Shown here piece by piece: positions 1 through 64,000 of a DNA stretch of 64,000 bases. The stretch covers positions 1 through 64,000 of the forward strand of contig VLTN01000041.1 in assembly GCA_008330645.1 (NCBI GenBank), in the 5' to 3' direction. The position numbers and the translations under genes are program-made. The stretch is from Cafeteria roenbergensis. Lineage: Eukaryota; Sar; Bigyra; Bicosoecida; Cafeteriaceae. The notes under the pieces were generated by a model that was not told the DNA's origin, made no database searches, and saw only the letters and a program-made list of their open reading frames with translations. Within the stretch, counting starts at the first letter, position 1, and each line of letters begins with the position of its first letter.

Positions 1-262
1 GCCGCCGCCCCGACTGCTGCCGAGGCCGCCGCCGCCCCGACTGCCGCCGCCCCGCCGCTGCTGCCGACTGGCCGCCGCCGCCGCCCCGACTGCTGCCGAG
101 GCCGCCGCCGCCCCGACTGCTGCCGAGGCCGCCGCCGCCCCGACTGCTGCCGAGGCCGCCGCCGCTGAGATCGCCGCCGCCGACTGCTGCCGAGGCCGCC
201 GCCGCTGAGATCGCCGCCGCCCCGACTGCTGCCGAGGCCGCCGCCGCCCCGACTGCCGCTGA
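1..262 (+). repeat. 27-base GCC-rich tandem repeat
   Basis: Imperfect units of about 27 bases made of four GCC triplets followed by CCGACTGCTGCCGAG, with variants carrying GCTGAGATC. They encode an Ala-Ala-Pro-Thr-Ala-Ala-Glu type unit, but the unit sits in three successive frames: frame 1 to about 60, frame 2 from about 71 to 180, and the gene's own frame after 180. The slips are length changes of one or two bases. Confidence 0.8.
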
Positions 263-3218
263 GGCCGCCGGCGCTGAGGCTGCCGCCACTTCCCCGACTG
301 CCGAAGCTGGAGCCGCGGGTTCGACAACCAACGCTTCGGACCCGGAATCCCGTCTTGACGCTGCTCTCAGCCCCGAGGCAGAGCCCGAAGCCCCGAGTGC
401 TGCGGCGAACGCCGCCAAGTCCGCTCAGGACGCTGGTCATGCGGCCGCAGCTGCTGTCGCGGGCGATTTCCTCTCCGCCAACAACACGCCCGACGCCAGC
501 GGCCATGCTGGTGCTGCCAAGGAAGAGGCGGCGGTGGCAAGCAACGCCTCCCTTTCAGCTGACGTCGTCGCCCCTGCGGAGGCGCCCACTGCGGCGCCCA
601 AGCCTGCGCCCGAGCCGAGCTCCGACAAGGAGATCACGGAGGCTGCCCAATCCGCCGCAAGTATGGCTGCTGATGCTGCGGCCACCTTGGCCCGTGCGCA
701 CATCGAGAAGGCAGAGGCTGAGGCTCTCTCTGCAATCGGCTCCGCGTCGTCGCAGGCCAAGTCTCAGACTGCTGATACCGGACGCGAGTCTGCCCGCCAG
801 CTCGGCGAGATCGGCCGCGAGATCACCGCCTCGATCCAGGCACAGGCCGCGGCTGCCAAGGCCGTCCTGCACGAAGCGGAGTCCCTCCGCAAGCAGGCGA
901 AGGCCGACGCCATCGAGGCCCACAAGGCACGCGAGGAGGCCGCTGAGGCCGCTGCTGAGGCCCAGCGCACCCGCGACCGGGCCATGGCTACTGCCGCCGC
1001 TGCACAGTCCAGCGCTGCTGGGCAGGGCATGCTCTCCTCCGCGGAGGACATTGCTGCCGCGGCCGGCCTCGCAGACGTTGGGTCTGCACCAGCCAGCGAC
1101 TCAGTGGCAGTGATGACCGCAGCCGCGGCCCTGCAGCACGGCTCCGACGCGGAGACCAGTGCGGACGCTTCCCTGGGGTCCGTGCTCGCCGCTGGCAACT
1201 CGTCTGAGCCTCAACAGGAGGATGGCGCTGAGGAGGCCAGTGCAGAGGCAGCTGCCACAGAGGCAGTGCAGGAGCAGCCCGCCAACGCGACTGCCGCCAC
1301 AGAGGCAGTGCAGGAGCAGCCCGCCAACGCGACTGCCGCCACAGAGGCCGCCGCGGCTGAGCCCGAGGCCGAGACTGCCGCCGCCGCGGCTGAGCCCGAG
1401 GCCGAGACTGCCGCCGCCGCGGCTGAGCCCGAGGCCGAGACTGCCGCCGCCGCGGCTGAGCCCGAGGCCGAGACTGCCGCCACAGAGGCCGCCGCGGCCG
1501 AGCCCGAGGCCGAGGCTGCTCCCGACGCCACCGCCACTGTCCAGGCGCCGGAGCCCATCCCCGCCCCAGCCATGAAGCTGCGCCAGCTTCGCGGCATCGC
1601 TGCAAGCCAGGGCGTGATCGCCCCGCAGGACGAGGCTGCGGCCGGAACCCCCATGTCGCTTGCCAGCGCGCTCGCCCACAGCGAGGTGGCCGGAGAGACC
1701 TCAGCGGTCGTCCCTGCCATCACTAAGCTCACCACTGCGCAGGCTATTTCCCACGGCGCCTCTGAGGTCGGGGACCGCTCTGCTGCGCTCGTCGCTGGCA
1801 TGGCAGCCTCCGACGCCCAGCGCCCCTCCGACGACCTCGTCAGCCAGACCAAGGCAGAGGCGTCCGCAGCGCTCTCGGGCCATGCCAAGTCTCACGGGTC
1901 CAAGCTGCAGAGCTACATTGACCAGGCCAAGACCTCGCTGAACGTGTCCGACGACGAAGTCGACCGCGTGCTCAAGGCCCGTGCCAACCAGACCGCCGGC
2001 ATCGCGGCTGACTTTCACGCTGCCGCCAACCTCTCCGTCCCCGTCGAGCCCGTTGCCATCCCCAATGTGACGCTTCCTGCCGCCGAGCCCGCCGAGGAGG
2101 CGGACGAGGAGCCGTTCTTCTCCGGCCCGCTGGGCCCGGCCATGCCCTCGGACTGCGCCACTCGCCACGTGCGCACCGCGGACGGCTCGCGCCTCGCCCC
2201 CGTGTTCATCAAGCAGCTCCGCGTCGCCTCGGAGGCTGCCGCCATCGGCGCGCCCAACGGCAACGGCTCTGCCGCAGGCGAGGAGACCTGGTGGCTCGAG
2301 GCCGTGGACACGCTTTGCGGCGACGCCGTCGGCGCCAAGTGGCGCGAGGCTGAGGGCGACCGCTTCCCGCGCAGCGAGGCCCTGTCCACCCAGCTGGCCG
2401 TGCTCCACGCCGGGTGCGTCAAGGGCCCCAGTGACTCGCGCCCCTTCGTCGCAAAGTACTACGCCTCTGCGTGGCACGCCGTGTGCGCGCCCCCCGCCGG
2501 CAGCATCACCACTCAGGACGAGGCGCGCATCCTTTCCGGGCGCGACGCTTCCGTCGCCAACGCCACCCTTCACGGGGCCGACCTTGCCCCGCTTGAGGAC
2601 GGTGCTGACCACAACGTCACCCTCCTGGTGCCCAGCCCCGTGCCCCAGCCCGATGCATCTGCCGTTGAGCCCTCGAACGAGGACGCGGTTCCCAAGCCCA
2701 GGCCTACAGCCGACCCCAAGCCAGGGCTTCCCAAGGTTCCGGACCTCAGCCACATCGTGGGCGCCAACGATGGGCCGACGTCGGACGAGGCCCTTGCCCA
2801 GCAGGAGGAGATGGAGGCGGCGGGAGCTGCCGCCGCAGGCGAGGCGCCGACTCCCGGCGCCGAGGGCGCGGCGGGAGTCGGGGCAGCTCCCGGCCTGGCT
2901 GGCGCACAGGCGGGAGAGTCGCCAGCGGCGGCTCCTGCCGCGGAGGCCCCGGAGGGCGACGCACCCGTCGAGGGCCCGCGAGCGGAGCCCGCTGCTGCCG
3001 CCGAGGCGCAACTCGAGGGCCCTGGTGCGCAGGCAGCGCCCGGAGCCGCGGATGCCGCTGAGGCCGCTGCGGGCGAGGCCGCTGCTGCGGCTGTGGAGGG
3101 GCCAGCGGCTGCGCAGGCTGCAGAGGCCGCGCCTGCTGTCGAGGGGCCGGTCGACGAGACCACCACCGCCACGGCGACGGCGGACGGTGCTGAAATCGAG
3201 ACCATCGCCAAGGAGTGA
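1..3218 (+). CDS. Ala/Glu-rich repetitive protein, 5' end beyond window
   Basis: Function not recognised. The frame ending in TGA at 3216-3218 is open back to the window edge, so the N-terminus is missing; from about 180 onward it reads as an Ala/Pro/Thr/Glu repeat protein. After the first repeats comes an Ala/Glu/Lys-rich stretch (about 620-1020) with the look of a long helix or coiled coil, then 42- and 33-base tandem repeats (1260-1485), and a less repetitive segment (about 2140-2500) with four Cys, two adjacent Trp and several Asn-x-Thr sites that may be the folded part. The C-terminal third is again Ala/Pro/Glu-rich. No ATG before the repeats can be assigned. Left of about 180 the repeat units fall into other frames (see repeat entry), so the first 60 codons are unreliable. 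A structural or surface protein is possible, but nothing in the sequence proves it. Confidence 0.7.
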   Translation, partial: RRPDCCRGRRRPDCRRPAAAADWPPPPPRLLPRPPPPRLLPRPPPPRLLPRPPPLRSPPPTAAEAAAAEIAAAPTAAEAAAAPTAAEAAGAEAAATSPTAEAGAAGSTTNASDPESRLDAALSPEAEPEAPSAAANAAKSAQDAGHAAAAAVAGDFLSANNTPDASGHAGAAKEEAAVASNASLSADVVAPAEAPTAAPKPAPEPSSDKEITEAAQSAASMAADAAATLARAHIEKAEAEALSAIGSASSQAKSQTADTGRESARQLGEIGREITASIQAQAAAAKAVLHEAESLRKQAKADAIEAHKAREEAAEAAAEAQRTRDRAMATAAAAQSSAAGQGMLSSAEDIAAAAGLADVGSAPASDSVAVMTAAAALQHGSDAETSADASLGSVLAAGNSSEPQQEDGAEEASAEAAATEAVQEQPANATAATEAVQEQPANATAATEAAAAEPEAETAAAAAEPEAETAAAAAEPEAETAAAAAEPEAETAATEAAAAEPEAEAAPDATATVQAPEPIPAPAMKLRQLRGIAASQGVIAPQDEAAAGTPMSLASALAHSEVAGETSAVVPAITKLTTAQAISHGASEVGDRSAALVAGMAASDAQRPSDDLVSQTKAEASAALSGHAKSHGSKLQSYIDQAKTSLNVSDDEVDRVLKARANQTAGIAADFHAAANLSVPVEPVAIPNVTLPAAEPAEEADEEPFFSGPLGPAMPSDCATRHVRTADGSRLAPVFIKQLRVASEAAAIGAPNGNGSAAGEETWWLEAVDTLCGDAVGAKWREAEGDRFPRSEALSTQLAVLHAGCVKGPSDSRPFVAKYYASAWHAVCAPPAGSITTQDEARILSGRDASVANATLHGADLAPLEDGADHNVTLLVPSPVPQPDASAVEPSNEDAVPKPRPTADPKPGLPKVPDLSHIVGANDGPTSDEALAQQEEMEAAGAAAAGEAPTPGAEGAAGVGAAPGLAGAQAGESPAAAPAAEAPEGDAPVEGPRAEPAAAAEAQLEGPGAQAAPGAADAAEAAAGEAAAAAVEGPAAAQAAEAAPAVEGPVDETTTATATADGAEIETIAKE
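1260..1343 (+). repeat. 42-base direct repeat, two copies
   Basis: Two identical 42-base units encode EAVQEQPANATAAT twice within the Ala/Glu-rich gene. The frame is kept. Confidence 0.9.
1344..1485 (+). repeat. 33-base tandem repeat
   Basis: About four units of 33 bases encode an Ala-rich run followed by EPEAET. They follow directly on the 42-base repeat and stay in frame. Confidence 0.85.
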
Positions 3219-3364
3219 CTCGCTGGTTGAAGTGCTTGTCGCGCTCGCGAGTATTCCCACATGCGTTTGTTTTCGTCGGCTCAAAGCAGAGCAGAGTGCC
3301 AAATTGCAACGCGCGCACCAGACCAGACCGCACACGCCACTCGCAAACGCTCGGCGCTGGAGCC

Positions 3365-3907
3365 ATGCTAGCAAGGGCCCGGCAGTCGTGCTTGGCATTG
3401 CGACGCAGCCTGCCAGTTCGGCCCGCTGCCTCCCTGGCGGCCTCGGGGCTGCCGGCTCTCACAGAGCAGGAGATGGCCGCAGCAGTGACAGAGATGAACG
3501 AGGAGATGGACTTGTTTTTCGGGGACCAGGGGGGCGCAGCACGCCTTGCAGACAGTGTTTCGTCCCGAACGACCCGTCCGCGCGCCGAGGGGGCGGCCGA
3601 CCGCGTGCAGGCGCTGTCGAGTGCCTTCGCGCTGAACCAGGAACTGATTGCCCAGCAGCAGCAGCTGGCTGGCACCCCAGCAGCCGCGGACCCAGTTGAG
3701 GACTGCCTCACCACAGACCAGCGTGCTGGCTCCGAGGCCGTGGGAGCAGCAGCCTCGCCGCCTCCCGAGCTGCCGGCCACAGACAATGTCGGCGCAGCTC
3801 CGGCAGCCCCCGGCGCAGCGTCCGGCCCGGTGACGCAGGTGTTCAACGGGCCCGTGACACTTCACCAGCACTTCCACGTGTCCGTGGTGCGCCCAGGCAG
3901 CCAATAG
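3365..3907 (+). CDS. Small hypothetical protein, possible mitochondrial presequence
   Basis: A 180-residue protein of unrecognised family. The ATG at 3365 is the first in frame; the frame is open upstream but has no earlier ATG before the preceding gene's stop. The N-terminus (MLARARQSCLALRRSLPVRP) is Arg-rich, lacks acidic residues and could form an amphipathic helix, which suits a mitochondrial targeting peptide. Residues 30-50 are acidic (TEQEMAAAVTEMNEEMDLFF), followed by a short Gln-rich run and an Ala/Pro-rich region. The last 25 residues (VTQVFNGPVTLHQHFHVSVV) alternate like a beta strand. It lies about 150 bases after the repetitive gene on the same strand. Targeting is inference. Confidence 0.6.
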   Translation: MLARARQSCLALRRSLPVRPAASLAASGLPALTEQEMAAAVTEMNEEMDLFFGDQGGAARLADSVSSRTTRPRAEGAADRVQALSSAFALNQELIAQQQQLAGTPAAADPVEDCLTTDQRAGSEAVGAAASPPPELPATDNVGAAPAAPGAASGPVTQVFNGPVTLHQHFHVSVVRPGSQ

Positions 3908-4231
3908 CGTCTCGGGGCGCGCCTTGCTTGGTCGTGAGCGAGGCTGAAAGGGCGGCAACCAGCTCTCTATTGGCTTTGCTTTTCGCCCCCGAATGAGCTT
4001 CGTTTGCACGCCCCTCTCGCCCGGCGCACCCCCCGGCGAACTAAACGACAGATTGTGGCAGTCATGCCGGGTCGAGATCACTCTCCTCACGCATTCCGTT
4101 CAGTCGAGCACACGCCCCATCGCGCCCCCAAAGCACTCGAAGCGGGGTGCAGCCCTCTGCGGCCGATGCAGCAAGCGAGGCGCCCGCTGAGGTCAGGCCC
4201 GCGGCCAGGGCCCGCAACTCGTGTTGCACGC
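3908..4231. other. Intergenic, convergent genes
   Basis: Space between the stops of the small plus-strand gene and the minus-strand P-loop gene. Nothing recognisable was seen; it should hold both 3' ends. Confidence 0.5.
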
Positions 4232-6175
4232 TCATGCCCTGTCCGCCCACTCGGCGCGCGGCGGCCCGTCGCCGCTAGCAAGCCTTGACGTGAGATAGCG
4301 CAGATCGCCCGTCACCTCGGTGGCCTCGATCCCGGGCTCGCCTGAGCCGGCGAGGACGACTCCGGCCGGCAGGTCCACGGCTGCGGGCGGGACGGTGCCT
4401 TCCACGGAGTGCGCCTGCTCCACCTCGGTCGACAGGAGGCAGAGCCCTCGGTACTGCGACGGAGCCATGACCTCATCCAGCTCGAACGCGCGGGCGCCGT
4501 GCACCAGGACGCGGCGGCGCTTGGCGACGACGCGGCGCTCCGGGTCCCTGGACGCAAGGAGGGACGCGTACTCCCGCGCGGTGAGCATGCGCTGGCTCTC
4601 CAGCAGCGGGCGCGAGTTGTCCGCGAGGCGCCTCGCGGCGCGAATCTGAAGCGTGATCTCGCCCGTGTTGAGGCCGGAGGGCACCGACGTGAGCGGCACT
4701 CCGTCGCTCCCCAGCGGGATCCCGGCCTCGTCCACGGCCACGGACGGGGACTCGGCGCCAGCTCTTTCGTCCTCGGCCATGGCCAGAGCGCGACGGAGCG
4801 TCAGCCGCACCGAGTCGTGAAGGGGCGCCTTCCTGCCTTCACCGGGGCCGCCGCTCGCGCCCGCCTCGGCCCCGCCACTCGCGCCCGCCTCGGCCCCGCC
4901 GCCCGCTGCCGCCGCGGCCGCGGCTTCGTCGTCCTCGTCCTCCTCGTCCACCCAGCGGCCAGCATGGGAGGAGAGCAGGTAGGTGTGCACGACGGCGAAG
5001 TCCCTGAATGCCATGCCGTCGGCAGGGACCCAGTCGTCGATGCCGGAGCAGCGCAGCACCCAGAAGCGCTTGGACGCCCCTGGCATCGGCATGCCCAGCT
5101 TGTGGGAGAGCGCGGCCACCGCGCGATCCATCTTGGCCTCGAAGCCGCCGTGGCCGTTGCCGACGATGCGGTGCGCCGGGGATCCCAGCCACGCGTCGCG
5201 GATGGCGCAGTCGACGGCGATGGCCTGGTCGACCGTCTCGGTGCGCGTCGTGTTGTTGGCGGTGGTGTAGTGCTCGGGGGCGCCGTCCGCGGCCGTGACC
5301 AGGTGGATCACGGCATCGTAGCGCTCGTCACGCATGCGCGCCTGGGCCTCGGACAGCGCAGTGGCCACGGTGGGGTGGGAAAGCAGCCTGGTGCGCAGCC
5401 TCAAGCGCTGCGAGGCCACGGGGCCGGCATGCGGCGTCAGAGACGGCAGCAGCGACGAGGTTGCGGGCGGGTGCTCGAACTTGGGACCGCCTTCCGCCCC
5501 TGTTTCGACGGAGAGCCCGGCGACATAGTCCGAGCTTGCGGAGCGCGCCACTGTGGAGACCTTCGGGCCAACTGTTGGCGGCAGGTGCGACTTTTCGCTG
5601 GCAGAGGGCGCTTTGCCACCGCCTTGGACCTCCTCCGTCTCGAGAAAGTCCAAGGCTGCCTCAACAGCCGCCTCGACGCTGGGGTCGACCCGTGCGGCGA
5701 GGATGACCTCCCGGAACATCGCGGTCGTCACGTAGGCACGCCCGTCGAGCAGACCGCGGTCGCACAGCAGCAGCGACGGCCGCGACGCGAAGCGCGTCGC
5801 CGCCCTGGCGATACCGTCGAACTCGTCTTCGAGTGCGGCCTGCACACGCATCAGGTGCGCCTGCATGTCAATCACCTGCTCCTGGCGGAGGCCAGCGAAG
5901 GAGAGGCCGCCACTTTGCAGGAGGGTTGCCGCCTCCGGCACGCGAAAGACGCTGAAGCCAAAGTCCTCAAAGCGCTGGGTCAGTCGAGCGAGGGCAGTGG
6001 TCTTTCCTGCGCAAGGGCCGCCCGTCAGCACGACGCGGTACACGCGGTTGGCCGGGGAGGCAGATCCTGGAACTGAGGTCCGAAACTCGTTGGTCCGGTG
6101 TCTGAAGGCCGCAGGTGCAGCGCCCAGAGACCCGGCTTCGGACGCCGGAGCAGATACACACCCCGCAGAAGCCAT
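4232..6175 (-). CDS. TTD14-like ATPase/GTPase (AAA_28 P-loop plus CYTH-like domain)
   Basis: A 647-residue protein resembling animal TTD14 (TRPL translocation defect 14), a nucleotide- and phosphoinositide-binding factor of membrane-protein trafficking. Near residue 45 it reads VYRVVLTGGPCAGKTT, a Walker A loop with Lys58. Further on, LLLCDRGLLDGRAYV is the Walker B-like segment typical of AAA_28 proteins, and DAVIHLVTAADGAPEHY matches the later part of that fold. A Ser/Pro-rich insertion splits the P-loop domain. The C-terminal 250 residues (KRFWVLRCSG..., GEITLQIRAA..., FELDEV) look like the CYTH-like domain and contain an acidic/Ala-Gly insertion. Start: ATG at 6175 (A at -3, G at +4). An in-frame ATG at 6229 would add MLARASKALKQTVGQRGI, a possible mitochondrial leader. 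Family assignment is good; the cellular role here is inferred. Confidence 0.85.
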   Translation of the reverse strand: MASAGCVSAPASEAGSLGAAPAAFRHRTNEFRTSVPGSASPANRVYRVVLTGGPCAGKTTALARLTQRFEDFGFSVFRVPEAATLLQSGGLSFAGLRQEQVIDMQAHLMRVQAALEDEFDGIARAATRFASRPSLLLCDRGLLDGRAYVTTAMFREVILAARVDPSVEAAVEAALDFLETEEVQGGGKAPSASEKSHLPPTVGPKVSTVARSASSDYVAGLSVETGAEGGPKFEHPPATSSLLPSLTPHAGPVASQRLRLRTRLLSHPTVATALSEAQARMRDERYDAVIHLVTAADGAPEHYTTANNTTRTETVDQAIAVDCAIRDAWLGSPAHRIVGNGHGGFEAKMDRAVAALSHKLGMPMPGASKRFWVLRCSGIDDWVPADGMAFRDFAVVHTYLLSSHAGRWVDEEDEDDEAAAAAAAGGGAEAGASGGAEAGASGGPGEGRKAPLHDSVRLTLRRALAMAEDERAGAESPSVAVDEAGIPLGSDGVPLTSVPSGLNTGEITLQIRAARRLADNSRPLLESQRMLTAREYASLLASRDPERRVVAKRRRVLVHGARAFELDEVMAPSQYRGLCLLSTEVEQAHSVEGTVPPAAVDLPAGVVLAGSGEPGIEATEVTGDLRYLTSRLASGDGPPRAEWADRA

Positions 6176-6721
6176 AATGCCACGCTGCCCAACGGTCTGC
6201 TTCAGGGCCTTTGATGCCCTCGCCAGCATCCAAGGTGAGGCGGCGGCGCCGGGCCGGCTGCCAGCCTTCAAGAGTGTGGTCGGGCGGCTCTCGCTCTGCC
6301 AGCGCGTGTTTGAAGCTGGGCCAGTTGCGCACGCAGCCCGACGCTTGGCGGCCGCAGGGGCCCGCCGGGACGGACATGGCGGCGGCGATCCCCTCCTTCG
6401 GGGACTCCGCAGACATTCTCGTGGACGAGGCCGCGCGGGAGGTGCTCCGCTCCGGCGTGCCGGGCGGCGTGCGCCTCGACCAGTGAGCGCAGTTGGCTCG
6501 CCGCGACGCGCCTCGGCGCCGCCGGTAGACGCAGCTCCGTGGGATGGAGCAGGCGGTTGGCCGCGCCGCTGCACCTTGCAGCATGCGGCGTTGGTGCCAG
6601 TGAGGAGCGCTGCTGCGGGCATTGCATGGCGATGGTGCCGGCGATCGCGACAGGGCGCTGCGCTCAAGCCCCTCCCATTCGCAGGCTGCGACAGGGGGCT
6701 CCCACGGAGTACACACGGCTG
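6176..6721. promoter_or_regulatory. Divergent intergenic region
   Basis: Separates the minus-strand TTD14-like gene from the plus-strand gene to its right, so it probably carries both promoters. No TATA-like or other motif stands out. Two CGCAG sequences (near 6681 and 6769) could be splice acceptors of a short upstream exon of the right-hand gene. Confidence 0.4.
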
Positions 6722-8683
6722 ATGCACTGGGCGCTTGCGGAGGCCTCCCCGCGTGTGGTGCGGAAGCTGGTCGCAGAGAACGTAGTGCTCGTCGGGCTGT
6801 CGGGGTCGCGACTCGCAGCCGCTTTGCTACGAGGCTGGAGCGCGCTGACGGGTCGCGCCCGCCCCCCCCTGTCGCCCCTCCAGTGGCAGCGCGAGGGCTT
6901 TGCTGGCCCCAAGGCGTCCATGCTGCGGGACGCGCTTCGGGCCGCGCGGCAGCTGCACAGCCGGGCCGTCAGGGACGAGGAGCAGGCGCGCCGCCGTGTG
7001 AGGCCGTATCCGGTGGCTCCACCTGCCACCGTTGACTCAGTCGCCCGCGGCCTAACCACCCAGTCTGGAATTTGCGGCCACGCCGCCGCCGCACCGCCGG
7101 GACATCGTGTGCGAGCGGCACCTGGCGCAGAGCCCAAGTCCTTCCACAGCGGCTCTGCTAGCGAGCACGCTCGCGGCCAGCCGGCGCGCCGGGCGCATGC
7201 GGCGATGCGGGAGCCTGGTCGGGGGCTTGAGCGCGACAGCGTGGAGGGTTCGTTGCGCGGCGACTGCAATGGCAATGACGACAGCGGCGACGCCAGCGGC
7301 GACGCCAGCGACGGCGACGGTTGCATTGCGGTGGCTGGCGTTGGGCACCGCGGAGGCAGGGGCCGGGGCGATGATGGCGGGGTGGGGGCCAGTGCTCACA
7401 CAAGCGACGAGGCGCGCGGTGGTGTGGCGGGTAGCGCCGAGGAGCACTGCTCTGAAGGCGGAAGCGCCGGCAGCGACGGCTGGGCGGCCGACCTGCGTGG
7501 TGGTCGAGGGGAGTCGACGCGCGGCTCTGGAGGCCAGCTGCAGGGTCGGAGCGACACAGTGTCGCTCACTGACACCGCCCTTATGCTGGCGGGGTCGGAT
7601 GACCCCATGGGCGATGGCGCCTTCGCAAGCCCGGGGCGCAGCTCGCAGCGGCACGTGGCGGGTTCGCAGATCCACACCGGCGGTTTCGGCGCGCGGAGAG
7701 CGGAGCAGCGCGTCGGACAAGAGAGCCTCCGCGGCACGACGGATGTTGAAGCGGCAGGGTCGGGAGACTGCGACCGCAGGGGGCTGGAACCCCCGCCAGC
7801 AGCTGCTGCGGCCAGGCAGCGCAAGGAGGGTGGCCTGCTGCCGTGGCAGAGCCAGCTGCTGGGCGCTGTTGATCGGGATGAGGCCGACGACGACGACCAC
7901 GACGACGCCGACGAGCGGGACCGCGACCACGGCAGCGGTTTCAGCGAGGACCAAGACCCGCGCGTGAGCGGCCGCGCGTGGGCAGGCCGGTCCAGCGCCG
8001 ATGCGGCTGAGCCAGCCACTGGCGCCGCACCTGCAGCGGCCGCCTCGCCTGTGCAGCCAGAGGCAGGGTCGGGCACTCAGGACCCCTCGGCCGCCCCGCA
8101 GCTAGCGGAGGAAGGCTCTGCAACACGTGGCTCCGCGGAAGGGTTTGGCAGCCCGGGCCCTCCATCGCTGCCCCCGTCATCGCTGGGGCGTGCGCCCGGC
8201 CTCCCCACCACCGGCCTGGCAGCGACAGGCAGCAGCCCTGCTGACCGTCTTGCAGAGACCGCCAGTCTTGCTCGTGCCGGAGCCGGTGCCCAGGGCGTCG
8301 ACCGGGAGGAGGAGGAGGAGGAGGCGGCGGAGGACATTTGGGCCGTGTCGCAGCCAGCCAGCTCCAGCTCTGCTGGGGGTATCGTGCTGCACGCGTCAGC
8401 CCGGGCGTTGACGCGCGGCTTCGCGGAGAGGGCGCCCCCTGTCACGCTCCGCCCCGTGGCAGGAGTTGGCCACCGCGGACAAGACCATGCAGCGGAGGAG
8501 GCGGAGGAGGGCGCTGGTGGGGACGGGCGGCCTGCCCCGGATCGCCCCTGGCCCCCGAGCGCTGATGGAGGCGCTGCGCAATCAGGCAGCGGCCTGGCGC
8601 TCGCTCGCGCCGTGGCCCTTCGATACGCTGACCTGGGCGCGCTGCTGGACCGAGCCGAGCAGCGAATCCGGGCAGTTCTCTAG
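6722..8683 (+). CDS. Low-complexity protein of unknown function
   Basis: About 653 residues with no family I recognise. The first 60 residues from the ATG at 6722 (MHWALAEASPRVVRKLVAEN) are helical and partly hydrophobic. The middle is Gly/Asp/Ser-rich with acidic-basic runs (DRDEADDDDHDDADERDRD), then Ala/Pro/Ser-rich with a poly-Glu run (EEEEEEAAEDIW). The last 30 residues again look helical. The frame is open upstream to 6539; ATGs at 6626 and 6632 are alternative starts, none in a strong context, and a spliced first exon is possible. Open frames on the other strand and in another plus frame (7052-7967) compete here. I prefer this one for its length and for a composition like its neighbours. 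Confidence 0.55.
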   Translation: MHWALAEASPRVVRKLVAENVVLVGLSGSRLAAALLRGWSALTGRARPPLSPLQWQREGFAGPKASMLRDALRAARQLHSRAVRDEEQARRRVRPYPVAPPATVDSVARGLTTQSGICGHAAAAPPGHRVRAAPGAEPKSFHSGSASEHARGQPARRAHAAMREPGRGLERDSVEGSLRGDCNGNDDSGDASGDASDGDGCIAVAGVGHRGGRGRGDDGGVGASAHTSDEARGGVAGSAEEHCSEGGSAGSDGWAADLRGGRGESTRGSGGQLQGRSDTVSLTDTALMLAGSDDPMGDGAFASPGRSSQRHVAGSQIHTGGFGARRAEQRVGQESLRGTTDVEAAGSGDCDRRGLEPPPAAAAARQRKEGGLLPWQSQLLGAVDRDEADDDDHDDADERDRDHGSGFSEDQDPRVSGRAWAGRSSADAAEPATGAAPAAAASPVQPEAGSGTQDPSAAPQLAEEGSATRGSAEGFGSPGPPSLPPSSLGRAPGLPTTGLAATGSSPADRLAETASLARAGAGAQGVDREEEEEEAAEDIWAVSQPASSSSAGGIVLHASARALTRGFAERAPPVTLRPVAGVGHRGQDHAAEEAEEGAGGDGRPAPDRPWPPSADGGAAQSGSGLALARAVALRYADLGALLDRAEQRIRAVL

Positions 8684-9056
8684 TGTGGTGGCGCCAGTGA
8701 GCACCTCTGCGCGACTGGGGCTGGGTGCAACCGGGCGGAGGGCTGGTGTGTGGGGTGCCGCTTGTGAAGCCGCGCTTGAGTGGGTGGGCCAGCGGGCAGC
8801 CAAATTCAGCAGCGTTTCTCTGCGCAGGAACCCGATACGGCTGCGCACCGCACACAACAACATCACTCGCTCTGAGCGTGGCCGCTGCCGGATCCGCGCC
8901 GCTGCCCGCGCGCTTGCTGAAGGGCAGGCGCCACGAATGACGCGCAAGCCCCACGCCAGCAACACGCGTGGCACTGTAGAGGAATGGAGGAAGGGAGCGG
9001 GATCGCTGCGGCAGCGCGTCTGGGGCAGGGGGGGGAGAGTCTGCAGGTTGCACCGC
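8684..9056. other. Intergenic, convergent genes
   Basis: Lies between the stops of the plus-strand low-complexity gene and the minus-strand giant gene. No feature recognised. Confidence 0.5.
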
Positions 9057-12000
9057 TCACGCTCGCAACTCTGCGGACTCGGGCCTGAGCGACGAGGGCA
9101 GGTTTGCCGGCTGGGCCCCGAGAAGGGACGCGGTATCGAGCATTGCTAGGATGCTTGGTGAGCGCTCCACCCCCTCCCTCACGAACTGGGCCGCCTCCAA
9201 GGGGTCCAGCGCGGCAAGAAGTAGCGGCCACGCGTGCAGGGCCGCTCCCGCCCACGCCGGTCCCCCGCAGGCCAGGACGGCGTCGGCGAGCGTGGAGTCA
9301 GGCGCGATGGCATCTGCCAGGCTGGCGCCCGACGCGGCGGCGGATTCGACGTGAACACGGGCGCGTTGGGTGGCAGCGTCCGCAGCCGCCGCGTAGCGGC
9401 GCGTCGCTGCCAGCAGGATGACAGCCGCCAGCTCGTCGTCGCGCAGCCTGCTGCCGGAGCCGCCCCCTCTGGCGACCAGGGCCCTTGCCTCGGCGTCCCA
9501 GAGGTGCACTGGCACGGGAGTGGCCCCGGGCGGCTCTGGCAGGCCGCTGAGCGGCAGCCGTCCGGCCGCTTGCCGACCTGGGCCAGAGGACGTCGTGGCG
9601 TCGAGCAGGCCGCACGCCAGCAAGAGGCTGCGCGCTCTGGTCATCGACACTGCGCGGGCAGGGCGAGGCGCCGGGGCCGAGTCGGGGCCGCCCAGCCGAA
9701 GCGCCGTGCCGTCTGCGCGGCGCTGGCGCGGAGAAGTCAGCGACTGGAACAGCCGCTTGCAGACCGCGCGCAGCGCAGCGTGGGCCATGGCGCGGAGCGA
9801 CCCCGCCCCCGAGTCGAGCAGCATCGCTGCACGGGGAAGCAGCGCTGCGACGGGGGCGGTGGCGTGCTCAGCGTCGGGTGGCTCAGCGGCGTTCCTGCGC
9901 GCCGCCGTGGCTCGCGGCCGCGCCTGCGTGGGCGGCGCCTCGTCCGCTGCGGCTGCGGCGAGCACGGACGCCGTCGCAGGCGTGGCGTCGGACGCCACTT
10001 CGCTCGCAGGGCCAGTGGCCGGCCCGGCCTCAGGCACAGCAAGCTCGGGCCGGGGCAGCCGGGTGGCGCCGCGGGGCCCAGAGCCCGCAGCTGGAAGGGC
10101 GCACTCGCCGTCTGCGGACTCGTAGAGGCGCCTCGGGAAGACGGCGGAGCCGGAGACCAGGTCGGCCGCTGCTGCAGGCCCAGAGGGGGGCAGGGCGCCG
10201 TCGGGATCGGCCGTGCGGGGCTCAGCCTCCTCTGCTTCTGTGGCTAGCTGCGCCGGGTGCAGCAGCGGGGTCGCAGGAGCGGCGCCGTGGCCACGCGCAG
10301 CAGCTGCATCGGACGCCGTGCCGTTGGCCAGGCGATCGACTGCCGTGTGGGGCGTGACGGTGGTCGCGTTGACGCGCCAGCGCGGCTCGGCGTCCAAGTC
10401 GTGAACCGCGAATCGGCCCGCCAGCCGGTGGCGGGCATCGTCGGGCGCCTGGGACGCTGCCGCCGCCGCTGCGGCCACCGCCGCGCGCGGAGCCCCACCC
10501 GGCGCTGTTCTGACTCCCCGCTGACCGCCCCACCCGCTCACCGAAGATGCTGCAAGCGCGGTTTCATCGCCACGCCTTGCCGAGCTGCCGGAGGCGGCTT
10601 CACCACGGCCGAGCCGCGGCCTCGCCCCACGAGTCCTGGACGGCGACCGGGAGAGGGACGGGAGCGACGCGGCAAAGCCCTCTGCCACGGCCGCAGTGCT
10701 TGCCGTGGCTTCGGCGGCGGCCTCGACGCGCGCCACTGCACCGCTGAGCGCCTCCAGGGCTGCCAGCCCGGCCTGGACCACTGCTTCGTCCCCGTGGAGC
10801 GCGTCCTCCTCGCCCTCCTCGCTCCCGCTCAGCCGCGCACTTGGTGCCGCTTCCGGGTCGACGTCGCCCCCCAGCGCATCACCGCCCGCGGCCTCCCCCT
10901 CCCCTGCCGGCCGGGCCTCTCGCGAGGTCCCTCTCCGCCCGCTCTGCTGGCGGGGCTGCCGGCGAGAGCGTCGCCGCTCTGCGTCCGCGCTCCTGCTGGC
11001 AGCTTGCAGCTCTGCCACCTCGCCAAGCCTGGCCTCCGCTGCCGCAACTGCGCCTGCGAGCTCTTCAGCCAGAGCCGGCGGGAGGCTCGTCGACCCTGCC
11101 GCGTCCGTGGCTGCGTCGGCGGCCGCCACCGCGGCACGCGCGACCTCGCCGCATGCAGCAGCCGCCTCGTTCGCCAGCCGTGCTTCCCGCCTGGCAGAGC
11201 TGAGGCGGGCAGCCAGCGACTGCACCGCCTCCAGCAACACCAGCGTGCCAGCAGAACCCTCGCGCCCCGCCGCGGCAGCAGCCCTGCCCCAGCGGGCAAC
11301 GTCGGCGGCGACACCAGCAAGGGCGGCGTGCGCAGCCCGGGCCGAGTCGGCGTCCACCTCTGCCGCGGCCCGCGCCTGCTGCAGGTCCCCCTTGGTCGAT
11401 CGCAGCTCTGATTCAAGCTCTGCCAGACGCGCCTCCATCCTAGCCGTCCCGTCCAAGTCGCCGCCGTCGCGCTCTGTGAGGCTTCGGCCTCGGGTCCGGG
11501 CTCGTGCGCCAGCCAGCTGGGGTCCGACCGCCACTGCTGCCTCGGCCGGCTGAATGACGGCATGGTGCGCCTGTCCCGCGCAGAACGACGAGGACCCAGC
11601 GCCCGAGCAGTCCGCTGAGGCGGACGCCCGGGGCGGCGAGCTTGGCAGCGGGAGGCGATACCGCTCCGGGGATGGGGAGGGCGACGGGCTGTCTTGCCGG
11701 GCCCCGTCGGGCGTGACGCTGCGCCGCCGCCCCCTCCACACCCTGCTGCGAGGCGAGGGGCTTCCCACGGTGCCTGGTCCCGACGGCCTGTCGGAGGGCG
11801 AAGGGGGGTGTTCTGCGACGGAGGAGACGCCCGAGACGCAGGCGGGAGTTGCGGCCCCGCTGCTGTGGCCCGGAAGCGGGTCGGAGGCTGCGCCCGTTGC
11901 CCCGGGAAGAGGCGGAGCCGCGGAAGACGACGGCGAGGAGCAGGACGACGCTGGCGGCGAGGAGGCGCCTTCACGAGCCGCGTACCCGTCGTGCGCCTCG

Positions 12001-15000
12001 CCGATGTCGGGGTTGCCAGTGCCAGTATCGGCAGCGCGGCCGCGCCTGGGAGCCCCGGCGTTGCCGCTCACTGCGGCAGTGACTGCCCCCCGCAGGTCCG
12101 CTGCGGACAGGCTTGCGCCCACGGGGTCGGCCGCCGGCGAGCCCAGCCCCGCCCCATCCGAGCCGTCCTGCTGGGAAGCCGGCTCGCGACTCGCTGCGTC
12201 TGCCTCCGGTGCGTTTGTTGGCTCGGCTGCTCCTCCTGCGCCTGGTGCCGCTGCTGCCTCGGCTTGCTCGGCGTCCGTCCCGAACCCTCTCCCGCTCGAC
12301 GGAAGCGCAGGCTCTGCCCGCCGCTGGGAGGGCCAGTCCGGGTGGTCCACCCCGAACGGAGCAAGGCTTGCGCCGTCCGCTGCAGCCCTCACCGCTGCTC
12401 TCCACTTTCGCTCTGCCAGCGCACTTCGCTCGCGCTCCTTCCTCAGCAGATCCGCGAACCGCGACGCCTGCCTCCGGGCTGCCGCTGCCTCCTCCTGAGC
12501 AGCCGACGTCTGCTTGCGGGCTTCTTCAAGCTTCCTCCGGGCCTCGGTCCGGGCGGCCACGGCGTTGATGGCGCGCTCAGTCGCGGCCGCAGCCGCCTCG
12601 CGAGCGGAGCGAGCCCCCCCTCTGCCCCGCAACGAACCACCCCGGCGCCGCCGAGGCTGCTCGCGCCCGGCCGGCCTGCGCCCAGGGCCCCAACCACCAG
12701 CCTCATCGTCGCTGGATGCCCCGCGCGCTGCAGCAGAGCCATGCTCCACCGCCCGCCCCTCGGCCTCCGCCGCCGTGTCCCTCGCCTCGCCCTGCGCGGC
12801 AGCCCGCCCCGTCGACGGCCGCGGGAGCTGCCTTCGCCTCGACTCTTCCCTCTCCTCCTCGTCCTGCTCCTCCAGCGCCTCCTCCAGCTCCTGCTCAGGG
12901 GCATCCGTGCGAGCCGCAGTCCTTGGCCGACCGTCCCTTCCGGCAGAGCTTCGACCCCCAGCCGCGCCTCTGCGGAGCGCCGCCATCGACGGAACCCGCA
13001 CGACGCCTGGCCTCGCCACCTCGAACGGGTCACTGCCCCGAGCCGACGCGCGAGGCAGAGTCGGCCGGCGGGCGACCTGCGATGTGCCCGCCTCCGAACC
13101 TTCCGCCTCGTGACCAGCGGAGGGCCGCGAGGCGCCTTGGGCGGGCGCGGCTGCTTGCTCCTCTGGGGGAAACGCGAAATTGGCACGCGGTCGCGGGGTC
13201 CCAGGGGACACCGCCCCCCGTGACGCAGCCGCCGCGGAGGCTGCCGCCGCCGCCGCCGCCCGGAGCCGCTTCAGCTCTGCCCTGGCTTCTGACAGCGCTG
13301 CATCGGACGCGCGTGCCGATGCCTGAAGCGTGGCTGACTGTCTGGCTGCCTCGCGGCCGGCGTCCTCCGCCGCCAGAGCCCTCTGCCGCTCACGGTCCAG
13401 CTGCGCCTTGGCCTCGGCCAGAGCCGCGGCCGCCGCGCGCGCCGCGCTGGAGACGACGTCCTCCGCCCCAGCGTCTGCCCCGCCCACCGTGCCGACGGAG
13501 CGTGCCGGCGCTCGAGCCGACAGGGCAGCCGCCCAGGCCGCCAGCACAGGGCGTCCCGCGACATTGTCGTGCGCGACCACGTCGCTCCCATCGCGGCCGC
13601 CGCCGTGTCTGCCCGAAGCGACGCCAGGGGCACCCCGCGAGCCCGGCGCCCGGAACACCAACGACCGGCGCGCGATGGCGGTCTCCGGGGCCTCGCCGTC
13701 CCCTCCCGCCGCGCCCGCTGCGACCGCGCCCTCCCTCCGCTCGCCGATGACCACGTCTACCCTGTCGCTCAAAGAGCCCCCCCTCCCGCCTGAGCGGGGC
13801 GCGGCCACGGGCATCTCAACAGTGACCACCAGCTCGAACGCACCGTCCGAGCCGGGTCCTGTGGCAGCTCGGATCCCCACAGCAGAGACCGCCTCCAAGC
13901 TCCACACAGACCGAGCCTTCCGCCCGCTCGGCCCGTGCGTCACGGGCGTCCCTTCGCGAGCACCAGAATCCTTCCCAGAATCCTTCCCAGCGGCCTCTGC
14001 CGGCCCGCCGCCTCGGGCTCCCGCAACCGCCACGGGGGCGGCGGCCGCAGCCCTCCACACCTGCAGCTCCCAGCCGTCCCCGGCTCTGCAGAGGCGCACC
14101 CACCGGGGCACCCAGGCCACACCGCTGGCAGAGCCGGCCCCAGCGGGGCCAGTTGCCGCGCCGCCGGCCTCGCCGCTGCCCCGCTGCGCCGCCGCTGCCT
14201 TAGTGCGCTGCAGCAGCGCCCCCTCCACCGGCCCAGCCAGCGCCGCTGCAGCCGCTTCAACCGCCATGGACGTCGCCCCCCGCCCAGCGGCCGCCGCTTC
14301 ATCCTCTGCATCGGTGTCGGAATCGGCAGAACCAGCCTTGGCGCGTGGCCCGGCGCCGCTGGCCCCGGCAGCAGTCGCAATTGCCCGGGCCCGGCGCTTC
14401 CTGCGCAGGGCGAGCTCAGCGCTGGCCTCCGCCGCCGCTGCGTCCGCGTCCGCCTCGGCTGCAGCCTGCGCTGCTGCCGCCGACCTGGCTGCAGCCGCCG
14501 CCCTGGCCTCCTCGGCCTCTCGCTCCGCGCCTGCCTGCCGTGAGGCCATGTCCGCAAGCGTGCTGTGAAGCGATTCAAGCTCAGCCTGCAAAGGTCCGAG
14601 CTCGGCCTTGGCGGCGTCGATCAGCCCAGCAAGCTCCCTCTGCCTCGCCGCTGCGGCGGCCTCCTCCGCCTCAGCCGTGCGTGTAGCGGCGGTGGCATGT
14701 GCCACCCTCTCGCGCGCCTGCTTGGTGGCCGCTTCCGCGGCCTCCGCGGCAGCCGCAGCCTCCTTCAGTTCGGCCTGCAGCGCCGCCAGCCGCAGCCTGC
14801 TCTCGCTCGTCGCGGCCTCCGCCTCCGCCTCCCTCGCCGCCTCGCGTCTGCGCGCCTCCTCGGCCCGGTCGGCGCTCGACCGCGCCTCCTCCAGCGCAGC
14901 CTGCAGCCGGGCTGTTCGCTCCTCCGCCGCCCGTGCGAGCGATTCGCTGTTGGCTGCGTTTCGCTCCACCTCCGCCTCAGCGGCCGCGGCCTTGGTCGTC

Positions 15001-18000
15001 AGCAGCTGCGCCCTGTGGCCCGCAGCCCGGGCTCGGTCCTCGGCCTCCGCCTGCTGGCGGCGCGCCACAGCCTCGGCCTGCTCTGCTGCGGCCGCTGCCT
15101 GCTCCGCCTCCGCCGCCGCGGCCTTGGACCTTGCCTCCCGGGCCCTGGCAGAGGCCGCAGCCGCCTCCGCAGCCGCTGCTCGCGCAAGGGCCTCGTCTGC
15201 CTCCTGCTCGACGCGGGCGACCCGCAACCGCGCTGCGACCTCAGAGGCGTTGACCGCCTCGCCCTGCGAATGCGGCGCTTCGGGTGCCACCACGCTCCTG
15301 GCTGTCGCCGGCGGCGCTGGGTGCGGCTCTGCATGACCAGGCTCTGCATGACCAGGCTCTGCATGACGAGGCTCTGCCGTTGCCTGAGGTCCACCGTGCC
15401 CCGTCGGCAGGGCCTGCTGGTCACGCGCTTCCGCCGCCGGCCCGCTGCCTTGCCAGAAGACGGGCGACGCGCCCCCAGACGCGGTGCTCGGCTGCCCGCT
15501 GGAGCGTGCCTCGCCACGCCCCTCCTCGTGGCCGGGGCGATGCGGCATCGGGCGCAGCGGCGAGAAGAGCGGGGTGCCCTCCCCGCTGCGTGAGGGCTCT
15601 GCTGGCAGCGGCCCACTGGCAGGGCCGACGTCACCGGCCGGGTCGGGAAATAGCGTGCGGGGCTTGGGGAGGTGCGGGTGGGAGTCCGCCGTGGGGGGGA
15701 GTGGCGGTGGGTTGGTGCCGCCGCGGGCTGTTGCCACGGAAGCGGCCGGCCGCTGCTCGACGCGCAGCGGAAGCCCTGGAGGCGAGCTGGAGCGGGAGCG
15801 GTGGCGCGACCCTGCCGGCGAGTGGGCGGCGGAGCTGCGGAGCGACCGCGGGGGCGTCCTGGACCCAGTGCTCCCTGCGGCACCGACCGATCGGGCGCTG
15901 ACCGTGGTGCGCCGCAGCCGACTGAGGGCGCGGAGGAGACCTGGGGAGGCGGCGGGCGCGGCTGCCGGCGCGGCGGTGGCCGGGGCCGCAGTGACAGCGG
16001 CGACGGACGCAGCCGCTGGCGCAGCGGGGTGCGGCGGAGGTCTCGACGCCGTCGCAGCGGATCGCGACGGCGTGGCGGGCGGGCCGACGCTTCCGGCCGG
16101 CTCAGCGGCGGGCACGGTTTCGTCGTGGGCGCTGGCTGCGGCGCTGGGTCGCTGGCCGTCACTGCCGCCGAGCACTGATGGCGTGGCCGGCGCAGTGACG
16201 GGCGGGCGGGAAGGTGACAGCCCGGCTGCACCGGCTGCACCGGCTGCACCTGCTAGTTGCGGCGGAGGCGGCTTTGCAGACCGCGGCGGCGGGGCTACTC
16301 GGCCGCCTCCGGGGAAGCCGTCAGCAGCGGCGCCATCTTCGTCGTCGCCTTCGACGCTGCCTGCGCCAGCTGTTGCCGCGGTCGGCTCCTGGACAGCCGC
16401 CGCGCTGCCCGCGCCGTCGAGCCGATCCGCTTGACACGCAGACGCGTCCGCATCGGCGCCTGACTCTCGCAGGCGCGCAATGATCGCACTGACGGCGGAC
16501 ACTGCGGCAGTAACCTCGGCGTCCATGCCGCGGCCGGTCGCGCCCGCGCCGCCCGCCGGCGAGGGGCCATCGTCATCGTCCGCGCTGTCCCGCCCTGCCA
16601 GCGGCAGAGCCAGCGCCAAGACTCGCTCCCAGCCCCGCACCGCCCCGGCGCCGGTGAGAGCCCGCCCCAGGCCCGCGGCGTCGGACTCGCCCAGACCCGC
16701 TTGCTCCATCAGCGACGCGGCGGAGACGCCGCCCGCCTCTGGCAGCGACGCGGAGGCAGCGGGGTCCAGAGCCCTGCACGCAAGCCTGGCGGCTGCCAGC
16801 GCGAGGCGGCGCCGCTTCGCGCCCGCGTCGGCAGCGACGTGATCAGCCCCGGGGCGGGCGTCGAGCGCGGCTGCAATGGCTGCAGGCACCGCGCTGGCCC
16901 CGGCGTCAGCGGCCGCTGCCCACGCCTCCTTGGCCGCCTCTCGCGCGGAACACGCCGCCTCGGGCGCGGCCGTGGCGCCCCCCCTTCCGACGCGAAAGCA
17001 GAAGGCGCCTCCTCGGCCGGCCGCCGCTCCGCCGTCCGCCCTGTCGCGGGAGAGCGCCCCAGACCAAGCCTGGGGCGGCGGCGCGGCTCGCATCGGCGCG
17101 GCCATTGCCAGAGCAAGCCACGCTGCCGCCGCCTGCCGTTGGTGTTCCGCTGGCGCCACAGGGCTGTCCGCCGCCCAGCCCCGCAGGAGCGACGGCTGGG
17201 CGCCGGGGGCGGAGCCGGGGGCGGAGCCGGGGGCGGAGCCGGCGGTTCCTGCCGTGGCCGGGGCAGCTTGGTCAGCGCTCTCTGCTGAGCGGCTTGCGCC
17301 GGAGAGCAGGCAGGAGGCGGCGCGGCGAATGGCCGCCCTGGCCTGAGGGGCCGCGCCATGTCCTGCCCCTGCCTCGGCAGAGGGCTCTGCTCCAGCGCGG
17401 GCTGCGGGGGCCTTGCCAGTGTGATGCAGCTGCGCCGCTTGCAGGGCGGTCAGCACGCAGGCGGAGCCGGCGGCGGCCGCAGGGGTCGGTGAGGCTGCGC
17501 CCTCCCCGCCCATCCCCGCGCCGTGGCCTGCGTCAGCCGGCGCCGCCGCCTCGGCCACAGCCTGCAGCAGCTGCACGGACGCCAGCTCTGCCGACGGCGC
17601 TGCGGTTGCCCAGGGCCCGACCGTTGAAGAGAGCAGGGCGCCGCCCGCGTCAGCCGCCGCTGAAGCGCCCAGCGCGGTGATTGCCAGCAGAGCGGCGCGC
17701 GCGGGGGCGGGGTGCCCTGGGGCGGCGGATATCGCGATCACAGCGGAGGCTGCGAGGGCTGAGCGGCGCCGAGAGGCCGCGGCTTCCTCCTCGCGCTGCT
17801 CGGTGAGCGTGCCGGCGTTGCTTGATGTTGGCAACCCCTGGGCCATTCGGCGTCGCTCAGTCCAGTGCCACGCGTGCGCTGGCCAGTAGAGCGAGGAGGC
17901 CTCAACGACAGTCCACGCAAGCAGCTCCAGTGCAGCGGAGGCTGCCGCCGCGGCTGCCTCGCCACGCGGAAATGCCTGGCACTGGAGTGCCGCAGCATCG

Positions 18001-18446
18001 GCTGCGTCCAGCACTGCATCCACGACGCGCGAGCCGCTAGCCGCGCGTGTCAGGCGCGAAGCAGCGACTGCGTCAAAAGACCCCGACGCTCCTCCGCGCT
18101 CTCGAGCCAAGCTCGCCCATTGCGCAACTCCCTTCAGCACCCGGCTACATGCAAGATGGAAGGCCAGAGGCGCGCTTGCGTTCCGCTCCAGGGCCGCGGC
18201 TGCAAGGGCTGCTGCGCTGCAGGCCGCCTCTACCGCCTCCTCGTCCACGGTCCCATCAGAGTCGCTAGCAGAATCGAGCACAGTCGCGAGGGTCTCGAAG
18301 CTTTGTTGCTGCTGCTGCCGGCGCAGGGCTGCAGTCGCGGCCTGCGGGGCGCTCGCGATAACAGCCACTAACGGCGCCAGGCCGCCTCTTGCTGTTGCCT
18401 CCAGTGCGCTGCGCCACTCGGACGCAGACATCGACACCTCGGCCAT
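9057..18446 (-). CDS. Giant Ala-rich coiled-coil protein with split PH-like domain
   Basis: A single open frame of about 3,129 residues. The first ~1,000 residues are Ala-rich helices with Ser/Pro spacers, perhaps an alpha-solenoid. Residues ~1,060-1,330 are a long Ala/Glu/Arg coiled coil, and more coiled coil follows near 1,650-1,740 and 2,000. At ~1,440-1,650 the order WVPRWVRL, WELQVW, VWSLEAVSAVGI, FELVVTVE, SLVFRAPG and LAAWAAALSA matches the strand order and closing Trp helix of a PH domain, interrupted by Gly/Lys/Ala-rich insertions. The C-terminus is helical (LDPLEAAQFVREGVERSPSI). Start: ATG at 18446 (MAEVSMSASEWRSAL) looks natural; ATG at 18662 would add 72 residues. A membrane- or cytoskeleton-linked scaffold is inference. 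It is head to head with another giant gene. Confidence 0.75.
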   Translation of the reverse strand: MAEVSMSASEWRSALEATARGGLAPLVAVIASAPQAATAALRRQQQQQSFETLATVLDSASDSDGTVDEEAVEAACSAAALAAAALERNASAPLAFHLACSRVLKGVAQWASLARERGGASGSFDAVAASRLTRAASGSRVVDAVLDAADAAALQCQAFPRGEAAAAAASAALELLAWTVVEASSLYWPAHAWHWTERRRMAQGLPTSSNAGTLTEQREEEAAASRRRSALAASAVIAISAAPGHPAPARAALLAITALGASAAADAGGALLSSTVGPWATAAPSAELASVQLLQAVAEAAAPADAGHGAGMGGEGAASPTPAAAAGSACVLTALQAAQLHHTGKAPAARAGAEPSAEAGAGHGAAPQARAAIRRAASCLLSGASRSAESADQAAPATAGTAGSAPGSAPGSAPGAQPSLLRGWAADSPVAPAEHQRQAAAAWLALAMAAPMRAAPPPQAWSGALSRDRADGGAAAGRGGAFCFRVGRGGATAAPEAACSAREAAKEAWAAAADAGASAVPAAIAAALDARPGADHVAADAGAKRRRLALAAARLACRALDPAASASLPEAGGVSAASLMEQAGLGESDAAGLGRALTGAGAVRGWERVLALALPLAGRDSADDDDGPSPAGGAGATGRGMDAEVTAAVSAVSAIIARLRESGADADASACQADRLDGAGSAAAVQEPTAATAGAGSVEGDDEDGAAADGFPGGGRVAPPPRSAKPPPPQLAGAAGAAGAAGLSPSRPPVTAPATPSVLGGSDGQRPSAAASAHDETVPAAEPAGSVGPPATPSRSAATASRPPPHPAAPAAASVAAVTAAPATAAPAAAPAASPGLLRALSRLRRTTVSARSVGAAGSTGSRTPPRSLRSSAAHSPAGSRHRSRSSSPPGLPLRVEQRPAASVATARGGTNPPPLPPTADSHPHLPKPRTLFPDPAGDVGPASGPLPAEPSRSGEGTPLFSPLRPMPHRPGHEEGRGEARSSGQPSTASGGASPVFWQGSGPAAEARDQQALPTGHGGPQATAEPRHAEPGHAEPGHAEPHPAPPATARSVVAPEAPHSQGEAVNASEVAARLRVARVEQEADEALARAAAAEAAAASARAREARSKAAAAEAEQAAAAAEQAEAVARRQQAEAEDRARAAGHRAQLLTTKAAAAEAEVERNAANSESLARAAEERTARLQAALEEARSSADRAEEARRREAAREAEAEAATSESRLRLAALQAELKEAAAAAEAAEAATKQARERVAHATAATRTAEAEEAAAAARQRELAGLIDAAKAELGPLQAELESLHSTLADMASRQAGAEREAEEARAAAAARSAAAAQAAAEADADAAAAEASAELALRRKRRARAIATAAGASGAGPRAKAGSADSDTDAEDEAAAAGRGATSMAVEAAAAALAGPVEGALLQRTKAAAAQRGSGEAGGAATGPAGAGSASGVAWVPRWVRLCRAGDGWELQVWRAAAAAPVAVAGARGGGPAEAAGKDSGKDSGAREGTPVTHGPSGRKARSVWSLEAVSAVGIRAATGPGSDGAFELVVTVEMPVAAPRSGGRGGSLSDRVDVVIGERREGAVAAGAAGGDGEAPETAIARRSLVFRAPGSRGAPGVASGRHGGGRDGSDVVAHDNVAGRPVLAAWAAALSARAPARSVGTVGGADAGAEDVVSSAARAAAAALAEAKAQLDRERQRALAAEDAGREAARQSATLQASARASDAALSEARAELKRLRAAAAAAASAAAASRGAVSPGTPRPRANFAFPPEEQAAAPAQGASRPSAGHEAEGSEAGTSQVARRPTLPRASARGSDPFEVARPGVVRVPSMAALRRGAAGGRSSAGRDGRPRTAARTDAPEQELEEALEEQDEEEREESRRRQLPRPSTGRAAAQGEARDTAAEAEGRAVEHGSAAARGASSDDEAGGWGPGRRPAGREQPRRRRGGSLRGRGGARSAREAAAAATERAINAVAARTEARRKLEEARKQTSAAQEEAAAARRQASRFADLLRKERERSALAERKWRAAVRAAADGASLAPFGVDHPDWPSQRRAEPALPSSGRGFGTDAEQAEAAAAPGAGGAAEPTNAPEADAASREPASQQDGSDGAGLGSPAADPVGASLSAADLRGAVTAAVSGNAGAPRRGRAADTGTGNPDIGEAHDGYAAREGASSPPASSCSSPSSSAAPPLPGATGAASDPLPGHSSGAATPACVSGVSSVAEHPPSPSDRPSGPGTVGSPSPRSRVWRGRRRSVTPDGARQDSPSPSPSPERYRLPLPSSPPRASASADCSGAGSSSFCAGQAHHAVIQPAEAAVAVGPQLAGARARTRGRSLTERDGGDLDGTARMEARLAELESELRSTKGDLQQARAAAEVDADSARAAHAALAGVAADVARWGRAAAAAGREGSAGTLVLLEAVQSLAARLSSARREARLANEAAAACGEVARAAVAAADAATDAAGSTSLPPALAEELAGAVAAAEARLGEVAELQAASRSADAERRRSRRQPRQQSGRRGTSREARPAGEGEAAGGDALGGDVDPEAAPSARLSGSEEGEEDALHGDEAVVQAGLAALEALSGAVARVEAAAEATASTAAVAEGFAASLPSLSRSPSRTRGARPRLGRGEAASGSSARRGDETALAASSVSGWGGQRGVRTAPGGAPRAAVAAAAAAASQAPDDARHRLAGRFAVHDLDAEPRWRVNATTVTPHTAVDRLANGTASDAAAARGHGAAPATPLLHPAQLATEAEEAEPRTADPDGALPPSGPAAAADLVSGSAVFPRRLYESADGECALPAAGSGPRGATRLPRPELAVPEAGPATGPASEVASDATPATASVLAAAAADEAPPTQARPRATAARRNAAEPPDAEHATAPVAALLPRAAMLLDSGAGSLRAMAHAALRAVCKRLFQSLTSPRQRRADGTALRLGGPDSAPAPRPARAVSMTRARSLLLACGLLDATTSSGPGRQAAGRLPLSGLPEPPGATPVPVHLWDAEARALVARGGGSGSRLRDDELAAVILLAATRRYAAAADAATQRARVHVESAAASGASLADAIAPDSTLADAVLACGGPAWAGAALHAWPLLLAALDPLEAAQFVREGVERSPSILAMLDTASLLGAQPANLPSSLRPESAELRA
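15331..15375 (-). repeat. 15-base tandem repeat, three copies
   Basis: Unit GCATGACCAGGCTCT (third copy with one change) inside the giant coiled-coil gene, encoding GHAEP repeats on the minus strand. Confidence 0.85.
17203..17238 (-). repeat. 12-base tandem repeat, three copies
   Basis: Unit CCGGGGGCGGAG repeated without change. On the minus strand it encodes a Gly-Ser-Ala-Pro repeat in the giant coiled-coil protein. Confidence 0.85.
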
Positions 18447-19319
18447 GGAAGGGGTGGCTGGGCTTGAGAATTCCCCCTCCTCCGACGCGAGAGCCTTCCC
18501 TGGGGCTTGGGGCGCAGTGACCGCAAGGCAGGCCCGGCTTGCGACCCACTCGGCGGCGGGCAGCTCTGCCTCCTTGGCAGGCACCCCAAACCCCCGAGAT
18601 CGCAGCGAGCCAAGGACCCCAGAGTGTGGCCAGCCCCTGTTTCTCGGCGCAGTGCACGCCATTACGAAGCTAGCTGGGTCACAAGGGCTGCCAGGCGGCG
18701 TTGTTGCTGCAGCCCGTTTGCCACACAGCCCGGGGCAGCGCAAGCGTGCCGGTGCCGCGCACACGCCCGCCGCTGAGCTAACAGTGCGCAAAAGTCATAC
18801 CACAACGTGTTGACAAGCGGGTGGAGGCCTAGCCTTCTCCTGGGAGGCTGCTCCCGGACCCGGCGCCGGGCGGGGCAGAGCCCACGCGCAGCGTCCCGTT
18901 TCCTTGGCCAGAGCCGCCACCACCGGGCGAGCCAGGGCGGTGCCAGGCCCGAGCGTCCGAGCCCTTGTCAGGGGGCTCCCCGGGCAAATCGTGAGCTGGG
19001 AACCCACCTTTCTGGGGCTGGCTGGCACTTGCGCGTGCGCGGGGTGGGCCTGCCTGTGGGCCCGTTTGCTGCGTCGCCGTTGCTCCAATCCCCCGCTGGC
19101 ACCCCCCGCGCACTGGGCCAAGCAGCGACCTGCCAGGTGTTCTGGCTCGGGATGTGGCATGCCAGGCCCTTCTGGCGCCGGGAGCGCGGGAGTGTCACGC
19201 CCACTGCAGCGCGCTCCTGCTGAATGCGCGTTGTTTTGCTCGTGGCCACTTGCAGGTGGGGCTCACCGCGCGCTCCAGCGTCGCAGCGGCGAGGCTTCAG
19301 GCCCGCTACGGCTCAAGAC
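18447..19319. promoter_or_regulatory. Divergent region between two giant genes
   Basis: About 870 bases between the preferred start codons of the two giant genes, probably holding both promoters and 5' UTRs. Longer N-termini (ATG at 18662 minus, ATG at 19224 plus) would narrow it to about 560 bases. No core-promoter motif was recognised. Confidence 0.4.
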
Positions 19320-22300
19320 ATGGCGGAGCGTCCTATTCGCTTTGCCTCGCGACTGGCAACGCGCACGCAGTCAACGGACACGGACTTCCAGGATGATTTG
19401 CCTCCAGCCCGTCATCCGCGCCCCGCGCGCGATTCGCTTGCCGAGCACGGACGCTGGAAGGACATGGCTGAAGCCGAGAGGGCGCCCGATCGGCTCGCTT
19501 CCGGCCTCACGACCTGGCAGGAGCGCGCGGACCCGACAGTCGCTGGTCGCGGCGGTGCCGGCAGCGGCCAGTGGATTGGCGAGTGGGAGGACGAGGTTCG
19601 CGGCGGCCGCGGCCGCACAGCCGATGCTCCCGCAGCAGGCAGCGGCAACGACTGGCTCGGAGGGGCGGCCGGCGGCGGGGGTCGTGCCTTGGGCAGGAGG
19701 GCAGGCCCCGACGGGGATCCGGTCGCTGGCGGCGGCTCGCGCGACGGCTGGCCGGGCGACGACGACTACGCCGCGGCTGAGAGCGACGGCGATGGCGGCG
19801 AGGAGTGGAACGCCGACTTTGGGACCGGGCATGCTGCCAGCCGCGGGGCAGCCGGCCGCGGCGGCTACGCTGATGAGGACGCCAGCGAGGGCCAGCCCGA
19901 CGGTGTCGGGGACGAGGACGACGAGGACGACGAGGACGACTGGCTGTCCGCCTACTTCGCGCACCTGGTCCGGGCCGCGGCTGCGGACTGGCTGCCCCTG
20001 GGCGAGGCGGCGTCGTTCCTCCACAGGGGGGCGCTGCGCGCCGTCGACGTAATCTACGCCAGCGTCGGCCCGGTTGGACCGCCAGCAACCCCCGCGTCGG
20101 GATCCATGTTCATCGTCGACGAGCGGCGCCTGCCCGCGTGGCGAGGGGACGGGTACCCCCACGGCGGCGCTGGCGGCACCGCTCAGTTTGACGTGCGGGC
20201 GGCTAGGGCGGCTCGCCTCCGCGGCCTGCCGGCCGGCACGCCGAGCCTTCCCGAGGCCATGGGTGCGAACGGGGCGCGCCCCGGGACGGCCGAGGCCACG
20301 GTTGTGGTGGAGTGGAGCGACGTGAACGGGGAGGGCTTGCAGCGGCGCGCGATGCGGCTGCCGCGGCCCTCGGGCGGGAGGGGGAGCAGGGTGGCCGAGG
20401 AGGACGATGCCAGCGGCGCGGGGTGGGTGTGGCTCATCCAGTACCTGCACTGCGGCGTGCGGGCTGCTGCGACGGATCCTTCCTACGACCGCGACGGAGT
20501 ACCTCTGGACGAGTTTGACGACGAGATTGACGATGAAGGCGACGACGGAGAGGGCCAGCCCGAAGACGGGGAGGAATGGGGGGAGGACGAGGAGGGCTTT
20601 GAGAGCGGGGAGGGGCCCCGTGGCCGGACGGCGCCCGGCGACGAGGAGGGCGACGGTCGCGCCCCAGCGAGCCGGGGAGCAGCCGGCGGGCGTCACGGCG
20701 GCGCCGCCAGCGGCACTGCGGACGCAGACGACTTTGACGCTAGTGACTTCAGCAGCGGCCCGAGCAGCCGGCGTGAGCAGCGGCCGCGCGACGTCGGCTC
20801 GACGGACGGGTCAGACTCCGACGGCGAGTCTGACTACGGTCCCGAGTACGGCGTGAGCGGGCGGCACGGCCGCAGGGGCCAGCCTGGATCGACCCGGAGC
20901 AGGGCGTCGGACGTGGTGAGCGTGGAGCTCGGCCGCAGCATCATTCACGGAACCTTCCCTGCAGTCGACGTGGAGGGGGTGGCCGCGCGGGCGCTGGGCG
21001 GGGGCGGCGAAGTGCCACCAGCAGAGTTTTGGTCGCCGACGCCACGGGCGCAGGCGTCAGGTACGGGCGGCGAAGGGCGCGGCGTGGACTCGTCCGACGA
21101 TGAGGACGCGGACGCGGACGCGGGCGCGGCCCACCGCCGCGGCCACGGCCATGGCCACGGCCGCAGCGACAGCAGCCAGGAGCAGGCGCACTCCAGGGCC
21201 GACTGGCAGAGCCGCGCAGGGCCAGCAGACCTGCGCGGGCCAGGGCGCGGAGCGTTCAGCGCTGGGGGCGCCTGGGGCGCTGGGGGCGGCGGTGGCGTGT
21301 CGTACGGGGGGCGCGGTGGCGCGGCGCTCTCGGGCACGGGGCGCGACTCAGTGGGCCGGGCTGTGGCGGTGGTGGACGAGGAGGACGACGACCTGGCCGG
21401 GGTGGCGGCCGCTGGGGACGATGCTGTGGAGGGCAGCGGGGGCGCTGGGAAGCGGCTGACCGCGGCGCAGCGTGCGCACGCCGCCCGCCGGACTGCCTTG
21501 GCTCGCGAGCGAGGTGACGACGAGGACTCTGAAAGCTGGGAGGGAAGCGAGCCGGAGGACGAGCCGGGGCAGGCACACGGGCGCTACGGGGCGGAGGCAG
21601 CGGGCGCGGGAGCAGGCGCGGCGGGCCGTGGCACGGACCAGCCCGCCTCGGCCTGGGGACCGTTGGGAGGGGAGGGGCAGCTGGCCGTGGCGGCCGTGGG
21701 CACCGTGGGTGCTCAGTTCGCTGCCCCCCGCACCAGGGCCTCGTCCCCGGCGTCTGCGTCGGCGCCAGTGGCGCCTGCTGCCGGTGGAGGGCGGGCCCGA
21801 GCGGAGCGGGAAGGCGCTGGCAGCGGCAGCGAGGGGTCTCACGCCGGCTCGGACTGGGCAGATGGCGGGGCCGACCTGCCGCAGCGGGGCTACGCTCGCG
21901 GGTACAGCGAGAGGCCTGGCAGGGTTCCGCCGTCAGAGGCGGGCAGGGCGGACGCCGCGGCGCCCCCCGCCAGCGTCGGCGCGGCCTCCACCACTGCGGT
22001 GGCGCCCGAGATCCGCCACCGCCGCTGGGGCCAGGAGCGCCGCCAGGGCTTGGCCGTGCCCCCCACCGAAGCAAGCCGGCGGGGACCCCCCGAGCACGAT
22101 GCCGCTGCCGGCAGCACCGCCGCTGCCGCTCGGCCAGACTCTGCAGGCAGAGTGGCGGACGCGGCGCCTCCCGAGAGGCCCGCGCCCCGTGCCCCGCCGC
22201 CAGCCGCCAGGCAGCCCCCTCCACGCGCCTCCCGCCTGCGCGGCTCCCTCGACGACTTCATCGGCGCACTGCGCGCCGGAGAGCAGCGCCGCGGGCAGCA

Positions 22301-25300
22301 AGGCCCTCGGGGGAACGAGGCAGAAGTCCGCCCGGGCCACGGGCAGCCGCCCCGCTGGGGCCAGCCTCCGCCCGGCATTGCTCGCAGGCTGGGCGAGGGC
22401 GGCGCCGCGCCCGGGGTTCCTGGGCCTGCCGCGCCCCCGGCCATCCCGACCCGCCAGGCCATCGAGGCCCACAGACGCTCCCTGGAGGAGCAGCGCGCGG
22501 GCTACCGGCACCCCCTGCCGCGCTCAGGCGGCGAGGAGCCCGGGCCCGCGGCGGCGCCTGCGTCGAGCGCAGCGCCTGACGCGCCGTCGCTCCGCGGCAG
22601 CGCCGAGGAGGCCGCCGTCCAGCGAGCAAGGGCCGAGGCTGAGCTTGCCGCGCGCCTGCTCCAGGAGCGGTCCAAGATTCGGGGCGCTGCCACAGCCGTC
22701 CACGCAAGCGGCAGCGGCAGAGGCGTGGCGGGGGCCGCTGCTGGAGCTGCTGGCGCCTCAGCCGTCGGGACGAAGCAGCCTGGACAGGACTCCGGCACAG
22801 CCGCAGCGCGCCAGCGAAGCAATGACGCCTCGAGCGGGGGGCGGGAGTCCACGGCTGCGGGGAGGAGCCGCCGGCCGGCAGACCGTCGGGACGACGGCGC
22901 CGACAGCGGCAGCGACGAGGGCGGTCGCCGGCAGGGGTCGCGCGCTCGAGAGCCAGCCGACCGGGGACGGCAGCGCAAGCCACGCCATCGCTCGAGGCGA
23001 AGTGGGTCAAGGCAGAGCCGATCCCTCAGCGGCAGCGGCAGCGGAAGCGGAAGCGGAAGCGGCGAGCGGGGGAGCTCGCTGGGCAGGGACCGGCGGTCCA
23101 GGCGACACGATCGCGACAGCGACCGGCGCAGGGACGCCGCTTCTCGCCGCAGGGGCGGCCGCGAGCCGGGCCGCCGCGAGGGCTCGAGCGCATCGGAACG
23201 CAGCGCAAGCGTCGACTCGGGCGGCAGACCGCACCGCGACAGCGATCGCCGTGGCAGGCGGAGCGGGCGGGAGCGCGACCGGTCGCCTGAGCGGGGTCAC
23301 TCGGGCAGACGCTCTCGGTCGCCCCGGGGCCGCGGTGGCCGCGACGACGACGAGGCCTCGCCCGCCGGCCGGCTGCCCGGTCGGAGCACCCTTGCACCCG
23401 TCGCCTTCGACTCCCCAGACCCGGCAGCCCGTTTTGGCGGGCTCCACGGGCAGTTCGGCATGCCAGGCGAGGATGCCGCGGCTGCCTTCGCCCGAATGGG
23501 GCCGGCGGGGGCCGCAGCCCCTTGGGCTGGCGCCCCCGGCCGCCCAGCAGCCGCGCGCCACGCAGGTGGCTACCCAGTCGGCTACTCGGCCGGCTACCCG
23601 GGACCGGCTGGGGGCATGCAGGCCGGCATGTGGGGCGGTCCCACGGGCGCTATGGCGCCAGGGGTGCCCTCGTGGCAGCAGCAGCAGCAGTTTCACCGCT
23701 ACCAGCAGCAATTGCAAATGCAGCAGCAGATGGGGGCGCAGCTTCAGCACCAGCACCAGCACCAGCACCCGCTGCGGATGCCAGGCCAGCACGCTTCCGT
23801 GGGCGGTTTCGCCCAGCCTGGTCGCCACGCCATGCCTGGCGCGACCGGGGGCGGGCTTCCCACGGACCCCTTTGGGCGCCCAGTGACAGCCCCAGGGCAG
23901 CAGGCCGCCGCCGATCCGTACGCAGAGGCCGCTGACCAGCGGCCGGTCTCAGCCCAGCCTCCGGCCGGCGCGCCGGTTGCGGCATCCGACCCATACGGCG
24001 CGCCGGCTGCGCGCCACGGTCCAGCAGGCCCCCAGCACACCCAAGGCGGAGCATCGGCGGAGACCGCCGCCCGCGCATTCGGCTCCGGCTCTGGGCCGCA
24101 GACCGACCCATACGCGGAACCGTACGCGGACCCGTACGCGGACCCGTACGGCCCTGCACCCGAGCGCGCGCCGAGCTCTGCGGTCGGGTCGAGGGACGTC
24201 GACACAGAGGCCTACATGGCAAAGATCCAGAAGCTCAAGCAGCAGCGAGCGGCGGCCGCGACAGCGTCAGCAGCGGGAGCGGAGCCCTCCGAGCATGGCG
24301 GGGAGGCTCCCGGGAGCGGGACTGGCGCCGGCGCAAGCCCCGCCCATGGAGTGCCTGCCTCCGCCCGTCCCCCGCCCGCCGGTGGAGCGACAGGCGTGTC
24401 GCCCTCAGCAGCAGCGGCAACAGCGCGGTCCCCCCAGCAGGCGGCCCGGAGGCCTGCCTCAGGCGGCGCGAAGGCCCCCGGAGACGACGCAGCCTGGGCC
24501 AAGGAGGCCGCTGTCCCCGGCAGGAGGCGCCTGCAGGGCGCAGAACTGAGCGCGGCGACGGAGGCGTGGAGCCGCGTTGGGCGCGAGTCAGCCGACAGGC
24601 TACTGGCGCTTGTGAGGGGCTGGCAGACCCGCTGGCTCCTGGCCTCGGGGCGCCTGCAGGCGCTGGCAACGCAGATTCGCGACAGCCAGGCCCTCATCGC
24701 CGAAGCCGCCGGGGACGGCGGTGGCGGCTCCCGCGCCGATGACTCGGCACTGATCAAAGGCGTGCGGGCCCAGGTGCGGACGGACTCGTCAGAGCTGGCA
24801 GCTGTCACCGCGCCGGAAACGCTGGGCGAGGAGTGGGCCAAGGCACGCCGGGTGTCTCGCCAGGCCAAGGCAGCCAAGGCGCAGGCGGAGGCCGCAGCCG
24901 CTGCGGGCGCGTCGGGCAAAGCGGCTGCCAAGGCGCGCAAGGGCAAGTCGGCGGCCCAGGAGCAGGCGGCAGAGCGGCGGAAGGCGGCCAAGGCGTACGG
25001 CGCGGCCAAGCGCAAGGAGCATCAGGCCAAGCTGGAGGCCGCCCAAAAGGCGGAGGAGCAGCGGCAGGCCGGGGGGAGCGGAGCAGCTGGCGCCGGCGAG
25101 GGCGCCGGAGCCAAGCGGCGGTCGGGGCTCCCCTCCCTGGCGGAGCGAAGGCGGGCTGCCGCCCGCGCGAAGCGCCCAGCAGCAGCCATCAAAGGCATGG
25201 GCTCGGAGCTGGACCCCTCGCCCCGGTGGCGCGTCGTTCTGCAGGTTCTGGCGGCCAGGGGCCTTCCCCAGCGCACGCTCATGGCTGGGGTCAGGGGGTC

Positions 25301-28300
25301 TGGGCCCGGCATGGTGGGAGACGCAGCGAAGCGGCTGGACCCAGACTCGGCCGGCAACACGGACGGGTCGCAGCGGGAGCTGTACGCCGAATCCTTCCTG
25401 TACCTGACCGCGCCCTTGCCCAAGGCAGAGGTGACGCTCGACGGCGACGAAGACGGCGACGCCCTCTGGCGCCTGGAGGAGGCTGGCTCTGCCAAGGGCA
25501 AGGTAATGGGCTCGCGCAAGTCAACGGACACGGTCGGCGGGTCGCTGGAGCCCAAGTGGGAGCCAACCACCTTCTCCTTCGTGGTGGCGCCCAAGCTTGC
25601 AATGCTTGCAGCGAGGGCGGGCCGCGCGGCGGCTGGGCTTGAGGATCAAAGCCCCACGGCGGGGGCTGATGCCAAGCTGGCGGCCGAGGCAGCTGCGGCC
25701 GGTGGTTCGTCGTCTGAGGCTGCTTCCGGCGCTGCCGGTGCTGCTGCCGCCAGCTCAGCAGGCGCTGATGCGGCGGACGGGTCGGCAGCTCCCGCGGCAG
25801 CTCCTGCGGCTGCCGCTCCGTCGGACACAGGCGCGCCCTCAGGCGACGGCGCATCGCCAGCGCCAGCGCCAGGGGCGGGAGGGGGTGGGGGCGCCGAGGC
25901 CGCTCCTGCGGCCGACCCTGCGGCCGAGAGGAAGAAGCGTGCCAGAGCCGAGGCGGCCGCAGCGAAGGAGTGGCTGCAGGCCACAGTGCCGCGCTGGGGG
26001 GCCATCCCCGCGTCAGTGTCCCGCGTGACTCGCCTCCTGCCGGCAGCGGAAGACGCTGCGGCTGAGGAGGACGCCAGCCCGGGCCCTCGGCGCGTGCTGA
26101 CGGCCGTGCCAAAGGGGTCCCTGTCCGCCCTGCAGGTGCGAGTGGACGTGAGAGACGCGGACAGGTTCGCCAAGGACACGCACCTAGGCTGCGTCCGCCT
26201 GCCCTTGTCAGCCATCGGCAACGACGAAGAGCCGGAGGCCGTGTGGGTCCGGCTGCGGCCGGCGGAGGAGGGTGCGGCGGCCAGAGGGGAGGTCAAGCTC
26301 CGGGCGCGCTTGCTGCCGCCCCACCCAGGGGCGCTTGCGGCGTCCATCCGCAAGGCGCGTGCCGCAGCTGCGGCGGCCGGCTCGGGCGACCAGTCACCCT
26401 CGGCCTCGGAGGGGGCGGGCGGCGGCGCCGCGGCCGGAAAAGTCAAGGGCAGCGGGTACGGGCAGACGGGGTCGGCAGGCGCTGGCGCCAAGATGCGGCC
26501 CCAGAGCCAGCGGCGGCACCCGAGCAAGCCAGTCTTCCGCAAGGTTGACTGGAGCCACGTCGCCCCCAGGACGGTCACGCAGGGGGACGCCAAGAAGCCC
26601 GAGGGCGCTGTTGCGCCGACGGCAGAGGCCGGCAGAGCCGGGCGGCCAACCACCGTGCAGCGCCGCGTGGTGGTGGACCTCGACGCGATGGGCGGCGACG
26701 GCGGTGGCGGGGCTGTGCCCTCCCGGGAGGACTTGCAGCCGGCCCCCGGGCTGGGCAGCGCTGGGCCGGCAGGCCGCGGGGGGAGCCGCGGCCGGCGCCG
26801 CGGGGGTCGCCCGGACGTGAGCGATCGCGCCTTTGTCGTGGGCCGGGCGCCTGGGGCCAGCGGCGAGCACGAGCGCGAGCGCGAGCGCGAGCCGACGGGC
26901 CGAGAGCACCCGCGGTCTGGCAGCGGTCGCAGGCGCCGGGCGGGGGGCGGCGTGGCAGGCGACAACGGGCGGCGGGGCGTCAGGGGTCGCGGCGGCGACG
27001 GTGCTGGCGAGGCTGGACCGGGCCGCGCCCCGTCGAGCGGCATCCCGCGTCTGCGACCGCGGGAGGAGGCGCGGCGGCGCGGCGGGGACCGTGGAAGGAG
27101 CGGCAGGCCGCGCACCAGCAGCGCGAGCGCGGACGACGGGCCCGCAGGTTTCGAAGACAGGGCACGGTGGGAGGACGGGCTGCGAGGGGCGAGGCCTGGG
27201 CGGGGCGCTGACGACGAGCCGGGCTCGCCCGAGGTGGACGCTGCGGGGGCGGTGGAGTACGACCCCAACCGCAGGGGCGACGACCGCCACTGGATCAGCG
27301 CGGTGATGCAGGCCGAGGAGGACGAAGCGGCGGCGGCAGCGGCGGCGGCCCGGGGGGCACGCGGCAACCGCCGCGGGGGCGGGCGCCAGGCCCCCCCGGG
27401 ATACGCCGACGGAGGCGGATTCGACGACGCCTTCGCTGGCGGGCTTGGCGACTTCGACGACGGGGTCGATGCCTTCGAGGCCGGCGGATACGCGGCGGTA
27501 TCGGGCAGGGGCCGCGCTGGGGCAGGGGCCGCTGCGGACTGGCGAGACCCCGGGGAAGGCCTGCTGGCCGACGGCGCGCCCCGGGGCTACGCGGCGCCGG
27601 CGCTGCGCTACGACCCAAGCGACGACGGCGACGAGGGCGCTGGCGGAGGCGGAGGCGGAGGCGACGGGAGCGGCTACGCACGCCGGCGGCGAGGCGATAG
27701 GTGGCCACGCGCCAGCGAAGCGGCAGGGTCCGAGACCGGGTCCGGGCGGCCGGCGCGGGCTCGCCCCCCTCGCGCGCTGGATGGGGGCGTTCTCGCTGCT
27801 GACGGCGTCCCCATTATGCGCCGAGAGTCGTCGTCGGGGTTCCCCATCAGCAGGGCGGAGATTGAGGCCCTGGCCACCGGGTCGAGGCGAGCGCCGTCGT
27901 CGGCCGGGTCGGCCGACCGAGGGTCCTACGTGCCCGACAGCGAGGTGGGGTCCCGTGTGCCTCCCCCCGCGGCGTGGCAGGCCGAGCTGGAGGCGTTCGA
28001 GGCTGATCTGCACCGGCGCATGCGCAGCGGCAGGTCACTCGCTGGGCAGGGCGCCGCTGAGTCTGGCGCTCGCGACCCCGAACCGGCGTTCGGCGGCTCT
28101 CTGGACGAGGCTGACGACTTTTTCGACACCGATCCGCGGGCTGCGGAGGCCTGGGCTGCGCGCGATGAGGCGGAGGCCGAGCGGCTGGCTCGCGACCACG
28201 TTCGGGGCTCGTCCGCCGGCGCTCCCGCTGAGGCGCCCAGGCACGGGGGCGGCGTCGTGGGGGCGCTCTCGCGGCTTGAGCAGCTAGAGGCAGACTTCAA

Positions 28301-28340
28301 CCAAATGGTCAGCCCAGCTCCAAGACCGCGCCGCCGGTAG
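19320..28340 (+). CDS. Giant RS/Gln-rich protein with split C2 domain
   Basis: About 3,006 residues in one frame. The N-terminal third is acidic and Gly/Ala-rich (DEDDEDDEDDW, EFDDEIDDEGDDGEG). Residues ~1,214-1,344 form an Arg-Ser/Arg-Asp-rich region like splicing-factor RS domains. A Gln/His run follows at ~1,450-1,485 and PYA(D/E) repeats near 1,600. Residues ~1,968-2,335 match a C2 domain: WRVVLQVLAARGLP, GSLEPKWEPTTFSFVV, then an Ala-rich insertion of about 170 residues, then LQVRVDVRDADRFAKDTHLG and WVRLRP. Asp residues of the DxDRFxKD loop survive, so calcium binding is possible. A Lys/Ala coiled coil lies just before the C2 domain. Start: ATG at 19320 has G at -3 and +4; an in-frame ATG at 19224 has a weaker context. 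No homologue is recognised and the role is unknown. Confidence 0.75.
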   Translation: MAERPIRFASRLATRTQSTDTDFQDDLPPARHPRPARDSLAEHGRWKDMAEAERAPDRLASGLTTWQERADPTVAGRGGAGSGQWIGEWEDEVRGGRGRTADAPAAGSGNDWLGGAAGGGGRALGRRAGPDGDPVAGGGSRDGWPGDDDYAAAESDGDGGEEWNADFGTGHAASRGAAGRGGYADEDASEGQPDGVGDEDDEDDEDDWLSAYFAHLVRAAAADWLPLGEAASFLHRGALRAVDVIYASVGPVGPPATPASGSMFIVDERRLPAWRGDGYPHGGAGGTAQFDVRAARAARLRGLPAGTPSLPEAMGANGARPGTAEATVVVEWSDVNGEGLQRRAMRLPRPSGGRGSRVAEEDDASGAGWVWLIQYLHCGVRAAATDPSYDRDGVPLDEFDDEIDDEGDDGEGQPEDGEEWGEDEEGFESGEGPRGRTAPGDEEGDGRAPASRGAAGGRHGGAASGTADADDFDASDFSSGPSSRREQRPRDVGSTDGSDSDGESDYGPEYGVSGRHGRRGQPGSTRSRASDVVSVELGRSIIHGTFPAVDVEGVAARALGGGGEVPPAEFWSPTPRAQASGTGGEGRGVDSSDDEDADADAGAAHRRGHGHGHGRSDSSQEQAHSRADWQSRAGPADLRGPGRGAFSAGGAWGAGGGGGVSYGGRGGAALSGTGRDSVGRAVAVVDEEDDDLAGVAAAGDDAVEGSGGAGKRLTAAQRAHAARRTALARERGDDEDSESWEGSEPEDEPGQAHGRYGAEAAGAGAGAAGRGTDQPASAWGPLGGEGQLAVAAVGTVGAQFAAPRTRASSPASASAPVAPAAGGGRARAEREGAGSGSEGSHAGSDWADGGADLPQRGYARGYSERPGRVPPSEAGRADAAAPPASVGAASTTAVAPEIRHRRWGQERRQGLAVPPTEASRRGPPEHDAAAGSTAAAARPDSAGRVADAAPPERPAPRAPPPAARQPPPRASRLRGSLDDFIGALRAGEQRRGQQGPRGNEAEVRPGHGQPPRWGQPPPGIARRLGEGGAAPGVPGPAAPPAIPTRQAIEAHRRSLEEQRAGYRHPLPRSGGEEPGPAAAPASSAAPDAPSLRGSAEEAAVQRARAEAELAARLLQERSKIRGAATAVHASGSGRGVAGAAAGAAGASAVGTKQPGQDSGTAAARQRSNDASSGGRESTAAGRSRRPADRRDDGADSGSDEGGRRQGSRAREPADRGRQRKPRHRSRRSGSRQSRSLSGSGSGSGSGSGERGSSLGRDRRSRRHDRDSDRRRDAASRRRGGREPGRREGSSASERSASVDSGGRPHRDSDRRGRRSGRERDRSPERGHSGRRSRSPRGRGGRDDDEASPAGRLPGRSTLAPVAFDSPDPAARFGGLHGQFGMPGEDAAAAFARMGPAGAAAPWAGAPGRPAAARHAGGYPVGYSAGYPGPAGGMQAGMWGGPTGAMAPGVPSWQQQQQFHRYQQQLQMQQQMGAQLQHQHQHQHPLRMPGQHASVGGFAQPGRHAMPGATGGGLPTDPFGRPVTAPGQQAAADPYAEAADQRPVSAQPPAGAPVAASDPYGAPAARHGPAGPQHTQGGASAETAARAFGSGSGPQTDPYAEPYADPYADPYGPAPERAPSSAVGSRDVDTEAYMAKIQKLKQQRAAAATASAAGAEPSEHGGEAPGSGTGAGASPAHGVPASARPPPAGGATGVSPSAAAATARSPQQAARRPASGGAKAPGDDAAWAKEAAVPGRRRLQGAELSAATEAWSRVGRESADRLLALVRGWQTRWLLASGRLQALATQIRDSQALIAEAAGDGGGGSRADDSALIKGVRAQVRTDSSELAAVTAPETLGEEWAKARRVSRQAKAAKAQAEAAAAAGASGKAAAKARKGKSAAQEQAAERRKAAKAYGAAKRKEHQAKLEAAQKAEEQRQAGGSGAAGAGEGAGAKRRSGLPSLAERRRAAARAKRPAAAIKGMGSELDPSPRWRVVLQVLAARGLPQRTLMAGVRGSGPGMVGDAAKRLDPDSAGNTDGSQRELYAESFLYLTAPLPKAEVTLDGDEDGDALWRLEEAGSAKGKVMGSRKSTDTVGGSLEPKWEPTTFSFVVAPKLAMLAARAGRAAAGLEDQSPTAGADAKLAAEAAAAGGSSSEAASGAAGAAAASSAGADAADGSAAPAAAPAAAAPSDTGAPSGDGASPAPAPGAGGGGGAEAAPAADPAAERKKRARAEAAAAKEWLQATVPRWGAIPASVSRVTRLLPAAEDAAAEEDASPGPRRVLTAVPKGSLSALQVRVDVRDADRFAKDTHLGCVRLPLSAIGNDEEPEAVWVRLRPAEEGAAARGEVKLRARLLPPHPGALAASIRKARAAAAAAGSGDQSPSASEGAGGGAAAGKVKGSGYGQTGSAGAGAKMRPQSQRRHPSKPVFRKVDWSHVAPRTVTQGDAKKPEGAVAPTAEAGRAGRPTTVQRRVVVDLDAMGGDGGGGAVPSREDLQPAPGLGSAGPAGRGGSRGRRRGGRPDVSDRAFVVGRAPGASGEHEREREREPTGREHPRSGSGRRRRAGGGVAGDNGRRGVRGRGGDGAGEAGPGRAPSSGIPRLRPREEARRRGGDRGRSGRPRTSSASADDGPAGFEDRARWEDGLRGARPGRGADDEPGSPEVDAAGAVEYDPNRRGDDRHWISAVMQAEEDEAAAAAAAARGARGNRRGGGRQAPPGYADGGGFDDAFAGGLGDFDDGVDAFEAGGYAAVSGRGRAGAGAAADWRDPGEGLLADGAPRGYAAPALRYDPSDDGDEGAGGGGGGGDGSGYARRRRGDRWPRASEAAGSETGSGRPARARPPRALDGGVLAADGVPIMRRESSSGFPISRAEIEALATGSRRAPSSAGSADRGSYVPDSEVGSRVPPPAAWQAELEAFEADLHRRMRSGRSLAGQGAAESGARDPEPAFGGSLDEADDFFDTDPRAAEAWAARDEAEAERLARDHVRGSSAGAPAEAPRHGGGVVGALSRLEQLEADFNQMVSPAPRPRRR

Positions 28341-28756
28341 AGCGACCGCGCGGGCATTGGCCGCCCCGACGATGCGTGCTCGGCAGGCTGACTGACCGGC
28401 CTGAGTGCCGCGATGGTCCGCTTGCTGCCAAGTGAATGATGCGATTGGTAGCGGCGCGGTGAGGCGCGCCTCCGCTCGAGTTCCAGCGCTTGTCCGATGC
28501 TTCGAGCGGCCAGCCGCTCCGGGAATCAGACGTGCATTTCAACGTTCCTGCAGCCGCAGCCGCTGCTCTCACTCTCACGCCTGCCGACACAGGCACGCGC
28601 CCGATCAAAAGGGTCCGGCCACAAGACAAATTTGAGGCCGCTGCGTGGCGTTGTGAGGGCGCGGGGGGGTGATCGCGAGGACACTTGGGCCGCAGAACGA
28701 GCACACACGAGTCGCGACGCGGCCAGCCAGGCGGGAAACAAGCAGGGCGCATCCGA
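28341..28756. other. Intergenic, convergent genes
   Basis: Between the stop of the giant C2 gene and the stop of the MIC19-like gene. It is less GC-extreme than the coding parts, and nothing specific was seen. Confidence 0.5.
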
Positions 28757-29659
28757 TCAGCGCCTGTCGGGGTGCATGTGGCGCTTGATCTCAACGTGGG
28801 CGCAGCGCTCCAGGTTCTCAACGTCGCCCGCGCACCGCAGGGAAAGCACTGAGAGCGCCTCGCCCGTCGATTCGGCCTGCTCGCGCTGATAGCGGTAGCA
28901 TGCCACCACCCGCTCGCGGTAGGTCTCGCAAGGCACCTTTCGGAGCGGAGGCTTCCCTGTGGCCACGGCTGAGCGCACCTCCTCGGCCGCGCTGGCCGCG
29001 GCGTGCTCCTCGGCCGCCACGATGTGTGCTGCAGCCTCCGCCGCCGCCAGATCGCGCGCGAGGGCGGACGCGTGGCGGCGAGCTTCTTGCTCGGCATCGG
29101 CCTTGCCCGCCTCGTACGCAGCAACGATGGCCGGGGACGACCTGCGAGGCGTGGGGCAGCGCAAGGAGCGCGCGTGCTGGCGTGGGGCTGGCTTGCATGG
29201 GCTGCCCAGCAGCCTGGGGGCGCGCCGCTGGAAACCGCGGCCCGCCTCCGGTGTCGCTGCGCGGCTTGCCGTTCGTTGCGCTCGGCGGGAGGAACGCGTG
29301 GTAGCGCAGGCGTCGCCTGCTTGCGTGTAAACGAGGCCCGCTGGCGGCGCCCGAGCGGAGCTCACGCCTCGTCCGCGGGCGCCTGGACGACGGCGCTTCC
29401 CTGCGAGCAGCGAGGACAGGCGGAGCATGGCCAGTGGCAGCAGGCGGCGCAGGGGGCGGGCACCCGCCGGTTGTGCCAGCCGCTCGCCGGGGCCGGCAAG
29501 GCGCTGCACCGCGACCTCTCGAGCTCGCCTCCCCGGCTGCCCCGCGCCCCATACACACTCTCGCAGCGTCGCATCGGAACGCAGCCCGGCCCGACGGACC
29601 GCGCCTGGCAGCAGACGCACCACAGTCACGTTGTCCGACGTGCTTTGGCTCGCCCCCAT
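28757..29659 (-). CDS. MIC19: MIC19/CHCHD3-like MICOS subunit
   Basis: Probably two exons, 29659-29559 and 29141-28757, giving 161 residues. Exon 1 begins MGASQS, an N-myristoylation-type start as in MIC19, then NVTVVRLLPG, close to the NITVVKG of animal CHCHD3. The C-terminus has a twin Cx9C CHCH motif: Cys105, Cys115, Cys137, Cys147. Between them is an Ala/Glu-rich helix. MIC19 sits on the inner mitochondrial membrane and helps hold crista junctions. The intron was placed because it links the two conserved ends in frame, ends CGCAG and removes an Arg-rich stretch; its donor would be GTGTGT, unlike the GTGAG of its neighbours. Unspliced, the frame is also open (300 residues), so the intron is inference. 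The CHCH identity is firm. Confidence 0.75.
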   Translation of the reverse strand: MGASQSTSDNVTVVRLLPGAVRRAGLRSDATLRECVWGAGQPGRRAREVAVQRLAGPGERLAQPAGARPLRRLLPLAMLRLSSLLAGKRRRPGARGRGVSSARAPPAGLVYTQAGDACATTRSSRRAQRTASRAATPEAGRGFQRRAPRLLGSPCKPAPRQHARSLRCPTPRRSSPAIVAAYEAGKADAEQEARRHASALARDLAAAEAAAHIVAAEEHAAASAAEEVRSAVATGKPPLRKVPCETYRERVVACYRYQREQAESTGEALSVLSLRCAGDVENLERCAHVEIKRHMHPDRR

Positions 29660-30133
29660 GGCGCTCCGGTCAAGCAAGTGGAGCAGGGGCGGGCCGGCCC
29701 GAGCACTGCCGGCCTTCAGCCTCGGACTCTGCTGCTACGGCTTTGATTCGCCCGCCCCGGTGGTTTCCCGCTCCCGCGCGAGTGCAGCTGCGTTTGCGGG
29801 CTGCCAAAGAGCGGCTCCTCCGGCCCTCGGCACGCCCTGGGCGGCCTCTTGCGGAAGCGCGGGGCGTGCGGCTGCGAGCCGGCTCAGGGCGGGCCGGGTC
29901 AGGCCAAGGCGGCGGTCGAGGAAACAACTCCCGCTTCCTCTGCTCAGCAGGGTCAGTCGTTTTGCGCTACCGGCAGCGCCAGCCACAGGCCCAGCGAGCA
30001 CGAGGCCAGTCGCGCCTCCCGCCCGCACTCGCGCCAACGCAAGTTGCGCAGCCGCGAGCTCGCCTCTACAGCGCCTCGGCCCGTCGTTCGCTCCACGCCG
30101 CGGGCTTGCGAGCCGAATCGAGAGGTTTGCACG
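29660..30133. promoter_or_regulatory. Divergent region, MIC19-like / PP1
   Basis: 474 bases between two start codons on opposite strands, so a likely shared promoter region. No clear TATA or initiator was identified. Confidence 0.45.
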
Positions 30134-31650
30134 ATGGCTGCCGCAGCCCCGACTGTGGACGGTGAGCACACGCCCCAGCAGCCCGCCTCCCGCCCGTGCG
30201 CGCGCGCAGTGGGGGTGCAGGTAGTGGCGGGCGCCACGTGCGCTCCCTGGATCTGTGCTGCGGCCCGCGAGGGGCGCGTCGCGGGCGCGGCTGGACCTCC
30301 TCGTCGCGAGCATTGCTCCCCTGGCTTTTGCGGCTGACATCCACGGCAGCCGAGCGTCGCGACCGCGCCGCGCCTGGCCTCGCCACGGCCGTCCGAGCGG
30401 CCCGCCTTGCCTTAGCATCGACGCGCACACCGAGGCGCTCGACCCCTGCCCGCTCGCCGCAGTGGATGGGATGATCGACAAGCTGCTGTCAGTCCGCAAG
30501 GCTCGGCCCGGAACCCAGGTCGCGCTGGTGAGCCCGGCGTTGCCCTCGGACGCGGCCGCGCCGCGCCCCGCCCCCGGGCCCGGCTGCTGGCAGCGAAGGA
30601 TCTTGCGCGCCGGCGCAGGCGCACCGCCTTTGCGGGGCGGCTGCAGGCTTGCGCACCCTGCGAGGGCTGCCCGTGTGATCCTCCCTGGCTGAGCTGTTGG
30701 CTCCCGGCTGCGTCCGCCGCTGCCTCGCCCCTTCGGCCCGCCCGCCCGCTCGTCGGCCTCCAGCGCCGCAAGGCCCCGCCCCGCTTGACCGACGGTGGTC
30801 TCCGCGCTGCCTCCCGCCGCAGGACGAGGGTGACATCCGCGCGCTTTGCACGCGCGCCCGGGACGTGTTCATGGAGCAGCCCATCCTCCTCGAGTTGGAG
30901 GCGCCCATCAAGATCTGCGGCGACATCCACGGCCAGTACTACGACCTGCTTCGGCTCTTCGAGTACGGCGGCTTCCCGCCTGAGGCCAACTACCTGTTTC
31001 TGGGCGACTACGTGGACCGCGGCCAGCAAAGCCTCGAAACCATCTGCCTGCTGCTTGCGTACAAGGTGAAGTACCCCGAGAACTTCTTCATGCTTCGTGG
31101 GAACCACGAGTGCTCGGCTATCTCTCGAATTTACGGCTTCTTCGACGAGTGCAAGCGCAGGTACTCGGTGAGGCTCTGGCGCCTCTTCGTCGACGTATTC
31201 AACTGCCTCCCGCTCGCGGCGACCATTGACGACAAGATCCTGTGCATTCATGGCGGCCTCAGCCCCGAAATGTCGTCCCTTCAGCAAATCCGCACTGTTG
31301 TCCGACCCACGGAGGTACCAGACACGGGGCTGCTTTGCGACCTCCTCTGGGCCGACCCCGACCAGGACATTGTTGGCTGGGGGGAGAACGACCGCGGAGT
31401 CTCCTTCACCTTTGGCCACGACGTCGTTGCGGCGTTCCTGAAGCGCCACGACTTGGACCTTATCGTGCGTGCCCACCAAGTCGTCGAGGACGGGTACGAG
31501 TTCTTCGCCGGCCGCCGACTCGTCACGCTCTTCTCGGCCCCGAACTACTGCGGCGAATTCGACAACGCTGGGGCAATGATGACGGTGGACGAAAGCTTGA
31601 TGTGCTCGTTCCAGGTCCTGCGCCCGGCGGAGAAGAAGGGCAGGGTCTGA
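30134..31650 (+). CDS. PP1: Protein phosphatase 1 catalytic subunit
   Basis: Ser/Thr phosphatase of the PPP family, 306 residues from three exons: 30134-30161, 30463-30527 and 30823-31650. Introns are 301 and 295 bases, both GTGAGC...CGCAG. The join yields [19 protein letters not shown], the expected PP1 N-terminal helix, running into DIRALC and then [18 protein letters not shown]. Metal and catalytic motifs are intact: GDIHGQ (64-69), GDYVDRG (92-98), RGNHE (123-127), plus LLWADP and [14 protein letters not shown] near the end. The first exon codes only nine residues and would be missed by a single-frame search. The C-terminal tail stops soon after the fold and lacks the Thr-Pro regulatory site of animal PP1. 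Very secure assignment. Confidence 0.95.
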
Positions 31651-32506
31651 GTCTGCCCTTCCCTCTGCTCAGTATCCGCCACCGACGTCCCTCCGCTCAC
31701 TCTCCCCGCCGTCCTGAAGCTCGCCCAAATGGTGCGGGGCGGTGGCGCGGCCCCGGCGCGCGACTCGCTCGGCCGGGTGTGGTCTGCGGCGCCGGGCTCC
31801 CTGCTGCGCCTGAGGCGTCGCTCGTTGCTGCGGCGCGTGGCCAGCCAGTGGGGCATCCACTGGGCGAACCGAGCTGCCCTCGGTGCGCCCCCGTCCTCGA
31901 CCCCTTGCTTCGCATTGCTTCGCAAGGACCGTTTTGCGTTGCGCCTCTGGGTCTTGTCGGTTCAAGATGGGGTTCATCTCTTGGTTGGAGACGCCGTTGA
32001 GTGCAGGCAGGTTTCGAATTTCGTTTGGCATGGAGTGGCAGGGAGTGATCTGTCAAGCGTTGCCTCCCCCCTCGGCAGCGCTCGCACCCTGGACGATTGA
32101 GTAGCAGTCTTGCGTTTTCCTGTTCACGCGGCCTTGCGGAGCGCAGCAGTCCCCCAGGCGCAGCAGCCGCGCCGCCGCCAAGCGACCCCAACCCGCCCCC
32201 CGAAACATTCGGCAAGCCGTTTCGGCAAGCGATTGGCCATGCACCGTCGGCTCCGCCGAGCCAGTTTGCGCCCCTGCGAGCACAAGTTTGTACCCCCCCG
32301 TCGGTTCCCCCTCTGGGCTGGCTTTGCGCGTGCGGCTGCTGCTCGGGCTGTCGGTTGACGGGCAACTGGGTGACGTGCCGGCGAGCGGGAGAAGTCTCGC
32401 GCGCTTGTTTGCTCGTTTCGAGCGCGCGCGATTCTAGGTCGCGCGCCAGCAGCCGCATAGAGTTCTGCCCCTGCGCTCGTCTCCAAGCTTTGGGGGGAAC
32501 TGTGGC
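31651..32506. other. Intergenic
   Basis: About 850 bases between two plus-strand genes. Open frames exist on both strands (for example 31729-32100) but are Arg-rich, without family features. It should hold the PP1 3' UTR and the next promoter. Confidence 0.5.
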
Positions 32507-34477
32507 ATGGCGGCACCAGAGCGGCGGCTTGCGGCGTTTGGCTTCGGCTCAAACGGGGCCAGCAGCTCGACGGGCTTCGCGTTTGCCTTCTCCGCGGCCG
32601 GGCGGCCAGCTACAAGCGGCACGGAAGATGACTACATGATAGCCACGTCCCGCAGCACGGGCTCCAGCGCCGCGGGAAACGCCCTTTCCGGGCTTCGCAG
32701 CGAGCTGGGTTCCCAATACCTGCAGGCGCAGCGAAACTGGCCCGGCCGCGCTCGGTCTCCACCCAAGCCCGAGGCGCCTGCGAAGCCGCCCATCGTGTCG
32801 CCGGGCGCGATGGCCATCCTCCGCTCGACGCAGCAGCAGGCGGGACCTGGGCGTGGCGTTGGCAAGCGAAGCTCTTCCCTGATGAGCTTTCGCGAGGAGA
32901 TGGAGGAGGCGACGCAACTCGGCGAAGCACGGGCCCAGGCAAAACGGTTGATTCGGGAGGTTCACTCCATCAACGATGCGTTTCGCGAAGGCGAGATGGC
33001 TGCCATGGCGGGCGAGTGGAATGACGCCAAAGAGAAGGAGGCCGCGGCAACTGACCGCGAGCGCGATGCGTGGCTCAAGGCCGTCAAGGCCGATCCCATG
33101 CGGCCGCGTGTCCGGGCAGGCCATGACAGCGACCCGGATTCGGACCGAGACTTGGAGACGTTGCTCGAGCACCACGGCCTGCGCGGCTGCATCAGTCCAG
33201 CGAAGCCAAGCGGCGCTGGCAAGCAGACGGGCGGCTTCCCGAGGCAGCCCCGCAAGGCGCCAGCCGACCCGCAGGCAGTGCCTGGCGCAGCCAAGGGCAG
33301 AGGGCCCCGTCAGCGCCGGGGGCGTGGAAGATCTTCGGCTCGAAGAGACTCGCTCGTGCTGGCTGACGAGCTTGCGAGCAAGTACGGCCGCGGCTCGATG
33401 GTGTGGTGCAAAGATCTGCTGAACGACCCTCCTGCGGCGTCGAGGCGCTCACGGAGCCGCGGCTCCCACCGCAGCGCGCCAGCCGGCTCGCCCGCCAAGC
33501 CACCGCCGCCATCGTCCGGGAAAACGTCTCCTATCGTCTTGCCTCGCACTTCGGGCCTGAGCGACCACCCGGCAGCTGTGCGGTCAACACGCCCTCGGTC
33601 CAACCGATCCTCACTGCGCGGGCTGGCGCCGATGGACGAGCCCCTGCCGGAAAACCTTGCTGCCGGAGACCCAGCGGCCTCTCGCCAGGGACGGGCCGAG
33701 AGCGCGCGCTCCACCGGGGCAGGCACGTCTCTCTTGGGAAAGGAGTCCAGAGCGCCCGGCGAGACTCGCAATCTCATGGACGAGGGGCGACTACCGCCTC
33801 CACCGCCGCGCAGCCGCCAGCCGACAGGGCAAGCAGCTTCTGCCAAGCTGCCAGCACCGCAGCCCCCCCCCGACCGCGAGGCCAGACGCAGCTGGGCATC
33901 GGACGGGCGGGCAGCTGGCCAGGACGCACTTGCACGAGCCTCCAGCCCAGCTGCAGCGGGGGGGGCATATTTTCGCCCGCACGGCTCCCCCGTCCGAGCG
34001 GCCGACAAAGTGGCCTGCGCAGAATCCAGCTTTCTCGCATCCGGGATGCCGGCAGTGGTTCCCATGCCCGAAACCACCGACACGAACCACCGGCCGGCGT
34101 ACGGCCCCCGCAAGGTGGGTCGCCCGGAGCAGGTGGGAATGCAGCGACTGGCTGCTGCCGGCAGTGCCGTCGTGGCGAACAGCACCTTCACTTACGGGTC
34201 ACCCTCTCGGGTGCGAGAGCCGCTGCGCATGAGTCGCCCAAGGGCCATCGCTCGCCATTTGGCGCTGTCGCCTCTCGCGCCCTCTCTCCAGCGGCGGCGC
34301 GTTGCCCCGGTGCGGAGGGCTGTGCCTGCCACTAAGGCCCGCAAGCCAATCCGTGGGCCGCAGAGCACCAAGCGGAGACCGCCGTCCCCGGGTGCAGTGG
34401 ATGCATTTGACTCTCTTGCGCAGACAGGCTCTATTCTGGACGCTTCCTCGATTTTCGACCCAAGCGCGTACCCTTGA
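32507..34477 (+). CDS. Hypothetical protein with central helix
   Basis: 656 residues from ATG 32507 (G at -3, G at +4), no family recognised. The N-terminus is Ser/Ala/Gly/Phe-rich (GFAFAFSAAG). Residues ~125-205 form the only ordered-looking part: SFREEMEEATQLGEARAQAK, then IREVHSINDAFREGEMAAMA and DRERDAWLKAVKA, a charged helical region with a conserved-protein look. An acidic patch (DSDPDSDRDLETLLEHH) follows, then a long Ser/Pro/Arg-rich disordered region. The C-terminal 80 residues are basic and end SILDASSIFDPSAYP. No introns are needed. It could be a cytoskeletal or axonemal accessory protein, but no sequence signature shows that. Confidence 0.7.
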   Translation: MAAPERRLAAFGFGSNGASSSTGFAFAFSAAGRPATSGTEDDYMIATSRSTGSSAAGNALSGLRSELGSQYLQAQRNWPGRARSPPKPEAPAKPPIVSPGAMAILRSTQQQAGPGRGVGKRSSSLMSFREEMEEATQLGEARAQAKRLIREVHSINDAFREGEMAAMAGEWNDAKEKEAAATDRERDAWLKAVKADPMRPRVRAGHDSDPDSDRDLETLLEHHGLRGCISPAKPSGAGKQTGGFPRQPRKAPADPQAVPGAAKGRGPRQRRGRGRSSARRDSLVLADELASKYGRGSMVWCKDLLNDPPAASRRSRSRGSHRSAPAGSPAKPPPPSSGKTSPIVLPRTSGLSDHPAAVRSTRPRSNRSSLRGLAPMDEPLPENLAAGDPAASRQGRAESARSTGAGTSLLGKESRAPGETRNLMDEGRLPPPPPRSRQPTGQAASAKLPAPQPPPDREARRSWASDGRAAGQDALARASSPAAAGGAYFRPHGSPVRAADKVACAESSFLASGMPAVVPMPETTDTNHRPAYGPRKVGRPEQVGMQRLAAAGSAVVANSTFTYGSPSRVREPLRMSRPRAIARHLALSPLAPSLQRRRVAPVRRAVPATKARKPIRGPQSTKRRPPSPGAVDAFDSLAQTGSILDASSIFDPSAYP

Positions 34478-34866
34478 GCGAACGCGAGGCCACAGGTGCC
34501 TGCCACGATTGCGACAAGGAGAAACTGCGCCCGAGACCCGCGCAAGCCGGCTTCGCGCCGAGGAGCCAGACACACCACGCGAACCTCCTCGCTCCTTAAG
34601 CATTACGCGTGTGCAGCTCTGTGGGGCGGCCGGATGCTGCGTGAGCGTTTGTGAAATGCAGGCAGCGGCAAGGCTTGCGCGCAGCCGTGCAGCCGCTGCC
34701 TCCTCTTGCACCTGCAAGCGCATGCAGCCGCAGCGGCGTCTCGCTGGAGCACAAGTGCGCAGGCGCGAGGTGGGACTCTTGTGCCGCTGTGCTGCTGGAG
34801 GCCCGCCAAGCGCACACAGGGCTTATGCTTGCTGCGCCGAGCTCTGCACAGCGCGGCCCGAAAAAA
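34478..34866. other. Intergenic
   Basis: Between the hypothetical gene and the eIF4E start. It ends in a seven-A run that directly precedes the ATG. No other feature seen. Confidence 0.45.
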
Positions 34867-36721
34867 ATGGGAGCCAAATCGCCGGGGCGAGCGCGAGCTT
34901 CCGCTGGCACGAGCACTCGGCGGCCAAGGAGCCGACGCGCGTGGGTGGCAATGGCCCATCCTCTGCATGCACCGTTTACGCTTTGGGCGATGGTCAGGAT
35001 CGGCGCGGTGAGCCCCGCGGGACGCGGCGGCAGCAGGCTCGCCAAAGAGGACGGCAGCCAGAGTTGGCTGGCAAGGCGCGCGCGCCCTCCGTCGCCCGGC
35101 CAGCCCGAAGCGCGTCGCCGTCGCCCCCACCAAGTTTCACAGGTCAAGAAATGGACTGAGGCGATGCAGCCGCTGGCTAAGATGACCACTGTGAGAAGGG
35201 CGAGCGCGATGGGCGGGCGTTGACTTCGGCGCTTTGGCGGGCCGCTCTCGCCTCGCCCGGACGGAGACGCCGCAGGGGTGGCGCACGCATGCTCTCGTCG
35301 CGAATGGTATGGGCGCTCCGCTTGCTGCCCACGCCATGCCCGTCCGGCCCGGCCAACCCTGGCACCGCACTCGCCTTTGTGGGCTCCCGCAGGTCGAGGA
35401 GTTTTGGGCGGTGTACAATCACACCATGAGGCCGTCGGACATGGGCCCGCTCGCTGGGTATGCGTCTACGTCCCTCTTTTGCTTCCGCGACGGCATCAAG
35501 CCGGCGTGGGAGGAGCCTGCCAACGCTTACGGCTGCAAGCTGACGCTCAGGCTTGATCGCGAGCTCGCTCCGGAGGCGTGGGAGCGCTTGTTGCTGGGCC
35601 TTGTCGGGGGAAGCTTCCCTGTGCCCGGGTCGCCTGGGGACGTGATCGTGCCGGCTGGGAGCAGCCCAGGCGACGAGGGAAAGGGCCCGCTGGTGGTGGG
35701 CGTGGCGATGTCCGCCACCAAGTCCGACCACTCAGTCGCCGTCTGGCTGCGCTCCGTTCGCGACACTGCGGCCATCGTGTCGGTGCGCGATGCCATGTGC
35801 GAACTGCTCCGCATCCCTGCCTTCGTGGACATCGAGTGCAAGGTGCACGACCGCCGCCTCGTGGAGACGCCCACGCTGCCCCGCAGGCCTGGGGCCGAGG
35901 AGGCCGAGCGGGAGGCCGGGATCCTCCCGGAGTCTCACGGGGGGCACCACAACCGCCATGGCTCTGCCAACGGCAGCGTGTCCAGCGACAAGCGAGACGC
36001 CCGCTCTCAGCGCCGCGGCGCCAGCCACGCCTCCGGCGACGCCTCTCGCGACCGCAAGCACGGGGGCGCGGCAGTGGGCGTGGCCATGGGCCCGTCCAGC
36101 TCGTCGGGGCCGGGGATCGCCTCCGGGCCTCGCCGCTCGGAGGGGGCGCGCGGCGGCTCCCGCAGCGACGACCGATGGGCGGTGCTCCGGAGCGATGGCC
36201 CGCGCCGCCAGCCGGCGTTCGCGAGCGTGGAGACCAGGGGCGGGTCCAAGGACACTGGCCGCAACTGGTCAGGCGGCAGTCGGCGGCCTGGCGCCGCGGC
36301 CTCTCACTCCGGCAGAGTCGCGAGCGCGCCGAGCGGTGACACCGCGCCCGCTCCGGCCGAATCCGCGGGGCCTCGCAGCTGGCGCGACCAGCCGCGCCGC
36401 CCTGTCAGGATGGGAAGCGGGGACGCTCGCTCGGCCCCCGCCCACCACCTGCCCTCACCAGCCATGGCAGGCGCCGCGGACGAGGACGGTGTGAGCGACT
36501 ACGCCAAGGCGGAGGCACGCGTGGGCCGCTCCACAGCCAGGACCGACCGCTCCGCCGACCGGCGCGCGCCTCCTGCGCGAGCTGGGGGCGCGTCGCATGC
36601 CTCGCACCCGCCTGGCGTGTCCAGGCACGCCGCATTCGGCCGCTCGAGCAGTGGTGACCACGCCGGGTCGGGCGGCGCGGGAGCGGGCAGCAGTGGGTGG
36701 CGCACGGCGTCCAGGGGATAG
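34867..36721 (+). CDS. EIF4E: eIF4E-family cap-binding protein with long C-terminal tail
   Basis: Translation initiation factor 4E type protein, 505 residues from exons 34867-35007, 35143-35190 and 35393-36721. Introns of 135 bases (GTGAGC...CACAG) and 202 bases (GTGAGA...CGCAG). The 16-codon middle exon supplies VKKWTEAMQPLAKMTT and joins to VEEFWAVYNH, recreating the eIF4E core. Cap-stacking residues are present: Trp51 and Trp102-Glu103 (KPAWEEP), with Trp181 (VAVWLRS) for the methyl group. Deviations: HPLHAPFTLW has Phe where WTLW is usual, and GCKL replaces GGRW. The start has a strong context (seven A then ATGG). After about residue 240 follows a Gly/Ser/Arg-rich disordered tail of some 265 residues not found in standard eIF4E. 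Cap binding is expected; the subclass is unclear. Confidence 0.92.
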
Positions 36722-37157
36722 GGTGATTCCCTGCCGGGCGGCCGCAGACTGCGCTGCGAGTTAGCGCGGCTAGCTGGGGGGACGAGCCGAGTCGAGCCGA
36801 AATGTGAGCGTGAGCTGCCGGCCTTCTGCTCCGCTCGCAAGCCCACAAACTCCCAGGCACCCGAGTACCACTACCGCGCTCACAGCCAGCATTCGCTTTG
36901 ACGGGTGCCACTCAATGCCGCAGCGGCCGGCTGGATCTCGAACGTGTGCGCTTGATGGAGGCAGAGCCCGCAGTGCAAACGTCGGCCCCGCCGGCTCCCG
37001 TGCGCGTACCAGCCGCTCAGTTCACTCCCAAACACGCCGCAATCCAAGCGGGGCTGCGAGTCGACGCCGCCAGAGAGCGGGGGCTACGCTGCAGTCTCTC
37101 CCACGCCACAGCAGGCTCCGTTCACTCGCGACCCACGAGGCAACACCGACGCTCTGA
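36722..37157. other. Intergenic
   Basis: 436 bases between two plus-strand genes. No coding or structural signal recognised. Confidence 0.45.
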
Positions 37158-37806
37158 ATGCAGCGTTCCGCCTTGCTTGGCGCTCTCGTGGGCGCCGCCA
37201 GCCTCGGCATCGGAGTGGTGTACCCTGTGTTTGCGTCGTACCGCGCTCTCCACGTTGGGGACGCCCAAGAGCGGCGGCGGTGGTTGGCAGTCTGGCTGTG
37301 CCTCACAGCCGTTGGCGCCGCGGACTCGTCCGTAGGCCTGCTCCTGTCGCACTCGTCACTGTACGCCGAGGCCAAGCTTTTGTTGCTCCTGTGGCTCATC
37401 TTGCCCCAGACGAATGTGAGCTCGTGGACGCCCGGGCGTGCCTGCAGTTTGGCACGCAGAACGCTGATTTCCCGGCGAGCGCTCTGTGCCCCCCGCCCCA
37501 CCTGCCCCACGTTGCTGCCTCTGCCCTTGCTCGCCGCAGGGGGCTGATGTGGTGTACACGTCTCTGTTGAAGCCTGTGCTGGAGCGGCACGCCCCAACAA
37601 TCGCCGCGGCGGTGGCCAAGGCAGAGGCAGCGATGGCCTCGGCATCCGCCACCGCCGCGGGCGCCCTGGGCGACGCGGCTGCGGCAAGGAGCGCAGACGC
37701 ACTCGCAGCGGCGTCGGGGATGCTATCAGGGCTAGCCAGGCAACGCCAGCTTCCCTCGCGGCCCGCAGCTGCGGGCACGGACGCCGCTCAAGCAGCCGAC
37801 GAGTGA
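37158..37806 (+). CDS. HVA22/REEP (TB2/DP1) membrane-shaping protein
   Basis: 174 residues from exons 37158-37415 and 37540-37806; the 124-base intron is GTGAGC...CGCAG. The family signature is clear: GIGVVYPVFASYRAL, then RRRWLAVWLCLTAVG, YAEAKLLLLLWLILPQ and, across the splice, QTNGADVVYTSLLKPVLERH. HVA22/REEP proteins insert hydrophobic hairpins into the endoplasmic reticulum and curve its tubules. Here the hydrophobic stretches lie at about residues 7-28, 41-63 and 72-84. The C-terminal 60 residues are Ala-rich and probably helical. The usual Glu after the second hydrophobic stretch is changed (ADSSVG). The gene faces the next one tail to tail, with 200 bases between them. Confidence 0.9.
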
Positions 37807-38006
37807 TCGTCGCCGCCGGCCTCCTGTGCGAGTGACTGCGTGTGTGTGTGAAGAGTGTGCGACCCAAAGCATGGCTGTGCGCTGCATCACAGGCGGGAGG
37901 TGCGCTCAATGGCCCGCTGGTCTTGATGGCGAGTTGGTGGCTGGCCCCGCGGAGCGCGCCGGTCACTCGCACGCTGCTGCTGCCGCGCCGGGAGGCACCT
38001 CCCCTC

Positions 38007-41000
38007 TCACGAGTCCAAGAAGGACAGGGACACGTTGAGAGAGGTGCCCGAGCCGTCGCCTCCCACGTCGCTCGAGTGCGGGTCGTGGCCGCCGCCCGCG
38101 GCGTGACCCTCATCGGACAGAGTGAACCCGCCGCCGATGCCGATGCCGATGCCGCCCATGAGGCTCCCGACGTCGTCGTTGCCGAGGCCGGCCAGAGGGC
38201 CAAGCCCCATTGAGGCAACGCTGCTGCCCGAGAGGATGCCGCTGCCGAGGCCGCTGCTGTCGTCGTGGCCGGGCACTGCCGACGAGCCGCCGCCCAGCCC
38301 CATAACGCCGGCGCCGCGGTCGCCTCCGATGGAGGCGCCGATGGAGGTGGCCGGGGCGAGGTGGCGGTCCGCTGGCGCTGGCGGCGCGTGCGCGTCGGTA
38401 ACGCCCGTGTCGACGAGCGACACGCCCATGCTGAGAGAGATTCCCTCCGAGCGCGGAAGGGAGAGCCCCGACGACACGCCGCCGGCGTGCGAGGCGGGGG
38501 ACGGCGACGCGCCGGGGGAGAGCCTGGCCGGGGCGTCGAGGCTGAGGACTGCGCGGCCACGCGGGCCAGCGACTGCAGCGGGCGTGGTGGCTGCGGCGGG
38601 GCGGGAGGAGAGTGAGGCTGCGCCGCGCCGGGCGGGGGAGGCATGCGGCGCAGCGGTGGAGGAGGGTGCTGCCGTGGCAGGGACGCCGCCGCCTCGGGAA
38701 CGGTCCACCCAGCCCGCCGAGATGGGGAGAGAGGAGGAGGAAGAGGAGGAGGAAGAGGAGGAGCGAGGGGCGGAGGCAGGCAGCGCGGCGGAGCGGCGGC
38801 CGGCGTGGGGCGCGACGGAGGCGGCGTGTCCCTGTGTCGCGGCCGCGGGCGTCGGGGCCGAACCGGGGAGGCCGAGGCTTGACGACGCCGCGGGCGAGTC
38901 ACCCGCTCCAGAGGCAGTCGAGGAGCTGTCGAGGTGCGCGCGGGCGCGGGTGGCACCCGGGCCCGACGCTGTGCGACGGGCGGCGCCGGAAGCCCCGGCA
39001 GAGCCGCGGGTGGAGGAGACGGCCGAAGCGGCCGAGGTCCTGGTAGCCGCAGAGGCTGGCTTGGCTTGCGGCGCCACGAGCGACGCCGATGCCCCGCCGG
39101 ATGCGGCGCGGCGCGCAGCGGCTCCAGTTGCCCGGACTGCCCGCTGGGAAGCCGCAGGGGCCGACGGGGGCAGCGCTGACCTGGAAGCGCCCGGCGCTGC
39201 TGCGGAGCCACGGCCCGGGCTGGCAGAGCCAGAGCTCGCGCCCCGCTGCCCTGCCTGCGCAGAGCGAGTGGCTGCGGCGGCAGACGTTCGCGGCGGCGAG
39301 GCCGCAGCGTGCGAGTGGGACGGCGCCGGAGCCGACGACGACGACGACGACGACGACGCCTGCGTGGCGCCGCGGTGGGCCGCGTTGGAGCCGCGCGCGG
39401 AGCTGCCGTTCGCGTAGGCCGGGCCGGGGTGCGGGGCTTGCGCCGACGCCGCCGCTGCTGCCGCTGCTGCGCGCTCCGCTTGCGCTGCAGCCTTCTTTGC
39501 GCGCGAGTTCTCGGCCTTGGTCTTCGCGGCGCGGGCTGCCGCCTCCTCTCGCTCCTGGGCGGCGAGCATGCGAAGGCGCTCCTCCGCCTCGGCCTCCTCC
39601 ATCCGGCGACGGCGCTCCTCCTCTCGGCGAGTCTCCTCCTCCTTCCGCTTGCGGTCCTGCTCCCGGCGCGCGGCAGCGGCCTCGGCCTTGCGACGCTCGG
39701 CCTCCTGCTTGGCCCGGCGAGCCGCCTCCTCCTTCCGGCGCGTTTCCTCGGCCTTGAGGCGGCGAGTGTGCTCCTTCTCCTCGCGCTGGCGCAGGCGCTC
39801 GCGCTCCGCCGCCTCCTCCTCGTCCCACTCCTGCAGGATGCGGCGGGAGAGCGTGGAGGCCTTGGCTGCCTCACTCATCTCCAGGGCGTAGTCGGCGATC
39901 TTGAGGAGCAGCGCGGCTGCGACGGCGTTCTCGAGGTGCGTCTGCACGCCACGGCTGACGTCCTCCTGGCGGTGGTCGGCCAGGGCGTCGCCGATGGCGT
40001 GGAGCTCGTGGCGGGCCGAGACGACAACCGTGTGCGTCCACGCGAGGAACATGGGAACGAGGGCGATGGCGTCGCTGCCGTCGAGGAACCAGAAGCGCTC
40101 CGCGTCGCTCTTGGCGAAGCGCACCCACGTGAGGTGGCCGTCGTTGGAGATGATTGGCCAGACGCCGTCGCGCCAAAGGTTGCAGCCGACCATGCCGCGG
40201 AGCGAGAGCCAAAGGGGCTGCGAGTCGATGACGTCACACACCTCGGCGGCGGAGAGCTTGGCCACGGCGGCGCGCTGAGGGCCGCGCATGCCTGCCCAGG
40301 CAGTGGCCCAGGAGAGGGGGTCCTCGGTCAGAGCGCGGAGGACGCGAGCGTGAGGGTTGACCGCGGCGTCTGCGGCTGCGGCCAGGCCGTTGGCGGACGG
40401 CCACTTGCCCTCGCCGCGGTGAGCCGCAGAGGCGGCGCCGAGAGCGTCGAACGCGGCCAAAGCAGTCGCAACAGCGGGCGGCGCGTCGATGGCTCTGCCA
40501 CCGCTTCCCCCTCCTCCTCCTCCTCCTCCGCCGCCGCCGCTGCCGCCGCTGCCGCCGCCAGCACCGTCTCCTCCAGCTCCGCCGTTGCCGAACCCAGCGG
40601 AAACGGAAGCGCCTCCGCCGGACCCATCGCCGCCGTCAGAGCCAGCGGCGATGGTGACAGAGGAGCCAGCGGTGCGGCAATACCGTCCCACCCACCCCTG
40701 CCCCCACCACCACTCGGGCTCGCCCTCGCCCGCCACTGCCGCCACGGCGGACCGGGAAGACGACGCTGTGAGGTGGTCCTTGTCACGGCACAGCACGCGC
40801 GCGCGGAGTCGTTCCATCCGGCGGTGGCGGCGGCGGATCCGGGCCGCCTCGTCAGCCGCGGGCGCGCCCCCTCCGGCCTTGGCGCCGGCGGCATCGCCTG
40901 CCGAAGCGCCTGCTGCAGCGGTCGACGGGTCGCCTGGTTTGCGCGAGGACCCATCGCCAGCCCGGCCCCGTCCTCCCACGGATGACACGGTGGAGGCCGT

Positions 41001-43098
41001 GCCGTCGTCGTCCTCGTCGGACGAGGCCTCAGCTGCGGCCGTCACCGCTGCCACGGAAGCGGCCGCCGCCCTCGTGAGCGCAGCTTCGCCGATGGAAGCG
41101 GCCGCGGCGGTGCCCGCGGAGGACACGCGAAGGCTCCGAAGCGCCGCCCCGACGCTGCCCGTCAACAGCTCCTCGCGGGAGGGCACGGCTGGCGCGGTGG
41201 CGGCCAGCCCCCCGGGGGAGGTGAGGGCCGCCGCGGCGGACGCGGCCTCGCCTGTGGGGCCGGCTGCGGCAGCCGCGGCGGCGGCAGCGGACGGTGAGAG
41301 GCCGGCTGCCTCCGCTGCTGCCGCTGCTGCGGCGGCGGCCACCGGGCCCGACGCCTCGAGATAGGCGCGGTGCTGCTCCTGGTGGCGGCGGCTCTTGCTG
41401 CGCTGCTGGCGCGCGAGCCGGAGCGCCTTCTTGAGGTTGGCCGCGAAGACCGTCTCCTTGCCAGCGTCCTCCTCGTCGGCGCGGATGGCCTCCGAGAGAG
41501 AGCGCTCGTCCGCCGATGCCAGCTCTGGGGGGGGCGGGAGGAAGTAGTCGATGCCAAGGTGGCGCTGCACCTCGGGGCAGTGGATGACCGGAGGGGGCTT
41601 GTCGCCGTCAGCGAGGCGGTCAAAGAACATCGCCACGGAGGCAGACATCCAAACGTCGCGCATGCGGTCCACAGCGTCGTTGATGACAACGTCCGTGGCC
41701 TTGTGCTGCAGCAAGGCGGACATGACGTCCTCGTCCTCGCTGTCCGCGTCGTCCCCGAGCAGCTCCTGGAGGGCCTCGCCCATCACCTTCTGCATGAACG
41801 GCTGGCGAGGCTTGCGCTTGCCGTCGGCCGGGGCCTCTAGCACGGCCTCCTGCTCGCACGCCTCGAAGACGCACATGGACACGGTGTCCACCAGGACGTC
41901 GCGGCGCAGCGGGGTTCGCAGCACCAGCGCGGTGGCGTAGCGCAGGACCAGCGCCCTCTTCTCCACGCGGCTCAGCCGGCTGTAAAGCGGGCACTTGGAC
42001 GACAGGTGGCTGGGGTCCTTGAGCAGAATGCGGTCCAAGATGATGTGGATGCCCTCCTTGATCAGGAGCCACATCTTCGGGCCTTGCCACTCCAGGCTCG
42101 CCGGCTGCGGGCAGGCCGGGGATTTGCAACAGGAAACGAGAGTTGTACGTGGCGACCGCGAGCGCGCAGCGGCGCAGAGCTGGCAGCCAGCGGCAACAGC
42201 CGCGCCGCGCGAGCGGCTTGGGGACAGGGCAGGGCGGGCGCTTGGGGACGCGGTGAGGGAGGGAGGAGGGGGGGGCCGGGGGGGGGCAACTGACTGAACC
42301 GAACGCAGCCGATCTGGGCGCAGCGCGCGGCAGCCACGCGGCAAGCAGGCGCCGCCAGCGGGGCGGGGGCATGAGACCCGGAGACACCGCCCACGAGCGG
42401 TGCTGCTACTGCTGGGCCCGGGCGTGCCGCGCCAGCTGGGCCGGGGAGGGAGGCGCCGAGGTTGCCGCCCCGCCAGGCATCCCGCGAGCCAAGTGTCCCC
42501 GCGCACGCCTTGGCTCGAGGCTGCGCAGCGCGTCTCGAGCAGGGGCACGCACGGCTGCGTGCAAGCGGGGCGCGGGGCCGCGCCGGGCCGGGGCTGCGGG
42601 CGGACGGCGGGCCTGGCGGCCTCCCGTCGCGGGCAGCGAGGGCGGGCGGCGGTGTTCGGCCGGCCTCGTGCCAAAAGAGCGCTGCTTGCGCCCGGGCCGC
42701 GGCTGTCCGCCGGGGAGCGGCAGCCCCGAGGGCCAGCGCGGCACGGCCGCCCCCTCCGCCTGCCGCGGCTTGCCTGCCAGGCTGGCTGGCGGGGAAACCT
42801 GCCGTGCGGCCCGGAGGGAGGAAGGGGCTGCAAGCGGAAAGGCCGGGCTGCCCTTCGCCCCCGGCCGCGCGCTGTGCCGCCTCCCCGCGCGCGCAGCGTG
42901 CGTCGCCCGTTCTCGCGCTCGTGCCCAATCAAGGGCTCTTGGCGCGCTCGTGCGCAGCCTCACCTGACCGATGTCATACGGGGCAAGCATCGTGGGCTTG
43001 GGAGTCCCCGTGCCCGTGCTTGCTGGACCCGAAAAGGTCGAGTACTCGGCTTCTGGGTCCGGGAGTCCCTGCATCATGTCGTCGCCGGCTCGTGCCAT
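38007..43098 (-). CDS. Unrecognised 1,410-residue protein with Glu/Arg coiled coil
   Basis: Two exons, 43098-42964 and 42104-38007, joined across an 859-base GTGAGG...CGCAG intron. Exon 1 gives 45 residues starting MARAGDDMMQGLPDPEAEYS, and the join reads YDIGQ-PASLEWQGPKMWLL. Residues 46-240 look folded and conserved (IKEGIHIILDRILLKDPSHL, ALVLRYATALVLRTPLRRDV, VIHCPEVQRHLGIDYF). A second folded block at about 660-760 has NLWRDGVWPIISNDGHLTW, RFWFLDGSDAIALVPMF and VVSARHELHAIGDAL. Then comes a Glu/Arg/Lys single helix or coiled coil (about 790-920) and an Ala/Ser/Pro-rich tail with a Gly/Ile repeat near the end. Two poly-Gly or poly-Ala spacers divide the blocks. I recognise no family. It may be a cytoskeletal or cilia-associated protein, which is a guess. 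Confidence 0.75.
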
Positions 43099-43605
43099 CG
43101 TGCTTGCCCTAGATCGAGGGGCGGTCGCCTCTCGGTTCGCGGCGGGGCAGCCGCGCGGTGCCAGCCGAGCGAGGGACGGCGCAGGTCAGCCATTGCCCGC
43201 CTCGTCATGCCGACTCTGCCGGGCAAACCCTTGCAGGGCGCACACACTCCAGATTTCAACTGCACGCGCCGCCTTCCCGCCCGCCGGCATGGTCCGCGCC
43301 CGCACGGAAGATAGCCTGCCGCGTGCGTCACCGATGGTCATCGCGATGCGCCCCACGCGGCCGCTCCAGCGATGCGTGGCTGTCTAGGGGCGGGGGGGGG
43401 GGGGGGGGCGCATCGCGCCGCGGGCTTTCGGTTTTCTGGCACAGGCCTCAGGCAATGCCTTGGCCCGAGCTGCGCACGCAATGCAATCGAAAATTCACAC
43501 CAACAAACACACTCCTGGGCCGCGAGGCATCCGACCGGGGAGCGGGAGAGCAGTCGTTGCCTCGCACAGCGGCAAGCCCAGACTCGGGTCGCGCCCAAGC
43601 GGGGT
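43099..43605. other. Intergenic with G17 tract
   Basis: Between two minus-strand genes: 5' region of the 1,410-residue gene and 3' region of the RING gene. It contains a 17-base G run and no gene that I can support. Confidence 0.5.
43392..43408. repeat. G17 homopolymer
   Basis: Seventeen consecutive G on the plus strand, preceded by GGGGC. One of four such tracts in the window. Confidence 0.9.
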
Positions 43606-44631
43606 CTACAAGTACACGCGGAGCACGCTGACGATGCGCTTGCGGCAGAAGAAGCAGTGGCCGAAGCGGCGCCGCACGCCCTCCGCGCACTCTTCGCAGG
43701 CGCCGTGGCCACAGTCGACGAACACCGCATTCTGCTGCTTGTCCATACACACGGGGCACATTGCCCGTGCGGGGGCGTCGGCACCGCGCCCTGTGTCCTC
43801 CTTGGCGGCGGGGGGCGCCGCTCCCTCTCGGGCGCTGGTAGCGCGTGCCACCAGCTCTGCCCTCCGGATCACCTCGTCGGCCCTGGCGGCGTCGTCCGGT
43901 GGCATGGCGGCGCCGGGCACGGCGGGCCCGTCAGCGGCCGCGTCGGCCCCCTTGGCGTCGTCGGCTGCCTCGCGCGCTGGCCTGACGGCCACCTCCCCGC
44001 GCCCGCCCGCCGCCTCGGACGCCAGGATCTCGCGAGCAACCTCGGCGTGCCGGGCGAGCACTCCCCGCCCCTCGCCGCCTGCAGCCTCGTCCTCGGCCTT
44101 GCACTGCCTCTCGTACGCCCGGAGCGCGCGGAAGGCAAGGAAGGTGAACACGCCCACGACAACGTCCACCACGAGGAACGCAAACACCGCGAGAAGCAGG
44201 TACGCCTCGGACTCGTCAGAGTTGCCTGACGCGGCGACGGATATGACGATGAAGAGCACGAAGAGCCCGACGAGCGTCCACGCCAGCAGAAAGTGCAACC
44301 ACAAGAACACAGGCACGCACCGCACTGCGCCAAAGGCCCCCACGAGGGAAACCATCGCGAGAACGAGATTGATGCCAGCCGAGAGCCGCGAGACGCCGCC
44401 TCGCGTGAAGCCGATGGGAAGGCTGGCCAGCGCAAGAACGAACTCGATGGCAGTCGCGACGAGCGCATAGTTTCGCGCCCTGCGCGCCTCGATGGGCATC
44501 CAGCCCGTCGCCCTGTTGAACAGGCTCGGAGGCAGAAAGCGTGGCAGAAGAAACGCATAGCGCCCCCGCGGCTCGAGGTCGAACGCCCGGATGAACTCGC
44601 GCTCGACGCGGGCTCCTGCGGCAGCCGCCAT
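43606..44631 (-). CDS. Four-pass membrane RING-finger protein, probable E3 ubiquitin ligase
   Basis: 341 residues from ATG 44631 (A at -2, G at +4), single exon. Four hydrophobic segments lie in residues ~33-155: ALVATAIEFVLALASLPIGF, INLVLAMVSLVGAFGAV, FLWLHFLLAWTLVGLFVLF and LLLAVFAFLVVDVVVGVFTF. An Ala/Glu/Asp-rich cytosolic linker of about 120 residues follows. The C-terminus is a C3HC4 RING: Cys292, Cys295, Cys307, His309, Cys312, Cys315, Cys326, Cys329, then RIVSVLRVYL. Such proteins usually recruit an E2 and ubiquitinate membrane or ER clients; substrate and membrane are unknown. The even number of segments puts N- and C-termini on the same side. The gene is head to head with a small gene, 291 bases apart. 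Confidence 0.88.
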   Translation of the reverse strand: MAAAAGARVEREFIRAFDLEPRGRYAFLLPRFLPPSLFNRATGWMPIEARRARNYALVATAIEFVLALASLPIGFTRGGVSRLSAGINLVLAMVSLVGAFGAVRCVPVFLWLHFLLAWTLVGLFVLFIVISVAASGNSDESEAYLLLAVFAFLVVDVVVGVFTFLAFRALRAYERQCKAEDEAAGGEGRGVLARHAEVAREILASEAAGGRGEVAVRPAREAADDAKGADAAADGPAVPGAAMPPDDAARADEVIRRAELVARATSAREGAAPPAAKEDTGRGADAPARAMCPVCMDKQQNAVFVDCGHGACEECAEGVRRRFGHCFFCRKRIVSVLRVYL

Positions 44632-44922
44632 CGTCACCCGACAGAGGCTGCGGCGAGCGCCTGGAGGCTCGTCGGCACCCGAGTGAGGCGCAGCGGCGAT
44701 TTCCCCGCAACCGCGGCGAGCCAGACTCTGCTGGCGGTCGCTGGCGCTCGAGCTCTGCCACGCGATTGGCGAGCTGCCACAGGGCTGGAGCCCCACTCCG
44801 GCGGCAGTGCGCGCGGAGACTCTCGTTGCCGTGGTTCGGGGCGACTGCCTGGCCGGCCAGCTGGCGCGGAAGGGAGCAGCCAGAGGGCCTTTCGAGGGCT
44901 TGGCAATTGCACCCGCCGCCGA
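44632..44922. promoter_or_regulatory. Short divergent promoter region
   Basis: 291 bases between the RING gene start (minus) and the next plus-strand start; probably a shared promoter. No specific motif identified. Confidence 0.4.
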
Positions 44923-45669
44923 ATGCGGCGAGTCGCGGTGCGCGTCTGGCGCCCCAGCGGCGACATCGCGGAGGCGCACAGCTTCCTGGTTGGCCATGCG
45001 CCAAGGGGCATCAGCGGGGTGCTCGGCCACGTGGGCTTGCGCCTGTCCGCCGCCGAGGACGGCGAGCCGGACTCCGGAAGCGTTGAGCTCTCCGCGGCTG
45101 CGGACACCGCCCACGAGGCGGACGAGGCAGAAAGCACCTGCTGGGATATCCGGTGTGCCGTCGAGACTCTGAGCACCGTGTCCGGCCTGGGGGTGGTGAG
45201 GCGCCGGAACCCGCTGCACACAGAAGTTGTGGAGATTTGCAACGACTTGCGCGCCAGCGCGATGGGCCGCGCCGAGGGAGGCGGCATCGCCTCCCCGGAG
45301 CCGGCAAGCGACGACGCAGCGACCGCTGGGCGGTCGCGGCGGGTCCAGTACGTCCTGGCCACGGCGGCGGCTGGGGAGGCAGCTTGCCGGGCAGAGGAGG
45401 AGAGCGCTGCTGCGGACACCGCGCGCAGCCGGCTCCGGCGCAGGAAGGGTCTTCCAGGCGCAGACTCGTCCACCAGCGGCGCGGCAGCAGCGCCAGTGGC
45501 GGAAGGGGGCGAGGGAAGCAGCCCGAGGGCTGGCCCCGCCCGCCAGGCTGTCCCCGACGTGATTGCCTCCGAGGAGGACGAGCGAGGGACGCCTGCCACG
45601 GCGGCCGTGTTCAGGGACGGAGACAGCGCGCTAACCGTGCTTCTCGTCCCGGCATTTTTGGTGCAGTGA
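44923..45669 (+). CDS. Hypothetical 248-residue protein
   Basis: Starts at ATG 44923 (MRRVAVRVWRPSGDIAEAHS), the ATG nearest the change from antisense-type to normal composition. The N-terminal 120 residues look folded: FLVGHAPRGISGVLGHVGLR, then STCWDIRCAVETLSTVSGLG and HTEVVEICNDLRAS. The second half is Ala/Glu/Ser-rich with a basic patch (ARSRLRRRKGL) and ends in TVLLVPAFLVQ. No family recognised. Its divergent position beside the RING gene suggests nothing about function on its own. Open frames on the opposite strand are Ser/Ala/Arg-rich shadows. Confidence 0.6.
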   Translation: MRRVAVRVWRPSGDIAEAHSFLVGHAPRGISGVLGHVGLRLSAAEDGEPDSGSVELSAAADTAHEADEAESTCWDIRCAVETLSTVSGLGVVRRRNPLHTEVVEICNDLRASAMGRAEGGGIASPEPASDDAATAGRSRRVQYVLATAAAGEAACRAEEESAAADTARSRLRRRKGLPGADSSTSGAAAAPVAEGGEGSSPRAGPARQAVPDVIASEEDERGTPATAAVFRDGDSALTVLLVPAFLVQ

Positions 45670-46139
45670 CGACGTGCTGGCGGGTGTTGCCAGGCCGGCG
45701 CCCCCGGGCGGCAACGCGCCCTGGCAGGGGGGCCGCGGGGGGCTGGCGGCGCCGTGGCGGCCATGACGCCGCCCCGCTGCCCGAAACCTTCGGGCCAAGC
45801 GCACGCCCAGGTGCGCCCGGTTCGGCAGACGCACGGTTGTCGTCGAGCGCACGATTGGTCGAAACTGTAAACGCAATGCATCGCGAAAGCAAAAGCTGCA
45901 AACACGCAACCCGAATCGTCGCTTGCGCCCTGCTCGCAGCCCTTTCGGTGCTGAGCGCACGGGGAACGCCGGCCAACGGTCCAAGCCGAGGGGGGTGGGA
46001 CTTGCGCGTGCCAGCCGCCCGCCGTCGGGCCACGCGACGACGAGCCGGTGCGGCCTTTTGGCAACGCTCGGCGGGCCTCTGCTCGCGATCGCGGCTCCGG
46101 TTGGTTGGGGCACTCTTGCCTCCGGCGCAAGCGGCAGTC
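45670..46139. other. Intergenic
   Basis: 470 bases between two plus-strand genes. Nothing recognised. Confidence 0.45.
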
Positions 46140-47157
46140 ATGGCAGCCATGTCTGCGGATCGAGTCGTGAAGTACATTGCAGTCGCGCGGCTTTCGGACC
46201 ACGTGATCGCCTGCTCCCACGTGCAGCAGGCCGACCCGACGGTCAACTATGACGAGCGGGTCGAGGCAGTGCTGAAGCGAGGCAAGTGGGGCTCGGTCTC
46301 CTCCCACCTCCTGATTCACGTGAGCCACCCACGCGTCGAGGGTGTGGTGCGCATGCGCGTGGCGGCCGGCAGGTCCGCGCTCGTGGCTGGGGGAGGCAGC
46401 GACCGGCGCCGCCCTCGGCCGCCGGCTGCGTGATCGGATGTTCCTGCGGCGGTTGCTCCTCCTGGTCGCCGCGCTGGGGCCAGACTCAACCCCGGCACGC
46501 CCCCTCGGCATCCCCGCGCCATAGCAAATTGCTGGCGCGTGAATTTCCAGCGTCGCAAGTCGGCGGGGCCGCCACAGCTGCTGCGTGGCTTCGCGCGTCC
46601 GGGGCGCCCAATCGCAGGACGGCTCCAACGCGATTCACCTGGTCACCGGGACGGACAAGCGAGTCTACTTCTGCATCACGTCGAGCAGCTACCCCCAGCG
46701 CTTCGTTGTGCCGTCCGGCTCGGGGAGCAGCGATAAGCCGACCCTGCTCGGCGAGGTCAGGTCGATGGTTGAGGGCCCGGAATTCGCCGACTTGTCCCTG
46801 ACCTGCGGGCGCCAGGGCCTGGGCAGGACTGCCCGTGGCAGGCTCGCGAAGATTGCCGCCACGTTCAACAACCTGGAGGAGATCGACAGCATGACGCGCG
46901 TGCGGGGCAAGCTTGACGAGGTCAAGGGCGCAATGTCCGAGAACATTTCCCTGGCGCTCAACAACCTCGACGCTGCGAAGGACGCTGAAGAGCGCTCCGC
47001 CGGGCTGCGCGAGTCTGCAGACCGCTTCAAGCGCGACGCCAGGACGGTGGAGCACACGATGCGCTGCCGCGCGTGGAAGTGGAACGCGCTCATCGCTCTG
47101 CTCATCATCGGAGTTCTGTGCGCAATCATCATCCCCATCGCCGTCAACGCGTCTTGA
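46140..47157 (+). CDS. Longin R-SNARE (VAMP7/Sec22-like) with Asn at the zero layer
   Basis: 239 residues from exons 46140-46319 and 46618-47157; the 298-base intron is GTGAGC...CGCAG. Residues 1-125 form a longin domain (RVVKYIAVARLSDHVIACSH; across the splice SSHLLIH-DGSNAIHLVTG, then KRVYFCITSSSYPQRF). Residues ~152-212 are the SNARE motif (KLDEVKGAMSENISLALNN...), and 217-236 the tail anchor (ALLIIGVLCAIIIPIAV). Such proteins drive vesicle fusion in the endolysosomal or ER-Golgi route. Aligned to VAMP2, the ionic-layer Arg is Asn176 (codon at 46963) and the usual Arg-Gly after it is absent. ATG 46149 is an alternative start three codons in. Family secure; subfamily and route uncertain. 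Confidence 0.92.
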
Positions 47158-47487
47158 TTCTGGCCCAGCGCGGCAAGGGGCTTCGTCTGTCGGCCCCCCT
47201 TGCCCCCCCGCTCCCTGCATTCCCAGCTCTTCAGTCCGCTCGCATCCGGCCCCGATGCCGGCCGCGTCGGCTGGTCCGAGCCCTGCCCTCGCCCCCTGTG
47301 GCCTCCAGGCGCCCCCGGTGACCTCTAGCGGAGTCCAGGCGCATTCCTTGGCCGAGTGGCTTCGCTTGGAAGCGGCAGCGTCGCTTCCCAGCTTCGTGTT
47401 CGTGGAGGAGTGCGAGTGCGTGTACGAGCTTGTGTGTGGTGGCCTGGCCCAAGCGCCAGTGCCCTGTCCTGCACAGAATGCGATGCC
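47158..47487. other. Intergenic, convergent genes
   Basis: 330 bases between the SNARE stop and the transporter stop. Nothing recognised. Confidence 0.45.
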
Positions 47488-49017
47488 TCACTCGCCATTG
47501 ATCAGCAGCGGGGCGCTCGCCCCGCCCTTGTCTTTGGGCGGGTCCGCGTCATCGAGCCGCTCAGCGCAACTCCGGACTGCAGCCGCCTCGAGGCAGCCGA
47601 GCGCGGCCGTTGCCGCTGCAGACGCTGCAGCCATAGCCAGCAGCAGCGCCTCAGTGCAAGTGTATCCCCACTCGCCCCCGAGCGACGCCACCAGGCCCGA
47701 GCACGCCCCTTGAGCGCCTCCGCTGCGGGGCTGGAGCGCGGACACTGCGAGCGGGAAGATCGCCAGACCAATGTTCTGGAGCGCCGTGGCCACGCCGTAG
47801 CTGGACCCCCCGAGCTTGGGGGGCACCAGCAGCGGCACCAGCGACCAGTTGGAGGACGCGAACAGGGCGTAGGCAACTCCCAGCAGCGCGTGCGTCACCT
47901 CCACGGGCACCGCCCACAGCGGAGGCAGGCCGAGCAGCGCGTGGCTGCAAGCCGCGATGACCATCCCAGCGAGCATCAGCGGCCACCGGCGCCCGAACCG
48001 GTCCACAAGCGCTCCTGCCATCGGAGCCGTCACGGCGCTGACGAGGTAGATGATACCCAGCGTGAGGCCACGGCGCTGGCTCGAGTCCGCGTCCGGCTGC
48101 CGGATGCCCCACCGAAACTTGAGGTAGTCTGTGGCCACGTTGTTGTAGCTGCTGATGCTGGCGGCCCCGATGACGAAGGCGGCGCTCAGCACCCAGAACG
48201 CCGTTGTGAAGGACCCCAGGGCCGCGATTGCCGATCGCAGCATAGCCTGACCGGAAGCCAAGCACCCCGGTGAGGGGGCAGCGCCTCCGGGGCGAGGAGC
48301 GGCAACACCTTCGCCCGACTCGGCGTGGTCCGCCAGCGGGACCTCCCCGGCGACCTCGTCGCTGTGTTCCGCCATGCCGGCGGACTGGACACGCTTGCCG
48401 TCAAGCAGCGCCACTCCCACCGCAGCGCAGCAGGACACTGCGCAGAGGCCCGCAGAGAGCCAGTAGGCGTCGGTGGGGTCAGTGAAGAGCGGACTCACGC
48501 CGTCATTGAGCACGCTGCACCCGCGGCCGAACCCGACGATGATGGCCAGCGCGGTGCCGAGCTCCGCACCCGCAAACCAGCGGGAGACGAGGAAGCTGTT
48601 CACCACCGTAAGAACCTCGCCGCCCAGGCCAAACACAACCCTCCCGCCCAGCATCGTGTCCCAGGACCGCAGCCCGGTGCCGATGGCGAAGATGCACTGG
48701 CCCGCAAACTGCGTCACGGAGAGCGCCACGAGCATCACTCGCGGGGAAAGCCTGTCGGTCATGGCACCGCCCAGCAGCGGAAGAACGGTGTTGGGGATGC
48801 TGTAGACGGTGTACAGCAGCGCGTAGCTCTCGTCGAAGGTCGACCCAGCGTTGAGGCCCTGGTCGCGCATGTGCTCGCGCAGTTGCGGGTTGGTCGCCGC
48901 CGGGTTGTCAAACGCCGCGTACGGCCCAAGCAGCACCAGGCAGCTGAGCGTCAGCGCTACCCACCGCCAGGCCTTCCACGACGGCGCCCCCGTCTCCTCG
49001 GGCTTGCGCGTGCCCAT
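47488..49017 (-). CDS. MFSD1: MFSD1-like major facilitator transporter
   Basis: 509 residues from ATG 49017, single exon. It matches MFSD1, a lysosomal dipeptide exporter in animals: the first membrane segment CLVLLGPYAAFDNPAATNPQ parallels the YYCFDNPAAL of MFSD1. Then LLYTVYSIPNTVLPLLGGAM and GRVVFGLGGEVLTVVNSFLV follow as in that family. Twelve hydrophobic segments can be traced, six before and six after an acidic Ala/Pro/Gly-rich central loop (about residues 225-275). The second half starts with the pair FWVLSAAFVIGAASISSYNN, and DRFGRR is the classic MFS loop motif. The C-terminus ends SAPLLINGE, a possible dileucine-type sorting signal. Substrate by homology only. The next gene upstream is on the same strand, 833 bases away. 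Confidence 0.9.
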   Translation of the reverse strand: MGTRKPEETGAPSWKAWRWVALTLSCLVLLGPYAAFDNPAATNPQLREHMRDQGLNAGSTFDESYALLYTVYSIPNTVLPLLGGAMTDRLSPRVMLVALSVTQFAGQCIFAIGTGLRSWDTMLGGRVVFGLGGEVLTVVNSFLVSRWFAGAELGTALAIIVGFGRGCSVLNDGVSPLFTDPTDAYWLSAGLCAVSCCAAVGVALLDGKRVQSAGMAEHSDEVAGEVPLADHAESGEGVAAPRPGGAAPSPGCLASGQAMLRSAIAALGSFTTAFWVLSAAFVIGAASISSYNNVATDYLKFRWGIRQPDADSSQRRGLTLGIIYLVSAVTAPMAGALVDRFGRRWPLMLAGMVIAACSHALLGLPPLWAVPVEVTHALLGVAYALFASSNWSLVPLLVPPKLGGSSYGVATALQNIGLAIFPLAVSALQPRSGGAQGACSGLVASLGGEWGYTCTEALLLAMAAASAAATAALGCLEAAAVRSCAERLDDADPPKDKGGASAPLLINGE

Positions 49018-49850
49018 GTTGGTGTGACGCGTGTAGCGGCAAGTTGCACTCCTCGCAAGGAGCCCCCCGTGGCGCAGGGAGTCCGCGCGGTGCCGCAGGC
49101 GCGAGGACGACAGAAAGAGCGGCTGAGCGCAGGTGGCGCGGGTATCGGGGTGCGGCTCGTCGGCTGCGTGTGCTTGGCTGGCGGGGGGGCTCGCCACCTG
49201 ATGGGCTCTGCAACAGCAGTCGCGCTGACGCCGCCTTGCCCCGTGGCAGCCAGCCGGGCGCTCACCAGCCGCACGGGACGCGCGTGACGGGGACGGGCGC
49301 GACCGTGATCCAATGGCCGCGTGTTTGGGTGCTGTCGGGACCGCCACACAGGCTTCCGTGGCGCGGCTTTCCGCTGCTGCCAAGGCGCAAATCTGACCAC
49401 GTCACACGGCTCTCGGTCGGAATTGCAACCCGGCGCTGCGACTGCCGCGCGCGTGCCTCGGGCCGCCCGCAGTGCTGCCGCAAACGAGACGGACGAGCAT
49501 TGATGCGGGCGGCTGTCACAGGCCGCCAGAGTGCGGTCGCCGAGGCACCTGCAAAACTGAAGCGGCTCGATTGGCGGAACGAGGTCTGGAACGCGCCGCG
49601 GCGCCCAAGCGCTTGCAAGCCCGCGAAGCCAATGTGCGCACAGGCTCCCTTAGCCCCAGCGAGCAATCAGCGTCAGGGGCCAAGGGGCGCTGCCCCAGCC
49701 TCTCCGGCGCCTTCGGCGGTGGAGGGCCAGAACTTGGGCTGCGTTGCACAAAAGCCCGGCCCCTGGCACCAAGCACCAAGGCCCGCGGCAAGAGTGCGCC
49801 CATGCGCTGGCCCGTCCGCCGAGCGGCGCAGCCAGCCGGGCCGCACGGGC
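49018..49850. other. Intergenic, 3' UTR of selenoprotein and 5' region of transporter
   Basis: 833 bases between two minus-strand genes. The selenoprotein side should be its 3' UTR and includes the SECIS candidate at 49440-49535; the rest precedes the transporter. No coding sequence supported. Confidence 0.5.
49440..49535 (-). promoter_or_regulatory. Candidate SECIS element (form 2)
   Basis: On the minus strand, TGA at 49518-49516 and GA at 49459-49458 can form the SECIS quartet. After one A-C mismatch, nine Watson-Crick pairs follow: 49513-49505 with 49470-49462 (GCCGCCCGC/GCGGGCGGC). An unpaired AA at 49501-49500 lies on the 5' side of the apical loop, followed by a four-pair upper stem TGCT/AGCA (49499-49496 with 49476-49473). 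That is the layout of a form 2 eukaryotic SECIS. It lies about 330 bases after the selenoprotein stop. The lower helix is weak. Not folded by computer. Confidence 0.55.
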
Positions 49851-50373
49851 CTAGGCCGACGACGGCTTCACCCAGTCCTTGGGAATGGTGCCCTTGGTCG
49901 CGTACGCAGCGATGGCGCTCGCCAGGCCCTTGAAGTCCGGGAAGGACCCGCAGGCAAGCTTGCTGTGCGCAAGCATGCCGTCGACGACGACCTCGAACGA
50001 GCCCGTGCGTCCCCCCCCGGCGCGAATGGCGGCCTCGAAAGCAGAGTCCCCTTCCGAGGCATCAGCCAGGCGGCTGATTTCGATCGAGAGCATGCGCGCC
50101 CTCGACTCGTACCCTCACCTCCGGCTGCGAAGGAGGAGGGCAACAGGTGCATGGGAACGCGGCGCTCTGGGTTCCTGGCGACAGCGCGCGCAGCGGCTGG
50201 CGCCAGCGAGCGGCACAAAGCGCAGCGACCCGGCGGAAAGCCGAGCGGCGGCGGGGAGGGGGGCGTCATTGGCGTGACCGAAGCTCCACAGCGGCAGCGC
50301 GGGGCCGCCCGGGCGCGCCCAAGACGCACCAGAACTCGATCGTTACGGAAATGTCCCGCGCGGTTGAAGCCAT
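49851..50373 (-). CDS. SELENOW: Selenoprotein W-like (Rdx family) with in-frame TGA
   Basis: 105 residues from exons 50373-50330 and 50124-49851; intron of 205 bases, GTGCGT...CGCAG. The splice falls inside a Cys codon (TG|C) and produces VTIEFCRRUGYESRARMLSI, where U is a TGA. This matches the CxxU redox motif and flanking GYxSR helix of selenoprotein W (Cys15, Sec18). Downstream, RTGSFEVVVDGMLAHSKLAC is the second Rdx signature (FEV...G.L.HSK), then GSFPDFKGLASAI. Rdx proteins have a thioredoxin-like fold and act as small thiol redox proteins. Unspliced reading would give only an 80-residue fragment from ATG 50093, without the active site. A SECIS candidate lies downstream. If TGA were a true stop the conserved C-terminal half would be unreachable, which argues for recoding. 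Confidence 0.85.
50115..50117 (-). other. Selenocysteine codon (TGA)
   Basis: In-frame TGA, codon 18 of the spliced selenoprotein W-like gene, in the U position of CxxU. It overlaps a GGTGAGGG sequence that could be mistaken for a splice donor. Confidence 0.8.
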
Positions 50374-50608
50374 GGCGTCTGGGCCCTGAGAGTTGAGTGC
50401 CGACCGTTTGTTCTGCTGGCGATGCGTGGCACCACAAGCAGGCTGCAGAGCTGGGCCACGAACACGCACGAATGCCGCTGCAGACACAGGTTGGAACAAG
50501 CACGCGGTCCTGGGGTGGTCGCCAGCACGACGGCTAGCGAGCGCCCGCGGTAGTGTAGACGTCAGGCCGCGTGCGACTGGTGCTCGAGGCAAAAGACGGC
50601 TCCTCCGC

Positions 50609-52796
50609 TCAGCCGAACCAGCGCTTGCCGTAGCGGAGCTTGAGCAAGTCAACGACCTCCTCGATGCTCTTCAGGGCCTTGTCGAGGTCCTCGCGGGTGT
50701 GGCCGGCGCTGATGCAGAAGCGGGTTCGGGACTCGATGAGGGAGGTGGCGGGGAAGCCCACGACGACGACAGCGAGCCCTCGGTCAAAGCACTCGCGCGA
50801 GAACTGGGCCACCTTTCCGGGGTTGTAGATCATGAGCGGCACCACGGGGGAGTCCTGCTGGCCGAGGAGCTCGCAGCCCATGTCCTCGAGGCGGGAGCGG
50901 AAGTAGTTGGCGTTGTCCTTGATGGCCTGCAGCTTGCGAGCGCCCCTGTCGGTGCCGTCGCGGCCATCGATGATCTCAAACGCGCGCAGCACCTGCGCCA
51001 CCACCACAGGCGACATTGCTGTGCCGTACACGCTGCCGGAGGAGTTCTGGCGCAGGTAGTCGATGAGCTCCTTGGAGCCCGCGATGTACCCGCCCATTGC
51101 GCCGTAGCTCTTGGTGAAGGTGCCCATCATCACATCCACGTCCGCAGTGTCCACGCCGCAGTGCTCGCAGGCGCCGCGGCCGGTCTTGCCGAGCGCGCCG
51201 ATGCTGTGCGCCTCATCGACCCTGCGAGCAGCGCGAGCGAGTGGCCACGCGGGTCCGCAGCAAGCGCAAGAGTGGCAGAGTGTGGGGTAGGGGGGGGGGG
51301 GCGGCAACGGGACGACGCAAGGACGGGGCGCGGGGCGGGGACGCGAGCGGGCGAGAGCAGGGGCGAGCGACGGGGTGGGCAGCAGCCCCGCAGAGTCAGC
51401 CATCGCTGCCAAGCAGTCGCCGCAGCCACACTCACATGACGTATGCCTTGTAGCGCTTGGCGACGCGCACGAGGGGCTTGAGGTCCGCGATCTCGCCCTC
51501 CATGGAGTACACGCCCTCCACCACGACGAGGATCTTGCGCCAGGGGCGGCGCAGGCCGGGCTGGCCGCCGATGATAGCCTCGCGCAGCAGCTGCTCGAGG
51601 TGGGCGGGGTTGTTGTGGCGGAACACGCGGATGCTCGCGCCCGAGTGGCGCGCGCCGTTGACGATGGAGGCGTGGTTGAGCGCATCGCTGAGGATGAGCG
51701 TGCCCGGGCCCATGAGCGCCGGGATGGAGGCCGCGTTGGTGCCATAGCCCATCGAGTACACGATGGCGGCATCCTTGCCGAGGAACGCGGCCACGTTGGC
51801 CTCCAGCTCCGCTTGCAGGGACGTGAGGCCGATGTCCACGGCAGAAGCGCAGGAGCTCACGCTGTACTGGTCCACTGCCTCCATCACGGCGCTGCGGCAA
51901 GTGTCCTCCCAGTCGTCCGCGAAGCCCAGGTAGTTGTACGACCCGAGGTTGAGGCACTCGCGCTTGCCGCCAGACGGGGCCAGCTGATACGAGCCCTTCA
52001 CAACGCTTCGCTCCATTACCGACATCGTGGCGGAGAGCGGGGGGCCCGTGATTGGGCGGGACCAGCAGTCCTGGACACGGTGGTACATGCGCCGAGTGTA
52101 GAAGTTCTCCCAGTCCTGAAGCAACGGGGCTAGCCCCTGCGGTCTCGGCAGGCGGCGAACCAAGCAACAGTGACATGGGCAGAAGGGGCAGCTCGCGACC
52201 CAAAAGCGCGGGCGCATGCGCAAGCGCGTCAGAGTCGCCGGGAGCCAGCCGGTCGGGAGCGCCTCGCGCGACGCAGCCGGCAGGGCAGGCAACGGCGCGT
52301 CGGGGCAATGAAAGCGCCTTGGTCGCCGGCCTGCCCGAGGCCCGAGCCGGCTTCGAGGCCTTTCAACGCCTCGGCGTAGCCAGAGTGCTCAGAGGCGGCC
52401 CCAAAGCCAACCAGAGCGGGGCGGCCAGAGCCACCGGGCGGGGGAGCGCAGCGGGCGCGCACGACCGGGGCAGGGGCAGTGGGCGGATGTTGATCGGAAG
52501 GCCGCTTGGGTCTTTCCCGCCCTCACCTTGGACAGCGTCAACGCCCCGTAGCGGGAGCCAGCCAGGCGACCGAGCGCGTCGCGGATGTGCCCAAGCACGT
52601 ACAGCATGGCATACGAAAAGTAGGTGGTGAGGATCACCAGGGCGCCAGGGCCATGGGAAGCCGTGGCTGACGGGGCGCGAGGCTTCCTGCTGTTGAGCCC
52701 CGGCGCTTGCAGCGGCCGGAGCGCTTGCCCCAGGAGCGACGGAGGCCTCCGCGACGAGCGCCTGGCAGAGGAAGACGCTCGCACTGCTTCCGGCAT
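50609..52796 (-). CDS. LCB2: Serine palmitoyltransferase subunit 2 (LCB2)
   Basis: Pyridoxal-phosphate enzyme subunit that condenses serine with palmitoyl-CoA, the first step of sphingolipid synthesis in the ER. 527 residues from exons 52796-52527, 52136-51436 and 51221-50609. Introns: 390 bases (GTGAGG...CGCAG) and 214 bases (GTGAGT...CGCAG). Exon 1 carries the membrane segment VILTTYFSYAMLYVLGHIRD. Exon 2 starts GLAPLLQDWENFYTRRMYHR and has LNLGSYNYLGFADDW and VVVEGVYSMEGEIADL. The last join restores KAYVMVDEAHSIGALGKTGR, then MGTFTKSYGAMGGYIAGSK, whose Lys (about residue 361) binds the cofactor. RGLAVVVVGFPATSLIESRTR is also diagnostic. The first 45 residues before the membrane segment are basic and not conserved, so the start at 52796 is less sure than the rest. 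Confidence 0.95.
51290..51301. repeat. G12 homopolymer inside LCB2 intron 2
   Basis: Twelve G on the plus strand, so poly-C in the pre-mRNA, about 70 bases before the splice acceptor. Confidence 0.85.
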
Positions 52797-53307
52797 GGTA
52801 GCGGCCGCTCCAGCAGTGCCTTTCCCGGTCGGCGGTGATCTGACGCATGTCGCGATACTCCGACTCCCAACCACAAAGGGAAGCTCTGCAGCACTCGGCT
52901 TTGCGGGACTGGTTGGCGCTGGAGTCGAGAATTCGGCAGCCCCGCCCCCAACGCCAGCCCCCCCCCCCCCCCCCCGCCCGCCTCCCCACGCAAGGCGTAG
53001 CCGGGGGCGCGCTTGGTCGTGTGTAGCGCGCCGAAGGTCGCGCGGCTGCGCACAGCGAGTCACACGCACATGCTGCGCTGATATTTGACTCAGCACAAGC
53101 ATCGATGCTGGCCCCGGGTTGTCGTTCGGCGCAGCGCGCTCGGCAACGCCGCCCGCGGTCACTCGCGCGGCGCGGAGCGGCTGCCCGCCCGACGGACCCT
53201 CCCCGGGAGCACGACCCTGCACGTTCGCGGGCCAGTGAGCGCGAGGCCACGCCTGCGGGAGGTGCGCCGCGGACTCTCGCCCCGAGCGCAGCGGGGCGTT
53301 GCAAAAC
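52797..53307. promoter_or_regulatory. Divergent region, LCB2 / kinesin
   Basis: 511 bases between two opposite start codons, with a C18 tract in the middle. Likely promoters for both genes; no other element recognised. Confidence 0.45.
52958..52975. repeat. C18 homopolymer
   Basis: Eighteen C on the plus strand within the divergent LCB2/kinesin region. Confidence 0.9.
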
Positions 53308-56300
53308 ATGGACGAGCGCAAGATTGACGACGAGGTGTCCGTGCGCGTTCCCGGCGCGGCAGCTGGCGTCGGCATGGCGGCGTCTGTCGAGCCCGGGCCT
53401 GCCGCGGCAGGCCCAGCGCGTGTGCCGGCTGGCGTGGACCATGGCGGCGTTGTGCAGCAAAGCGCCCCCGGCCTGCTGGCGCCTCCCCGCCCCGGAACAG
53501 TGCGCGAGCGGGCGTTCGTTCCCAAGGACCTGGCCGTAAAAGCGATTGAGACCGCTACTGGGGACATGCGCGCTCTCAAGGCGCGCGCCCTGGGCGCTGT
53601 GGAGCGGATGAGTGCCGAGTACCAGGCCGCCTCAGAGCGCCAGCATGCGTGGTACGAGGACGTTGTCCGGTCGATGCGAGAGCGTGGCGCTGAGCACGTC
53701 AGTGGCCTCCGCGACAAGCTGCTGGACGCGCGGCGGAAGCTCATCACCGCCGAGCGGCGGGCCGAGCGCTTGCGCGAGCAGGCAGCAGCCGCGGAGCGGC
53801 GGGAGAAGGATGCGGTGGAGGCAGCGCGGCGGGAAGCGGAGGAAACGCGCGCTCGGCACGCAGCGGAAGGCGAGGCGGCGTCCAGGCAGGCGGCCGAGGC
53901 GCTCGAGCGCCGCGCGCAGGAGGCGGCCGAACAATCCGCCGAGGCCGCGGCGCGCCACAAGGCCGAAGTCGAATCGCGCGAAGCTGCCGCCCAGGCCAAG
54001 CTCGCGTCCGCCGTCGCAGCCGCCGAGGCCCACGAGGCGGCGCTGACCAAGGCCGAAGCGAGGGCGGCGGCCGCGGAGAGCGACGTTGCCAAGACCCAGG
54101 CAGAGCTGGCAGCAGCGACGGCAGCTGCGGCGGGGGGATCGGAGGAGCTCATGGCGCAGCTGCGCGCGGCGCAGGAGCAGGTCCGGGCGGCGGAGGCGGA
54201 GGCGGAAAAGGCGGAGGCAGCGAGGGTGCAGGCGGAGGCCAAGGCAGAGGCTGCGCAGGCAGCGGTGGGGCAGCCGCTTCGCGCGACCGAGGAGGAGCGA
54301 GTCGCCGGCTCGGCGCCGCCGGCAGAGGCCGGTGGCGCGAGTGCGGACAGCTCCGGTGCGGCGGCCGCGGCCGCAGCGTCGGCAGCGGCGGCGGCCGAAT
54401 CGGACAAGGAGGTGATCCAGCTGCGGGAGGAGCTGGCTGAGGCGCGCAGACAGCTGGGCCGGGCGGAGGCGGCGGCGGCAGCGGCGGCCGCCGCCGCAAC
54501 GGGCGCTGCAGCGACGACCAAATCCCGCGCCCGGGCAGACCTGGAGGCGGAGGTCGTTGCTGCCGAGGCAGCAATGAAGCGAGCGGAGGCCTACGCCGCC
54601 GAGGCCAAGGCCGAGGCCGCCACTGAGACGGCGGAGCACAAGGCGGCCAAGGCGGAGGTGAAGCGCTGGCTGGAGGAGTACAAGGCGGAGCACGGTGCGG
54701 AGCCGGACGACCTCGCCAAGCAGGGCGTGCGGGACAAGTACGGCCGGTACGCGTCCACCAGGGAGTCCCGCGACGCGGCGCAGCGCCAGGCGGAGGCCCG
54801 GAAGGAGGAGGCCGCCGAGGCGCGGCGGCAGTGGGAGCGGCTCGTGGACCGCCTGCAGGAGCTGGAGAGCGAGGAGGCTGGCGGGGCAGCGCCGGCAGAG
54901 GGGTCGCCCGTAGCTGTGATGGGGACTCGGGGGCTGGCGCCAGGCGGCGAGGAGGCTGCTGCGGCGGTTCGGCGCGCCGAGGACAGGGCTGCCGCGGCCG
55001 AGGCGAGGGCGGCGAGCGCTGAGAAGCGGGCAGCAGACGCCGAAGTCGCCGCCTCTGCCGCTGCCGAAGCCACTGCCAACGCCGTCGCTGCCGCTCGCCG
55101 GGTATCGGCGGCTGCCGCGCCCGCTGCGGGCTCCCCCCCAAAAGACGACGGCGGGGAGGAGGGCGCTGCTGGCCTGGCGACGGCGGCGGCGGCCGCTGCA
55201 GAGGAGGCCAAGAACGAGGCGGAGGCCGAGCTTGCCTCGACGCGCCGCCGGCTCCGGGAGGCAGAGGACGAGGCGGCAGACGCGCGGAGGGCGGAAGCGG
55301 ACGCGCGGGCGGACGCGGAGCTCGCCCGTGCAGAGCTCGAGGCGGCTCTGGGGGCCGCGGCGGCAGGGCACGCCGACGGCGACGGGGACGGCGACGGTGC
55401 GGGCGGGGCGGCAGCGGCTTCGGCGGCTGGCGCGGGCGCCGAGTGGGATGGCGAGTGCGGCGCCGACCTGGTCGTGCTCCGTCGAGAGACCTCGGGCACC
55501 GTGGAGAGCGCCAAGGGGCTGTGGCGGGAGAAGAAGAAGCGCGAGTGCCTCGACACCCTGGTGCGGCAGAGCCAGACGCTCTCCAAGGAGCTGGCTCTGG
55601 GTGAGGCCGGGGCGGGAGCGGAGGGGGCGGCCATTCGCGCGCGGCTCGGGTCGGGGGTGGAGCGGGCTCAGACAGACGCAGAGTCCTCGTCAAGCGACGC
55701 TGAGCGGGCCAAGGTCCTCCGAGTCGGGCTGGACCGGTTCCTAAAGGAGGCCGCCGAGGCGGAGGCCGCAATGGACGCGGCGAGGGCCGCGGAGCGCAAG
55801 CGGGAGGAGGAGCGCGCAGCAGGGGGCGTGGGGCGCGGCGCGGGCACAGGCACGGCGGGGCAGGGCGCGTCCGGGGCTGTGGTCGCCTTGCTCAAGCAGC
55901 AGCTGGCGCGTGCGCTTCGCGAGCGCGACGACGTGGTTGAGGCCGCCGGCTCGGCCAGGGAGGAGTCGGCTCGGCTGGCCAGTGAGCTCGAGGAGGCCAA
56001 GGCGGAGCTCGAAGCCGCGCAGGCTGCTGCCGCTGCCGCCGCTGCGGCGCAGGAGGAGGAGGAGGCCGACGGCGACGGCGACGGCGCTGGCGACGGTGAC
56101 GGCGGCGACACGCCGACAACGGCAGGCGCGCCCGGCTCGAGGGCAGCGGGCGCAGGCGCTGCGGCGGGAGCTGCTGCTGGCGGCGCTGGGAGCAAGGCGC
56201 TGAAGAAGCGAGCAGAGGCCGCGGAGGCCGAGGCGGCCAAGCTCCGCAAGGCAGCCGTCGCTGCCAAGCGGGAGCTTAAGGAGGCCAGGGAGGCGCAGGC

Positions 56301-58008
56301 CAGGGCCGAGTCGGAGGCCAAGCGGGCGGCTGCTCGCGCCTCGGCTGCCGTGCCGTCCAAGGCGGACGCCAAGCGGGAGGCGGAGAAGGCCAAGCGTGAG
56401 AAGAAGGCCATTGAGGACCTCAAGGCCAGGGCTAGGCAGGCGGAGGCGGAGCGGGACGCCGCGGCAAAGGCCCAAACCGAGGCCGAGCGGGCGCTGGCGG
56501 CGGCCCAGCGGCGGGCGGAGGCCGACGCGGGGAAGCAAACGGCGGAGCTGGAAGCGGCCGCGGCGGCCGCAAAGCGGGACACTGACCGGCTGGAGCGCGA
56601 CTTGGCCGAAGCCAGAAAGCAGCTGGCCGCGGCTGAGGCAGAGCGTGACTCGCTCAAGGCGGAGCGGACCACGCTCAAGGCGCGCGTGGCTGAGCTTGGG
56701 TCGCTGGACGCCGAAGTGGAGGGCCTTCGCGCCGAAGCGAAGCGCGCCAAGGAGATGGAGAAGGCCATGGCGGCGGCGGCGGCCTCCGAGGCGGACATGG
56801 CCGCCAAGTACAAGAAGGAGGTGGTGCTCCGCAAGCAGTACTGGAACATGATGGAAGACATGAAGGGCAAGATCCGGGTAATTTGCCGCACGAGGCCGAT
56901 GTCAAGGTCGGAGGAGGAGCGCGGCTGCGCCTCAATCGTCGAGTTTCCCGACACCTTCACCATCGACGTGACCACCAGCAAGGGCGTCAAGAGTTTCGTG
57001 TTCGACCAGTGCTTCGGCCCAGCGTCGGCCCAGGAGGAGGTGTTCGAGGACACCGAGCGGCTGGTGCAGAGCGCGTTCGACGGCTTCAACGTCTGCATCT
57101 TCGCCTACGGGCAGACGGGCTCGGGCAAGACGTTCACGATGTCCGGCAGCCCGGACATGCCGGGCATCACCCCGCGGGCCATCGCCAAGCTCTTCGGCCT
57201 CATCGAGTCCCACAAGGCGGACATGGACGTGACGGTGACGGCCAGCATGGTCGAGATCTACAACGAGCAGCTGCGAGACCTCCTCTACCGCGCTGCCAAC
57301 GTGCGCAACAAGAAGGCGCTCGCCGACCCCCCCAAGCTCCAGATCAAAGTCGACGCCAAGGGCTGGGTCAACGTGAAGAATTCGCACATTGAGGTGGTGA
57401 CAAGCGTCGACGAGCTGCTCGGCGTGTTCGACTCGGGCAACAGCGCCCGCGCCGTCGGGTCCACCAAGATGAACTCGGAGTCGTCGCGCTCTCACTCCGT
57501 CTTCTCCATCATGCTCGAGGCGTACAACCGCATCACCAAGAAGACCACGCGGGGGAAGCTCTCGCTCGTGGATCTGGCGGGATCGGAGCGCGCAGGCAAG
57601 ACTGGCGCAACGGCAGACCGCCTCAAGGAGGCGCAGGCAATCAACAAGAGCCTCTCTGCGCTTGGCAACGTCATCTCGGCCCTGTCCAGCGGCGAGAAGC
57701 ACATCCCGTACCGAGACAACCTGCTGACCCGCCTCATGCAGGACAGCCTTGGCGGCACCGCCAAGACACTCATGTTCTGCTGCTGCTCGCCCGCCGACTA
57801 CAACGACGAGGAGACCCTGTCCACGCTCGTCTACGCCGCCAGAGTGAAGCTGATCACCAACGAGGCCAAAAAGGAGGAAGACTCCGCCGAGGTAACCCGC
57901 CTCAAGCGCATCATCAAGAAGCTCAAGGCGGGGGAGGCCGTCGACGAGGACGAAGACGCAGGCGGGGGTGCCGGAGCTGCCGCGGCGGCCTCCGCCGCCG
58001 ATGACTGA
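53308..58008 (+). CDS. Kinesin-14 with C-terminal motor and giant Ala-rich stalk
   Basis: 1,566 residues, single exon, ATG 53308 with A at -3 and G at +4. After about 90 non-helical residues comes an Ala/Glu/Arg coiled-coil stalk of roughly 1,090 residues, broken by Gly/Ala/Asp spacers. The neck LRKQYWNMMEDMKGKIRVIC leads into the motor (residues ~1,187-1,530). P-loop GQTGSGKT is at 1268-1275, switch I NSESSRSH from 1389, switch II LVDLAGSE at 1420-1427. Neck and motor resemble plant KCBP (kinesin-14 VI), but no MyTH4-FERM tail domain is visible. A short basic segment (RLKRIIKKLKAG) follows the motor, where KCBP has its calmodulin-binding helix, and then an acidic end. The neck placement predicts minus-end-directed movement. 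Cargo unknown. Confidence 0.93.
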   Translation: MDERKIDDEVSVRVPGAAAGVGMAASVEPGPAAAGPARVPAGVDHGGVVQQSAPGLLAPPRPGTVRERAFVPKDLAVKAIETATGDMRALKARALGAVERMSAEYQAASERQHAWYEDVVRSMRERGAEHVSGLRDKLLDARRKLITAERRAERLREQAAAAERREKDAVEAARREAEETRARHAAEGEAASRQAAEALERRAQEAAEQSAEAAARHKAEVESREAAAQAKLASAVAAAEAHEAALTKAEARAAAAESDVAKTQAELAAATAAAAGGSEELMAQLRAAQEQVRAAEAEAEKAEAARVQAEAKAEAAQAAVGQPLRATEEERVAGSAPPAEAGGASADSSGAAAAAAASAAAAAESDKEVIQLREELAEARRQLGRAEAAAAAAAAAATGAAATTKSRARADLEAEVVAAEAAMKRAEAYAAEAKAEAATETAEHKAAKAEVKRWLEEYKAEHGAEPDDLAKQGVRDKYGRYASTRESRDAAQRQAEARKEEAAEARRQWERLVDRLQELESEEAGGAAPAEGSPVAVMGTRGLAPGGEEAAAAVRRAEDRAAAAEARAASAEKRAADAEVAASAAAEATANAVAAARRVSAAAAPAAGSPPKDDGGEEGAAGLATAAAAAAEEAKNEAEAELASTRRRLREAEDEAADARRAEADARADAELARAELEAALGAAAAGHADGDGDGDGAGGAAAASAAGAGAEWDGECGADLVVLRRETSGTVESAKGLWREKKKRECLDTLVRQSQTLSKELALGEAGAGAEGAAIRARLGSGVERAQTDAESSSSDAERAKVLRVGLDRFLKEAAEAEAAMDAARAAERKREEERAAGGVGRGAGTGTAGQGASGAVVALLKQQLARALRERDDVVEAAGSAREESARLASELEEAKAELEAAQAAAAAAAAAQEEEEADGDGDGAGDGDGGDTPTTAGAPGSRAAGAGAAAGAAAGGAGSKALKKRAEAAEAEAAKLRKAAVAAKRELKEAREAQARAESEAKRAAARASAAVPSKADAKREAEKAKREKKAIEDLKARARQAEAERDAAAKAQTEAERALAAAQRRAEADAGKQTAELEAAAAAAKRDTDRLERDLAEARKQLAAAEAERDSLKAERTTLKARVAELGSLDAEVEGLRAEAKRAKEMEKAMAAAAASEADMAAKYKKEVVLRKQYWNMMEDMKGKIRVICRTRPMSRSEEERGCASIVEFPDTFTIDVTTSKGVKSFVFDQCFGPASAQEEVFEDTERLVQSAFDGFNVCIFAYGQTGSGKTFTMSGSPDMPGITPRAIAKLFGLIESHKADMDVTVTASMVEIYNEQLRDLLYRAANVRNKKALADPPKLQIKVDAKGWVNVKNSHIEVVTSVDELLGVFDSGNSARAVGSTKMNSESSRSHSVFSIMLEAYNRITKKTTRGKLSLVDLAGSERAGKTGATADRLKEAQAINKSLSALGNVISALSSGEKHIPYRDNLLTRLMQDSLGGTAKTLMFCCCSPADYNDEETLSTLVYAARVKLITNEAKKEEDSAEVTRLKRIIKKLKAGEAVDEDEDAGGGAGAAAAASAADD

Positions 58009-58257
58009 GCGTCGTGCTGCCTCGTGTCCTGCGGGCCCTTCATGCCCCGCCCCTGTCCCGCGCCATTGCGGCCCCGATTGCGTCGTCCCGTTGCCCCACT
58101 AGATGCGTTGCTTTGGCTGCTTGCCGGTCGCGAATCCAATCCTCCGCCGCGCGCCAGGAGTCCCGCAAATGCGGTCGACCGCCGCCGGGCTTCGGCTCTG
58201 CCGCGTTGCCGCCACGCGCACGCCAGACGCGCACACGCGTGCTGACCCTGAAGAGCC

Positions 58258-59316
58258 ATGCAATCCGCGACCCGCAGCGCCGTTTCCCTTTCCCGGGTTG
58301 CGGGGGCGTCGCTGCGACGCTCGATGGCCACGGCCGCCATGGAGAGCAACGTGCCCTTCGGAATCAGCACCGGCGCCATGCATCTTTTGCTTCAGTCCAT
58401 GAAGCTGCTGCCGGGGCTGGCCCCTCCCGACGTCAAGGTTGGCATCGTTGGCGTGGGGGCTCGAGGCGCTGCGACGAGCATCTCGGAGACGACTGACAGC
58501 AAGGTCCACGCGATCATTGCGTCCGGCTCCTCCGTCAATGGTGAGCGCGCCTTGTGCGGGTTCCTGAGCGGGCCGCGCTGCCACGGGCCGCGTTGGCACG
58601 GGCCGCGCGCCGCGCTGCGGCTGTGGGTTGCGCCTTTTTTTGAGCGGCTCGTCTGAGCGCTTTCGGCCCGCCGACTGGTGCTCGCAGACGCCCTCTCTGG
58701 AATGGTGGACGCCGAGGGCGACTCGTTCGACGCCGTGTTCATCGCGCAGGCGGCCCACACTCTGTACGCCCCCGGCGCGGACATCAAGGCTGCCCTTCGC
58801 ACTGCGCGCAGCCTGCTTCGCCCGCAGAGCGATGCCGAGGATGCCGAGCCCCGCATTCAGTCCCGCCTGGCGCTGCTGTGGGCGCGCGCTGCCCCTGAGA
58901 CGCGGTGCCGCCCTGGCCACGCCGACGTGAACGCCATCATGAAGGCGCTCGTGGAGCTGCAGGGCGCCGAGGGCGAGCTTGCCGGGGCAGCGGCCAAAGC
59001 GCGCTTGCTCGCCGCCGGGGCCGCGGAAGGCCAGACCAGCAGCCCCATCCAGTGGCACCACGAGCTCACCGCCCTCGCGGCGGAGGCGGGCCTGGGCGTC
59101 CCCATGCACAGGCAGCTTGTGGACAGCGTGCCGGTGGTGAGCGAGGCTGAGGCTGGGGCGGTGCTGCGGTGCTGCCTGGACGCCACGGTGGGGAGAGACT
59201 GCTCGTCGGCGGAGCTGGGGGAGGCGCTGGGGCGCATGTCCTGGGGCCAGGCCAGCGAGGGCGAGATGATGGTGCCGCTCAACTTGCACTCGTGGCACGT
59301 TTCGTCTAACCGCTGA
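58258..59316 (+). CDS. Methyltransferase-like protein, probably mitochondrial
   Basis: 303 residues from exons 58258-58540 and 58688-59316; the 147-base intron is GTGAGC...CGCAG. The N-terminus MQSATRSAVSLSRVAGASLR is a typical mitochondrial presequence. The core reads VKVGIVGVGARGAATSI, which sits where SAM-dependent methyltransferases have motif I (here VGVGARG, not the usual DxGxGxG). Across the splice comes AIIASGSSVN-DALSGM, and then DSFDAVFIAQAAHTLYAPGA, close to the post-motif region of Methyltransf_11 enzymes of the yeast TMT1/YER175C kind. The C-terminal 180 residues are helical. Loss of the acidic residue of motif I makes catalysis uncertain; a degenerate methyltransferase fold is possible. 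Fold likely, substrate unknown. Confidence 0.7.
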
Positions 59317-60056
59317 GCAACGAGGCCGCCCTCGCCCGGCAGGCCAACTCGGTAGTGGGTGCTGCGGCGGGCGCAGCGCCAGCCAGTCTGGCGTCTTGGG
59401 GCGGGGAGGCTTTCCGCGGCGTGAGCGGGAGAGGGTGTGATTGTGTGCGTGCTGTTGCCCGGCCGTGTGCGAGTGGAAGTGCGGTTCACCCGGTGGCTGA
59501 GTGAGTTCCCTTTGTTCGTTGATGGGTCGGCGGGGCGGCACTCTGAGGCCAGACAATCACTCATTCCCACACGCACTGAGCGCACGCCCACCGACGCATG
59601 GCTTGCAACACCATGACGCTCTCGCCAACAGGCAGCACACTGGAGGCGAGAGCATTGTTGAAAACGAAAGAAGACACATTGCGAGAATACAACGAAATTT
59701 ACTGGATTCGATCCAGAAACCACCGAGCCTGCGCGCCCCCTCCCCCTCTATGGCAACCACCATAGGGGGCGCGCGGGCAGGCGGGAGCGGCGCGCACGCT
59801 GCCACGGCCCCGCAACAGCCGCGCCCAGCGGCTCAGAGCCACTGGGCAGTGCCGCAGGACCGCGCGCGTGCGCAGGCCAGCTCATCCGGGAGGCACAATC
59901 GGATGCGAAGCGGCGCAGCTGGGGCGGTGGTGGTTGCAGCGACGGCAGCGGCCCCGCGCGGACGACAGCGCGTGGGGCCGCTGCGGCGGCCACCTCGACC
60001 ACTCGGCCGCGAATAAAAGTCACAGGCAACGAGACCAGGGGAGTGGCGGGCGGGGC
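59317..60056. other. Intergenic, convergent genes, lower-GC pocket
   Basis: 740 bases between two stops. A pocket at about 59630-59730 is visibly richer in A and T than anything nearby. An AATAAA on the plus strand near 60011 could be a polyadenylation signal but lies far from the methyltransferase stop. No gene supported. Confidence 0.45.
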
Positions 60057-62524
60057 CTAGTTCGAGCGCTCGTAGAGGTCGCGAACCACCTCGTAGATGC
60101 CCATGGAGAGACCAAACGTGGGCGCGAGCACGAGGCCGCGGGGCACGGCCCCACGGAACAGGGCTCGCGCGCCCTCCTCGGCGATGACCGTACGGAAGGC
60201 GTTGATTGTGGTTCCGTAGCGCTCGAACCCGCCAGGGAGCTGCAGCCGGGTCTTGATCACGTCGGCAGGCGTCACGGCCATCGCACAGGCCCCGCCCACG
60301 GTGACGCCGGACACGAGCGTTGCGGCGAAGCTGTTCATCTTCAGGTCCGCCTTGAGCAGGGCGGAGAAGGAGCCGTGAAGCGGGAAGAATGCCAGGCCGA
60401 ACGGGAGGTCGCGCATGAGGGACGGGACGATGGCCTTGTAGAGCGCGAGCACGCCCTCCTTGTTCACCACCTCGGCTCCGACGCGCCAGCCGCGGCGGAG
60501 AGACGCGAGCGCCTCGGCCAGGGGGGTGTCACGGCCGACAAGGGTCTCGACGGGCGATCCCGACGGCGGGAGGCGGCGGGTAAGGGCGGACAGCGACGAG
60601 AAGAAGGACGAGGGCGGCTTGTCCGGCACGGCGGCGCCCTGGGGACCCGCGAGGGAGCGAAGGGGCAGGGAGGGGCCCAGCGAGGAGCGGGCGATGGCGC
60701 TGCCCGGCACATGGGCGAGCTGCGGGGGGGGCGCCCCCATGACGCGAGGGCGCGACGAAGGCGCCACGGCGGCGGCGCGGTGCCAGGTGGGGTCGGCGCC
60801 CACGGAGGACGGCGCCGACGCGCTGAAGGCCGCGAAGAAGCCGGCCTGTGCCGGGTCGTGCGCCCGCGGGCTCAGCAGCAAGGATGGGTGGGGCAGCATG
60901 AGCGACGAAGAGACCGAGGCTGCGGCCGCCGGCTGAGGCAGCATGTGCGCTGCCGCCACACCCGCACGCGCGGAGAGGGCCGCAGCGGCGCGCTCGGCCG
61001 CCGGCATGGGCGCAATCTCCTGGGCGCACTGCATGCGGATCTTGACGAGCTCCATGGGGACCGTGATGACCCCCTGAACCGTGCCAGCGGTGCCGCCGGC
61101 AATCATGCCCTGGATGGCGGTCACCTGCCCGTCCGCGGAGAAGTACTGCGGACCGAGGCAGAAGCAGGCAACGCCGCCGCGCGAACGCACAGGGGTTGGA
61201 GCGGGTGTGCACACCTCCGTGCGGCTGAACTACACAACATTTGCCTCGCGACGCCATTTCACCAGCCTCACCCGACGGACGGCGTCGTTGACGCCCAGCT
61301 TGATTGCCTTCTCGGGCGCCACCATCACCAGTGTGGGGAAAAGGCCTGCGAGCGAGCAAACGCAGCATTGCTTCGTCGGCAACGGAAATTGGACCCTGCG
61401 CGTGCTGCAGCCGCATCCGCCGCAGTCGCGCGCTCGGGGGCGCCAGGGGCAGCGAGGCCCCGCCCCGGACGCGAACTGCCCTGGCAGCCACGACGGGCTG
61501 GATGGGGGCGGGGCCGCTGCCCCAGCGGGGGGGGGGGGGGGGGGGGGGCAGGGGCGGCCGCAGCGCTTCCCAAGGGGAGTCGGAAGGGCGACTGGCGCGC
61601 GCCGCTCCGGCCGGTGCAGCGGAGACAAGTTGCACCCGCAGAACCTCGGACTCGCTGACCCAGCAGCTAGTCGCGCTGAGCCGGTGCTGCCGGCGCCCAC
61701 CGCCAAACCGGCGCGAGCGGCCGCGCGCGCCCCGCCCGCACGTCCTAATCCTTCCCACGGGCAGCAAGGGCCATCGAAAGGGAGGACATGCCCCTGCTGG
61801 CGGGAGCAATGCGCTCCCGACGGCCAGCCAACTCTGCCGACGCCGGCGCCAACGTTGTGCCGCGCCCGTGCCCCCTGGGGCGCGCCCCGGCTCGCTGGCC
61901 GCCAGTCCAGGCCCAGGAAGAGATAGGGAAGCGTGCGTGCGCGGTTCTCTCACCTCGGTACAGGCGAGCTGCGCCGCCTTCGGCGAATGCGCGCTTGGCG
62001 GCTCCAACAACTCCCAAAGCTGCGCGAACCGAAACAACCATTGGCCAAGCGGCGGGGTCAGCCAGCGGGCGCAAGGTATCACCGCCCGCGAACGCCACCC
62101 GGGGGGTCGGCGCCCCAATTCGCCGCCAAGCCCCACCCGGGGAGCTCCTTGAGCCCTCCCAGCGGGCACAACGCGCCTGGCTCGCGTTCCCGTGGCTCAA
62201 CGACGCGTTGGCTGCGGCTTTTTTCCGCCAACATCAACGCACCTTCCGAGGACGCCTGCATCAGGCTCTTGATTGTGTCCAGGGGGAACACGATGGCTGT
62301 TCCGAGAACCCCAGAGAACGCCCCGTTGGCAACCTTGAGCGCCACGGGGAGCTGCGGGAGGGGTTCAAAGCGCCGAGTTGAGACAAGCGATGGTCGAGTC
62401 GGCGTGCCACGGGACTGCAACAAAAGGCAGCGAGGCGAAATGCGAGCCCGCGGGCCCACTCCAGTCACAGCGAACTCACATCCACGCGGCGCGCGGGGGC
62501 GGCGGGGCCCTGGGCGGATGCCAT
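60057..62524 (-). CDS. Mitochondrial carrier, glutamate carrier (SLC25A22/A18)-like
   Basis: 460 residues from five exons: 62524-62480, 62351-62243, 62019-61954, 61345-61272 and 61145-60057. Introns are 128, 223, 608 and 126 bases; donors GTGAGT, GTGCGT, GTGAGA, GTGAGG; all acceptors CGCAG. Carrier signatures come in order: VFPLDTIKSLMQ (repeat 1), AFAEGGAARLYRGLFPTLVM with VAPEKAIKLGVNDAVRR, VPMELVKIRMQ (repeat 2) and VTPADVIKTRLQ (repeat 3). The VxPEKAIKLxxND segment is typical of inner-membrane glutamate carriers. Between repeat 2's signature and ALYKAIVPSLMRDLPFGLAF lies an Ala/Pro/Ser-rich insertion of about 150 residues on the matrix side, foreign to the family. The single-exon C-terminal two thirds would be read as a truncated carrier without the four small exons. 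Substrate by homology. Confidence 0.92.
61527..61548. repeat. G22 homopolymer inside a carrier intron
   Basis: Twenty-two G on the plus strand, poly-C in the pre-mRNA, about 180 bases before the acceptor of the 608-base intron. Longest tract in the window. Confidence 0.9.
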
Positions 62525-63194
62525 GGGAACTGTTCTGGGCTGTGCTCTTTGCGCGGTCCAGCGCGAAGGGCTCTGCCCGAACACCCACGTCATCCGCCAG
62601 CAGGCGCGCGTTTCCATGTCAGATGGCCGCCGGAATCGGTTCTGCATGGCCTCCCCGTCGCCACTGCGACCCCGTGGTGGGTTGCCGGTGGCCGTCCCGA
62701 TCTCGCGGCCGCGCGGCCACAGGCATCGTGGTCTCGGGAGTCAAATTTTGGCACCGCGGCGCAGCGCAAGCGCCGGACGCATCTGTTCGCGAATCGCACT
62801 CAGCCGGCTCGGCGCGCTGCTGGGAGCGGCAGCCCCGCCGCAACGGCACCCCTGGCGCAGTATGGGCGCGCTTGTACGCGATTCCCCGCCCCCCGGCTTG
62901 CCGTGGCGCTCGGGGAGCGCGCCCGGCGCGCTGCTTCCGTTTCCGTGTCGCGCCGCGACGGAGACAGCAGCACAGCTGAATCAATTTCGGCGCCAGGCTG
63001 GGCACGGCGTGAGGCGGCCCACGCTCGCGGTCTTCAGCCAGCATGGCCCTTTGCCAAACCAGGAGTGCCGCGTGTGGCAAGCGAGGGAGCGAGCGCCGAG
63101 CAGCGCAGCGCAGCGCCGCGCGGCTGCTGCTGGAACCGCTCCAGTCCGCGAAGGGCCCACAATCGCAATCACTCGCGCACGCACGTGCGCTCGC
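62525..63194. other. Intergenic
   Basis: 670 bases between two minus-strand genes: the 5' region of the carrier and the 3' end of the RCC1 gene. Open frames here lack family features. Confidence 0.45.
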
Positions 63195-64000
63195 TCACGC
63201 GCGGGAGTCTGCAACGAGGGCCAGCGAGTGGTCGCTGCCTGCTGCCACAGTCGTCACGGAGCGGCTGCCGCCGAGCGCGCTGCGGCTGAGCGACTCCACC
63301 CTCACGGGCTCCAGCCTGTACGCCGCGACTGACTCCGTGGTGTCCCCGCGCCCGAGCTGCCCGTTGCGCCCGCGCCCCACAGCCAGAACCTCGCCGCTCG
63401 CAAGCAGGAGGAGGGTGTGGTTGCCGCCGGCAGCGCCCCCCACCACGCGCTCGCCCTCCAGCATCGTCGTTTCAATCCGTCGGGGGATGCCGACGTCTGA
63501 CCGGTCGCCGGTCGCCAGCTGGCCGCTGCTGTTGCCGCCCCACGCCATGGCGCCGCCGTCCTCGAGGATTGCCACGCTGTGCTGGTCGCCAGCGAGCACT
63601 CTGACGACGCGCGGCGCGCCCTCGTCTGGGCCGCCCAGCCCCCTCACCTGCACGGGCTCCAGGTGGCGGAGGGCCGCCTGCCCGGTGCCACACTGCCCGC
63701 TGTCGTCCGCCCCCATCGCGAGAACTGCGCCGTTGCTCAGCAGCACCAGAGTGTGGTCCCTTCCGCATGAGGCCTGCACGACCGTCGCGCCGGCCGCGGT
63801 GGCTGCGGCGAGGGCAGAACCCCCAACGCGCGTCGGAACCGCCACGTCGGCCGTGGAGCCGAGCCCCGGCGCCCCGTCGTGCCCCGCCCCCCACGCGAAC
63901 AGGGCGCCGGAGGCGTCCCACGCGACCGAGTGTGCGCGGCCGGCAGACACGCCGGCAAGCTTCGCCGCCTCGGGCCCGCCCAGCCCAGCCACCACGGCCG
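63195..64000 (-). CDS. RCC1-repeat protein, N-terminus beyond window
   Basis: At least 267 residues; stop at 63195-63197, frame open to the right edge. About five RCC1 blade repeats are visible, each with a Gly-rich turn and a hydrophobic core: GVSAGRAHSVAWDASGALFA, SCGRDHTLVLLSNGAVLAMG, LAGDQHSVAILEDGGAMAWG, GGNHTLLLLASGEVLAVGRG, and AAGSDHSLALVADSRA at the end. RCC1 proteins fold as seven-bladed propellers; the best known is the Ran exchange factor, but many are scaffolds or E3 parts. The C-terminus stops right at the last blade, so any extra domain would be upstream, outside the window. Role undetermined. Confidence 0.9.
   Translation of the reverse strand, partial: AVVAGLGGPEAAKLAGVSAGRAHSVAWDASGALFAWGAGHDGAPGLGSTADVAVPTRVGGSALAAATAAGATVVQASCGRDHTLVLLSNGAVLAMGADDSGQCGTGQAALRHLEPVQVRGLGGPDEGAPRVVRVLAGDQHSVAILEDGGAMAWGGNSSGQLATGDRSDVGIPRRIETTMLEGERVVGGAAGGNHTLLLLASGEVLAVGRGRNGQLGRGDTTESVAAYRLEPVRVESLSRSALGGSRSVTTVAAGSDHSLALVADSRA

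Follow-up and report, generated by a model that had tools for sequence, protein, structure and literature searches.

Introduction

The Rdx domain family comprises proteins in which a CxxU or CxxC motif lies near the N-terminus of the domain, with either selenocysteine (Sec, U) or cysteine at the last position of that motif. Human C17orf37 (PDB 2ljk), which we take to be MIEN1/Rdx12, is a cysteine form carrying the motif CEPC, and the bacterial SelT/SelW/SelH-family proteins (2oka, 2obk, 2fa8, 2p0g; NCBIfam NF041051) share the same domain, with cysteine (CTQC) in 2oka and 2obk, the two that were aligned. Mouse SelW (2npb) has Sec in the CxxU of its Rdx domain, as does, by its description, SelW2. 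SelW2 of fish and frog has been presented as a relative of Rdx12 that contains Sec, with the proposal that Rdx12 was derived from SelW2 in vertebrates before the amphibian split (PMC3316567).

The flagellate Cafeteria has been described as the host of a giant virus and a virophage. RNA-seq data entered into a published Cafeteria annotation (PMC6972860), and other Cafeteria assemblies include E4-10P, Cflag and RCC970-E3. Sec use is characterized as variable or scattered across stramenopiles in two articles (PMC7539508, PMC4561486), in whose main text the word Cafeteria is absent. The literature, judged by titles and the beginnings of abstracts, yielded no report on selenoproteins of Cafeteria or of the bicosoecid lineage.

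In this article, a gene on the minus strand of a 64,000-nucleotide stretch of Cafeteria roenbergensis DNA (contig VLTN01000041.1, positions 1 to 64,000; hereafter the window) is analyzed together with the assembly to which it belongs (36,303,456 bases, 167 contigs). It is considered highly probable that this two-exon nuclear gene encodes a SelW/Rdx12-type Rdx selenoprotein with its TGA read as Sec, a reading that includes predicted splicing and Sec insertion as well as a presumed SECIS function and redox role.

Gene Structure and Alternative Splice Joins

Joining positions 50373-50330 to 50124-49851 on the minus strand gives a frame of 318 nt in which TGA occurs once internally and TAG is the stop. 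Exon 1 (50330-50373, minus strand, 44 nt) starts with the ATG, stops two bases into the codon for the Cys of CxxU, and contributes MASTARDISVTIEF-C to the in-frame join. The predicted GT-AG intron (50125-50329, minus strand, 205 nt), delimited by its sequence and by the enumeration of joins, begins with GTGCGT and ends with CTCCTTCGCAG, and exon 2 (49851-50124, minus strand, 274 nt) supplies (C)RR-U-GYESRARM, FEVVVDG, HSK and the terminal KDWVKPSSA ahead of the TAG stop. The TGA assigned to Sec, the last residue of CxxU, occupies 50115-50117 on the minus strand, between CRR and GYES. The resulting product of 105 residues reads MASTARDISVTIEFCRRUGYESRARMLSIEISRLADASEGDSAFEAAIRAGGGRTGSFEVVVDGMLAHSKLACGSFPDFKGLASAIAAYATKGTIPKDWVKPSSA; in it, EFCRRUGYESRARM lies close to the start and TGSFEVVVDGMLAHSK follows downstream. 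The Cys codon of C-R-R-U is assembled across the exon junction, and the motif thereby stands near the N-terminus of the domain, the position expected for CxxU or CxxC in Rdx proteins. Both the frame and the motif can be read directly from the DNA. The sequence-only reading had placed the exons, intron, TGA, CxxU and FEV...HSK signature in one frame, and each of its coordinates proved exact; its expectation that a simple gene caller would report an 80-residue fragment is likewise borne out by the open reading frame list, which gives just an 80-residue piece (50093-49851) in the frame of this gene.

GT-AG joins from the same ATG that retain the whole 80-residue frame were enumerated for last exon-1 bases from 50321 to 50371 and first exon-2 bases from 50094 to 50299. 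In-frame joins numbered 16, 12 with a stop and four stop-free, and a CxxU adjoining GYxS, the order given for SelW in the sequence-only reading, arose in a single one of the 16. The four stop-free joins give some room to a splice form devoid of Sec, in which the intron would end at a later AG (50102-50101 or 50107-50106), the TGA and CxxU would be lost, and a redox-dead Rdx protein would be made; 50330/50100, for instance, yields ...EFWARM, and 50326/50105 yields ...EFWCSRARM. However, CxxC is found in none of these four forms, the later AGs lack, by eye, the pyrimidine tract found before the CGCAG acceptor, and the CRRUGYES motif would have to be accidental. In addition, for ...EFWARM, the one of the four that was scored, the match no longer takes in the N-terminal part of the domain (23.7 vs 39.6 bits). 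Such splicing is therefore regarded as very improbable as an account of the locus.

Rdx Family Match and Subfamily Placement

The match of the joined protein to the Rdx family is a direct observation. Against Pfam Rdx (PF10262, curated cut-off 22.6 bits), the joined protein reaches 46.7 bits (E=3.7e-12) with C at the Sec site and 39.6 bits (E=6.2e-10) with X at that site, and it scores 44.6 bits against NCBIfam TIGR02174 (CXXU_selWTH, cut-off 34.2) and 34.9 bits against NF041051, under the cut-off of 88 of that model. A protein search with the joined sequence, a check proposed at the outset, recovers the Rdx domain above the cut-offs of PF10262 and TIGR02174. The pieces that do without the TGA score lower against Pfam Rdx, with 23.9 bits (E=4.7e-5) for the 80-residue piece, 24.7 bits (E=2.7e-5) for the stretch past the TGA alone, and E=5.6e-5 for the TGA-free join giving ...EFWARM. 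Comparison of 39.6 with 24.7 and 23.7 bits therefore indicates that about 15 bits come from exon 1 and CRR, with the Sec position given no credit. Two Rdx-family matches were reported in the genome, the second of which (C66, 139171-139575) belongs to a longer, SelT-like protein with CSSC, a Cys form.

Within the solved structures, human C17orf37 ranks first (E=1.9e-7), followed by the bacterial-type 2oka, 2obk, 2fa8 and 2p0g (E 0.016 to 0.27) and mouse SelW (E=0.61). The CEPC-G of C17orf37 sits where the window protein has CRRU-G, with the TGA aligned to the second Cys of CEPC, and its TGAFEI...SKLENGGFP aligns with TGSFEV...SKLACGSFP; C17orf37 has Cys where the window gene has TGA, and the residues flanking the domain differ. 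Mouse SelW shares the Sec-containing CxxU but is matched poorly, and the bacterial proteins have the same domain but are matched weakly and are distant in sequence, with Cys in the two aligned members in place of Sec. In view of C17orf37 being nearer than mouse SelW, a comparison confined to solved chains, "SelW/Rdx12-type" is a safer name than plain SelW, and the original description as SelW-like holds insofar as the product is an Rdx-family CxxU protein and does not hold insofar as it implies the SelW subfamily proper. Peptide-pattern searches, limited in reach to close relatives, gave 7 matches in viral contigs (IMG/VR) and 51 in prokaryote genomes (GTDB), with no relative confirmed by tblastn in either set.

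Selenocysteine Machinery in the Assembly

The factors that would be required for Sec synthesis and delivery were searched for throughout the assembly, and tRNA-Sec, SepSecS, SPS2 and eEFSec are all present. The tRNA-Sec reaches 71.3 bits with the Rfam model RF01852, whose gathering score is 47, and is reported by ARAGORN as tRNA-SeC with anticodon TCA, and SepSecS scores 513.7 bits across two stretches. For eEFSec, a domain IV match (7e-15) falls in a long ORF that also has the GTPase part and was recognized as eEFSec by eye. Selenophosphate synthetase matches with 216.5 bits (C19, 69792-70604) and has one TGA inside the match, in LKG-U-GCKV, which we take to be the Sec site of SPS2. A genome devoid of Sec machinery, which would have spoken against the sequence-only reading, is thus excluded, and the claim that this organism inserts Sec is supported by the tRNA-Sec(TCA), SepSecS, the TGA-containing SPS2, eEFSec, and a TGA-containing glutathione peroxidase (GPx) gene. 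From the set of machinery genes named in that reading, tRNA-Sec, SPS2 and eEFSec were recovered and SBP2 was not, the assembly having six L7Ae-domain matches, none of which was recognized by eye as SBP2.

The eukaryotic PSTK model TIGR03575 has no match in the assembly. A weak PSTK candidate on C157 and C4 scores 23.5 bits against TIGR03574 (cut-off 290.5); it is the same KTI12-family match on both contigs, with identical score, length and open frame, perhaps as two alleles that the assembly kept apart. By eye, C77 and C40 also carry nearly the same gene, one resembling ribosomal S12, with a frame that is disturbed in places on C40; duplication or misassembly may account for the near-copy.

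Other Candidate Selenoprotein Genes and UGA as a Stop Codon

In three of the five Sec-capable families searched (Rdx, SelD, GPx, Sep15/SelM and MsrA), a gene carries TGA in the Sec position. Four Pfam GPx matches occur in the assembly. One of them, on C52 (match 108513-108698), has TGA in ATY-U-GLTVSNYEGLN and, once the TGA is replaced by X, matches Pfam GSHPx at 1.5e-11; the gene to which it belongs has a signal-peptide-like start and also matches a later stretch of the domain. The matched stretch holds two TGA codons, one at the Sec site and the other among its last residues, inside GTGAGC, where it would mark the end of the exon. The TGA codons at known Sec sites in these two further genes, SPS2 and GPx, are observed directly. 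The GPx gene neighbouring it downstream (C52, 110454-110603) has Cys (TASKCGF), giving a tandem Sec/Cys pair, and the match on C9 is a stop-free stretch. MsrA is a Cys form (GCFW); the active-site exon of the Sep15/SelM-like gene was not located, and neither this gene nor MsrA has a convincing 3' SECIS.

Elsewhere UGA acts as a terminator: the serine palmitoyltransferase-like gene upstream (named by eye) ends in TGA, as SPS2 apparently does, and therefore the codon has not simply been reassigned. This bears on a further possibility, that UGA in the Cafeteria nuclear genome specifies Trp or another of the ordinary amino acids, for which there is a precedent in the Cafeteria mitochondrion, where UGA is decoded as Trp (PMC6972860). 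The window, however, lies on a 323-kb contig and has 70-75% G+C over its length, the neighbouring gene terminates with TGA, the SPS2 match holds a single TGA placed at its Sec site, and the second TGA of GPx falls in GTGAGC at the presumed exon end. The possibility is largely refuted, and we rate it the least probable of the alternatives weighed here.

As a separate observation, tRNA genes for Glu, Gly and Ser lie close together on contig C167 (43,160 bases), which is probably the mitochondrial genome; its length presumably agrees with that of the published Cafeteria mitochondrial genome.

Candidate SECIS Elements

A candidate SECIS was found in the 3' UTR of the SelW/Rdx12-type gene (49451-49526, minus strand), about 330 nt past the stop, consisting of GTGA (49519-49516), N14, AA (49501-49500), a side helix, a 10-bp helix 2, and GA (49459-49458). 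The first four scans for SECIS, with narrower settings, picked up the SPS2 element and gave no TGA-core candidate at the SelW/Rdx12-type gene; when other cores were admitted in one of them, 2 and 5 weak candidates resulted, which are not claimed. The loosest of the four gave hits in 72 of the 158 control windows and was therefore dropped, and an anchored-helix score, in which both helices are fixed on the TGA/GA core, was written instead, after the 3' UTR had been read by eye.

This score is 46.5 for the SelW 3' UTR, 43.0 for SPS2, and 23.5 for GPx, against a 95th percentile of 38.6, a 99th of 43 and a maximum of 46.5 over 158 windows of 800 bases, the SelW one included. Dinucleotide shuffles reached the observed score in 3, 18 and 938 of 1000 cases for SelW, SPS2 and GPx, respectively. 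In a larger set of 288 stretches of 833 bases, drawn from both strands of the window and from the loci, without L002, L006 and L007, the last being the SPS2 locus, and with some loci overlapping, a score of 46.5 was reached by one stretch, the included SelW one (rank 1), and 43 by six. The SelW and SPS2 hairpins are alike in having GTGA separated by 14 bases from AA, and 10 pairs in helix 2, that of SPS2 lying about 120 nt beyond the apparent stop. A search for GTGA-N14-AA (AA or CC allowed) with a 10-pair helix, with thresholds set after both had been seen, retained the SelW stretch alone among the 288.

Within contexts of 85 and 98 bases, the SelW hairpin, folded freely, shows the 10-bp helix, an unpaired stretch containing the AA, and a small side helix, with some core bases paired, and two longer contexts fold differently; the free fold resembles what we take to be a form 2 SECIS. 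The SPS2 hairpin adopted no SECIS shape by itself in four contexts, nor with its TGA and AA held open. Rfam SECIS_1 (RF00031) had no match in the 3' UTR of the SelW/Rdx12-type gene or in the 3' regions of SPS2 and GPx, nor any in the genome at E<=10, with 121 candidates scored. Alignment of the SelW and SPS2 candidates with MAFFT was not sensible and was set aside. The SelW hairpin is thus a good candidate for a SECIS, short of proof.

For the GPx gene, no SECIS stood above the shuffles, and it follows from the 938 of 1000 that the anchored-helix score misses real SECIS elements or that this gene differs. A wider GPx search and a search for very long apical loops produced several paper candidates without a shuffle control, and these are not claimed. 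On the 3' side of the Sec GPx, at about 2474-2948 of locus L009 (C52), a left arm of the form GTGA-N14-AA could form 13 pairs with a partner about 460 bases further on; this long-range pair, one among several, may be a SECIS interrupted by an intron in the 3' UTR, or may be due to chance.

The moderate nature of the SECIS support, together with the fact that TGA is one base away from a Cys codon, lends some plausibility to a decayed Cys-type Rdx gene, in which TGC or TGT would have mutated to TGA, now acting as a plain stop. Against such decay, the frame beyond the TGA is intact and retains its family match, the TGA falls exactly at the Sec position, Sec machinery is present along with two other genes having TGA at Sec sites, and the best SECIS-like hairpin among the 288 stretches is the one located 3' of this very gene. 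Decay is accordingly judged very improbable, somewhat more so than the loss of the TGA by splicing.

Proposed Decoding and Implications

On the preferred reading, that of a selenoprotein gene, the pre-mRNA would lose the 205-nt intron, and splicing would complete the Cys codon of the CxxU redox motif. The SECIS hairpin in the 3' UTR may then recruit eEFSec with Sec-tRNA(UCA), and UGA would be decoded as Sec rather than as a stop. The expected product is a small thioredoxin-like protein, the Cys/Sec pair of which may perform thiol-disulphide exchange.

The gene is most likely a well-supported, ordinary member of the known SelW/Rdx family. It is conceivable, though on balance rather unlikely, that the Sec-containing SelW2/Rdx12 branch is far older than the vertebrates and has persisted, with its Sec, in this heterotrophic stramenopile, whose Sec genes would be marked by a SECIS core of the form GTGA-N14-AA.

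The new element is a probable selenoprotein gene of the SelW/Rdx12 type in a little-surveyed marine protist, one that a simple gene caller would cut short. It points to the decoding of UGA as Sec in a Cafeteria-type bicosoecid, and for this reason automatic annotation may give the SelW/Rdx12-type gene, SPS2, and one GPx gene in truncated form. The three Sec genes and two candidate SECIS elements are offered for testing the use of Sec in Cafeteria.
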